Below are positions 1-37,439 of a DNA stretch of 37,439 nt, piece by piece. Position 1 is the first letter of the stretch, and each line of letters starts with the position of its first letter. The stretch comes from a virus, in IMG/VR virus record IMGVR_UViG_3300012920_000104, positions 1 through 37,439 of that record. One strand, 5' to 3'. The notes beneath the pieces were generated by a model. That model saw only the letters and a list, made by a program, of their open reading frames with translations. It made no database searches and was not told where the DNA came from. Both the position numbers and the translations under genes were made by a program.

Positions 1-320
1 TCTCTTAACGTGAAGTTGAGTTCCTCGAGTTGTGTTATGTTGTATTTCGGTGTTACAACATCTCTAAAATCATCTGTTATGTGTATGTTTGTCGACGGGT
101 GTTGAGATATGATATATTTTTTGATATCATAGAACATACCCACATCAAACTTACCGGTTGATGTGATTATATATTTTCTATTCGGTACGTATCTTGATCT
201 GTATCTCATGAACTTGGCAGCGTCATTGTTCACTGAAAATGCTTCGCGTACCTGTTCAAAAATATCTCCGGTCATCACACCCTTTTTACCGGATTTATCC
301 ATCGTGAATTTCATCATCAT
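1..320 (-). CDS. uvsW: UvsW-like DNA helicase, N-terminal fragment (runs off the left edge)
   Basis: The minus-strand frame is open from an ATG at 318-320 to the window edge, giving about 106 residues; the rest of the gene lies outside. The visible part contains EQVREAFSV, a basic stretch FMRYRSRYVPNRKY and TGKFDVGMFYDIKKYI. This resembles the N-terminal substrate-binding part that precedes the helicase motors in T4 UvsW, an ATP-dependent helicase that unwinds recombination and replication-fork intermediates. No helicase motif is inside the window, so the call rests on this resemblance and on the position directly after uvsY, a neighbourhood known from T4. The start ATG overlaps the uvsY stop (ATGA), implying coupled translation; two more ATGs follow in a row. 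Confidence 0.6.
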   Translation of the reverse strand, partial: MMMKFTMDKSGKKGVMTGDIFEQVREAFSVNNDAAKFMRYRSRYVPNRKYIITSTGKFDVGMFYDIKKYIISQHPSTNIHITDDFRDVVTPKYNITQLEELNFTLR

Positions 321-712
321 AACGTTTCCATCTTCATTATCTCGATAAGATTTTTTATATCAAATGACATGCTAGAAAATAGTTTTTCAGCTCGTTCTAA
401 CAATTCAATCACCAGCTCAATATCGTCTATTTCATGCTGTCTTTTTATAAGAGCTTCATGCTTGGTGACAACCTTTTCAAGTGCCGGGGTTGTAACTTGA
501 TACGTGCTATTTTTTCTAGCCTCTTCAACAAGTCGTTTTTTGACTTGTTCATAATCTGCACGCTTTCTATGCAATTCTTGTTTGTGTCTAACCAATCTAC
601 CCACCCATTTATGTTTGATGGCTGGAAGTTTCATTTGCGTCTCTTTGATTGTGAAATCATCAAACTCGACATCCTTTTCCATTTCTTTGACATATTGTTC
701 TAGAAGACTCAT
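317..712 (-). CDS. uvsY: UvsY-like recombination mediator
   Basis: A 131-residue, charged, mostly helical protein, close to the 137 residues of T4 UvsY. UvsY loads the UvsX recombinase onto gp32-coated single-stranded DNA. The N-terminus (LLEQYVKEMEKDVEFDD) and the C-terminus (SFDIKNLIEIMKMETL) match the family pattern, in which an acidic start is followed by coiled helices and a terminal DIKN-like segment. It is followed with a 4-nt overlap by the uvsW-like gene. No UvsX is in the window. The upstream region 713-764 is shared with a divergent structural gene. Confidence 0.75.
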   Translation of the reverse strand: MSLLEQYVKEMEKDVEFDDFTIKETQMKLPAIKHKWVGRLVRHKQELHRKRADYEQVKKRLVEEARKNSTYQVTTPALEKVVTKHEALIKRQHEIDDIELVIELLERAEKLFSSMSFDIKNLIEIMKMETL

Positions 713-726
713 AACTTATTACTAAA

Positions 727-734
727 TATAAGTA
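727..734 (+). promoter_or_regulatory. Possible late promoter octamer (TATAAGTA)
   Basis: TATAAGTA differs from the T4 late octamer by one base. It lies 30 nt before the start of the 765 gene in the divergent uvsY/structural gene gap. An overlapping ACTAAATA is at 721-728. Confidence 0.35.
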
Positions 735-764
735 TATACTATATTTTCAAATAATCAAGATCCC

Positions 765-1058
765 ATGTCATTATACAAAGCATTGTTCCTCAAAGTATTA
801 AGCGAAGACAACTTCGCTGGATCAGGTGGTGTGTTTGGTGACACCACACCAGGTGATACTTTCAGCAAAGATTTTTACGCACCAGGTGACATGCGCATAC
901 CACATGCTCTTGGAGCGAAAAAGAAGAAAAAGAAGAAAAAGAAGAACAAACGCAAGGTTGACACAACATCATCCCAAGCGTTTCCAAAGGTTCAGACACG
1001 ACATGGTTCTATTTTCTCAGGAGGTAGCCACGGATCTATTTCTGGATTTGGTAGTTGA
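765..1058 (+). CDS. Small basic, probably head-associated protein with a polylysine tract
   Basis: 97 residues in three parts. The N-terminus MSLYKALFLKVLSE is followed by a Gly-rich segment (DNFAGSGGVFGD). A run of nine lysines is at about residues 52-60, and the tail is Gly/Ser-rich. LSE at residues 12-14 fits the (L/I)xE site used by T4-type prohead proteases, so the N-terminus may be a capsid-targeting peptide. The lysine run would bind nucleic acid. No family of known function is recognised. It is the first gene of a rightward series. Head location is inference. Confidence 0.6.
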   Translation: MSLYKALFLKVLSEDNFAGSGGVFGDTTPGDTFSKDFYAPGDMRIPHALGAKKKKKKKKKNKRKVDTTSSQAFPKVQTRHGSIFSGGSHGSISGFGS

Positions 1059-1078
1059 TACTGATATAATATTAATAC

Positions 1079-1585
1079 ATGCCATCTAAAAGCAAGACGA
1101 AAGGTAACACTTTTGAACGTGAAGTTGCCGCACATTTATCGGAAGTTTTCGGTTACAATTTTGAACGTGTACCAAATTCCGGGGCTTTTGTAGGTGGTAA
1201 AAACAATGTGCGTTATGACAAACTTTCAAAATCTCAACAGCTCATCTACGAGGGTGATATACTTGTACCTGATGAGTTGTACCAACTAAAAATTGAGTGT
1301 AAAAATTATAAAGATTTTGCTTTTCATCATCTGTTCACAGACAACAAAACTTTGAATGATTGGATTGACCAAGCACGTAGCGACGAGAAAGTCTGGTTTC
1401 TGATATTCAAAATCACAAGACGTGGCACATTCGCTTGCATGCATGAAAGTCATTTCAAGCTATTTAAGCGTTGCCTCGAATCACCTAATCATGTAAAATA
1501 CAAAGATTGTTACATTGTTGCATATGATAATTTTTTCGAGACAACCAAAGACATGATAGTTGAGATGAAGCATGAGACCGATTAA
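1079..1585 (+). CDS. PD-(D/E)XK-type endonuclease (resolvase-like)
   Basis: 168 residues. The N-terminus GNTFEREVAAHLSEVFG supplies the first-helix Glu. Further on, GDILVPDEL followed by YQLKIECKNYKDF gives the D...ExK core of the PD-(D/E)XK nuclease fold (Asp near residue 59, ECK near 72-74). Holliday-junction-resolvase-like and restriction-endonuclease-like phage enzymes share this arrangement. A role in trimming branched DNA or degrading host DNA is plausible, but the substrate cannot be read from sequence. Its stop overlaps the next gene by 14 nt, so the two are probably cotranslated. Confidence 0.65.
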   Translation: MPSKSKTKGNTFEREVAAHLSEVFGYNFERVPNSGAFVGGKNNVRYDKLSKSQQLIYEGDILVPDELYQLKIECKNYKDFAFHHLFTDNKTLNDWIDQARSDEKVWFLIFKITRRGTFACMHESHFKLFKRCLESPNHVKYKDCYIVAYDNFFETTKDMIVEMKHETD

Positions 1586-2141
1586 TTGCTTCGAATTGCC
1601 CAGCGTGTGTTTCTGTTTGCTTGACTATCGAAGCATTCTCAAATCGTGTGAACCGGACATAATAAACGACTTGCATCAGTTTCAATTGTTGGACAACATG
1701 AACATGAGAAACAACGACACCAAGAAAGTCATGTACCATCACGTGATACACATGCTGTGTGAGAGCGTGATGAGCGTCAAGACAAACAACAAGATCATCG
1801 TGTATAACAACATGGACAACATCCAGCTGGATCTGTTCAAATATTCAACACGTACACAAGTTGTCAATTTTTTAAACACATTGACCCGGAAGATCAAGAC
1901 TCTACTACCCATAAAAATATATGACCACGTGGATGATTACGATATGTTCGTGGATAGATGTAAAGAATCAACCGCTGAATTGAGGAGTCGGTCGCTGTTG
2001 ATCGATCAATTTCTCAAGAAACAGAGCGAGAAAAGGTTCGATTTCGAAAAAGTTAATAAATTCGCAGAAAAATATCAATTGACATATTTGTCACAACAGT
2101 ATTTTAACAAGATGAAAGTTAAGAATCTTGTGTTTATATGA
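1572..2141 (+). CDS. Protein of unknown function (189 aa)
   Basis: Not recognised. The ATG lies 14 nt inside the end of the nuclease gene. The protein is rich in Asn, Lys and Leu, has no signal peptide or membrane segment, and its C-terminal third is charged and probably helical (ERFDFEKVNKFAEKYQ). Tight coupling to the nuclease gene suggests a shared function or simply the same transcription unit. Confidence 0.65.
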   Translation: MRPINCFELPSVCFCLLDYRSILKSCEPDIINDLHQFQLLDNMNMRNNDTKKVMYHHVIHMLCESVMSVKTNNKIIVYNNMDNIQLDLFKYSTRTQVVNFLNTLTRKIKTLLPIKIYDHVDDYDMFVDRCKESTAELRSRSLLIDQFLKKQSEKRFDFEKVNKFAEKYQLTYLSQQYFNKMKVKNLVFI

Positions 2142-2147
2142 TAAATA
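2140..2147 (+). promoter_or_regulatory. T4-type late promoter octamer (GATAAATA)
   Basis: GATAAATA overlaps the stop of the preceding gene and is followed after 6 nt by the ATG at 2154. With T4 late-promoter geometry the transcript would begin at or next to the start codon. Confidence 0.6.
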
Positions 2148-2153
2148 CTATAT

Positions 2154-3542
2154 ATGACCGATCAATTTGACAGCATGGTTGATGACAACACACCTGTACA
2201 AACAAAATTAAAAAATTATACTGCTGGTAATGAACAGTCTAGATGGGCAAGTGTGCTCACTAGTTTTTTCGAGAGCGTCGGTATCGAGACTCGCCGAGAT
2301 GCTCAATCCGCGAGCAACATTGATGCTGTTGAGAATCTATCAAAGTATCCGGAACGGTTTCTCGAAATACTCCAACGTGTGGTACCACAACCGTTCACAT
2401 TTGGTCAACAACCAGCTGCAGAAGCGAATGATCAATTCGGTGATTTATTACAGGAAATGTTACCAATAAGAGATGAAGATCGTGCAGATCTTAAACGTAT
2501 GCTTGGACGTAGCATGCCAGAACATGAGTTAGAAATGATAGTCAGTAACGGTGGGCAACTGGTTCAATTGATACAACAAAATTTCCCAGAGTTGAACATA
2601 CAGATGGAAGGTGTATATGATATACTGAGGGGAGCCGGGGAACTCGGTCGAAAAGGATTGAAAAAAGCTGGTAGGTTTGCAGCACATAAAGGTAGGGAAG
2701 CAGCACAGAAAGGAAAGGAAATAATGAAAAAAAGTCCCGGAATGGCCATAGATGTGTTGAACAAATTTTCAAACGAATTGGGTAAACCGCATGAAATTTC
2801 TAACAGACAAGATGCAAGTGGATTAGCTAGCTTTTTAACCGGGGGTAAGAGAAGTATATCACCAAAAAATGATTATAAGGATAATAAGGAGGATAAACCA
2901 GAGATCGAACAACCACAACCTGAGAGAAAGATAAATTTTTACGATGAATGGAAAACCAGTGAAGGACAAGGTGCACGTACAATACAAGGCTTGTATAGAT
3001 TGTTAGACAAATTTGGTGTGACAAATTTTGATGATTATCTCAACCTGTTACCACCAACCATGAAAAAACCGGACGGTAGTTACAACACCGGTTCAGTCAT
3101 TCCAGATACAGCTATCATCAAGATACGCGACAAGTTGAAGCAAGAACAACTATCAGAAAATTTAATTATGAAACGAACATTCAATGACATTGTACAGCAT
3201 GCTGGCGAGCAGCTGCTTGAAGCACCCGAAGACGAGATGGCTGCTGCTGATCCAGCGATGGATCCTGCTGCAGCAGAAGCTCCTCCACCTCCACCGGTCG
3301 AAGAGCCAATGGCTGACGCTGCACCAGATGACATGGACAAACTACAAACTGACATGCTTGAACTCGTGAGACGAGCATTGATCATCAATCCGAAAGACAT
3401 CGATCAAGAATCATACATGCAGCTGACCACCCGAGTCAATTTCGACAACATGCAACAAGTCAAACCGCTTTTGCTGAAACTTGTACAAAATCATTACCCA
3501 GATCTAGACATGGGTGATGTACCCAAAGGACCTGGTACATGA
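2154..3542 (+). CDS. Probable virion-associated protein of unknown function (462 aa)
   Basis: Not recognised. The N-terminal third is moderately acidic. A basic Lys/Gly/Ala segment follows at about residues 163-195 (GRKGLKKAGRFAAHKGREAA), then a charged linker. At residues 360-395 there is an acidic Ala/Pro-rich stretch with a run of five prolines. Low-complexity linkers of this kind are common in phage structural proteins. A late octamer precedes it and its stop overlaps the next start as ATGA. There is no Shine-Dalgarno sequence. The assignment as a virion protein is inference from the late promoter and composition. Confidence 0.65.
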   Translation: MTDQFDSMVDDNTPVQTKLKNYTAGNEQSRWASVLTSFFESVGIETRRDAQSASNIDAVENLSKYPERFLEILQRVVPQPFTFGQQPAAEANDQFGDLLQEMLPIRDEDRADLKRMLGRSMPEHELEMIVSNGGQLVQLIQQNFPELNIQMEGVYDILRGAGELGRKGLKKAGRFAAHKGREAAQKGKEIMKKSPGMAIDVLNKFSNELGKPHEISNRQDASGLASFLTGGKRSISPKNDYKDNKEDKPEIEQPQPERKINFYDEWKTSEGQGARTIQGLYRLLDKFGVTNFDDYLNLLPPTMKKPDGSYNTGSVIPDTAIIKIRDKLKQEQLSENLIMKRTFNDIVQHAGEQLLEAPEDEMAAADPAMDPAAAEAPPPPPVEEPMADAAPDDMDKLQTDMLELVRRALIINPKDIDQESYMQLTTRVNFDNMQQVKPLLLKLVQNHYPDLDMGDVPKGPGT

Positions 3543-5080
3543 GCAACAGAGACATAAGTAAATTATATAGTGATATGGTCACCGGTAACGGTAACCACAG
3601 TCATGTGATACGTGAATCAAATTTGTATAGTAGTGTTTATGAGGTACATAACGAAAGTTTTGAAGTTGTTGATCAGCTTAGTGCTATGGACACAGGAGAA
3701 TACAAAGCGTTTTTTCTCACTAGTGAAGGTTGGAAAGGTGTTAGATTGACAAAATTACAAGTCGAGGAGATGTATGAAGAGGCTGAATCATTAACAGATA
3801 AAGGAGAGTTGATTGAGAAAATTAAAGAGATAGCCGCAAAATCATCCATTATATTTGACGTTGCAGAAAGGTCATCGTCCGACGTGATGAGACAGTTAAG
3901 AAAATTTGTGCTGGATTCCGGAAGGTTGACTAAAGAAACATTTCCAGATCAATACAGTGACGCTATACACGCAGCTAACACCATCATGAGTATCATTGAA
4001 TCCGGGCAGTTACAATCTCAATTGATCAAGTTCATGAACGGAGTAGATCACGGCATAATGTTCAACCTGTTCAATGCAGCTGCTCCAGATCAAACAAGCT
4101 CCTTAGGTATTGCTTTTGATTTAGAGAATAACAATGACATGCTATACATGATGCCAGCTGGTGAAGCAAGGAAAGCTCGAGGGGCCGCTGGACCAGGAGA
4201 AGCATTACTGTCATTTATATACGGGGGAGGCAAGCCGGAAGGTGCAGGGGATATAATTTTAAGTTCCGGTAAAAATGACACGATAGAGCTCAAATACGAG
4301 TGTGGTAGAGTTGGAAAATACATATCTGGTGGAGTGGGTGTCAAGAACAAGATCAATCAACTATTTGTACGAAAATTAGAACAGGTGCATCAATATTACA
4401 ATGGAGATAGCAAGACTAATCCAGTTCATGCTGTACCGTTTGATAATACATATTTACCCTTGTCAGATATCAGAGCAAAGGCTGCAGAGACCGTGCAAGG
4501 TGAAGACGGAGTCACGCGACCAACACCGGAAGCGATGAAATATTTAGATTTATTCGCTCCTATAAACACTCCACCAGAGAGGGTTGCAAAAATTAATCCG
4601 AAGACCGCTAGCCTCAAAAACAAAAAGGCACCAAAAGTAATTCTCAGCAACGCGAAAGATCAAATAGCATACGGTACAAAAACACTTCAAACATTAACAC
4701 TGCAAGATTTTTTACAGGACTACACAGGAATTAAATCCAAAGATGGAATACCAATTAATGGCCCTCATAGCAGTCCTAACTATTTAAGCGACTTAGCCAA
4801 CACAACGATATCGGACTTGATACCGTCTTTACCTGGTCAAACACCTAGACAAAAAATTATCAATCTTGTGGGGATGTTTCAGCTTAAAAATTACCTCACA
4901 CACGTGCAGCCATTCAAATGGTTTGTTGTTTACAGAAGTAATGGAGACGGGGTGTGTTTGACATCTGAGCAAATCATTAAACTAGGTCCATTAGAACTGC
5001 TTGCAGAGTTAGATAAAAGAGAGTTAGAATTCTCAGTTAAAGACGACGCAAGTGGGTATAGTATAAAATTTATTGCCTGA
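3539..5080 (+). CDS. Protein of unknown function with a possible nuclease-like motif (513 aa)
   Basis: Not recognised. It starts MSNRDISKLYSDM and carries an IRE at about residues 28-30, which fits the (L/I)xE prohead protease pattern. In the middle, GAGDIILSSGKNDTIELKYE has a D-(10-12)-ExK spacing similar to a PD-(D/E)XK nuclease core, followed by Gly-rich CGRVGKYISGGVG. The C-terminal part ends in a compact segment (FKWFVVYRSNGDG). It is coupled to the preceding gene by an ATGA overlap. A head-packaged nuclease would fit both motifs, but this is a guess from short patterns. Confidence 0.6.
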   Translation: MSNRDISKLYSDMVTGNGNHSHVIRESNLYSSVYEVHNESFEVVDQLSAMDTGEYKAFFLTSEGWKGVRLTKLQVEEMYEEAESLTDKGELIEKIKEIAAKSSIIFDVAERSSSDVMRQLRKFVLDSGRLTKETFPDQYSDAIHAANTIMSIIESGQLQSQLIKFMNGVDHGIMFNLFNAAAPDQTSSLGIAFDLENNNDMLYMMPAGEARKARGAAGPGEALLSFIYGGGKPEGAGDIILSSGKNDTIELKYECGRVGKYISGGVGVKNKINQLFVRKLEQVHQYYNGDSKTNPVHAVPFDNTYLPLSDIRAKAAETVQGEDGVTRPTPEAMKYLDLFAPINTPPERVAKINPKTASLKNKKAPKVILSNAKDQIAYGTKTLQTLTLQDFLQDYTGIKSKDGIPINGPHSSPNYLSDLANTTISDLIPSLPGQTPRQKIINLVGMFQLKNYLTHVQPFKWFVVYRSNGDGVCLTSEQIIKLGPLELLAELDKRELEFSVKDDASGYSIKFIA

Positions 5081-5086
5081 TACTAA

Positions 5087-5094
5087 CATAAGTA
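5087..5094 (+). promoter_or_regulatory. Late-promoter-like octamer CATAAGTA
   Basis: CATAAGTA lies just after the stop of the 513-aa gene and 17 nt before the relic start at 5112. The same octamer precedes the genes at 13509 and 7183 (minus) by exactly 6 nt. At this site the spacing is looser, so its use is uncertain. Confidence 0.35.
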
Positions 5095-5098
5095 AACA

Positions 5099-5171
5099 AA
5101 GACAGTAAAATATGGACACATTCAAACAATATTACCAACTATTTTTAAATGGATATAATGTTGGTATATAG
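5099..5171 (+). pseudogene. Relic copy of the start of the 5587 gene
   Basis: Positions 5099-5147 repeat 5574-5622, at an offset of 475 bp and with about eight mismatches in 49 bases. The ATG at 5112 opens MDTFKQYYQLFLN, matching MNTFKQYFQLFLE of the intact gene, but the frame stops at 5169-5171 after 19 codons. The two copies flank the 5218-5583 gene. This looks like a duplication, or an insertion of a gene together with a second copy of the leader region. Confidence 0.7.
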
Positions 5172-5204
5172 TAGTATAAATCTCAAACGATATCATAACA
5201 TAAA

Positions 5205-5212
5205 CATAAATA
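5205..5212 (+). promoter_or_regulatory. T4-type late promoter octamer (CATAAATA)
   Basis: CATAAATA is followed after exactly 5 nt by the ATG at 5218, which decides that start over the earlier in-frame ATG at 5149. Confidence 0.55.
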
Positions 5213-5217
5213 AACAT

Positions 5218-5583
5218 ATGAAGAGCCCGGACAACAAATTAATTTACGAAGCATACAAGAATCTAAATGAAGATGCATCACGCGCAGCTTTTGAAGATGC
5301 TTTTTGGTACGCATTGAAACGTGGTGATATGGAATCTGCACGACGAGAAAATGAGATATTGAACACAAGTCGATCCATACCCGGGCAGGACATATATGGA
5401 TATGAAGGCTGGGATGGTGTACAAGCTGGTGTCGAGAAAGGTATCAGTGAAGAGATTTTACGAGCATTCTTCTACCCTAAGATGGGAGATCTTGACTGGA
5501 GCGCTGGTTATAATTACATACTGACCGGCGTCGGACCAGGTGATGACGGCGCTGGAGCCAGAGGCGCAGTATCAAGACAGTAA
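5218..5583 (+). CDS. Small possible head-packaged protein (121 aa)
   Basis: Not recognised as a known family. The chosen start gives MKSPDNKLIYEAYKN, in which IYE fits the (L/I)xE cleavage motif of T4-type prohead proteases; capsid-targeting peptides of T4 internal proteins have a similar short N-terminal form ending in E-A. The remainder is soluble, acidic, and Gly/Ala-rich at the C-terminus. It lies between two copies of the leader of the downstream ligase-like gene, and its stop is inside the second copy. An in-frame ATG at 5149 would add 23 residues but lies upstream of the late octamer. Confidence 0.55.
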   Translation: MKSPDNKLIYEAYKNLNEDASRAAFEDAFWYALKRGDMESARRENEILNTSRSIPGQDIYGYEGWDGVQAGVEKGISEEILRAFFYPKMGDLDWSAGYNYILTGVGPGDDGAGARGAVSRQ

Positions 5584-5586
5584 AAT

Positions 5587-6927
5587 ATGAACACATTCAA
5601 GCAATATTTTCAACTCTTTCTAGAGGCTAAAACCAACCCGGGTGTGAAACTACACCTAAGTCATCTTGAAGATCTGGTGATCGAACAAGGCAAAGAAGGG
5701 TTCAACAAATTTGCTGAACACATGTCACATCTGAAAAATTACATCTACGGATTGGACAGCGAGACAGTTGTGAATCTCAAGGTAGATGGAGCACCTGCAT
5801 TATATTTTGGTGCTGATCCACGACCAGACTACAAAGGTCAATTTTTTGTGGCAAGCAAGAGCGGGTTCAACAAACAACCCAAAGTGAATCACACACCAGA
5901 AGAAATTGCAGCCAATCATGGACATGCTCCAGGACTGGCTCAGAAATTGAACCAAGCGTTAGAATCGTTACGACCAGTTTACGAGAGCATCGGTTCAGAT
6001 AGAATTTATCAAGGTGACATCATATTCACACCAGATGTGAAGCGTACCGAGACCATAGACGGTCAACAACACATCGTGTTTCAACCACAATTGATCAAGT
6101 ATGCTGTCCCGGTGGATCCTGAGAGTGAGTTGTACGCTCGTGTAAAAGACGCAGCATTCGGCATAGCCATACATGACAGCTTCAAAGGTGTCACTGATGA
6201 TGGTACCAACATACGATTCACATCACCAAATAAAAATGTCAACGATCTGGTCGAGGCTGGTAGAAGCAACAACGTGTTCATCGAGAGCAGCACATACAAT
6301 CAAAAACAGATCAATTTGAATTTACCAAGACAAGCCAAGGTGCAACTTGACAGCTTGTTGTCACAAGCACAACAACACATCGAACAAGTGAGTGACACGT
6401 TTGACACAGCGTACACCAGCAACAACAAGTTCATGGGCATCGTGCAACGATTCTTGAATGACGAGGTGAAAAAAGCTGAACGTACCAAGAACAACATCTA
6501 CTCATTGGCATTCGATGGAAACAATTTCAAAGAAGATGTGTTCAGCAAACGATTCTATAGTTTTCTCAAGAAAAATTTTGACAAAGAATCAGCAGGTAAA
6601 GGCGAACGTGGTGTGATGAATGCCAAACAACGAATGGTTGGATACAAAGACATGTTCGAGAATGACAATTTTCAACATTTTGTTATCGCTACACATTACA
6701 TGATCAACATGAAGAAGATTGTTGTTGACTTGTTCACACAGGTCGAAAATCAAATTCAAAAGACCGGTGGCAAGATAGGCAAGAGTTTCATACCTCAAGC
6801 CGATGGATCATTCGCGTTGAGTCGTGGAGAAGGGTTCGTGTTGTTTGTGGGTGACAATCAAGTGAAGATTGTTGATCGATTGGACTTTTCAGCCAAAAAT
6901 TTAACAGGTGGTAGATTTCAAAAATAA
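5587..6927 (+). CDS. Ligase-like nucleotidyltransferase-fold protein (DUF6267 type)
   Basis: 446 residues. K65-V-D-G (VVNLKVDGAPALYFG) resembles motif I of the DNA/RNA ligase and capping-enzyme superfamily, where the Lys is adenylated. YQGDIIFTPDVKR (about residue 139 on) and FGIAIHDSF (about 195) sit where motifs III/IIIa would be. Phage proteins with this layout are grouped, as far as I recall, as DUF6267; activity is unproven. The N-terminus MNTFKQYFQLFLEA resembles the capsid-targeting peptides of T4 internal proteins (compare MKTYQEFIAEA), so the protein may be packaged, cleaved by gp21 and ejected with the DNA. That is inference. Confidence 0.6.
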   Translation: MNTFKQYFQLFLEAKTNPGVKLHLSHLEDLVIEQGKEGFNKFAEHMSHLKNYIYGLDSETVVNLKVDGAPALYFGADPRPDYKGQFFVASKSGFNKQPKVNHTPEEIAANHGHAPGLAQKLNQALESLRPVYESIGSDRIYQGDIIFTPDVKRTETIDGQQHIVFQPQLIKYAVPVDPESELYARVKDAAFGIAIHDSFKGVTDDGTNIRFTSPNKNVNDLVEAGRSNNVFIESSTYNQKQINLNLPRQAKVQLDSLLSQAQQHIEQVSDTFDTAYTSNNKFMGIVQRFLNDEVKKAERTKNNIYSLAFDGNNFKEDVFSKRFYSFLKKNFDKESAGKGERGVMNAKQRMVGYKDMFENDNFQHFVIATHYMINMKKIVVDLFTQVENQIQKTGGKIGKSFIPQADGSFALSRGEGFVLFVGDNQVKIVDRLDFSAKNLTGGRFQK

Positions 6928-6928
6928 T

Positions 6929-7183
6929 TTACATGCCGGGCTTTTTCAAAGCACTACCAGCTTTTTGTAAATTCTTAGTTTTCTGATCTAAAACTTTTTT
7001 GAGTTGTTTGTCATGCTTTTCTTTTGCGCGATCAACTGCTGAACCTTCAGCTGCTGATGCCGCGGCGTCTAGTGCTGGATCTGTTGTTTCTTCCTCATCA
7101 TCTGAGTCGTTGTATTCATTCAAGCACATACTAGAATATACATTAGATATGTATCGATTAAAGGTTTCGTCAAATTTATTCAT
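6929..7183 (-). CDS. Small acidic/basic protein, possibly head-packaged (84 aa)
   Basis: Not recognised. The ATG at 7181-7183 is chosen over a GTG one codon earlier because a CATAAGTA octamer lies exactly 6 nt upstream. The N-terminus holds LNE at residues 21-23, matching the (L/I)xE prohead protease site. A very acidic patch (DSDDEEE), an Ala-rich linker and a Lys-rich tail follow. It is convergent with the 5587 gene, with 1 nt between the stops. Confidence 0.5.
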   Translation of the reverse strand: MNKFDETFNRYISNVYSSMCLNEYNDSDDEEETTDPALDAAASAAEGSAVDRAKEKHDKQLKKVLDQKTKNLQKAGSALKKPGM

Positions 7184-7189
7184 CACAAA

Positions 7190-7197
7190 TACTTATG
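7190..7197 (-). promoter_or_regulatory. Late-promoter-like octamer CATAAGTA (minus strand)
   Basis: Read on the minus strand, CATAAGTA-TTTGTG-ATG. The same octamer and a nearly identical 6-nt gap (TTTGAC) precede the gene at 13509. Confidence 0.45.
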
Positions 7198-7214
7198 TTT
7201 TTTAGTCACAGAAC

Positions 7215-7222
7215 ACTAAATA
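7215..7222 (+). promoter_or_regulatory. Late-promoter-like octamer ACTAAATA
   Basis: ACTAAATA is followed after 5 nt by the ATG at 7228. It supports that start over the earlier in-frame ATG at 7195. Confidence 0.45.
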
Positions 7223-7227
7223 ATTAC

Positions 7228-7404
7228 ATGACAATTCATGAACAACTATTAGAGCAGATTGAAATTTATCACGCTGAGAGTCAAAAATTTGATGACAAAT
7301 TTAATAAAGCTGCTGGTACCCGTGCCAGAAAAGCTCTAAACGAGATTGGTAAACTCTGCAAAGAACGCAGAAAAGAAATTCAAGAAAAGAAAAACGAAGG
7401 TTAA
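7228..7404 (+). CDS. Histone H1-like (Hc1-type) small basic DNA-binding protein
   Basis: 58 residues from the ATG after a late-type octamer. The segment NKAAGTRARKALNEIGKLC and the tail RRKEIQEKKN are typical of bacterial histone H1-like Hc1 proteins (Chlamydia HctA relatives and small Bacteroidetes homologues), in which a short helical pair binds and condenses DNA. In a phage it could organise the genome or affect the host nucleoid. The last 4 nt overlap the end of the convergent 7401-7922 gene. An earlier in-frame ATG at 7195 would add 11 residues but lies upstream of the octamer. Confidence 0.65.
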   Translation: MTIHEQLLEQIEIYHAESQKFDDKFNKAAGTRARKALNEIGKLCKERRKEIQEKKNEG

Positions 7405-7922
7405 ACGCATAGCGCTTCCTTCAAAATCTCTACTACCCCATCTAAATCGTTCACGTTTGTCGTGATTATCTCTTGAACTGGTTCTGGTTCCGGTACTGAC
7501 TGTTCATAATCATAATCACCATACACATCATCTTCATTACCAGTCAGTGTGAAGTCGATGTTATCCGAGTCAACGGAATTGACCGGTGCAACATTTAATG
7601 TGGTGTTTTTCTTCGCTATATCATCAAGTATGAGACGCAGCAGCTGTTGTGTGTGATCCTCCTTGGCACTCCGATTAGCAAAATCTATCACTTGTTGCTC
7701 AGTCACTTGACCTCTCAACTTGGTGATTGGATCTCTTATACCACTGTACACGAAGTGTGGTAGATACTTGAGAGTGATTTCTGCGCAGTCTTTTATCACA
7801 TAGTATGCACTCTTGTTCAAGATCTTGACACATGTATCAGGTTTAGTTGCGGCTAGTTCAGCCGGGCGTTTCAATTTGCTATATCGAGCTTGTGACAATC
7901 TCAATATGCTATCTTCTAACAT
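7401..7922 (-). CDS. Protein of unknown function (173 aa)
   Basis: Not recognised. The N-terminal two thirds look globular and helical. A strongly acidic region at about residues 120-150 (DDVYGDYDYEQSVPEPEPV) follows, then a short terminal helix. This is one of few genes here with a clear Shine-Dalgarno: GGAGG about 8 nt before the ATG, inside the end of the upstream 77-aa gene. Confidence 0.6.
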   Translation of the reverse strand: MLEDSILRLSQARYSKLKRPAELAATKPDTCVKILNKSAYYVIKDCAEITLKYLPHFVYSGIRDPITKLRGQVTEQQVIDFANRSAKEDHTQQLLRLILDDIAKKNTTLNVAPVNSVDSDNIDFTLTGNEDDVYGDYDYEQSVPEPEPVQEIITTNVNDLDGVVEILKEALCV

Positions 7923-7925
7923 GTA

Positions 7926-8159
7926 CTAGCCTCCAATTTTTTTGACTTCGCTAACGAAATTTTTCGTAGCAGTGCCAAGTAATGACGAACGATACGAGAA
8001 ACTAAGATTCTCTGTTGTCATGATGTTTTGAATCTCCTCGGTGAAACTGATCGATAAACCAGTCAGCTCACTCACTTTGGATTGCAAGTCTTCAATAGTG
8101 TCACCACAAGAAGATGTTTCGCATTGCTCGTTTGTTGCTTTTGCTTTTTTTGCGCTCAT
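7926..8159 (-). CDS. Small protein of unknown function (77 aa)
   Basis: Not recognised. It starts MSAKKAKATNEQ and has a predicted coiled central helix. A CATATATA octamer ends 5 nt before the ATG on the minus strand, a weak late-type signal. The end of the gene carries the Shine-Dalgarno of the next gene. Confidence 0.5.
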   Translation of the reverse strand: MSAKKAKATNEQCETSSCGDTIEDLQSKVSELTGLSISFTEEIQNIMTTENLSFSYRSSLLGTATKNFVSEVKKIGG

Positions 8160-8189
8160 AAAGATATATATGGTTTGTTATGTAAAATG

Positions 8190-9308
8190 CTATCTCAATC
8201 CAGTTGATTCAAACACATCACGTGCCACTCCTGCAGAGAATCCATCTTCAACACCCTTCACAATCACTGACACAGCGTTATGACTATGTAGACTCTCATT
8301 GTGCGATGCGATGATTTTAAAATCTAATATGCGTGGCTCGTTGTTTAATTTTTCATATAACAATCGAGATGCATCTTCTACAAATTTTAGATTTGACCCG
8401 TTCATTTCTGCAAAGGCTTGTTCGTCTTCTCGCTTGACCATCACCTGTGTTTCAGTTTGTAGTGCAGCTAGACACAGCTCTTGCAAGTCTTCCACCCATA
8501 ACATGTCATCAAATCTCACACTCACTCTTGCCACACTTCGCTGACTATGCGGAACGGTGGCACGATTTCGATACTTTTCAGCATGTTCACTCAACTCGAA
8601 ACTACATGGGCATGCAGAAGAGTATACAAAATCAAAATGAATGTATTTTTTAAATACACCGGCTTTGGTCAAGTCACCCTCAAACACAACATCATAGTAT
8701 TGATAACCTTCCAGTTCGCTACGCAAGCTATTTTGCTTGATTGGATATGATATTTTAAGCATAATACGAGAATCAAAACACATCAAATTTTTCTTGTATG
8801 TCTCGAGCACATCTTTGATCTTGTCTATACTGAATGTCTCGTCTTTATGATTGTAGAAACTTCTCATGATACGTGACATGTTGATACCTTTTTTATGTGC
8901 TTCTAAACTAACACTACCGGTAACACTTGTTTCAAGTTCGATGGTTGCTCCACTTCTCTTCTTGTATGTTAGAGGTAATTTGAAATTGTGAATACCCACT
9001 TGTTGAATCGCAACAGGCGCTCCTTGAATCAAGCTTGATGGTCCGTTCTGCAAATCTGGTAGTGATGATATATACTTTTTATCGGCTTTCAATTTAGTAT
9101 CATACACTCTGATCGGAGATGCATAGCCTTTGCTATATTCTTCACCCATGATCTCCCGAGCTATAACATCTTTCTCTCCGGTAAGTTCATCATCTCCAAG
9201 CCATTCATAATTGCTTTCCGGTTCTTGTTCTTGCAATTTGCTCACAATACCATTACTACCGTTTCGATGATTAGTTAACTCTCCATTCATAAATTCTATT
9301 TTACTCAT
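8190..9308 (-). CDS. folE2: GTP cyclohydrolase I type 2 (FolE2)
   Basis: 372 residues. FolE2 converts GTP to 7,8-dihydroneopterin triphosphate, the first step towards 7-deazaguanines (and folate). Family signatures are intact: LPDLQN (83-88), SLEAHKKGINMSR (134-146), SACPCS with C233/C235, PHSQRS with H254, REDEQAFAEMNGSNLKFVEDA (293-313, with E301) and ASHNESLHSH (335-343). These supply the metal ligands and catalytic residues of the GCYH-IB family. About 80 N-terminal residues precede the usual family start; they are polar and unexplained. The gene has its own TTGAAC-N16-TATAAT promoter, nearly identical to those of queD and the queF operon. The fold assignment is firm; the role in DNA modification is inferred from the other que/dpd genes. 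Confidence 0.93.
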   Translation of the reverse strand: MSKIEFMNGELTNHRNGSNGIVSKLQEQEPESNYEWLGDDELTGEKDVIAREIMGEEYSKGYASPIRVYDTKLKADKKYISSLPDLQNGPSSLIQGAPVAIQQVGIHNFKLPLTYKKRSGATIELETSVTGSVSLEAHKKGINMSRIMRSFYNHKDETFSIDKIKDVLETYKKNLMCFDSRIMLKISYPIKQNSLRSELEGYQYYDVVFEGDLTKAGVFKKYIHFDFVYSSACPCSFELSEHAEKYRNRATVPHSQRSVARVSVRFDDMLWVEDLQELCLAALQTETQVMVKREDEQAFAEMNGSNLKFVEDASRLLYEKLNNEPRILDFKIIASHNESLHSHNAVSVIVKGVEDGFSAGVARDVFESTGLR

Positions 9309-9316
9309 ACATGTCT

Positions 9317-9344
9317 ATTATAAAGTATAAAATATGTAGTTCAA
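9317..9344 (-). promoter_or_regulatory. Sigma70-type promoter of folE2
   Basis: On the minus strand: TTGAAC (9339-9344), 16-nt spacer, TATAAT (9317-9322), then 8 nt to the folE2 ATG. The predicted leader is about 2 nt. Confidence 0.75.
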
Positions 9345-9346
9345 CT

Positions 9347-9354
9347 AATAAATA
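9347..9354 (+). promoter_or_regulatory. Late promoter octamer AATAAATA
   Basis: AATAAATA lies 11 nt before the ATG at 9366 and is back to back with the folE2 promoter. This gap therefore has an early-type promoter leftwards and a late-type one rightwards. Confidence 0.45.
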
Positions 9355-9365
9355 ATTGTGTATAC

Positions 9366-9782
9366 ATGAGCAATTTGACGACAATCATGAACCGTGCTTT
9401 AGGTTCAACATCACTCAAAAAAATTAAATTTAAACGTGACCCCGGTAATCTTGAATCTACCGAGAGTTACGAAGGCTACATACTGGAAGAGGACGATGTG
9501 TCAGGCTCAGTTACAATATTCGTACCAGATCTACAAGACGGTTTAATGAATGTAGATCCTGAGAGCATCGAAGCATATGCTCCTCCAGTAGAGTCTAATA
9601 TATGCAAACTTAAAGCTAGTGCAGCAAAACATTTAATACATACAGGCATGATAGACTGTGAACTGGAGCTACAAAAAATAGACTCGATACAGACAATCGA
9701 GCAATTAGAATTTTATTTGAATCAGTTTGATCTCTGTGACACGCAGATGCTGAACATATACAGAATGAGTTTCAATGCGTAA
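9366..9782 (+). CDS. Protein of unknown function (138 aa)
   Basis: Not recognised. The N-terminal half looks like beta structure (SYEGYILEEDDVSGSVTIFVPD); the C-terminal half is helical with a central Cys. The stop overlaps the nucleotidyltransferase start by 8 nt, so they are probably coexpressed. Confidence 0.6.
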   Translation: MSNLTTIMNRALGSTSLKKIKFKRDPGNLESTESYEGYILEEDDVSGSVTIFVPDLQDGLMNVDPESIEAYAPPVESNICKLKASAAKHLIHTGMIDCELELQKIDSIQTIEQLEFYLNQFDLCDTQMLNIYRMSFNA

Positions 9783-10473
9783 GTTTGACACAGCATACAT
9801 TGACACTCTACGTTTGTTGCATGAAAGCAATTTGAAACGTGTTGGCTTTTTTCCTGGATGCTTCTCACCACCTCATAAAGGTCACTACATGACTGCGAAG
9901 AAGATGAGTATTGAGAATGATGTGTCCTTTATAATAGCTTCTGACACGTGTAGAGATGAAAACGTGACAACAGAAAAGATGGCAGCAATCTGGAAGATAT
10001 ACATACAAGCCATGGGTGTTGGTAATGTTCATGTCAAAGTTGTACCTGGTTCACCTGTGGGTGTCACATACCAAGCGGTCAATCTTCTCAACAACTCTGG
10101 GAAATTGGTATCATCTAAACCAATCGAGACACACCCGGATGCGGAAGATATATATGACAGATCCAAGAGTGATCAAGTACAAATAGCCTTGTACGCCGGT
10201 CAAGAAGATTTTGCCGGGCGTTACTCTGCATTCCTCAAAGGTGATGAACCATACAAAGGCAACAAAGTAACAGACATTGTTGGTCGGCAAGTTGACCGGT
10301 ATGCGTCCGGCACTGAAACGCGACAAGCGATTCATGATATCGCTATAGGTGTGAAAGATGCTGATACATTGAGAAATTTGTTACCGGGTCCTAGTGCAGG
10401 TAATGAATTTACAGGAGCAGGTTTTTTAAACACAGAACAAGAAGATCAAGTTGTAAATATATTATTGTCATGA
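9775..10473 (+). CDS. Cytidylyltransferase-like nucleotidyltransferase
   Basis: 232 residues. GFFPGCFSPPHKGHYMTAKK holds the HxGH motif (H34-K-G-H37) of the nucleotidyltransferase alpha/beta-phosphodiesterase superfamily, and SGTETRQA near residues 178-185 is the second conserved (S/T)xxxR-type motif. Relatives transfer CMP or AMP to phosphate-containing substrates (NadM, CoaD, TagD types); the substrate here is not evident. The N-terminus adds about 22 residues before the first strand (RLLHES) with an LHE site that could be a head-targeting and cleavage peptide. It overlaps its neighbours on both sides, the downstream one as ATGA. Confidence 0.75.
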   Translation: MRKFDTAYIDTLRLLHESNLKRVGFFPGCFSPPHKGHYMTAKKMSIENDVSFIIASDTCRDENVTTEKMAAIWKIYIQAMGVGNVHVKVVPGSPVGVTYQAVNLLNNSGKLVSSKPIETHPDAEDIYDRSKSDQVQIALYAGQEDFAGRYSAFLKGDEPYKGNKVTDIVGRQVDRYASGTETRQAIHDIAIGVKDADTLRNLLPGPSAGNEFTGAGFLNTEQEDQVVNILLS

Positions 10474-10880
10474 ACGAGATAAACAGTATTGCAGATTTAT
10501 ATTTCAAGCGTGTCAATGCCCCGGTGATTTTGACCGAGGTTGTGAATGGACCGGATGTTGATGTGTATGAACCAGAAAAGACAATCGACATCACAACCAT
10601 AAACGTTTACATAAAACCGGCGCAAGGAGCTATACAGCGCCCATACACTGGCGCAGTGACAAATATAACAGAACTAGATTCAAGCACCACATTGATAGCG
10701 GTAGATCAAGACAATGATAAAACAATACAGGTCATCATGACTGGTGATGAAAACATCGCAGTTACTGTTCTAGACGCACAAGGCAATGTGCAGGATACGT
10801 TCATGGGTAAAAATTTAGATTTTTATGATATGGATTCTGAGCAAAAAGAACTTAATATAATTAAGATCGAAAATGTATAA
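10470..10880 (+). CDS. Protein of unknown function (136 aa), possibly head-packaged
   Basis: Not recognised. Coupled by an ATGA overlap to the nucleotidyltransferase gene. The N-terminal segment ends in VILTE, an (L/I)xE site at residues 21-23. The rest is predicted beta-rich and acidic. Confidence 0.55.
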   Translation: MNEINSIADLYFKRVNAPVILTEVVNGPDVDVYEPEKTIDITTINVYIKPAQGAIQRPYTGAVTNITELDSSTTLIAVDQDNDKTIQVIMTGDENIAVTVLDAQGNVQDTFMGKNLDFYDMDSEQKELNIIKIENV

Positions 10881-10885
10881 AATTT

Positions 10886-11065
10886 ATGAATAACAGAGTA
10901 ACAAAATCAATTATATTGTGCGGCGGAAAGAAATGTTGTCCGGAGCTATCATTCACTGACGATGGTAAAGTCAAAATCAAAGATGACTATGGTAATACCG
11001 TGATGATGGAAAAGAGTCAAGCTAAAATGATCACCGAGGCGGTCAAGAAGCTAGAGAAAAAATAG
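10886..11065 (+). CDS. Small Cys-containing protein (59 aa)
   Basis: A short gene of 59 codons: ATG at 10886, TAG at 11063-11065. The N-terminus has a CGGKKCCPE cluster of three cysteines, followed by FTDDGKVKIKDDYGN and a helical Lys-rich end. Small phage proteins with a CGGxxCCP start are familiar as hypothetical genes in T4-like genomes; the cysteines suggest a metal site. It sits 5 nt after the preceding gene. Confidence 0.55.
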   Translation: MNNRVTKSIILCGGKKCCPELSFTDDGKVKIKDDYGNTVMMEKSQAKMITEAVKKLEKK

Positions 11066-11352
11066 AACTTCTGGCTTGCATCGGGCTCACGCTCATACTC
11101 AAATACGGTACCATTTTAAATGTACCGCGAACGTTCCTATGTAAAAATAAAATACTCAAAGAGTTGTTTTCATGTAGTTTGTGTCTAGGCTTCTGGTCTG
11201 GTGTGCTTGTTGGTAGTGTTGAGTATACTATAACAAATGAAACACTATATCTGCTACCTTTTGCGAGTTCGGGTGTGTCATGGATTGTTGACAATTTAAA
11301 CAATTTAGTACAATCAGCTGAAATAAAAATCGATAAAGATCTTGAACTTTAA
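11062..11352 (+). CDS. Small membrane protein with a probable non-AUG start
   Basis: The frame is open from 11026 to the stop at 11350-11352. Upstream of a TTG at 11164 it encodes a hydrophobic segment (LLACIGLTLILKYG) and KELFSCSLCLGFWSGVLVG, which together look like a two-helix membrane protein with a CxxC. No ATG, GTG or TTG precedes the first hydrophobic segment. ATA at 11062 (overlapping the previous stop) or CTG at 11071 are possible starts; TTG at 11164 would remove the first helix. Function unknown. Confidence 0.45.
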   Translation: MELLACIGLTLILKYGTILNVPRTFLCKNKILKELFSCSLCLGFWSGVLVGSVEYTITNETLYLLPFASSGVSWIVDNLNNLVQSAEIKIDKDLEL

Positions 11353-11369
11353 GACATACATGTTATAAT
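11342..11369 (+). promoter_or_regulatory. Sigma70-type promoter of the queD-queE unit
   Basis: TTGAAC (11342-11347), 16-nt spacer, TATAAT (11364-11369), then exactly 6 nt to the queD ATG at 11376. The start codon would coincide with the first transcribed base. Confidence 0.8.
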
Positions 11370-11375
11370 TAACGT

Positions 11376-12005
11376 ATGTCATTTACGAGTACTAAAATTA
11401 TTGAATTAGGTAGTTGTGCATTCAGACAACCTACTGCGGATTCGCATTGTCGGTTTGTACATGGATACAGACTCATAGCTAAATTTTGGTTCCGAGCAAA
11501 AGAACTTGATCACAACAATTGGGTGGTTGATTTCGGTGGTTTGAAAGGTCTCAAGAAACTTCTCGAGGATCAATTCGATCACACTACATGTATCGCTCGA
11601 ACTGATCCGAAGCTTGAGCTTTTTAAAAAAATGAGAGATGCTGGTGTCTGTGATCTAAGAATCATGGATGGTGTTGGTATCGAAAAATTTGCTGAATGGT
11701 GTCACAACACAGCAGACAAGTTTGTCAAGGATGCAACAAACATGAGATGTGGATGTGTTGCTGTTGAAGTTTTTGAGCATGAGAAGAACTCCGCAATTTT
11801 TGCAACAGATGTATCAGAATCGATTGCTGTTGAAGAACCAACAAAGGATATCGATGTTGAAAAACCGGTTAGTATTGCCAAGAATGATAATAATATAACA
11901 AGACCTCCTTTTGCAAACAAAAAAAAAGCAAAAACAGGACAACCATTGTGGCCTAAAAAAGAAAAAAACAAATGGATGTCCGGTGAATCAACCTGGGGAT
12001 TTTAA
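11376..12005 (+). CDS. queD: 6-carboxy-tetrahydropterin synthase (QueD-like)
   Basis: QueD turns dihydroneopterin triphosphate into 6-carboxy-tetrahydropterin, the second step of preQ0 synthesis. The 6-pyruvoyl-tetrahydropterin synthase fold is seen in residues 1-140: SHCRFVHGYRL (23-33, with catalytic-type C25 and HG at 29-30), NNWVVDFGGLKGLK (47-60), FDHT (67-70) and VEVFEHE (130-136). The usual zinc-site HGH reads HGY, and the first His of the usual AAH is not in its normal place. A C-terminal tail of about 65 residues ends in Lys-rich sequence and is absent from ordinary QueD. It starts the queD-82aa-queE-PRTase unit behind a strong promoter. Confidence 0.83.
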   Translation: MSFTSTKIIELGSCAFRQPTADSHCRFVHGYRLIAKFWFRAKELDHNNWVVDFGGLKGLKKLLEDQFDHTTCIARTDPKLELFKKMRDAGVCDLRIMDGVGIEKFAEWCHNTADKFVKDATNMRCGCVAVEVFEHEKNSAIFATDVSESIAVEEPTKDIDVEKPVSIAKNDNNITRPPFANKKKAKTGQPLWPKKEKNKWMSGESTWGF

Positions 12006-12254
12006 ATGAGTAAAAAACATATAAACGGAATATTAACTCAATACATCGGTCGCAAAGATGAAAGTGTAGCTGATTTGAGTGTGTATCTTGAACGACCTGT
12101 AGGTGTCGGTGAACATAGCGACATCGGTCAAGAAATTAGAACAAAAATCGAGGAGATTGACAGGTTAGACTCTTTGATTGAAACTATTACAAAATATTTT
12201 GGAAACGACAGCAATACCAGCCAAGAAAGCAAAAACGCAAGTGAGCAAGATTGA
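12006..12254 (+). CDS. Small protein of unknown function (82 aa) between queD and queE
   Basis: Not recognised. The ATG immediately follows the queD stop. It is acidic and helical with a probable coiled segment at about residues 35-65 (IGQEIRTKIEEIDRLD) and a Ser/Asn-rich end. Its last 14 nt overlap the queE start. Its place inside the operon suggests an accessory role, but nothing in the sequence shows one. Confidence 0.55.
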   Translation: MSKKHINGILTQYIGRKDESVADLSVYLERPVGVGEHSDIGQEIRTKIEEIDRLDSLIETITKYFGNDSNTSQESKNASEQD

Positions 12255-13017
12255 TACACTGAACATATCTGAAGATTTTTATTCTGTACAAGGTGAAGGT
12301 GCAACATCAGGTGTACCAGCATACTTTGTCAGACTCAAAGCATGTAACTTAATGTGCGGTGGAGTGGACGGTAGTTTGATGAAATCAGGTGAAGCAACCT
12401 GGTGGTGTGACACTGAATACGTATGGAAGAAGGGTCTAGAAAAACCTTTTGAGTATCTTGAAACAAGATGGAAAGAACAAAATATAATCGATTGGATCAA
12501 CCAAGGTCGCGTGAATGTGGTCTGGACCGGTGGTGAACCTACTATACCAAAAAATCAACGAGCAATTGTTGCATATTTAGATTGGTATCACAAATTATGG
12601 GATCGACTGCAGAACAAACTCAACATGTTTAACGAAGTTGAAACAAATGGTACAATATACATGGAAGATAAATTTTTTGATTATATTGACCAAATCAACT
12701 GCTCTGTAAAACTTGCTAATAGTGGCATGCCGGTCAGGAGAAGAATTGTACCTAGAGCGTTAGAACGTATCATGTCTCATCGCAATCATTGGTTTAAATT
12801 CGTAATCAGCACTGAAGAGTGTTTAAAAGAGATTGAGCGAGATTTTATCAAACCGTTCAATATTGACCCTAAGCGTGTGATCATGATGCCTGGGCTTGAC
12901 AAACAAGAAGATTACCATGAAAGAACTAAGTTCTGTATGGAAATGGCTAAGGAGCATGGCTACATCGGTTTAACTAGATTACATGTGAGTGCATGGGATC
13001 AAACGACCGGTGTATGA
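12241..13017 (+). CDS. queE: 7-carboxy-7-deazaguanine synthase (QueE), radical SAM
   Basis: 258 residues from GTG 12241; an in-frame TTG at 12178 would add 21 residues. QueE rearranges 6-carboxy-tetrahydropterin to 7-carboxy-7-deazaguanine with S-adenosylmethionine and a [4Fe-4S] cluster. The family start FYSVQGEGATSG is followed by RLKACNLMC and, after an insertion, WWCDTEY. The cluster cysteines are C35, C39 and C56, i.e. CX3CX16C instead of the usual CX3CX2C. VWTGGEPTI is the SAM-binding GGE motif, and FKFVIST and LHVSAWDQ follow in family order. The gene ends with an ATGA overlap into the phosphoribosyltransferase gene. Confidence 0.9.
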   Translation: MSKIDTLNISEDFYSVQGEGATSGVPAYFVRLKACNLMCGGVDGSLMKSGEATWWCDTEYVWKKGLEKPFEYLETRWKEQNIIDWINQGRVNVVWTGGEPTIPKNQRAIVAYLDWYHKLWDRLQNKLNMFNEVETNGTIYMEDKFFDYIDQINCSVKLANSGMPVRRRIVPRALERIMSHRNHWFKFVISTEECLKEIERDFIKPFNIDPKRVIMMPGLDKQEDYHERTKFCMEMAKEHGYIGLTRLHVSAWDQTTGV

Positions 13018-13499
13018 GTCAAAGACATCTAGAATGGAAAGACATAGAGCATCAATGCAAAAGAATATCAGATGATATCGTACATGACGATATATCTGCA
13101 GATGCAATCATTGGCCTAAGTAGAGGCGGGTTGGTACCAGCTACCATGCTTGCTCATAAGTTGCATGTACGTGAAGTACTCGTGCATGGTTATCATAGTT
13201 ACGACGAAACAACCAAAACAAGAGACCCGGATAATGTACATGGTGTAATGTATCAAGACGTTGTGTATGATTTGATAAAAGGTCTACATGGTAAGCAAAT
13301 ATTAATTGTTGACGATCTGTGTGATGAAGGTATCACATTACAGGGCTTGACAAAAAGATTGTATAAAAAATTCCATAAAGGTGCTGTACATTTTTACACA
13401 GCAACATTATATTGCAAAGAGCACAGTATTTTCAAACCAGATTTTGTCGGTGAGCATTGTGGAAAAGACTGGCTTGTATTCCCATGGGAGCGTGCATAA
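13014..13499 (+). CDS. Purine-type phosphoribosyltransferase
   Basis: 161 residues from the ATG that overlaps the queE stop. ILIVDDLCDEGITL is the PRPP-binding signature of type I phosphoribosyltransferases, and IIGLSRGGLVPATMLAH is the usual N-terminal strand-loop. Its closest feel is the xanthine/hypoxanthine-guanine group, which makes nucleotides from free purine bases and PRPP. Coupling to queE suggests a part in purine supply for, or handling of, a deazapurine base, but the substrate is not known. Confidence 0.8.
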   Translation: MSQRHLEWKDIEHQCKRISDDIVHDDISADAIIGLSRGGLVPATMLAHKLHVREVLVHGYHSYDETTKTRDPDNVHGVMYQDVVYDLIKGLHGKQILIVDDLCDEGITLQGLTKRLYKKFHKGAVHFYTATLYCKEHSIFKPDFVGEHCGKDWLVFPWERA

Positions 13500-13502
13500 G
13501 TA
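13495..13502 (+). promoter_or_regulatory. Late-promoter-like octamer CATAAGTA
   Basis: Overlaps the stop of the phosphoribosyltransferase gene and lies 6 nt before the ATG at 13509. The same element and gap are seen on the minus strand at 7190-7197. Confidence 0.4.
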
Positions 13503-13508
13503 TTTGAC

Positions 13509-14219
13509 ATGAGAATTGCAATATCTGGTACCGCGTGTCAAGGAAAAACAACATTACTCAATGACTTTCTTAAGACATATACTGATTATGAAACACCGGA
13601 AGATACGTATAGATCGGTGATACAACAAGAAAAACACAGTAAGCATACCGATGTAGAAACACAATGGAAAATTCTCGACTTCATGTCTGATCAACTAACA
13701 CAATACCACTCTGGAAGTAATGTTATATTTGATAGATGTCCACTTGATAATATTGTGCACAGCTTGTGGTGTTATGAGCGTGGTATAGATGGTTTTGATA
13801 AAGATTATATCGACAAAACAATCGCTCTGTTTAAAGAGACGATGAAGCTACTTGACATTATATTTTTCATACCCGTGACACGCGTGTCAACAATTGAAAT
13901 TGAGGACGGCAAGCAACGTGAAACAGATGCTCAATACATAAAAGAGATTGACAATTTGTTCAAGGCCATGTATCAACAGTGGCTTCAACCAGACTCAGCT
14001 TTTTTTGAGAAAGATGACCGAGCAGCCATAATTGAAGTTTTTGGCTCACCACAAGAAAGAATGCACATGATCAAACTTTACATTGACCCGGATACAGGTG
14101 AAAGTGTCGATGCAGAAGGTATACTGAATCCAGAAGAGATGAAGGATATTGAGAGCCAGTTCAGAAATTCTGGAGATGGTTATACAGACATGAATGACGT
14201 TAATAGACTCACAATTTGA
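13509..14219 (+). CDS. P-loop nucleotide kinase-like protein (AAA_28 type)
   Basis: 236 residues. Walker A is GTACQGKT (residues 7-14); VIFDRCPLDNIVHSLW carries the Asp-Arg of the kinase LID region, as in NadR-like and thymidylate-kinase-like phage enzymes. IIFFIPV is a further core strand. The last 50 residues (IDPDTGESVDAEGIL...) form an extra acidic tail not expected for a minimal kinase. A second protein of this type lies at 34664-35209. A nucleotide or nucleoside substrate is likely by family but not identified. Confidence 0.7.
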   Translation: MRIAISGTACQGKTTLLNDFLKTYTDYETPEDTYRSVIQQEKHSKHTDVETQWKILDFMSDQLTQYHSGSNVIFDRCPLDNIVHSLWCYERGIDGFDKDYIDKTIALFKETMKLLDIIFFIPVTRVSTIEIEDGKQRETDAQYIKEIDNLFKAMYQQWLQPDSAFFEKDDRAAIIEVFGSPQERMHMIKLYIDPDTGESVDAEGILNPEEMKDIESQFRNSGDGYTDMNDVNRLTI

Positions 14220-14225
14220 TAAATA
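14218..14225 (+). promoter_or_regulatory. T4-type late promoter octamer (GATAAATA)
   Basis: GATAAATA overlaps the stop of the kinase-like gene and is followed after 5 nt by the in-frame GTG at 14231. Confidence 0.5.
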
Positions 14226-14230
14226 ATGTT

Positions 14231-14491
14231 GTGAATGATTATAATGATACATTTGAAATGCTGATCGAACGCTACGGTGTGCTCAAAACAGTAGTAAAAG
14301 AACGCTTCCCTAGAAAATTGCAGCTCAGCAACGAGTTTGTTGCAGCCTTCCGCGAGGAGTTCAAACGACAAACATCTGGTACAATTACAGAAGATGAAGA
14401 CGGTAATCAAATTGAGACGCCTGGTCGTGACAAAAACACAGTGTTACGTGAGATGCAAAAAGCCTTGAAATTTTTATCCAAGGTTGTATAA
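14231..14491 (+). CDS. Small protein of unknown function (86 aa)
   Basis: Not recognised. Start choice: GTG 14231 lies 5 nt after a late octamer; TTG 14216 overlaps the previous stop but lies upstream of the octamer, and ATG 14258 is also in frame. The body (LIERYGVLKTVVKERF, later DKNTVLREMQKALKFLSKVV) is helical and basic. Confidence 0.55.
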   Translation: MNDYNDTFEMLIERYGVLKTVVKERFPRKLQLSNEFVAAFREEFKRQTSGTITEDEDGNQIETPGRDKNTVLREMQKALKFLSKVV

Positions 14492-14492
14492 T
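14465..14492 (+). promoter_or_regulatory. Sigma70-type promoter of the glycosyltransferase pair
   Basis: TTGAAA (14465-14470), 16-nt spacer, TATAAT (14487-14492), then exactly 6 nt to the ATG at 14499. It lies inside the end of the preceding gene. Confidence 0.75.
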
Positions 14493-14498
14493 ATGTAG

Positions 14499-15197
14499 AT
14501 GGTCGTTAGTACCGGTACACATGTAATATACAGCGCTGTTTTTGGAGATTATGATAATATAATCGCTCCAAAACAGGCACACAAAAACACAGATTATGTG
14601 TTGTTTACTGATTGTACAGACATTGAATCTATACCAAAACCATGGAATGTTGTACATGTTGATTGGTTAGACACTGTTGATATACAGTACCGAAACCGAC
14701 GATCAGCAAGACACTTCAAAGCTTTACCTCACGTGTACATGCCTCAACATGATGTGAGTATCTGGATGGACATGACACATGATGTTGTTATGGATCCATA
14801 CACAATTGAAGAGGAATTTTTATCAGATTCTGATATAGCTCTGTTCAAACATGAATTGAGAGATTGTGTGTTCGCTGAAGGTTTGGCTGTTATGAAATAT
14901 CGATTTGATCATTCTCAACGTGTCACATCACAGCTCGAGTACTACAAAGCTGCAAAGTATCCACCAGGTAACGGTCTGTGGGAAACTCCAGGTGTCATTA
15001 GAAAAAACACAACACAGATATCAAAAGTTAACAATTTGTGGTGGGAGATGATGTGTAGATACTCTTCAAGAGATCAGATAAGTTTACCATATATTTTAGA
15101 CAAGCATGATATAAAACCTCATGTGCTTCCCGGGTTCGCTGGAAAGTGTTCACCTGCAAACAACAAAATTATTAGACATGTACAGTATCACAAATGA
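14499..15197 (+). CDS. Putative glycosyltransferase (DUF616/TOD1-like)
   Basis: 232 residues. It begins with a strand-turn YSAVFGDYDNI, then YVLFTDC, and has WMDMTHDVVMDP in the place of the metal-binding acidic motif, followed by FKHELRDCVFAEG. This order fits the DUF616 (PF04765) glycosyltransferase-like family. The acceptor could be phage DNA, a virion protein or a host surface glycan; nothing here decides it. It is transcribed from its own early-type promoter together with the next gene. Confidence 0.65.
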   Translation: MVVSTGTHVIYSAVFGDYDNIIAPKQAHKNTDYVLFTDCTDIESIPKPWNVVHVDWLDTVDIQYRNRRSARHFKALPHVYMPQHDVSIWMDMTHDVVMDPYTIEEEFLSDSDIALFKHELRDCVFAEGLAVMKYRFDHSQRVTSQLEYYKAAKYPPGNGLWETPGVIRKNTTQISKVNNLWWEMMCRYSSRDQISLPYILDKHDIKPHVLPGFAGKCSPANNKIIRHVQYHK

Positions 15198-16041
15198 TAT
15201 TTGCTTTGGTAGATTTTTAGGTAACTATTGTCCACCGAGATCCACGAAAGAGTCAAGATTGAAAGAGCTTGAGATGATATTACAATTGGATAAAAAAATT
15301 GAGCCAAACACTCTATGGGTGTTGAACCGTGTATACGATCAAGATTATCTTGATACGATTAAATCTATTTTAACTGACAACAATCAGCAATATTATGAAA
15401 TACCGTTTGTGTATAATGAGTTTGACAATATTAGTAACACACAAGACAAAGTGCGTTATGTTTTCAACCTGAACAACGCTAGAAACACACTCGTGTCAAA
15501 AGGATTGGAGCAATACAAGTACACAATTTGTGCTGATGGTGATTTGTATATGGAACCGGATAGATATATTGAGATGTGTGATAATATTGCATGTCAAGCA
15601 GAAAAGCAATACTACATGTTATGGCATCATCGAACAACACATGACCAATCTGATAGTAGTGTCAAGAAGATGTCTGTTGCTCCAGTAGCTAGCACATGCC
15701 ATTCTGTAGAACCGGTACCAGTCTTTACAAGGCATTCAAAACAGTTTTTTGATGAGAGGTTATATTACAACGACAATTGTAAAAATGAACTGTGTTTCAG
15801 AATAGGTATGAAGCATGCGAATTATCTCGCGGCTGCACCAAACATGTACAAAGCATTTGACATGTCGTTAATGTCTGAATCCACTGATTTGTCTGGAGGT
15901 GATTGGACAACAGCTGGTGTCATATACCATCTAGCTTTGTCTGGTCAAGAACAACAAGAAACACATGTATCAGAACGATCTGTCGCTAGAAGAACTGCCA
16001 TACAAACAGTATTGTCGCGTGTTGATCATCATCGTATGTAG
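15178..16041 (+). CDS. Putative glycosyltransferase (GT-A-like, 287 aa)
   Basis: The ATG at 15178, 20 nt inside the end of the previous gene, gives MYSITNDICFGRFLGNY; an earlier in-frame ATG at 15121 is deeper in that gene. TICADGDLYME has a DxD-type metal motif (DGD), and LWVLNRVYDQDYL precedes it as the nucleotide-sugar-side strand. The C-terminal part has GGDWTTAGVIYHLAL, like the acceptor-side segment of GT-A enzymes. The exact family is not certain. Confidence 0.55.
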   Translation: MYSITNDICFGRFLGNYCPPRSTKESRLKELEMILQLDKKIEPNTLWVLNRVYDQDYLDTIKSILTDNNQQYYEIPFVYNEFDNISNTQDKVRYVFNLNNARNTLVSKGLEQYKYTICADGDLYMEPDRYIEMCDNIACQAEKQYYMLWHHRTTHDQSDSSVKKMSVAPVASTCHSVEPVPVFTRHSKQFFDERLYYNDNCKNELCFRIGMKHANYLAAAPNMYKAFDMSLMSESTDLSGGDWTTAGVIYHLALSGQEQQETHVSERSVARRTAIQTVLSRVDHHRM

Positions 16042-16044
16042 CCC

Positions 16045-16072
16045 TTGATTAATAAGATTTATATCTTATAAT
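16045..16072 (+). promoter_or_regulatory. Sigma70-type promoter of the DUF366 gene
   Basis: TTGATT (16045-16050), 16-nt spacer, TATAAT (16067-16072), then exactly 6 nt to the ATG at 16079. Confidence 0.75.
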
Positions 16073-16078
16073 AGATGT

Positions 16079-16666
16079 ATGATTATTGAACAGAACACAT
16101 ATGATGGTGACTTGATACATCATCGATTCGCATACAAGCATTTCAGAGACAGAACCCTACCCATTGGCAACATCGTGGCGTTCAGAAGCCCCATGCATGT
16201 GGAAGCTGATGGTATGATTGATGAAGAGGATATCATCAAAGGTGAATTTATCTATAGTGATGATGCTATCAATTTTTGCTGGGAGATTCCTAACCTGGAC
16301 AGCTTTGGTGCTGTAGCATATCAACGATTACTCAACACTCAAATTGCACACATCTTGAGCTCCAAGTATCTCAATGCACCAATCGAGCTTGACGGTGATG
16401 ACATGATCGTACATCAAGAACACTCACAAGGCGGCATCATTCAAAACAAAGGCAAGTGCAGCGTGAGCATCACATACACAAAAGATGGTGCGGCATTAGG
16501 ACACACCGGTATCAACATCCAGGCTGGTGACAAAGCACCTACTCATGCCTTCAGCACTGGATTGACTGACGATCAAATTGAACCGTTCATGCGAGATGTT
16601 ATTGATCTGTTCTATGCGATCAATGATGACATGTTCATCGCTACTACCAAGATCATCAGCAAGTAG
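16079..16666 (+). CDS. DUF366-family protein
   Basis: 195 residues. The order of motifs follows DUF366 (PF04017), known mainly from archaea and some thermophilic bacteria: TYDGDLIHHRFAYKHF, NIVAFRSPMHV, MIDEEDI, YSDDAINFCWEIPN, QRLLNTQI, DGDDMIV, CSVSITY and GHTGINI. The biochemical role of DUF366 is not known to me. It has its own early-type promoter of the same design as the que genes, so a role in the same early programme is possible. The next gene starts immediately after its stop. Confidence 0.68.
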   Translation: MIIEQNTYDGDLIHHRFAYKHFRDRTLPIGNIVAFRSPMHVEADGMIDEEDIIKGEFIYSDDAINFCWEIPNLDSFGAVAYQRLLNTQIAHILSSKYLNAPIELDGDDMIVHQEHSQGGIIQNKGKCSVSITYTKDGAALGHTGINIQAGDKAPTHAFSTGLTDDQIEPFMRDVIDLFYAINDDMFIATTKIISK

Positions 16667-17041
16667 ATGTTCGAATATCTGAACGACATCTTGTTCCACA
16701 AACGAGGTGACAAGCTCGACAATGTGGATCATGAGAGCGAGTACAACATGTACATGATCAACAGATGGATCAGCATGTACTCGGATGAGACTTGTGAGAT
16801 TATCAATTCAACTGTCAACTGGTTGCATCCGGTGTTCGAGACCAAGACTGATCATTACAAATTCATGCAACAAATTTTACCGGTGTATCGCAAGCGGTTC
16901 ATACAATACATCAAGCGACCGAAAAAAGATGATGAACCAAACGAAGATGAACAAAATGTTGAATTGTTGTCTAATGGACTTGAACTCTCCAAACGAGAGG
17001 TTAAGTATTTATTAGAACAACAACATGAGCGCCAACATTGA
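16667..17041 (+). CDS. Probable sliding-clamp-loader small subunit (gp62-like)
   Basis: 124 residues. EYNMYMINRWISMYSDE, a later YRKRFIQYIKRPKK and a terminal helix starting LELSKREVKYLLEQ resemble the short gp62-type clamp-loader subunits of marine T4-like phages, where a YMINR segment, a basic KRxxxxK block and a terminal (Y)xxS helix recur. In T4, gp62 works with gp44 to load the gp45 clamp. Resemblance is short and no gp44 or gp45 is in the window, so this is tentative. It overlaps the co-chaperonin start by 17 nt. Confidence 0.5.
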   Translation: MFEYLNDILFHKRGDKLDNVDHESEYNMYMINRWISMYSDETCEIINSTVNWLHPVFETKTDHYKFMQQILPVYRKRFIQYIKRPKKDDEPNEDEQNVELLSNGLELSKREVKYLLEQQHERQH

Positions 17042-17483
17042 CCAAATCACACCTACTGAGAGTTTAATCGATCTAACCAGATACACAGATAGCGAATTCA
17101 CACTACCTGATCATGCGATCAACACGCTGTTTGATGATGTCATTCTAGCTGAATACGTTGACGTGTCACCTGATGGTAACGCGATCAAACGTGGAGACAT
17201 CTACATACCTTTGAACACCGCTCCACGCGCTTGGCGTGTGGGTCGTGTGCTGATGGCTGGTAGAGCATGTCAGAATGTCAAGCCAGGAGACAAGATTGTG
17301 TTTCCAGGTGATCAAGGCATACCGGTTAGCAAGCTACAATACGAAAATCACGACGGTGAAATCGACACAGTTGTCAACGGCATCTTTCTGAATGAAGAGA
17401 GATTGTTTGGCGTGTGCACCGTAGTATCAGATGAAAGTAGCGTTACCGACACTAAAAGCTCTTCTAGAAAAAAACGTTCTTGA
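17025..17483 (+). CDS. GroES/gp31-like co-chaperonin
   Basis: 152 residues. The GroES beta-barrel pattern is visible: INTLFDDVILAEY, then RGDIYIPLN, WRVGRVLMAGRACQNVKPGDKIVFPGDQGIPV, and a late NGIFLNEERLFGV. In T4, gp31 replaces host GroES so that host GroEL can fold the major capsid protein gp23; the same role fits a phage with gp23 further downstream. N-terminal 30 residues and a Ser/Lys-rich tail (SSSRKKRS) are extra. Its end overlaps the next gene by 53 nt in another frame. Confidence 0.75.
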   Translation: MSANIDQITPTESLIDLTRYTDSEFTLPDHAINTLFDDVILAEYVDVSPDGNAIKRGDIYIPLNTAPRAWRVGRVLMAGRACQNVKPGDKIVFPGDQGIPVSKLQYENHDGEIDTVVNGIFLNEERLFGVCTVVSDESSVTDTKSSSRKKRS

Positions 17484-17808
17484 GATCAAATTCACTCGCC
17501 GGAGAACCAAACCAGGGGCTCCAGCGACCAGGCGCATGCTGTGTACCAACAGTGCAGAAATCTTGAAAACAGTCCCGGGACGAGACGCGTTAAATTTCCG
17601 GGCCACATACAAGCCACCCAAGTACAACCCATCCACAAAAAACTTGATACTAGCGTGGGACATTTTCAAACAAGACTACAGAATGATCAATTGTGACAAC
17701 GTGGCGTTGATCAGCCAGATACCAGCTAATCAGGAGTTCTGGGAGTATTTCAACAACACTTTACGCACCATGACACCAGAACAAAAAACAACTTTCTTCA
17801 ACGTATGA
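17431..17808 (+). CDS. WYL_2/DUF2693-like small beta-barrel protein
   Basis: 125 residues. LLEKNVLEIKFTRRRT, RRMLCTNSAEIL, NLILAWDIFKQDYRMINCDNV and the following VALIS match the DUF2693 (WYL_2, PF10902) pattern, a small Sm/SH3-like domain common in T4-like phages. Function is unknown; nucleic-acid or protein binding is plausible by fold. It starts 53 nt before the end of the co-chaperonin gene, a long overlap even for a phage, and its stop overlaps the next start. Confidence 0.6.
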   Translation: MKVALPTLKALLEKNVLEIKFTRRRTKPGAPATRRMLCTNSAEILKTVPGRDALNFRATYKPPKYNPSTKNLILAWDIFKQDYRMINCDNVALISQIPANQEFWEYFNNTLRTMTPEQKTTFFNV

Positions 17809-18143
17809 TGTACAAGCATATAGAATCAGCATTGTGTGGCGTGTTGCAACGCGACATCAGCATCGTGTGTAACAACAAAACAATCAAGCAAGGAAAACTG
17901 ATCAATTTCAGTATCAACGATTACGTTGTGTCATTCACGTTGCGTAACAACAAAGACCAGCTGAAAAATTATGACATGTACTACCCGTACGACATGGCTG
18001 AAGGTGATGACGAGATACTGTTCGATTACACAACAGACACGTTGAGCTCCCAAAACGAAAAATTACTCGATCTGCTACACTCGATCAAACCGGTGAAAAC
18101 CCACAAACACTACAACTCCGTCGTCCATATCAAGTTTTCTTGA
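17805..18143 (+). CDS. Protein of unknown function (112 aa)
   Basis: Not recognised. The start ATG overlaps the stop of the preceding gene (ATGATG). The beta-rich first half (DISIVCNNKTIKQGKLINFS) is again compatible with a small barrel; the end is Lys/His-rich. It is the last gene before the 470-nt gene-free region. Confidence 0.55.
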   Translation: MMYKHIESALCGVLQRDISIVCNNKTIKQGKLINFSINDYVVSFTLRNNKDQLKNYDMYYPYDMAEGDDEILFDYTTDTLSSQNEKLLDLLHSIKPVKTHKHYNSVVHIKFS

Positions 18144-18169
18144 ACCACTCTTAAGAGTGTTGTTACACT
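18140..18169 (+). promoter_or_regulatory. Possible promoter at the head of the gene-free region, with a palindrome
   Basis: TTGAAC (18140-18145) and an extended -10-like TGTTACACT (18161-18169) are separated by 18 nt to the TACACT hexamer. The spacer contains the perfect palindrome CACTCTTAAGAGTG (18146-18159), which could be an operator or the first hairpin of an RNA. The -10 matches TATAAT in only four of six positions. Confidence 0.35.
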
Positions 18170-18580
18170 CCAGGTCATCTTGGCGTCGTTACATAATGCA
18201 CCTATAAGTCGATCATAGATGCATTGATGTACGTGTGATACAGTCCAGTGTAATCCGGGTGCGTGTACAGAGTGAACACTCTTTCGAGACCTCGATTTTA
18301 TGAAGAATCCTGACCTATAAACTTCGGTTGTTGTCAACCACCAAGGCATGCCGCGTAGCGCAGTTCGGTGCGATGCGAGTTTTACGTCGCCGTTTTTGGT
18401 TCGTCACTCAGCGAATGTGTTTAATTTAGCTTGATCCGTTCCAGCAGTTCTCTCTGCCGAGTCATTCCCGTCGATGAGTTGACCAACACTCACGCTCGTG
18501 TACCGAAAACGTGGACGGGTGATACTGTAGCGTTGTTTCACACTTGTGCATCAACAACAATTATACGACATTATTTGAAA
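18170..18580 (+). ncRNA. Candidate structured non-coding RNA (gene-free region)
   Basis: No convincing protein gene is found from 18144 to 18612. The stretch is unusually dense in inverted repeats. AATGCA/TGCATT (18195-18200 with 18220-18225) is extended by CTAT/ATAG. AGAGTG-AA-CACTCT is at about 18269-18282 and GGTTG-TTGT-CAACC at 18326-18339. A long closing stem, CCCGTC/GACGGG (18467-18472 with 18514-18519), can be extended by TCA/TGA and encloses GAGT..ACTC and CACG..CGTG hairpins. A last stem is GTTGT/ACAAC near 18532-18560. It does not fold as a tRNA by eye, and I do not recognise tmRNA, RNase P or another known class. A late promoter for the next gene ends the region. Confidence 0.45.
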
Positions 18581-18596
18581 AGTCAACTATCGGACA

Positions 18597-18604
18597 TATA
18601 AATA
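18597..18604 (+). promoter_or_regulatory. T4-type late promoter octamer (perfect TATAAATA)
   Basis: Exact match to the T4 late consensus, 8 nt before the ATG at 18613. Confidence 0.7.
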
Positions 18605-18612
18605 ATAGTACT

Positions 18613-18921
18613 ATGGCAGTAAAAATTGGAACAACAACTGGGGCGAAAGACGCCGCACAAATCACTTTAATACAAGACGCTGACGAGACTGCAGCATTCT
18701 CTGAGGAGTATGGAGTTGGTAATTATGCTGACAACATGAAGATTGCTATTGATGGTAACGACACAGTATACACCGTGACAGGTAATACAGGTGGCACCCT
18801 CAGCATCGACCCTGTGTTATCGGATAATGTTGCAGCTGGTACTGATGTTTACAAAGTGTATGAAGGTGCTCACGGTACCGAATCTGTACATCTCAGAAAA
18901 CGTCTGTTAGGTTACATCTAA
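18613..18921 (+). CDS. Small virion protein, probably structural (102 aa)
   Basis: Not recognised. The start at ATG 18613 is set by the perfect late octamer 8 nt upstream; the longer open frame from 18544 would begin before the promoter. The sequence is acidic and beta-rich with many Gly, Thr and Asp residues (GNDTVYTVTGNTGGTLSIDP), typical of a small phage capsid decoration, tail or head-tail domain. It opens the virion gene module. Confidence 0.6.
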   Translation: MAVKIGTTTGAKDAAQITLIQDADETAAFSEEYGVGNYADNMKIAIDGNDTVYTVTGNTGGTLSIDPVLSDNVAAGTDVYKVYEGAHGTESVHLRKRLLGYI

Positions 18922-18948
18922 GCGATCGCATTAATGCTTATCGTTTTT

Positions 18949-18956
18949 GATAAGTA
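18949..18956 (+). promoter_or_regulatory. Late-promoter-like octamer GATAAGTA
   Basis: 5 nt before the GTG at 18962. It also forms the right arm of a small hairpin CTTATC-GTTTTT-GATAAG at about 18938-18954. Confidence 0.35.
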
Positions 18957-18961
18957 ATCAT

Positions 18962-19651
18962 GTGAAGCGTAAACCGTTCTATTTTGAAGTCAAGGATGTA
19001 CTGATTCAATTCATTTCAGCATTCGATGACATAATCATCTCTAGATACAACAAAGAGAGACAAGAGCAATCCAGACACCCGGTTCGATATGTATACTCGC
19101 CAAAACAGCGTGTTGTGCATGATTTGACAAACAAAGCTCGGCACATCACATTACCTGTTGTCGCTGTGAGTATCAAATCGATTGATTATGATAAAGAGCG
19201 TGTGTTCAACAAGATCGCCGGATCATATCACAATCGTAAAGACATGTTTCTTGGACACGAGATGAACACTGTGTCAGATCACATGGCTCAACCCACGCCA
19301 GTTGATATCGAGATCAACATGTCAATTCTGACCAAATATCAATCTGATATGGATCAGATACTGAGTAATTTCATACCTTATAACAACCCGTATATTGTAG
19401 TGTCATGGAAGACACCTCCAGAGATTTTACAGACGCGACAAGAGATAAGATCAGAAGTAATATGGTCTGGATCCATGAACATGGAATACCCGACAGAATT
19501 ATCTAGTGATGAATCCTACAGAATATCAGCTGACACATCTTTCACAATTAAGTCTTGGCTGTTCAAAGAGAAGCGGGTTGAACCACAAGGTAACATATTC
19601 ACAATTCACAGCTTTTTCACACCACTTAGTGGTATTGACGGTCTATCATGA
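18962..19651 (+). CDS. Tail completion and sheath stabiliser protein (gp15-like)
   Basis: 229 residues from GTG 18962; TTG 18947 is an alternative. In T4, gp15 caps the tail tube and sheath and joins the tail to the head neck. The pattern fits gp15: an N-terminal FYFEVKDVLIQFISAFDDI, a middle RHITLPVVAVSIKSIDYD, then PVDIEINMSILTKYQSDMDQIL-SNFIPYNNPYIVV, closely like the T4 segment around ELSIFTRYEDDMFQIVEQILPYF, and a late DTSFTIKSWLF. It precedes the portal gene with one gene between. Confidence 0.72.
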   Translation: MKRKPFYFEVKDVLIQFISAFDDIIISRYNKERQEQSRHPVRYVYSPKQRVVHDLTNKARHITLPVVAVSIKSIDYDKERVFNKIAGSYHNRKDMFLGHEMNTVSDHMAQPTPVDIEINMSILTKYQSDMDQILSNFIPYNNPYIVVSWKTPPEILQTRQEIRSEVIWSGSMNMEYPTELSSDESYRISADTSFTIKSWLFKEKRVEPQGNIFTIHSFFTPLSGIDGLS

Positions 19652-20715
19652 ACACACCGACACCCACACCTGATATTTATTGTCCAGATTTAGACACTGT
19701 TATTGTCAGTAGTTCTGATCCTATACACGCGCAGATTGTAGGTACATACACTGTTGAGCATAAATCGAGTATTGGTGTGAAATATGTTAACCAAGACAAA
19801 ACAGTCAAGATCACATACAGTTCAAAAATAAACAACATTGTGAGTGGTCATTGGAGATGGGCTTTGAATTCTTCTCCATACACACTTCTATATGCTAATC
19901 CCTCAAACATTGCATGCATGCCACGTTATGGTTGGGTCGATCTTGATAGAAACACCTTCACAGGTACTTTTTCTGGTGAAGGATTTGTTGATGAATTTGA
20001 CGTGTATCAACCATGTCAAGTGTATGATGTGTATAAAAATTGCGGTCAGTACGATGTGTATCAGCCATGTTTGGTCTATGATACATACAGGAAATGCTCA
20101 CCGTATGACGTATATAAGGTATGTGAAGTTTATGACGTGTATAAGCGCTGTGATTATACACCCACACCTACACCAACACCGTCTCCAACGGTGTCTCCTA
20201 CTGTTACTGTTGTTCCGTCACCTACACCTATACCAACACCTTATCCAATAGTAATACCTGTAGAGAGGTACGCTCCCCCGGACGGTATCATACGACATGA
20301 ACTAACCGAACACGTGTGGATCAAAGCACGAGCCACAGTCACATATAGTGAAACAACTCGTATCAAAACACAATTCACACCCAGGAAAGTCACAGTGCAC
20401 GGTTACAGTTTGGATCGTACAGATCATGTGTTTCTTTCTGGTGGACCAGGCATGTTGAATGACGAGATGCAAGTCGACATATTCTCACAGATACCATCAT
20501 TGAGCGCGGACTTTCCTGGCTTCACTGGTCAGCAAGTAAACTTTATCATTAAAAATGAAAACGTGTTAGACGTGTATATACCACCCATAGTTGCATCTGG
20601 TGTATTAGACATTATAATAATGAATAGAGCTGGGTATGGAAAACTGTCCCCAACATATGCAAGAACACAATGGACGGATTACAATCTACAGAACAAATTG
20701 ATATACGTTGATTGA
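19648..20715 (+). CDS. Virion protein with Cys/Tyr nonapeptide repeats (355 aa)
   Basis: Not recognised as a known family. Residues 118-171 are six consecutive nine-residue repeats D-V-Y-x-x-C-x-x-Y (for example DVYQPCQVY, DVYKNCGQY, DVYKVCEVY). A Pro/Thr stalk at about 170-200 (TPTPTPTPSPTVSP) follows, then a C-terminal domain that may be beta-rich. The N-terminus is also Pro/Thr-rich. The regular cysteines could form disulfides in the mature particle or bind metal. It is coupled by ATGA to the gp15-like gene and sits before the portal, so a neck or tail role is likely. Confidence 0.6.
   Translation: MNTPTPTPDIYCPDLDTVIVSSSDPIHAQIVGTYTVEHKSSIGVKYVNQDKTVKITYSSKINNIVSGHWRWALNSSPYTLLYANPSNIACMPRYGWVDLDRNTFTGTFSGEGFVDEFDVYQPCQVYDVYKNCGQYDVYQPCLVYDTYRKCSPYDVYKVCEVYDVYKRCDYTPTPTPTPSPTVSPTVTVVPSPTPIPTPYPIVIPVERYAPPDGIIRHELTEHVWIKARATVTYSETTRIKTQFTPRKVTVHGYSLDRTDHVFLSGGPGMLNDEMQVDIFSQIPSLSADFPGFTGQQVNFIIKNENVLDVYIPPIVASGVLDIIIMNRAGYGKLSPTYARTQWTDYNLQNKLIYVD
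19999..20160 (+). repeat. Six 27-bp coding repeats (DVYxxCxxY)
   Basis: Six tandem units, each 27 bp, encoding DVYxxCxxY. Protein similarity is strong while codons differ between units, so the repeat is old or held by selection on the protein. Confidence 0.8.
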
Positions 20716-20722
20716 TACACTA

Positions 20723-20730
20723 AATAAATA
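20723..20730 (+). promoter_or_regulatory. Late promoter octamer AATAAATA before the portal gene
   Basis: AATAAATA, 6 nt before the ATG at 20737. An overlapping CTAAATAA lies just upstream. No Shine-Dalgarno is present. Confidence 0.5.
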
Positions 20731-20736
20731 GATACC

Positions 20737-22503
20737 ATGGATCAAAAACAATCAAAAGAGAGCACATTTGGTAGATCGTTGATGAAATATATCGGGTCAC
20801 GTTTACCATATTCAAGTGTAGACACGATCGAGTCGATAAATGAAATAAACCCAAAATACAAACTATTCTACAATACCGGTAGTAATCGCGAGAAAGCTTT
20901 AACCAAACACTCCATATCTAGAAATGTAGCTGACGACGACCATCCAAACGGAATGATGAGCGTCGACAAGAACTATCATCAGTTCATGTATGCTAATGTT
21001 GATCACGACAAGGGTAAAAGATTACGAGATTATCGAATCATGTCATTGTATTCTGAAGTGGGTGACGCACTGGATGAGATTTGTGATGAGTTTATAGTAC
21101 CAGATGAAAATGGAGAGATCATGCATCTGGACTTACACAATAAAGATTTTACAGCTATACAAAAAACCGAGCTGGAAAAAGAGTTCAGAAGATTCACCAA
21201 TTATTTTGATCTAGAAAACAAAGGATGGGAATATTTGAGGCAATTGCTTGTTGATGGTGAATTGTATTTCGAGCATGTGATACATGAAGATCATAAAAAG
21301 AAGGGTGTGCTCGGTGTCGTGAGTGTTCCAACAGAACTTGTTGATCCTGTGTATGATAATGTACAGAACATGATTGTACGCGGATACCTTTTACGGAGAC
21401 CAATAATAAATCCAAAAACCGGGACTACAGAAAAGGTTGAATATATACCATTTGATAAAAATCAAATGACGTACATCAACAGCGGTGTATGGAATGAAGA
21501 TAAAACATTACGTTTACCTTTTATTGAAAACGGTAGAAGAGCATATAGACAATTATCATTGATTGAGGACGCTATTGTCATTTACCGCTTAGTACGAGCT
21601 CCGGAACGATTGGTGTTCAATGTTGATGTCGGTAACATGCCGCCACCCAAAGCGGAAGCATATTTAAGAAAATTGATGCATTCATACTGGTCGAGAAAAA
21701 CATATGATAACTCACAAGGTGGTACAATCAATGCATTTGATCCGCAAAGCATGTTAGACGCATTTTGGTTTGCGAAAAGATCTGGAAGTGAAGGTACATC
21801 AGTTGATCAATTAGCAGGTGGAGCCAATCTTGGAGAGTTGACAGACTTGATGTATTTTGTCAAGAAGCTTTACAAATCGTTACGCGTTCCAGCCAACAGA
21901 TTAGAACCAGATTCAACATATCAAGATGATACATCTGTGTTGCGTGAAGAGCTGAAATTTGCAAAATTCATTATACGTTTACAACATCAGTTTTCTCTAG
22001 GTCTAAAAGATTCTTTTATCACACAACTCAAATTGAAAGGTTATTGGAAAACATACAATTTAAAAGAGAATGATGTTGAAATTGTGTTCAATCCACCATC
22101 ATCATTTCATGCGTTGAGACAACAACAGCTGTTCGATCTCAAACAATCAAATTACAACAATATGGCTACAGGTGAATTTGTATCCAATACATATGCACAG
22201 AAAAAATATCTGGGCTGGCAAGACGCTGACATCAAACAAAATAGAGAATGGTTAAGAAAAGATAAAGCATTGTCTTTTGAGTTGGCGCAAATCGAGACAA
22301 TGGGACCAAATTGGGAAGAAGCCATGCAGGCTCAAGCTGGTGCAGAAGCAGCACCAGGAGGTTTAGGTGATGTAGGAGGTGCATTACCACCACCTGAAGA
22401 TGGTGCACCACCAGAATTCGGACCAGGTCCTGAGATGCAATCCGGTGATGCTCAACCAGTTGATGTTTCTGCTGGAGAACAAGAAACAGCTTTACCAAGT
22501 TAA
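20737..22503 (+). CDS. 20: Portal vertex protein (gp20)
   Basis: 588 residues (T4 gp20 has 524). The dodecameric portal is the DNA entry and exit channel and the nucleus of head assembly. Typical gp20 segments are seen in order: an N-terminal basic arm, DYRIMSLYSEVGDALDEICDE, YLRQLLVDGELYFEH, GVVSVPTELVDPVYDN, RAPERLVFNVDVGNMPPPKAE, SYWSRKTYDNSQGG, GSEGTSVDQLAGGANLGEL and RVPANRLEPDSTYQDDTSVLREELKF. The last 60 residues are an Ala/Gly/Pro-rich acidic tail not present in T4. A late octamer precedes it; fibre genes follow instead of the T4 order. Confidence 0.93.
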   Translation: MDQKQSKESTFGRSLMKYIGSRLPYSSVDTIESINEINPKYKLFYNTGSNREKALTKHSISRNVADDDHPNGMMSVDKNYHQFMYANVDHDKGKRLRDYRIMSLYSEVGDALDEICDEFIVPDENGEIMHLDLHNKDFTAIQKTELEKEFRRFTNYFDLENKGWEYLRQLLVDGELYFEHVIHEDHKKKGVLGVVSVPTELVDPVYDNVQNMIVRGYLLRRPIINPKTGTTEKVEYIPFDKNQMTYINSGVWNEDKTLRLPFIENGRRAYRQLSLIEDAIVIYRLVRAPERLVFNVDVGNMPPPKAEAYLRKLMHSYWSRKTYDNSQGGTINAFDPQSMLDAFWFAKRSGSEGTSVDQLAGGANLGELTDLMYFVKKLYKSLRVPANRLEPDSTYQDDTSVLREELKFAKFIIRLQHQFSLGLKDSFITQLKLKGYWKTYNLKENDVEIVFNPPSSFHALRQQQLFDLKQSNYNNMATGEFVSNTYAQKKYLGWQDADIKQNREWLRKDKALSFELAQIETMGPNWEEAMQAQAGAEAAPGGLGDVGGALPPPEDGAPPEFGPGPEMQSGDAQPVDVSAGEQETALPS

Positions 22504-22522
22504 GTAAACAGCCCGAGTCTGG

Positions 22523-22530
22523 CATAAATA
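22523..22530 (+). promoter_or_regulatory. T4-type late promoter octamer (CATAAATA)
   Basis: It abuts the ATG at 22531, which would lie upstream of the transcript start. This argues for the ATG at 22546 as the true start of the fibre gene. Confidence 0.5.
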
Positions 22531-22545
22531 ATGACGATTGTTGTT

Positions 22546-25500
22546 ATGTCAGGTTACGTTAATAAAAAATTTGAGGTAATAGGTGATCTCGTTCTATCGG
22601 GAGCATCAGTTACACAGGCGTTTGAACCGAAAGGTTCACCTCCGCCGATCCGTACTATTATAACTGAAGCGGCTACGTTGACTGGTGAAACGGTAACAAT
22701 ACCTGCACTTATACAAAATTTAACACTTGAAGGTACCGAGATAACAATATCGAGTGGAAACACAATAGATATTGCAGATGCAATACCTGAAATGGATACA
22801 CAGCTGTTGACATTGACCGGTACAGATTTGATTATCGAACGAGGCAATACTGTTGATCTCAGTAGTTTTTATCAAACAGTATCAGTTTTAAACGATCAAT
22901 TGTCCATTACAAATGGTAATACAATAGATCTCGGGGTTTATAGTCAGACTTTGTCTTTATCAGGTACAGAACTATCCATTTCAGATGGTAACTCTATTGA
23001 TCTGCTAGCATTTCTAGACAACGTTGATGAACAAGTTTTATCATTGAGCGGTACTGAACTCACAATATCTAAAGGCAACACAATAGATCTAGCGGTTTTT
23101 CTTGACAATGTAGATGAGCAGACACTATCATTGAGCGGCACAGAACTCACAATTTCTGGTGGCAATTCTGTTGATTTGGCTTCAATGAAACAAACGCTAT
23201 CATTGAGCGGCACAGAGCTATCTATATCAGACGGTAACACGATAGATTTAAATTCTTTTCTTGATAACGTTGATGAACAAGTTTTATCATTGAGCGGTAC
23301 AGAGCTTACAATATCCAAAGGTAACACAATAGATCTAGCGGTTTTTCTTGACAATGTAGATGAGCAGACACTATCATTGAGCGGTACAGAACTCACAATA
23401 TCAAAAGGTAACACAATAGATCTAGCTGCGATGAAGCAAACACTTGTTTTAAGTGGTACGGAGCTGTCTATATCAGACGGTAATGTGGTTGATTTGAGCA
23501 GCTTTTTAGATAACGTTGATGAACAAACACTATCATTGAGCGGCACAGAACTCACAATATCTAAAGGTAACACAATAGACCTGGCTGGTTTAAGTCAAGA
23601 TATCGACAACCAGACATTGTCGTTGAGTGGAAACACATTGACCATTTCCAATGGTAATGCAATAGATTTAAGCACGTTACAGTCAGAGACTGTAGCACCA
23701 ATTTTTATAACCAACATAACGAACAACAATGGTCTGATTGACAAACAATATATGTCTGATACTGTACCGTCAAATTATATAATATCTGATGTCACAGTTG
23801 ATGATGATTCTAATCTGGATGTAACAATTGAATGGGATGGACCGGATGATGATTGGATGGGTGACGCATATATAAACGGTGATATTGTACCCACGAATGC
23901 GATCTCACGTATAGGCGACACGAGAAGATTTCGATCTACAATCAATGTAGATTTAGAAGGTACAGAAACAATCACAGTCAGCGCGAATGGTGGTACATAT
24001 CAAGTACCGGTCACACTACTTGGTGGTGGACCTGCGATAACAGACGTTATATTTAGCGCGTTACCAACATATGGTGGTCATCAACAAGCAGCATTTTTTG
24101 ATGGTGATACTGTGCAAATAACATTCACATTTGATACAGAGGATGTTACATCAATATCACTACAAGGAGGTAATAGTACCGCCACCTCAACAATCAACAA
24201 TCAAAACATCACTCCAACAGCAGTAGGTGATGGTACGAGCACTTTCACATTGACAACCACAATAGACACAAGCTTGTCATCAATAACACAGGTGCCTGTG
24301 ATCATATCCGCAAAAAATAGTTTCGGTACAGAAGGTGACACGCACACATCAGTTGCAACTATACCAGTAAGACAAGGACCTGCTATAACCAACGTGACAT
24401 TCGGGTCATATCCCGGATCACAGACTGAACTGAAAGACAATGACACTATCACTGCTACTTTTGAATTTGACAGTAACAACGTGTCACAAGTACAATTGGC
24501 TAGTGGTTCAAGTTATGCATCAAGCTCTCAAACAAGATCTGTCACGACAACCAATTTATCAGCATCAACAACAATCACGATCGACACATCAGTCACATCA
24601 GCTCAAAATCAACCTGTAAGAGCCAGAGCGCGCGCCAGTAATTACGGTAACTACTCAAACAGCACAAACACTGTCGTTGTTAATAATGTAGGTCCAACAT
24701 ACAGCGGATGGTCGGTGTCATACCCAACTAATCAATCTGCAATAAAAGAAGATGAACTTGCAGTCGTGAGTTTAACAATTTCAAATGTTGGTAACTCACC
24801 AACATACACATACTCTAATCCTAGAAACGAGATAACGATACCAGACACATCAGTATATAGTACCACAAAAAACACAACCGGTACAAGCTCTGGTAATTAC
24901 AACATCTCATCAAACAATTTTTCAGTCAGCGTGAATCGCGCTGAGAACAACAAGACGACGAGTTATTCTAATGTTGTCAAGATAGTTGATGTGTTACCAA
25001 GCATCTCTGTATCGAGTCCATCCAACATGAGATCCGGGGGAGCTGAAAACACTACACCTCAAACATATCAAATAACTGTTACATCAAATCAACAACTTGA
25101 TAGTTTTGATCTGGCTGCGACGCCAGGTGCCGGTACTTTGCAAGGCACATGGAATGGTTCGAACAGCAACAGAACATGGAGAAGAAACATACAGGTGTCT
25201 GATAGTGACAGTAAAGGTACACATGATTGGATAAATCTTGCTGCATTAAATTTGTCGAACGTCACGCAAACAAACATCTCGAGCGGAGGCACATACACGC
25301 TTGCTGGTTTTGTGCCCAGAACTTTGACGATGAGCGCATTGTCACGAACACGTGCTCTAGGCACCAATGTACAGGATCCAACAAAATTGAGCATTTCAGA
25401 GACATTCAGAGGCAGTATAACATTTGATACATCCATCGCGGATGGTACAACAATAGATGCAGACATCAGTTCAGGTATTGATGTTGCTAACAAATACACA

Positions 25501-25626
25501 ATTGTGAACAACAACAACTTGAATGTTGTAGATTATAACGGAGACACGTTCTTTTATTTGGATCGAGTTGCAGTGAACAACAACGTGTCTGGCACGTCGG
25601 TGATCACAGTAGAGGAGACAGCATAA
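22546..25626 (+). CDS. Large repetitive fibre-like virion protein (1026 aa)
   Basis: Three parts: an N-terminal adaptor of about 50 residues (MSGYVNKKFEVIGDL); twelve imperfect repeats of about 20-30 residues with the core LSLSGTELTISKGNTIDL (about residues 60-375); then a long beta-rich region with at least three Ig-like segments, each opening with a motif such as GPAITDV, GPAITNV or GPTYSGW. Such layouts are typical of phage tail fibres and other surface-exposed virion proteins that recognise host receptors. No cysteine or enzyme motif is evident. The start at 22546 is preferred because the ATG at 22531 directly abuts the late octamer. A tail-fibre role is inference from repeats, size and position. 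Confidence 0.75.
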   Translation: MSGYVNKKFEVIGDLVLSGASVTQAFEPKGSPPPIRTIITEAATLTGETVTIPALIQNLTLEGTEITISSGNTIDIADAIPEMDTQLLTLTGTDLIIERGNTVDLSSFYQTVSVLNDQLSITNGNTIDLGVYSQTLSLSGTELSISDGNSIDLLAFLDNVDEQVLSLSGTELTISKGNTIDLAVFLDNVDEQTLSLSGTELTISGGNSVDLASMKQTLSLSGTELSISDGNTIDLNSFLDNVDEQVLSLSGTELTISKGNTIDLAVFLDNVDEQTLSLSGTELTISKGNTIDLAAMKQTLVLSGTELSISDGNVVDLSSFLDNVDEQTLSLSGTELTISKGNTIDLAGLSQDIDNQTLSLSGNTLTISNGNAIDLSTLQSETVAPIFITNITNNNGLIDKQYMSDTVPSNYIISDVTVDDDSNLDVTIEWDGPDDDWMGDAYINGDIVPTNAISRIGDTRRFRSTINVDLEGTETITVSANGGTYQVPVTLLGGGPAITDVIFSALPTYGGHQQAAFFDGDTVQITFTFDTEDVTSISLQGGNSTATSTINNQNITPTAVGDGTSTFTLTTTIDTSLSSITQVPVIISAKNSFGTEGDTHTSVATIPVRQGPAITNVTFGSYPGSQTELKDNDTITATFEFDSNNVSQVQLASGSSYASSSQTRSVTTTNLSASTTITIDTSVTSAQNQPVRARARASNYGNYSNSTNTVVVNNVGPTYSGWSVSYPTNQSAIKEDELAVVSLTISNVGNSPTYTYSNPRNEITIPDTSVYSTTKNTTGTSSGNYNISSNNFSVSVNRAENNKTTSYSNVVKIVDVLPSISVSSPSNMRSGGAENTTPQTYQITVTSNQQLDSFDLAATPGAGTLQGTWNGSNSNRTWRRNIQVSDSDSKGTHDWINLAALNLSNVTQTNISSGGTYTLAGFVPRTLTMSALSRTRALGTNVQDPTKLSISETFRGSITFDTSIADGTTIDADISSGIDVANKYTIVNNNNLNVVDYNGDTFFYLDRVAVNNNVSGTSVITVEETA
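22718..23670 (+). repeat. Twelve LSLSGTELTISxGNTIDL coding repeats with near-identical blocks
   Basis: Twelve copies in the fibre-like gene. Some are nearly identical in DNA: 23021-23154 recurs at 23267-23400 (offset 246 bp, 82 codons) with only a few differences. Recombination between copies could change fibre length. Confidence 0.8.
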
Positions 25627-25627
25627 C

Positions 25628-26173
25628 ATGTCATTCGAAGATTTTATCAGAGATGAGTTACCGTTAAGACAGGTTGTAATCAAAGCTGCTGGTGACCCAA
25701 CATCCGGCTCCGGAGTGATCGCGGCGATCGGTACGTATTACCTGGATACAGATGACAATTTTAAACGATACGAAAAGTATGGTAGCGGTAACACAGACTG
25801 GCGAGAAGTTGTAACATCATCCGGAAGCGGTGGAGTGACTGCAGAATCGGTCACATTTGATGAAGAGAAATACAAAATAACAACAGCCACAGTTGATAGT
25901 TTGTCTGGTACACAAACTGTAGATAGCTTCAGTACAAATGATTACACCGTGGCAAAATATATAGTAAAGGCGTCTGATTCTACATCGATAACATGCTCTG
26001 AATTGTTGTTAGTATGTACAGCAAGCGGTGTGGAAATGACACAGTATGGTGTGTTAGGAAACACATCACTCGTGAGTTTTGACGCGGATGTTGCATCGTC
26101 AGTTGCTTCTTTATCAGCCACAACAGATCAAACGAATGTTGATCTGTCTATATATAAATTTCTGTTAGGTTGA
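25628..26173 (+). CDS. Small fibre-associated virion protein (181 aa)
   Basis: Not recognised as a known family. The first part, LRQVVIKAAGDPTSGSGVIAAIGTYYLDTDDNFKRYEKYGSGNTDWREV, resembles short modules in phage fibre proteins that carry a YYLDT strand and a W. The remainder is Ser/Thr-rich beta structure. It begins 1 nt after the large fibre-like gene, and is convergent with the J-domain gene. Function as a fibre tip, adaptor or decoration protein is a guess. Confidence 0.6.
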   Translation: MSFEDFIRDELPLRQVVIKAAGDPTSGSGVIAAIGTYYLDTDDNFKRYEKYGSGNTDWREVVTSSGSGGVTAESVTFDEEKYKITTATVDSLSGTQTVDSFSTNDYTVAKYIVKASDSTSITCSELLLVCTASGVEMTQYGVLGNTSLVSFDADVASSVASLSATTDQTNVDLSIYKFLLG

Positions 26174-26752
26174 TTATTTTTTATACACTTTGAGAATATT
26201 TGTCTCGATCTTTTTTCTCATTTTATCATCAGCTTCTCCCCATACATAAGCGTCTGATTTCTTGATGCTGTTGATTTTCTCTTGTACTTTCTTAATATTT
26301 TTCTCGATTGTCGCGATATGGTCCTCGTTCAATTCTGGAATCGCGATGTTGAGATCATCGCATATTTTCATCATGCTCATCAAATCATCTTCATTTTTAG
26401 CCTTTGTGGCATGCCGAAACACACGAGACATGTCGTCATCATCACCTGTCTTGTCCGGGTGTGTGACACGAACAATCTGTCCGTACAAATCTTTAAATAA
26501 CTGATCCTGTTTACGATCTTTCTTTTTATTCACAATAATATTATCATTTTCATCTGTTTTAGTTTTATTCGCACATGGCTTATCGATACTTGTTCTGTCA
26601 AAAATCGATATACTGTGCTGCTGTTCCAGGTCAACAATATACAGATTGAATTGTGTTTTATATTCAACCATCTGTTCTTGAACTTCTTGCAGCTCAAGAA
26701 CTAGGTATTCATAACGTAGATTATACTTTTTTAACTTTTTTTCATTTTTCAT
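26174..26752 (-). CDS. J-domain (DnaJ-like) protein on the opposite strand
   Basis: 192 residues from ATG 26750-26752; an upstream in-frame ATG adds 19 residues that overlap the late promoter of the next fibre gene. Residues 85-130 hold a J-domain-like stretch with the diagnostic HPDK (98-101) between two helices, FKDLYGQIVRVTHPDK and the following FRHATKAKNEDDLMSMM. An N-terminal coiled-coil (residues 1-45) and a C-terminal helical Lys-rich part flank it. J proteins stimulate Hsp70 ATPase and hand over clients; here it may recruit host DnaK for fibre folding. It lies alone on the minus strand between two fibre genes. Confidence 0.75.
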   Translation of the reverse strand: MKNEKKLKKYNLRYEYLVLELQEVQEQMVEYKTQFNLYIVDLEQQHSISIFDRTSIDKPCANKTKTDENDNIIVNKKKDRKQDQLFKDLYGQIVRVTHPDKTGDDDDMSRVFRHATKAKNEDDLMSMMKICDDLNIAIPELNEDHIATIEKNIKKVQEKINSIKKSDAYVWGEADDKMRKKIETNILKVYKK

Positions 26753-26784
26753 GGTGCGCAACTTGAGAAAATACCCCGAGTTTG

Positions 26785-26792
26785 TATAAATA
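26785..26792 (+). promoter_or_regulatory. T4-type late promoter octamer (perfect TATAAATA)
   Basis: Exact match to the T4 late consensus, 8 nt before the ATG at 26801, the same spacing as at 18597-18604. Confidence 0.7.
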
Positions 26793-26800
26793 ATTATGTT

Positions 26801-28552
26801 ATGAGTCAAAAATTCATAGTTGAAGGCGGCCTGAGTATACCCTCAGGGAAATTCTTAGAGTTGGGCGGCACCGAATTGAGTGCAAGCGCAACTGAACTTA
26901 ACTTACTTGATGGCATGACTGCTATCAGTACAGATGTAAATCTCGGTACATCCGACACAACATTAGCTTCACAGAATGCTATCAAATCTTATGTTGATGC
27001 ACAGCTTGGTGCTAGCGTGTTGACATTCACCACAGACACAGCAGGTAACAACGAAGTTGATCTTGATGAAGACACGTTAACATTCGCTGGTCTCAGCGGA
27101 GTTGGAGTAACCCATGCTGGTGACACGATCACCATCGCGATGGACGATCTCAATTCGTTCAGCACAAGCGATCTGTCAGAAGGTTCAAATCAGTACTACA
27201 CTAATGCTCGTGTACATGCGGCATTGTCAGTATCTGATTCCACATCGATTGACATGAGTTACAATGATGCAGGTGTATTCTCTGCAACTGCTATAGTTGA
27301 CGACAGCTCAATCGAGATTGATGGTACAAATGGCTTACAAGTTAAAGCTTCTGGTGTCACAAACGCCATGTTGGCTGGTTCTATTGCTAATGCAAAATTA
27401 GTAAACGATTCAGTTAGCTTCGGTGGTGTAGAAGTTGACCTTGGTGGAACAGACGCTACACCAGCGTTTGATCTGACTGACGCGACTGCATATCCTGGAG
27501 ACGCAAGCTTGGTAACAACTGGTGCTCTTGATTCTGGTTCTATCACTTCCGGTTTTGGAAACATCGACATCGGAACAAGCACACTTGACGCTGGCATAAC
27601 CAACTTGACCACGCTTACAGTTAGCACTAGTGCAATCTTGGCTGACGGTTCACAGTTAGCATCTGATGCTGCTCCTACTGCAGACAACGACATCGCCAAC
27701 AAAAAATATGTTGACGATCAGTTGACTGGTTCAGACTTGGATTTCACATCCGACGGAGGAGAGTCACTCTCCATCGATCTGGACAGTGAAACCCTCACTG
27801 TTGCAGGTGGATCCAACCTCACCACAAGTGCTGCTGATAACACAATCACAGTTGCTCTTGACAATGATGTTACCATCTCCGGAGACATGACATCTGCCAC
27901 GATCACAAACACTGAGTTCACAGTTGATGCAGACGGTAACACCGACATTGACGGTACATTGAACGTTCAAGGTGTTCCAACATTCCAAGCACAATCTGTC
28001 CACTCCAGTGGTATCGATTGTAACGGAACGTTGAGCATGGGAACTAACGCTATCGAAGGTACAGCAGACAACATGCTGATCTTTGCTGACGATAGTACTT
28101 CTTCTGGAACAGAGCATTCATTTGCTAACGATGATGATGGTGTATTAGCTCTTCAAGCTGTTGACCACATCCGTTCATTGAATGACTTCATTCCTAACGC
28201 TGATAGCTCTGTTGATCTTGGATCAAGCGACAAGCGCTGGGCTGAAGTACATGCTGACAAAATGGCTATGGAGCATTGCGAGAAGCGTGACTTCTCCGTT
28301 GCCATGAACGGTAGTGCAGTTGAAGTTGCTAACCTCACAGGTTTCGAGTCCGGAAAAATCGTGCTCAAAGTCAAGGACAGCAGCGGTAACATCACATCCA
28401 AAGAGATATTGGCTGTTAACGGTTCATTCGTTGAATACGCCACAATCACTTCTGGAACTGAAGTTGACATGACAATCACTGTATCCGGCGATTCTGTAAG
28501 AGTTAACTCTGCAAACGGAACTGCTAAAGGATCTGTTGATCTTATCAAGTAA
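26801..28552 (+). CDS. Fibre-like virion protein (583 aa)
   Basis: Rich in Ser, Thr, Asp and Gly, with few aromatics. The N-terminus FIVEGGLSIPSGKFLELGGTELSASATELNLLDG and repeats such as QNAIKSYVDAQ, ADNDIANKKYVDDQL and DTITIAMDD are common in long phage fibre or whisker-like proteins. The C-terminal part (DSSVDLGSSDKRWAEVHADKMAME) looks like the end of a fibre shaft followed by a small beta domain. It is probably highly expressed: it has a perfect late promoter before it and a strong terminator after it. Exact virion location is not known. Confidence 0.7.
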   Translation: MSQKFIVEGGLSIPSGKFLELGGTELSASATELNLLDGMTAISTDVNLGTSDTTLASQNAIKSYVDAQLGASVLTFTTDTAGNNEVDLDEDTLTFAGLSGVGVTHAGDTITIAMDDLNSFSTSDLSEGSNQYYTNARVHAALSVSDSTSIDMSYNDAGVFSATAIVDDSSIEIDGTNGLQVKASGVTNAMLAGSIANAKLVNDSVSFGGVEVDLGGTDATPAFDLTDATAYPGDASLVTTGALDSGSITSGFGNIDIGTSTLDAGITNLTTLTVSTSAILADGSQLASDAAPTADNDIANKKYVDDQLTGSDLDFTSDGGESLSIDLDSETLTVAGGSNLTTSAADNTITVALDNDVTISGDMTSATITNTEFTVDADGNTDIDGTLNVQGVPTFQAQSVHSSGIDCNGTLSMGTNAIEGTADNMLIFADDSTSSGTEHSFANDDDGVLALQAVDHIRSLNDFIPNADSSVDLGSSDKRWAEVHADKMAMEHCEKRDFSVAMNGSAVEVANLTGFESGKIVLKVKDSSGNITSKEILAVNGSFVEYATITSGTEVDMTITVSGDSVRVNSANGTAKGSVDLIK

Positions 28553-28573
28553 TTAATCTTAACCCTTAACCCT

Positions 28574-28604
28574 AAGAGAGCCGGGCAACCGGCTCTCTTT
28601 TTTT
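28574..28604 (+). terminator. Strong intrinsic terminator after the fibre-like gene
   Basis: Perfect 11-bp stem AAGAGAGCCGG / CCGGCTCTCTT (28574-28584 and 28589-28599) with a GCAA tetraloop, followed by a T tract to 28604. It separates the fibre-like gene from the gp13-like gene. Confidence 0.92.
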
Positions 28605-28611
28605 GTTTTGG

Positions 28612-28619
28612 CATAAATA
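28612..28619 (+). promoter_or_regulatory. T4-type late promoter octamer (CATAAATA)
   Basis: 6 nt before the ATG at 28626 and directly after the terminator, so the gp13-like gene starts a new transcription unit. Confidence 0.6.
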
Positions 28620-28625
28620 CTTAAA

Positions 28626-29891
28626 ATGACACTACACACATCTGATCCTAAACCTGACGCGTACTACAGCACGCACCTGAATAGTCGTATAACTGATATC
28701 GAGAATCTCTCTGAACGTATCGCCATGAGTTTAGGGTACCCTCAATTGAACATCGAGGCACATCAGATGCAGGTGTATGACAATATCGCACAAGCGTGTG
28801 AGATGTTCACCAAGTTCGCAGGATACACAGAAGAGTACCTGGTGTTTCACAGCTCGTTGTACAACATGCACAAAGGCCTGTACATGCCAGACCTGATCAA
28901 TTTTACACCAGAATTGAGTGGTGAGATTGTGGAGTCAAAAGTTGGTAAAAACGCACCACAGGTGACAAAACAGATACAATCATTGGGTAATGATGACGTG
29001 TTGTACAGCTTTCAAGCCAGTAAAACAGACACCGGCCCGGTAGAGTATCTCCTGGAATTTAAAGGTGAGTTTTACCATCATGCGGTCAAGTATTTGATCA
29101 CCGCTCTGTACAATGACATAACTGACGAGGTTGACGCGAGTGTTGCAGAGTATGGCACAACATACACAACTCAAGAACCAAAAGTAAGCTTTAATGTGCG
29201 TACAGGTGGAGAGCTGGTCGAGATAGTTGTCAATTCTACCATTGAAGGAATTGCAACTGTGACAGTATCAGATTACGAACCAGCTGCAAGCGATACAAAA
29301 TTAACAACATACAAACGAGGCATGGACAGTTTGTTAGGTACTCATAGGAAAGTTATTGACGTGTTTTGTTTTGAAGAGGGTACCACCAGCGGCATAAACA
29401 CTCTGTTCACTATCGAACAAACACTAGCACAGCAAACATACTTCAGTTATGCAATGGGTAACTATGGATTCGATCTGGTGAGCTGGTACGTGCTAAAAGA
29501 ATGGTTGGGCATGAGAGAGAAGCTGTTGTCTCAAAAATTTTACTACAGATTTAATGACCGAGAACAAAGATTGTTCATAACACCTGAACCAATACGCGAG
29601 CGCAATCGAGCAGAATTTTACGCAGCCGTAGGTTGCTATCTAGAGAAGCCACTGGAGCACATACTAAAAGAAATTTGGGTGCAGCAATACGCATTAGCAT
29701 TGACAAAAATCACAATTGCACGTATTCGCGGTAAGTACCAAGGTACAGACTTGTTCGGTGGTGGTTCACCAAATTATACAGAGCTGTTATCTGAAGGCAT
29801 CAATGAGAAAAAAGAACTTGAAGAGGCCCTGTACAACAACACAGCACCTGGTCTTGGTGATGTCGCTCCTGCTAGATTCTTTGTAGGTTGA
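28626..29891 (+). CDS. Neck protein (gp13-like)
   Basis: 421 residues, longer than T4 gp13 (309). In T4 gp13 forms a ring below the portal that completes the head and receives the tail. The N-terminal pattern ISERIAMSLGYPQLNIE (with small differences) and MQVYDNIAQACEMFTKF fit the gp13 start. The C-terminal half has YFSYAMGNYGFDLVSWYV, FYYRFNDREQRLFITPEP and ILKEIWVQQYALALTKITIARIRGKYQG, a pattern close to T4 gp13 (full alignment not done). About 100 residues in the middle (approx. 100-225) are extra. It is followed with a 4-nt TTGA overlap by the head completion gene. Confidence 0.65.
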   Translation: MTLHTSDPKPDAYYSTHLNSRITDIENLSERIAMSLGYPQLNIEAHQMQVYDNIAQACEMFTKFAGYTEEYLVFHSSLYNMHKGLYMPDLINFTPELSGEIVESKVGKNAPQVTKQIQSLGNDDVLYSFQASKTDTGPVEYLLEFKGEFYHHAVKYLITALYNDITDEVDASVAEYGTTYTTQEPKVSFNVRTGGELVEIVVNSTIEGIATVTVSDYEPAASDTKLTTYKRGMDSLLGTHRKVIDVFCFEEGTTSGINTLFTIEQTLAQQTYFSYAMGNYGFDLVSWYVLKEWLGMREKLLSQKFYYRFNDREQRLFITPEPIRERNRAEFYAAVGCYLEKPLEHILKEIWVQQYALALTKITIARIRGKYQGTDLFGGGSPNYTELLSEGINEKKELEEALYNNTAPGLGDVAPARFFVG

Positions 29892-30346
29892 AGAAAAGGT
29901 CATACAGTCAATACAAGCAAGGCGTATACACACCAGCAAACAAACACAAATACATTGGTCGTGGTAATCCTAGATATCTGAGCAGCTGGGAGCTCAAGTT
30001 TTTTCATTGGTGTGATCGAAATCCTAATGTTGTAGAATGGTCCAGTGAGAATGTTGTGATACCTTATGTATCACCTGTTGACAATCGTATGCACCGTTAC
30101 ATGGTGGATAATGTTGTCAAACTCAAAGAAGGTGACAAGATAACAAAATATTTAATAGAGATCAAACCGAAGAAACAAACTCAACCGCCACGTGCTCATG
30201 GCAACAAGAAGAAATCCACTATATTACATGAGAACGCCACATACGCGGTCAACATGTCCAAATGGGAAGCCGCTAGGAGATGGTGTTCTAGACGTGGATA
30301 CAAGTTTCAGATACTGACTGAAGATCATTTATTTCCCGGAAAATGA
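29888..30346 (+). CDS. Head completion protein (gp4-like)
   Basis: 152 residues, similar in size to T4 gp4 (gp50/gp65 region), which acts on the packaged head before tail joining. The family pattern is clear: HKYIGRGNPRYLSSWELKFFHWCD, VVEWSSENVVIPYVSPVDNRMHRY and YLIEIKPKKQTQPP. The WSSE...D...EIKPK arrangement is nuclease-like (PD-(D/E)XK type). Start: TTG at 29888, overlapping the TGA of the gp13-like gene; no ATG is available that keeps the family N-terminus. Confidence 0.82.
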   Translation: MKKRSYSQYKQGVYTPANKHKYIGRGNPRYLSSWELKFFHWCDRNPNVVEWSSENVVIPYVSPVDNRMHRYMVDNVVKLKEGDKITKYLIEIKPKKQTQPPRAHGNKKKSTILHENATYAVNMSKWEAARRWCSRRGYKFQILTEDHLFPGK

Positions 30347-30365
30347 TAGACTTTTGATTACCAGA

Positions 30366-30373
30366 GATAAATA
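30366..30373 (+). promoter_or_regulatory. T4-type late promoter octamer (GATAAATA)
   Basis: 9 nt before the ATG of the prohead protease gene. Confidence 0.6.
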
Positions 30374-30382
30374 ATTAGTAGC

Positions 30383-31048
30383 ATGGCACTTAACTTACTT
30401 GTAGAAACACCAACGGAACGAGAGTTTGAATACATCGTTGAAGAGAACACAGACAGTAAAAAGCAAAATCTGTACATTCAAGGTGTGTTCATGGAAGCGG
30501 AAAAATTAAACAAAAACAATCGTGTGTACCCTCTCGAAGAGATGCACCGGGAGGTGGATCGGTATTTGAAAGAGATGGTCTCACAAGGTCGTGCCATGGG
30601 TGAATTGAACCACCCAACAAATGCTGATGTAGATCTAGAACGTGCTTGTCATATGGTCACCGAGCTCAAAAGTGATGGTAACAAGTTTGTCGGCAAATCA
30701 AAAGTATTATCCACCCCATGTGGTAAAATTGTCGAGGCGTTGATCAGTGACGGTGTGAAAGTTGGAATGTCAACAAGATCGTTAGGCAAGTTGATGGAAG
30801 AGAACGACGGCGTCAGCAAAGTGTCAGACATGAGACTTGTGGCGATCGATTGTGTAGCTGATCCAAGCTGCGCGGATGCGTTCGTTAACGGTATTCTGGA
30901 AAACAAACAATGGATCTGCAACAACGATGGCAAGTTCGTTGAGGTGTATGAAAAATTTCAAGACGGTTTGGCCACACTGCCAAACACAAGTGACGAGATG
31001 CAAGCGTATCTCATGGAACAGATAACAAACTTTATTAAAAAATTATGA
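30383..31048 (+). CDS. 21: Prohead core protease (gp21)
   Basis: 221 residues, near the T4 gp21 size (212). A herpesvirus-assemblin-type serine protease that cleaves scaffold and capsid proteins after (L/I)xE. Catalytic-region motifs are present: GELNHPTNADVD with H77, VGMSTRSLG with S130, and DCVADPSC (156-163). The N-terminus IQGVFMEAEKLNKNNRVYP is typical of the family. It is coupled by ATGA to a 53-codon gene and followed by scaffold and major capsid genes, as expected. Confidence 0.93.
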   Translation: MALNLLVETPTEREFEYIVEENTDSKKQNLYIQGVFMEAEKLNKNNRVYPLEEMHREVDRYLKEMVSQGRAMGELNHPTNADVDLERACHMVTELKSDGNKFVGKSKVLSTPCGKIVEALISDGVKVGMSTRSLGKLMEENDGVSKVSDMRLVAIDCVADPSCADAFVNGILENKQWICNNDGKFVEVYEKFQDGLATLPNTSDEMQAYLMEQITNFIKKL

Positions 31049-31206
31049 AACAACAACTTGATAAACAGGTAAACAACAGCATCAACCGGTTCGTGACCAG
31101 TGTTGCAGGCAATGATTTCTCTAGTGCAAACAAACATTTAAAGTCAATTATTGAGAATAAGTTGCTCAAAAAACTAAATAACTTTAAGAACAAACCTTTA
31201 TTTTAA
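31045..31206 (+). CDS. Small prohead core-like protein (53 aa)
   Basis: A short gene. Its ATG overlaps the gp21 stop (ATGA) and it ends TAA at 31204-31206, 2 nt before gp22. The sequence is basic and helical (SSANKHLKSIIENKLLKKLNN), similar in feel to the small core proteins between protease and scaffold genes in T4-like cyanophages and to T4 gp67/gp68. Identity with either is not established. Confidence 0.55.
   Translation: MKQQLDKQVNNSINRFVTSVAGNDFSSANKHLKSIIENKLLKKLNNFKNKPLF
31173..31180 (+). promoter_or_regulatory. Late-promoter-like octamer ACTAAATA
   Basis: 28 nt before the gp22 ATG, inside the small core-like gene. With this position the gp22 transcript would have a leader of about 23 nt, unlike the tight spacing at other genes. 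Confidence 0.35.
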
Positions 31207-31208
31207 AT

Positions 31209-32096
31209 ATGAAAAACATTACTGATGTACTCAAAGAAGCTGCCGGAGACATTCTCAACGAGGAAGTTTTGGGGCAGATTGAAACAGTTTTTAACGAGGC
31301 AGTCGAGGAGCGTGTGTCTTTGCAAGTGGAAAAAGCACTTATCGAGCAAGACGAGACTCACGCCACCAAACTTGAGAAGCTTCTAGAAGCGATTGACGAT
31401 GATCATACATCCAAGCTTGAGAAAATTGTCGAAGCGATTGACCAGAACCACAGCCGCAAATTAGCAGTTGTTGTGAAAAAGTACGAAAGTGCAGTTGGTG
31501 ATGACGCTGGTGAGTTCAAAAACACACTTGTTGAGTCAATCAGCACATATTTAGACGAGTATCTTGAGGAGCTTGTACCAACAGAATCCATCAACGAGGC
31601 TGTCAAAAACAAAAAAGCCATCACAGTACTCGAAGATTTGAGAAAAAATCTAGCAGTAGATTTCGCGTTGAGCAAAGAGTACATCAAAGACGCGATTGCA
31701 GATGGTAAAACACAACTTGACGAAGCATCCAAACGTGATGCTCAATTGTCAAAACAAAACGAAGTGTTGAGTGAGAAAGTACAACGCCTCGAGTCACATA
31801 TTCTGTTGTCTGAGAAAACAGCAGGACTTGCTGAAGACAAAGCCAACTACATTCATCGTATGTTGAGTGACAAGAGCGTTGATTTTATCACCGAGAATTT
31901 TGATTACACAGTACGTTTGTTTGATAAAACAGAAGAAGAAAAATTGGAAGAGTACAAAAAAGAAACCAAAGCCAAAACTGAATCTGTTGACCGTCCAATT
32001 GTTGAACAAGTGGACATCAAACAAACTGAATCAACCGATAACAAATACGCTCATGTGAACAATCTTTACATGGGAGAATTGGAGAAATTTAAATAG
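31209..32096 (+). CDS. 22: Prohead scaffolding core protein (gp22)
   Basis: 295 residues (T4 gp22 has 269). It is the main internal scaffold, degraded by gp21 during maturation. The protein is almost wholly charged helix with coiled-coil heptads, as in the family. LKE (8-10) and LNE (16-18) at the N-terminus are candidate gp21 sites. Segments such as TKLEKLLEAIDDDHTSKLEKI are near repeats of each other, about 20 residues long. The C-terminus ends KYAHVNNLYMGELEKFK. It lies between gp21 and gp23 as in T4. Confidence 0.88.
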   Translation: MKNITDVLKEAAGDILNEEVLGQIETVFNEAVEERVSLQVEKALIEQDETHATKLEKLLEAIDDDHTSKLEKIVEAIDQNHSRKLAVVVKKYESAVGDDAGEFKNTLVESISTYLDEYLEELVPTESINEAVKNKKAITVLEDLRKNLAVDFALSKEYIKDAIADGKTQLDEASKRDAQLSKQNEVLSEKVQRLESHILLSEKTAGLAEDKANYIHRMLSDKSVDFITENFDYTVRLFDKTEEEKLEEYKKETKAKTESVDRPIVEQVDIKQTESTDNKYAHVNNLYMGELEKFK

Positions 32097-32132
32097 AAGA
32101 GATCTGATGATCTGAGTATGGAGAAACAAGCT

Positions 32133-33638
32133 ATGTCACAAGTAAAAAATTCACAAAGTTACATTGATGAATCCCGCGCTAGCGCGCTTCTTGAGAAATG
32201 GAGTCCTGTTCTTGATTATTCTTCCAGCAATGTGAAGACAATTGAGGATGATCACACCCGCCTCAACACCGCCATTCTTTTGGAAAACCAAGAGAACTGG
32301 TGTATCGAGGAAGCTAATGTTGCTGGTGGTACTGGCGCCGTGTTTGGCGGCCCCGCTACAGGTGGCGCAGGAGCTACAGGTGGAAATCTGACACCTCTTG
32401 GAGATGGAGCATACGCCCAAGGTGATGCACGTCTTCCCAAGATCTTGATTCCAATGATCCGTCGTACCTTCCCCGAGTTGATCACTAACGAAATCGTTGG
32501 TGTTCAGCCCATGAGTGGACCAGTTGGTCTTGCTTTCGCTTTGCGTTACAAGTACCAAAATGAAGCTCTTGGTGCAGGACCAGCTAAAGGCGACAGCTCC
32601 GGAGGAGCTGATAACCATGATGCAGGTCACGGTGGAGACACAACTGGAGAAGCTGGATATCAATTCCTCGACTCACGTTTCACTGGTACAAGTGCATCTG
32701 CACTTTCCGGTAAAAACAATGAGTGGTTATTTGAAGATTCAGACAAGGGTGTCGCACAAGCACTTGCCAATTACGAACTAACCAGTGAAATTCCTCAGAT
32801 GGAAATCTCTTTCGAGAAGACCGCTGTTGAAGCTGGAACTCGTAGACTCGCCGCTCGTTGGAGTGTTGAGCTTGAACAAGACCTCAAGAACATGAACGGT
32901 ATCGACATCGACACTGAATTGACTAACGCAATGTCGTATGAAATTCAGGCTGAAATCGACCGTGAAATGATCATGAGAATGGTTCAAGTAGCTCTTAACG
33001 CTGGAACTGGAAAAGGTTACAGCAGCTGGAGCCCAAAAACAGCCGACGGACGTTGGATGGCAGAACGTAATCGCGATCTCTATGCTAAGATCATCGTTGA
33101 AGCTAACAGAATTGCTGTTCGTAACAGACGTGGTGCTGCAAACTTTTTGATTGCTACACCTAAAGTCTGTGCTATCCTTGAGATGCTCCCTGAATTTCAG
33201 TGGATGCAAGTTCAAGGCAGCGTGAACACACAACCTGTTGGAATCGCACGCGTTGGTAATCTTGGCGGAAGATTCAATGTTTACCGTGATACACGTACAG
33301 AAGCACAGAATCCTGCTTTCCAAACGGAAGCCGGTGATTCTGATAAAGTAGCGTCTGGAAAATACGGAGCTGGTAATAGAGGTGCAACTGAACTCAACTA
33401 TGTACTATTAGGGTACAAAGGTCCTGAGTTCTACGACACCGGTATCATCTACTGCCCGTACATTCCTGTAATGGTGCAACGTACCATTGGTCCTAATGAT
33501 TTTGCTCCTCGCGTAGGTTTGTTAACACGTTACGGCGTTGTTGACAACATCTTCGGAGCCGATCTTTATTACCACTTGATCTTGATCAAAGATCTGAATT
33601 CGACGTTCACCCCGGGTACAAGTTCTGTATACATGTAA
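32133..33638 (+). CDS. 23: Major capsid protein (gp23)
   Basis: 501 residues from ATG 32133, which has GGAG 9 nt upstream; ATG 32118 (5 codons earlier) is an alternative. It is the hexamer-forming shell protein with the HK97 fold. Family marks: N-terminal LLEKWSPVLD, AILLENQENWCIEEANVAGG (gp21 should cut after E60, close to E65 in T4), RRTFPELITNEIVGVQPMSGPVGLAFALRY, EMSFEKTAVEA-like RLAARWSVELEQDL, and YVLLGYKGPEFYDTGIIYCPYIPVMV. It is followed by a strong terminator. Folding is likely to need the gp31-like co-chaperonin at 17025. Confidence 0.96.
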   Translation: MSQVKNSQSYIDESRASALLEKWSPVLDYSSSNVKTIEDDHTRLNTAILLENQENWCIEEANVAGGTGAVFGGPATGGAGATGGNLTPLGDGAYAQGDARLPKILIPMIRRTFPELITNEIVGVQPMSGPVGLAFALRYKYQNEALGAGPAKGDSSGGADNHDAGHGGDTTGEAGYQFLDSRFTGTSASALSGKNNEWLFEDSDKGVAQALANYELTSEIPQMEISFEKTAVEAGTRRLAARWSVELEQDLKNMNGIDIDTELTNAMSYEIQAEIDREMIMRMVQVALNAGTGKGYSSWSPKTADGRWMAERNRDLYAKIIVEANRIAVRNRRGAANFLIATPKVCAILEMLPEFQWMQVQGSVNTQPVGIARVGNLGGRFNVYRDTRTEAQNPAFQTEAGDSDKVASGKYGAGNRGATELNYVLLGYKGPEFYDTGIIYCPYIPVMVQRTIGPNDFAPRVGLLTRYGVVDNIFGADLYYHLILIKDLNSTFTPGTSSVYM

Positions 33639-33693
33639 TACACGTAACCAACCTTCTAAACCGTTGAAATGATATACACGGTTTAAACAATTT

Positions 33694-33728
33694 AAGACCT
33701 CTGGTGTAAAAACCAGAGGTCTTTTTTT
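33694..33728 (+). terminator. Intrinsic terminator of the gp23 unit
   Basis: Perfect 11-bp stem AAGACCTCTGG / CCAGAGGTCTT (33694-33704, 33713-33723), loop of 8 nt, then a T tract. An additional inverted repeat AAACCGT/ACGGTTT lies just upstream (33658-33664 and 33678-33684). The T tract is only on the gp23 side, so the convergent queF operon is not clearly terminated here. Confidence 0.92.
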
Positions 33729-33749
33729 ATGCTCGATGTTGATGAATGA

Positions 33750-34667
33750 TTATTGTTTCAATGTCTTGGCATGTAACTGAGCTGGATCGATCAAAATGTT
33801 GCTGATCAACGACTCGTCACTGGCTCTCACCGGGTTGATATCAATGCCCCCTCGTCTAGCGTACAGACAAGTTACGCAAAGCTCGAGTGGTGTATAGATA
33901 TCTTTCAATCGCTTGAACACTGTCTCGCATATCTCCTCGTGGAAATGACACTCGTCTCTGAATGAAACGATGTATTTCAACAGACTCTCCTCATTCACCG
34001 GCAGTTGACTCTTGATACTGATGTAAATATCACCCCAGTCTGGTTGACTGGTCACCCTGCAATTGCTCTTGAGCAATGCACTATGAAAATGTTGTTCGTA
34101 TGCCTCGACCTGATCGCTCAGCTCGTCTATCTCCAACAATGCCGGATCTTCACTGTACTGCGTGAAAGTGATTTGTTGCAATTGCTCAGCATCAATATGG
34201 TCCTCGAGAGTGACATATTTATTACTGAATACATTGGGTGCCTGTTGTGTCGATCCAGCTGGTTCGATATAAACCTGTACGTCTGTTTCAAGTAATGAAG
34301 ACAAATCAGCACTTGCGCGCTTGGTTATAAAATCTGCCACTTGTGTGGCATCCTTGCCGCACTTGTACATGTTGAACGAGTTAAAATACAGCTTGATACT
34401 TTTACTCTCCACAATATACTTGCTATCACAAGGATACACAATTTTAGCTACACCTGCCACTGGTAAACCTTTGTTGGTCAGAGCACTCACTTCATACGCG
34501 TTCCACGTGTCGTAGCCTACAAAAGGTAAATCATCATCTTTGATGTCAAGATGCTTGCGATTATTGCTTCTAGGTTCCTTCACCAACAATCCTGGATCAT
34601 ATTGATCCTTGTATTCAGATATCTGCCCTAGATGCTTTGATATTCTCGAGTTGTCTAATGTTGTCAT
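33750..34667 (-). CDS. queF: 7-cyano-7-deazaguanine reductase (QueF, long form)
   Basis: 305 residues, a long-type QueF with two tunnelling-fold halves as in E. coli (282). It reduces preQ0 to preQ1 with NADPH. Motifs: DPGLLVKEPR, LPFVGYDTWNAYEVSAL, YIVESKSIKLYFNSFNM (the VESKS substrate and NADPH region, about 86-90), LLKSNCRVTSQPDWG with catalytic C203 and D210, IVSFRDECHFHEEICE, and CVTCLYARRGGIDINPVRAS. All are intact. It is coupled by a 4-nt overlap to the kinase gene upstream and shares its promoter. Its presence shows that the pathway goes to preQ1 rather than stopping at preQ0. Confidence 0.96.
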   Translation of the reverse strand: MTTLDNSRISKHLGQISEYKDQYDPGLLVKEPRSNNRKHLDIKDDDLPFVGYDTWNAYEVSALTNKGLPVAGVAKIVYPCDSKYIVESKSIKLYFNSFNMYKCGKDATQVADFITKRASADLSSLLETDVQVYIEPAGSTQQAPNVFSNKYVTLEDHIDAEQLQQITFTQYSEDPALLEIDELSDQVEAYEQHFHSALLKSNCRVTSQPDWGDIYISIKSQLPVNEESLLKYIVSFRDECHFHEEICETVFKRLKDIYTPLELCVTCLYARRGGIDINPVRASDESLISNILIDPAQLHAKTLKQ

Positions 34668-35209
34668 AAATTCTTCAATGTGTTTTTTATTGTTTGTAAT
34701 CTTGTGTTCACGTCACCTTTCAACACAACAAATTCTGGATGTATGTGTTTCGTGTTAATGTAATCGTCATACAATCGTATTATGTCGTTTCGGAACTGTG
34801 TGTCTATACTCCTCACACCATCATCTTCTAGAGGCACATCACCTGGATGTGTATAAAACACAACATCCAAACGCTCGATCAATAGATCGTGCAGCATGCA
34901 GGCATGCCTGTACACCCATTCACTGACTGACCCTTGCTCGAACAACCATCTTGTGTATATGTATCCATCTATTATACACCTATCTAAAACCATACATTTC
35001 TCTTCAACATGATGATTATACAGATGTTCACTCAAAATGAACAATTGTGTTGTATCGTTACCATGAGCATTGATGTTCAATCCTTTACTAGCCACTTTTC
35101 TGGTAACTTCTTTGACAAAAGAACACTTACGAAAGTGCTCATCTCGCGACATTTGATTCAACAACGTACTCTTACCAGTGCTTTGAGCACCTGTGAAACC
35201 TATTAACAT
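34664..35209 (-). CDS. P-loop nucleotide kinase-like protein (AAA_28/NadR-like)
   Basis: 181 residues. Walker A is GAQSTGKST (7-15); CMVLDRCIIDGYIYTRWLF is the Asp-Arg region typical of NadR-type ribosylnicotinamide-kinase-like and other small P-loop kinases; DVVFYTHPGDVPL is the next strand. A nucleoside or nucleotide substrate is expected by family. It is cotranscribed with queF from an early-type promoter, which makes a role in base or nucleotide supply plausible; this is inference. Confidence 0.75.
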   Translation of the reverse strand: MLIGFTGAQSTGKSTLLNQMSRDEHFRKCSFVKEVTRKVASKGLNINAHGNDTTQLFILSEHLYNHHVEEKCMVLDRCIIDGYIYTRWLFEQGSVSEWVYRHACMLHDLLIERLDVVFYTHPGDVPLEDDGVRSIDTQFRNDIIRLYDDYINTKHIHPEFVVLKGDVNTRLQTIKNTLKNL

Positions 35210-35215
35210 ACCAAT

Positions 35216-35243
35216 ATTATAGATACAACCTGTAAGAGTTCAA
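35216..35243 (-). promoter_or_regulatory. Sigma70-type promoter of the kinase-queF unit
   Basis: On the minus strand: TTGAAC (35238-35243), 16-nt spacer, TATAAT (35216-35221), then exactly 6 nt to the ATG at 35207-35209. The -35 overlaps the end of the upstream small gene. Confidence 0.8.
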
Positions 35244-35455
35244 CTCTTTTGATCAGGATTTGTTGCATCTTCTGGTGTGTTTTTTATCATGCTACTCACA
35301 TACTCAACAATGATTAAACTTTTCTCCGCAATAAAATCATCAGCACACTCGAATCCATCCATCTTATTCATGTCAGCCTGTGTTCGTGCCAGTAACAACA
35401 CATTATAAAATGCGTCTTCAACTTCTTGTTTTGAGTATGGTAATGGTACATGCAT
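35240..35455 (-). CDS. Small acidic protein of unknown function (71 aa)
   Basis: Not recognised. Two predicted helices and an acidic tail; no membrane segment. It starts 2 nt after the previous gene in the dpdA-dpdN operon. Confidence 0.5.
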   Translation of the reverse strand: MHVPLPYSKQEVEDAFYNVLLLARTQADMNKMDGFECADDFIAEKSLIIVEYVSSMIKNTPEDATNPDQKS

Positions 35456-35457
35456 GT

Positions 35458-35640
35458 CTATTTCCAGTTGTGTATTATGTTAGCCATTATCAATATGGCA
35501 CACACAAGGTTAACCAACAACACAACGGTTCTCAACACAGCAACCGCGTTGTCGTATTTTTCAGTTTTATCATCGGAAAAGCTACCTATAGTGTACTTCC
35601 ATATTGTCCAGTATCGTTTGATCATGTTGGGTATTGACAT
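35458..35640 (-). CDS. Small single-pass membrane protein (60 aa)
   Basis: The C-terminal part NAVAVLRTVVLLVNLVCAILIMANII is a membrane segment; the N-terminus is basic and soluble (MSIPNMIKRYWTIWKY). It overlaps the end of the diphosphohydrolase gene by 19 nt. Function unknown. Confidence 0.5.
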   Translation of the reverse strand: MSIPNMIKRYWTIWKYTIGSFSDDKTEKYDNAVAVLRTVVLLVNLVCAILIMANIIHNWK

Positions 35641-35972
35641 TTGTCGTTTAAATCATTTTGATGTTCGCTATGCGGTTTGTCACAGTTTGATTCTGTCCAC
35701 ATCGCACACAACATGTTCCACACAACAGCAGCTGCGTGATCCTCTTTGTCATCACCACGCCACCATGCATCAAGATGTCTATGTGCACAATCATAAAACA
35801 CACTCAGTGGCATGCCTTTCATCCAATTGTTCTCACCATATTTCTCTGCTCCATCCAGATATCTCTTCATGACACGCTTCAATTCTTGTTGAGGTACGAG
35901 ACTCATTCTCAATTTACCTTCACCAGTGTCCCGTTGAGCACCAGTTTCAAATTGTCTATTTTGTTGTTCCAT
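35622..35972 (-). CDS. dATP/dGTP diphosphohydrolase-like protein (DUF5664, PF18909)
   Basis: 116 residues. GAQRDTGEGKLRMSLVP, YLDGAEKYGENNWMKGMP and HRHLDAWWRGDDKEDHAAAVVWNML match the PF18909 family, an all-alpha NTP-pyrophosphatase-type domain with an acidic metal site, annotated as dATP/dGTP diphosphohydrolase, N-terminal. It may hydrolyse purine dNTPs to dNMP and diphosphate. It lies inside the operon that begins with dpdA and dpdN, so it may shape the purine nucleotide pool during infection. Both ends overlap neighbouring genes. Confidence 0.75.
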   Translation of the reverse strand: MEQQNRQFETGAQRDTGEGKLRMSLVPQQELKRVMKRYLDGAEKYGENNWMKGMPLSVFYDCAHRHLDAWWRGDDKEDHAAAVVWNMLCAMWTESNCDKPHSEHQNDLNDKCQYPT

Positions 35973-36177
35973 TTATATCATCTGCATCCTGTATTTGATA
36001 ACGTTTACTGTATGTCATCAGTCCGCAGAATGCTGCCATCGCTACAGAATACACACTAAGCCACGAACCTTCTCTCGCCATTGTTACGGCGCATATCATG
36101 TTGATGATACATGCCACGATGAGTATACGTCCTTTGCTGTTCAGATATCTCCATGACACCATCATGTCAATAGCCAT
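35956..36177 (-). CDS. Small two-helix membrane protein (73 aa)
   Basis: Two hydrophobic segments (GRILIVACIINMICAVTMA and WLSVYSVAMAAFCGLMTY) separated by a short charged loop, with a polar C-terminus. It overlaps both neighbours by about 16 nt. Function unknown. Confidence 0.5.
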   Translation of the reverse strand: MAIDMMVSWRYLNSKGRILIVACIINMICAVTMAREGSWLSVYSVAMAAFCGLMTYSKRYQIQDADDINGTTK

Positions 36178-36701
36178 TTCTCAAAAAAAGCCTCCCATGC
36201 ACAACCAGCCATGCCATGTAATTGCTTGTGTATATCACCGCCTGTGTTTCGCGTGGACATCTCAACAATCACAGGACCTTCATCCACTTCTGGTACAACC
36301 TCGTGTATAACCACACCAATCAGTTCGTGCAGTTCATCATCTACTCTGTCTTGTGGATCTTTGCCTTTGAGTTCCGGATATTTTGTTATTAATCCAGGAT
36401 GTAAATTGTATATGTCATGTGTCTTGCACACGCTTTTAGGAATAATCCTCATCCATCCATGTAACGTTACAATACAACCATCTTCACATTCATCTAACAT
36501 GAAATCATAATCTTGCTTTTTCGGCCAGTTGTTGGTGTATCTGAACTCTGTTGATAGATCTTTCAACCCAGGGTGTATATCTGATATATCAGATTTGTTG
36601 GTCACAACACAATCCGGTGTTATGTTCAATCGTCTGGTCAAGTTGTATATTTCAGACCCTGTGTGACTGAAGAACGCATACCATTTTTTACCGTTTATCA
36701 T
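36162..36701 (-). CDS. dpdN: Formyltransferase, candidate DpdN (dPreQ1 formyltransferase)
   Basis: 179 residues of the PurN-like formyltransferase fold. Key residues are visible: N99 and H101 in YNLHPGLI and D140 in VPEVDEGPVIVE, the Asn-His-Asp set that uses 10-formyl-tetrahydrofolate. VTLHGWMRIIP and YPELKGKDPQDR fit the family. PurN itself makes formylglycinamide ribonucleotide, but here the gene overlaps the DpdA-like gene by 4 nt (ATGA) and is in an operon with QueF. A phage formyltransferase called DpdN has been proposed to convert DNA-borne preQ1 to its formylamino form; this is the best explanation, but it remains inference. Confidence 0.75.
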   Translation of the reverse strand: MINGKKWYAFFSHTGSEIYNLTRRLNITPDCVVTNKSDISDIHPGLKDLSTEFRYTNNWPKKQDYDFMLDECEDGCIVTLHGWMRIIPKSVCKTHDIYNLHPGLITKYPELKGKDPQDRVDDELHELIGVVIHEVVPEVDEGPVIVEMSTRNTGGDIHKQLHGMAGCAWEAFFEKWLLT

Positions 36702-37439
36702 CGTCTGAGTATCTTTTTAAACATTTTAGTGTTGTGTTCAAGATCTTCAAGCTGATCATCAGTGAATTCATGCTCGATCAAATCTGCTAACATGGTTGAT
36801 GGCTTGTGTTCTAATCCGAACGCGTCGTTGTATCTGCATCCTTTGATACTAGCAACCACTGGATTGCTTGTATCAACGCTCTTGATATTGTGTATATTAT
36901 TGTCAACATAATAACTAAATTCTTTTGCTAGGCTACACCCTAATAAATGATGTGGTTTGTCCCATCTCCATATACCTTCATCGATGAGCTGATGTATGAA
37001 TCTTTGTCTACCAGAACACCACAATTGCAACTTACGGCCAGCTGCAGTTGTTGTGACACGACCTGTGTGCTCATAATAACTGTAATCGAAGCTTATCGCC
37101 ACATAATCCGCGCGTGAGCTTATGTATTGGTAGCACCTGACCAGATCGTTCCAATCCTTGCCTTGTACAACACCGATCTTCAAAGCACCGGCACCAAGTG
37201 CGTTTGTTCTATCAGTCCAGTATGTCATCCAGTTGTCCCATGCATCTATTGTACCGTCACAACATTCTAACACGTCAGGCACGATGTAATAGTTAGGTTT
37301 CAATCGTTCGATCCATTTGACATACTCTTTGGGTTCAAAACTCTTGCCTAGTTCAAATATACTGTTGTCAAGCAGCACCGGTACATCTGAACATTCTGTT
37401 AAATTTTTGTAAAAATTATAATATCTTGGATGCGTTTCA
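36698..37439 (-). CDS. dpdA: DpdA-like DNA guanine transglycosylase (runs off the right edge)
   Basis: The frame continues past GTG 37376-37378 to the window edge without a stop, so the gene is cut. 246 residues are visible, including HPRYYNFYKNLTECSDVPVLLDN upstream of that codon. DpdA proteins are relatives of tRNA-guanine transglycosylase that swap guanine in DNA for a 7-deazaguanine base. Motifs in order: LLDNSIFELG, YIVPDVLE (candidate catalytic Asp), IGVVQGKD, YVAISFDYSYY, HHLLGCSLAKEFSYY and SVDTSNPVVA. These suit a TIM-barrel transglycosylase. Overlap with the formyltransferase gene and an operon containing queF support the call. Which DpdA subfamily it belongs to cannot be decided. 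Confidence 0.8.
   Translation of the reverse strand, partial: ETHPRYYNFYKNLTECSDVPVLLDNSIFELGKSFEPKEYVKWIERLKPNYYIVPDVLECCDGTIDAWDNWMTYWTDRTNALGAGALKIGVVQGKDWNDLVRCYQYISSRADYVAISFDYSYYEHTGRVTTTAAGRKLQLWCSGRQRFIHQLIDEGIWRWDKPHHLLGCSLAKEFSYYVDNNIHNIKSVDTSNPVVASIKGCRYNDAFGLEHKPSTMLADLIEHEFTDDQLEDLEHNTKMFKKILRR

Follow-up and report, generated by a model that had tools for sequence, protein, structure and literature searches.

The locus and its repeated leader

The window analysed here, the whole 37,439-base record IMGVR_UViG_3300012920_000104, belongs to a T4-like marine virus that has not been cultured. Among its products are a T4-type portal (PF07230, 5e-108) and Gp23 (PF07068, 2.5e-93), both with concordant PHROGs matches, a gp21-type prohead protease, the enzyme class that cleaves capsid-targeting sequences (CTSs) in T4, and a weakly recognised scaffold protein (PF25623, 1e-4, below the family cut-off). 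Among the ten matches listed, its Gp23 is at most 34% identical to that of named phages, and the figure stays under 60% across all 2487 records matched, which makes the phage a distant member of the T4-like group. The DNA of the locus gave only chance matches among phages (five Streptomyces phages, 27 nt, E 0.6).

The locus (Table 1) consists of a DUF6267 gene, a small gene that starts at position 5218 (gene 5218), the remains of a second DUF6267 start, and a long gene upstream. By tblastn DUF6267 is present in 416 phage records, of which 402 bear the name Synechococcus, Prochlorococcus or Cyanophage; Pelagibacter phage HTVC008M also has it. A literature search found no paper on it. The label "ligase-like" reflects its sequence motifs, KVDG (65-68), EGFV (415-418) and K427, within which K65, D67, G68, E415, G416 and K427 are invariant in 11 DUF6267 sequences; KxDG, EGxV and a downstream Lys are motifs of the nucleotidyltransferase/ligase superfamily. 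A fold model made from these 11 sequences (pLDDT 66.8, too poor to test a ligase fold) had no match at E<=0.001, the best being 0.039 with a probability of 0.10, and the one match of the profile to PDB sequences was a haemoglobin (E 0.54). Six close DUF6267 relatives (L002, L003, L004, L005, L014 and L070) were compared. Identity is 76-98% among the first five and the window, L005 covering 178 residues, and is 80% over the last 75 residues in L070.

Table 1. Features of the locus, and the prohead protease gene, in window coordinates
Feature	Position	Strand	Remarks
Upstream hypervariable slot gene, MSNRDISKLYS..., 513 aa	3539-5080	+	six same-position proteins compared; same-position genes of relatives abut or overlap DUF6267
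Candidate promoter block, copy 1, AACATAAGTAAACA	5085-5098	+	octamer CATAAGTA at 5087-5094; 13/14 with 5203-5216
Leader and CTS-like codons, copy 1	5099-5147	+	13-nt leader, then ATG; 12 codons in all; 43/49 with 5574-5622
Relic frame, MDTFKQYYQLFLNGYNVGI, then stop; 19 codons	5112-5171	+	Asn where DUF6267 has Glu 13
Junction filler, A+T-rich, between relic CTS-like codons and promoter block copy 2	5148-5202	+	21% G+C over 5148-5217
Candidate promoter block, copy 2, AACATAAATAAACA	5203-5216	+	putative late octamer CATAAATA at 5205-5212, 5 nt before ATG 5218
Extra 357 nt of copy 2, absent from copy 1	5217-5573	+	carries nearly all of gene 5218
Orphan gene 5218, probable cargo, 121 aa, N-terminus MKSPDNKLIYEAY	5218-5583	+	open frame; possible second type of head-protein leader
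Leader and CTS-like codons, copy 2 (DUF6267 N-terminus)	5574-5622	+	43/49 with 5099-5147
DUF6267 gene, 446 aa, start MNTFKQYFQLFLEA	5587-6927	+	PF19782, E=2.1e-59
Prohead protease (gp21 type)	30383-31048	+	PF03420 Peptidase_S77, E=4.1e-33; phrog_207

An earlier note on this DNA had described two near copies, offset by 475 bp, on either side of gene 5218, and the description is borne out: 43 of their 49 bases are identical. The repeat is made of 13 identical leader bases and the first 12 codons of the DUF6267 gene (30/36), and past its edges the copies agree at 12/47 bases on the upstream side and 11/54 on the downstream side. Nowhere else in the window is the 49-mer matched at more than 27/49, at a site on the minus strand; 200 dinucleotide-shuffled versions of the window gave best matches that averaged 27.5, with a maximum of 32. 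Going from DUF6267 to the relic, the 12-codon stretch has three silent differences (K5, L10, L12) and two conservative replacements, N2D and F8Y. The copies differ by 12% (6/49), as against 7.4% between the window and L005 in 541 bases of DUF6267, so that either the duplication has some age or this short block is fast-evolving.

The likeness extends to a detached element. The block that directly abuts leader copy 1 recurs, at 13/14, ending one base before the start codon of gene 5218. A match this good arose in 10 of 5000 shuffled spacers, and 11/14 is the most that any of the window's other 17 octamer sites attains; a point on the other side is that the block is short and constrained by its octamer. 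Taken together, promoter block, leader and CTS-like codons form a duplicated unit of 63 nt (56/63 between copies), which is contiguous in copy 1 and is split in copy 2 by the 357 nt bearing gene 5218, sitting flush on both sides of that gene, whose last two residues and stop codon fall inside the repeated leader. Set side by side, the two copies are what the empty and the filled version of one site would look like. This arrangement was seen in one contig, and no other IMG/VR contig matched the exact leader pattern.

The first copy had been described as a 19-codon relic of the N-terminus of the ligase-like protein. A frame of that length exists, but the homology covers its first 12 codons only, the 7-codon tail being unrelated. 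When positions 5148-5217 were compared with the window's own DUF6267 continuation, 881 of 1000 shuffles scored as high, and against the DUF6267 of four relatives 643-996 of 1000 did. A longer homology by way of "NPGV" (relic "NVGI") had looked plausible by eye and is ruled out by the same comparison, 643-996 of 1000 shuffles being equal over the five DUF6267 sequences. Copy 1 is a stranded leader that leads nowhere. A plain tandem duplication should have placed DUF6267 codons 13 onward in 5148-5202, where no such homology is detectable; tandem duplication followed by decay would require that the CTS-like codons were spared while the next 55 bases were erased, and a duplication or recombination that ended at the edge of these codons would be simpler.

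Octamers and CTS-like leaders

The passage on cyanophage S-PM2 in PMC2984593 reports NATAAATA as its late promoter motif. Of 31 hand-listed plus-strand starts in the window, 11 have NATAA[A/G]TA in the 25 nt before them, those of the portal and protease genes included, as against 0.22 expected under uniform placement; leaving out gene 5218 and two starts that had been chosen by their octamer, the count is 8/28. The signal weakens when the search is relaxed: there are 60 sites that agree with TATAAATA in 7 or 8 of 8 positions, two of them exactly, and shuffles give 45 +/- 7. That gene 5218 has a late octamer of its own, as had been proposed, is credible, since CATAAATA lies 5 nt from its ATG and fits the placement of octamers elsewhere. 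To judge from these positions, the octamer blocks would act as promoters. Octamers at 2140 (before gene 2154), 5205, 13495, 20723 and 28612 end 5-6 nt before ATGs, and by eye one stands likewise before the gene in the place of 2154 in L002, L003, L004, L005 and L014. With a start site lying roughly one helical turn past the TATA box, as a passage of PMC2988020 has it, and octamers ending 5-6 nt from the ATG, transcripts of late genes in this lineage might carry almost no leader.

The excerpted accounts in PMC9026906 and PMC3012670 describe T4 internal proteins as diverse, with the CTS as their only conserved part; the propeptides are 10-19 residues long, and residues 4 and 7 of IPIII are important to its targeting, residues 8 and 10 to its processing. 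The DUF6267 leader resembles a T4-type CTS. Its start has aromatic residues at the targeting positions (F4, Y7), as has the MKTYQEFIAEA of T4 ipII and ipIII (Y4, F7). The window protein has its Glu at 13, with F11, the T4 processing residues being at 8 (hydrophobic) and 10 (Glu); the T4-type spacing is present in some distant DUF6267s (MKTFKTYLTEA, L017), others of which start MKSLTTYLTEA or MITFKQYI. Proteins adjoining distant DUF6267s start in a similar way (MTNFKQFLEEG, MNSFKQYLKEG, MQGFRSYLKEA, MQPFKSFFYEQ). A CTS-like start is common to otherwise unrelated proteins of the same phages: a CTS pattern, written after these N-termini had been seen, fits 24 of 233 ORF starts versus 6 of 916 internal Met codons in 14 sources that include the near-duplicate pairs L015/L016, L020/L021 and L022/L023. 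It fits eight of 14 DUF6267 starts, and T4 ipII and ipIII; T4 ipI does not fit. The relic retains F4 and Y7, and at the processing position its likely cleavage Glu is replaced by Asn, a stop following after the seven unrelated codons. With a gp21-type protease encoded in the same genome, DUF6267 would be packaged in the virion and its tag removed.

The nucleotidyltransferase-like protein (GFFPGCFSPPHKGHY) encoded at 9808-10497 in L002 and 9775-10473 in the window opens in L002 with MNTFKEFFESF, which is CTS-like, as is its start in L015, MQPFKSFFYEQ; in the window it has a different start, MRKFDTAYIDTLRLLHE, and CTS tags may be swapped between orthologues. In L019 (628-2178) a single frame of 516 aa unites a small CTS-led protein with DUF6267, as if slot and resident genes had merged.

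The exchange slot and the enclosed gene

We compared the locus with the same region of the six close relatives. Neither the relic nor gene 5218 was seen in any of their slots, and in 0/6 did the 2500 nt before DUF6267 hold another M..[FY]KQ[YF]; the relic, in other words, is not a small gene conserved among these six, the finding that the earlier note had named as fatal to its interpretation. The locus is a gene-exchange slot in these phages. Between the gene of the 2154 type and DUF6267, the slot is empty in L070, holds one gene of the MSNRDI, MSDRDI or MSNKDI type in L002, L004, L005 and L014, and in L003 holds a gene of this kind and an 89-aa gene (MDHDNKRIIEAYN...). The conserved start of the slot genes is MSNRDIxKLYS (L002 4445-6004, L003 4529-6004, L004 and L014 4950-6014, L005 4536-5999). 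Residues 1-55 of the window slot protein align with residues 1-51 of that of L004 and L014 at 35-36%, and no alignment at E<0.01 was found with the same-position proteins of L002, L003 and L005; a search by short peptides found no relative of the window slot gene. Between the window and L005, DUF6267 is 98% identical (over the 178-residue part) and gene 2154 is 69% identical, while the slot gene is not alignable at E<0.01. The gene upstream of DUF6267 overlaps its start by 4 nt in L002, L003 and L070 and by 14 nt in L004 and L014, and in L005 stops 1 nt before it. Given overlapping or abutting junctions of this kind, and a variable slot between conserved flanks, the start of DUF6267 looks like a recurrent breakpoint.

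A "GDL...(V/I)E(V/I)K" stretch, present in the slot genes of the relatives, has the look of a PD-(D/E)XK nuclease motif, a reading that found no Pfam or PHROG support. Farther along, window 8190-9308 is a FolE2-type GTP cyclohydrolase (PF02649), and its place in L002 (8670-9338) is taken by a different protein that by eye resembles a FolE1-type enzyme.

Searches with the gene 5218 protein, of a kind that misses distant relatives, found no match in PHROGs or in phages at E<=1 and none in Pfam at E<=0.1 (two stood at about 0.2). Six short exact peptides matched 9 stretches in IMG/VR and 139 in genome_contigs, none of them confirmed, and a search of 12 fragment records over their full length, which had no positive control and covered five of the six close relatives, gave 0/12. 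A fold predicted from the single sequence (pLDDT 71.7) has six helices, its best PDB match being at E 1.8. The N-terminus is not a CTS of the MKTYQEF type. Its LIYE|A resembles the N-termini of the T4 core proteins gp21, gp22, gp67 and gp68 (LLIE, LIAE, LIE, LIPE), and a DNKLI[YF]EAY start recurs in three other distinct phage proteins, N-terminal in 6/6 hits, a subset picked after the hits had been seen. The wider DNKxIxEAY has 41 hits in IMG/VR, with the first possible start within four codons in 9/41 and a Met three codons before the motif in two more; DNKLISEAY (L039) and DNKLITEAY (L053) are internal. DNKLIYEAY is not established as a known CTS, the recurrence being post hoc and these last two occurrences internal. 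Of the ten carrier loci, L063 alone gave a match to window proteins (through one protein), carrier loci L034 and L046 do not look T4-like by eye, and tblastn with the carrier protein of L035 found no phage record. Judging from the position and N-terminus of its gene, the product of 5218 is most likely a small late head protein or injected protein with an N-terminal leader of its own (DNKLIYE|AY).

Origin of the locus and its parallels in T4

We think it probable that a capsid-targeted gene is here immediately preceded by a slot for cargo, in which the 63-nt module was duplicated and the small gene 5218 now lies within the downstream copy. The module, comprising a late promoter block, the 13-nt leader and the first 12 codons, which would be a CTS, would have been duplicated, and gene 5218 would have come to be placed between the promoter block and the leader of the downstream copy. 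That copy would still start DUF6267, its CTS would carry the protein into the prohead and the gp21-type protease would then cut the CTS off; the upstream copy would have been left stranded, ending after 19 codons. The order of these events, and recombination between short repeats as their mechanism, we infer. T4, according to the portion of PMC9391042 that deals with the matter, amplifies and deletes segments by means of short repeats, of 6-10 bp in the case of amplifications, and a repeat of 49-63 nt is therefore ample. The earlier note took the site for the fossil of a duplication, or of a cargo insertion, at a leader that bears a packaging signal, and this is the best-supported reading, given the CTS-like leader, the exchange slot in relatives and the lack of a conserved small gene in place of the relic in the six. 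It falls short in that the likely cleavage Glu is at 13, not 10, and that the pattern fits eight of 14 DUF6267 starts and not T4 ipI.

Copy 1 might instead be the start of a former second CTS-tagged gene, in a tandem like that of ipII and ipIII, whose body has been deleted or replaced; gene 5218 could itself be that body, separated from its CTS when the frame changed and a new promoter arose. In L022 two CTS genes in tandem, of 118 and 130 aa, do stand directly upstream of DUF6267, in the position of gene 5218 with its 121 aa, and the 5218 frame, followed upstream, meets no stop as far as 5149 and so overlaps the relic. Copy 1, however, is by eye nearest to the DUF6267 start itself (YYQLFL, as in L002 and L003), not to the CTSs of other proteins, the G+C content of 5148-5217 is 21%, and gene 5218 comes with a start, an octamer and an N-terminal tag of its own, so that we regard this history as unlikely. 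Copy 1 could also be alive, as a free CTS peptide of 19 residues or as a CTS joined to the 5218 protein by ribosomal frameshifting, with a fraction packaged; the other frame is open from 5149 to 5583. Its F and Y at residues 4 and 7 are at the positions that serve targeting in T4, as an excerpt of PMC9026906 has it, and the changes between the copies are silent or conservative; yet there is but one copy by which to judge conservation, the cleavage Glu is lost, the peptide is present in 0/6 relatives, and an open stretch of 23 codons before 5218 is presumably not rare. A -1 slippery heptamer seen by eye near the end of the relic was discarded, as a -1 shift meets a stop within a few codons. We regard a living copy 1 as very unlikely. 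Equally improbable is an assembly artefact that joined two strains through the near-repeat: the evidence is a single metagenomic contig whose exact leader pattern was matched by no other in IMG/VR, but the copies differ at 6/49 bases, DUF6267 is intact and in frame, and gene 5218 lies flush between promoter block and leader.

If the duplicated module is what we suppose, the locus fits a route by which T4-like viruses gain and swap the proteins they carry, and the idea of internal-protein cassettes, developed for T4, extends to an uncultured marine lineage. The hosts and defences of marine phages are mostly unknown. CTS leaders before DUF6267 could serve as a marker for accessory, possibly injected, proteins in such phages. 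We see a very small chance that the stranded copy is a working element, a free targeting peptide or a CTS added by frameshifting to part of the 5218 protein; by the latter, one gene would yield cytoplasmic and packaged (injected) forms in a set proportion.

The locus is a fresh example of CTS-cassette evolution already known in T4-like phages and visible in T4 itself, and is likely to be an unusually legible intermediate of it. As in T4-like cyanophages with their NATAAATA promoters, the same octamer precedes head genes and gene 5218 in the window, although here it lies just 5-6 nt before many ATGs. Internal-protein cassettes are said to be variable among T-even phages. Their polymorphism, with variable small cargo genes and a conserved CTS (Repoila et al. 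1994, as cited in passages of PMC9026906 and PMC12373910), is matched by what we describe, with the difference that the window is from a marine T4-like phage, that DUF6267 is the resident CTS gene, and that an empty-looking and a filled copy are adjacent. Close, too, are ipIII and ipII of T4, adjoining genes with 47 identical nucleotides, from 15 before the ATG to base 32, and divergence thereafter; the window block spans 13 before the ATG to base 36. In both cases adjacent genes have a common block from about 15 nt before the ATG to the end of the CTS (47 identical in T4, 43/49 in the window), and their sequences differ beyond it. In T4, however, both copies head annotated proteins, whereas in the window copy 1 is stranded, ends at a stop and carries Asn at the site of the cleavage Glu; the gene that follows it differs in its type of N-terminus and has a promoter block of its own.
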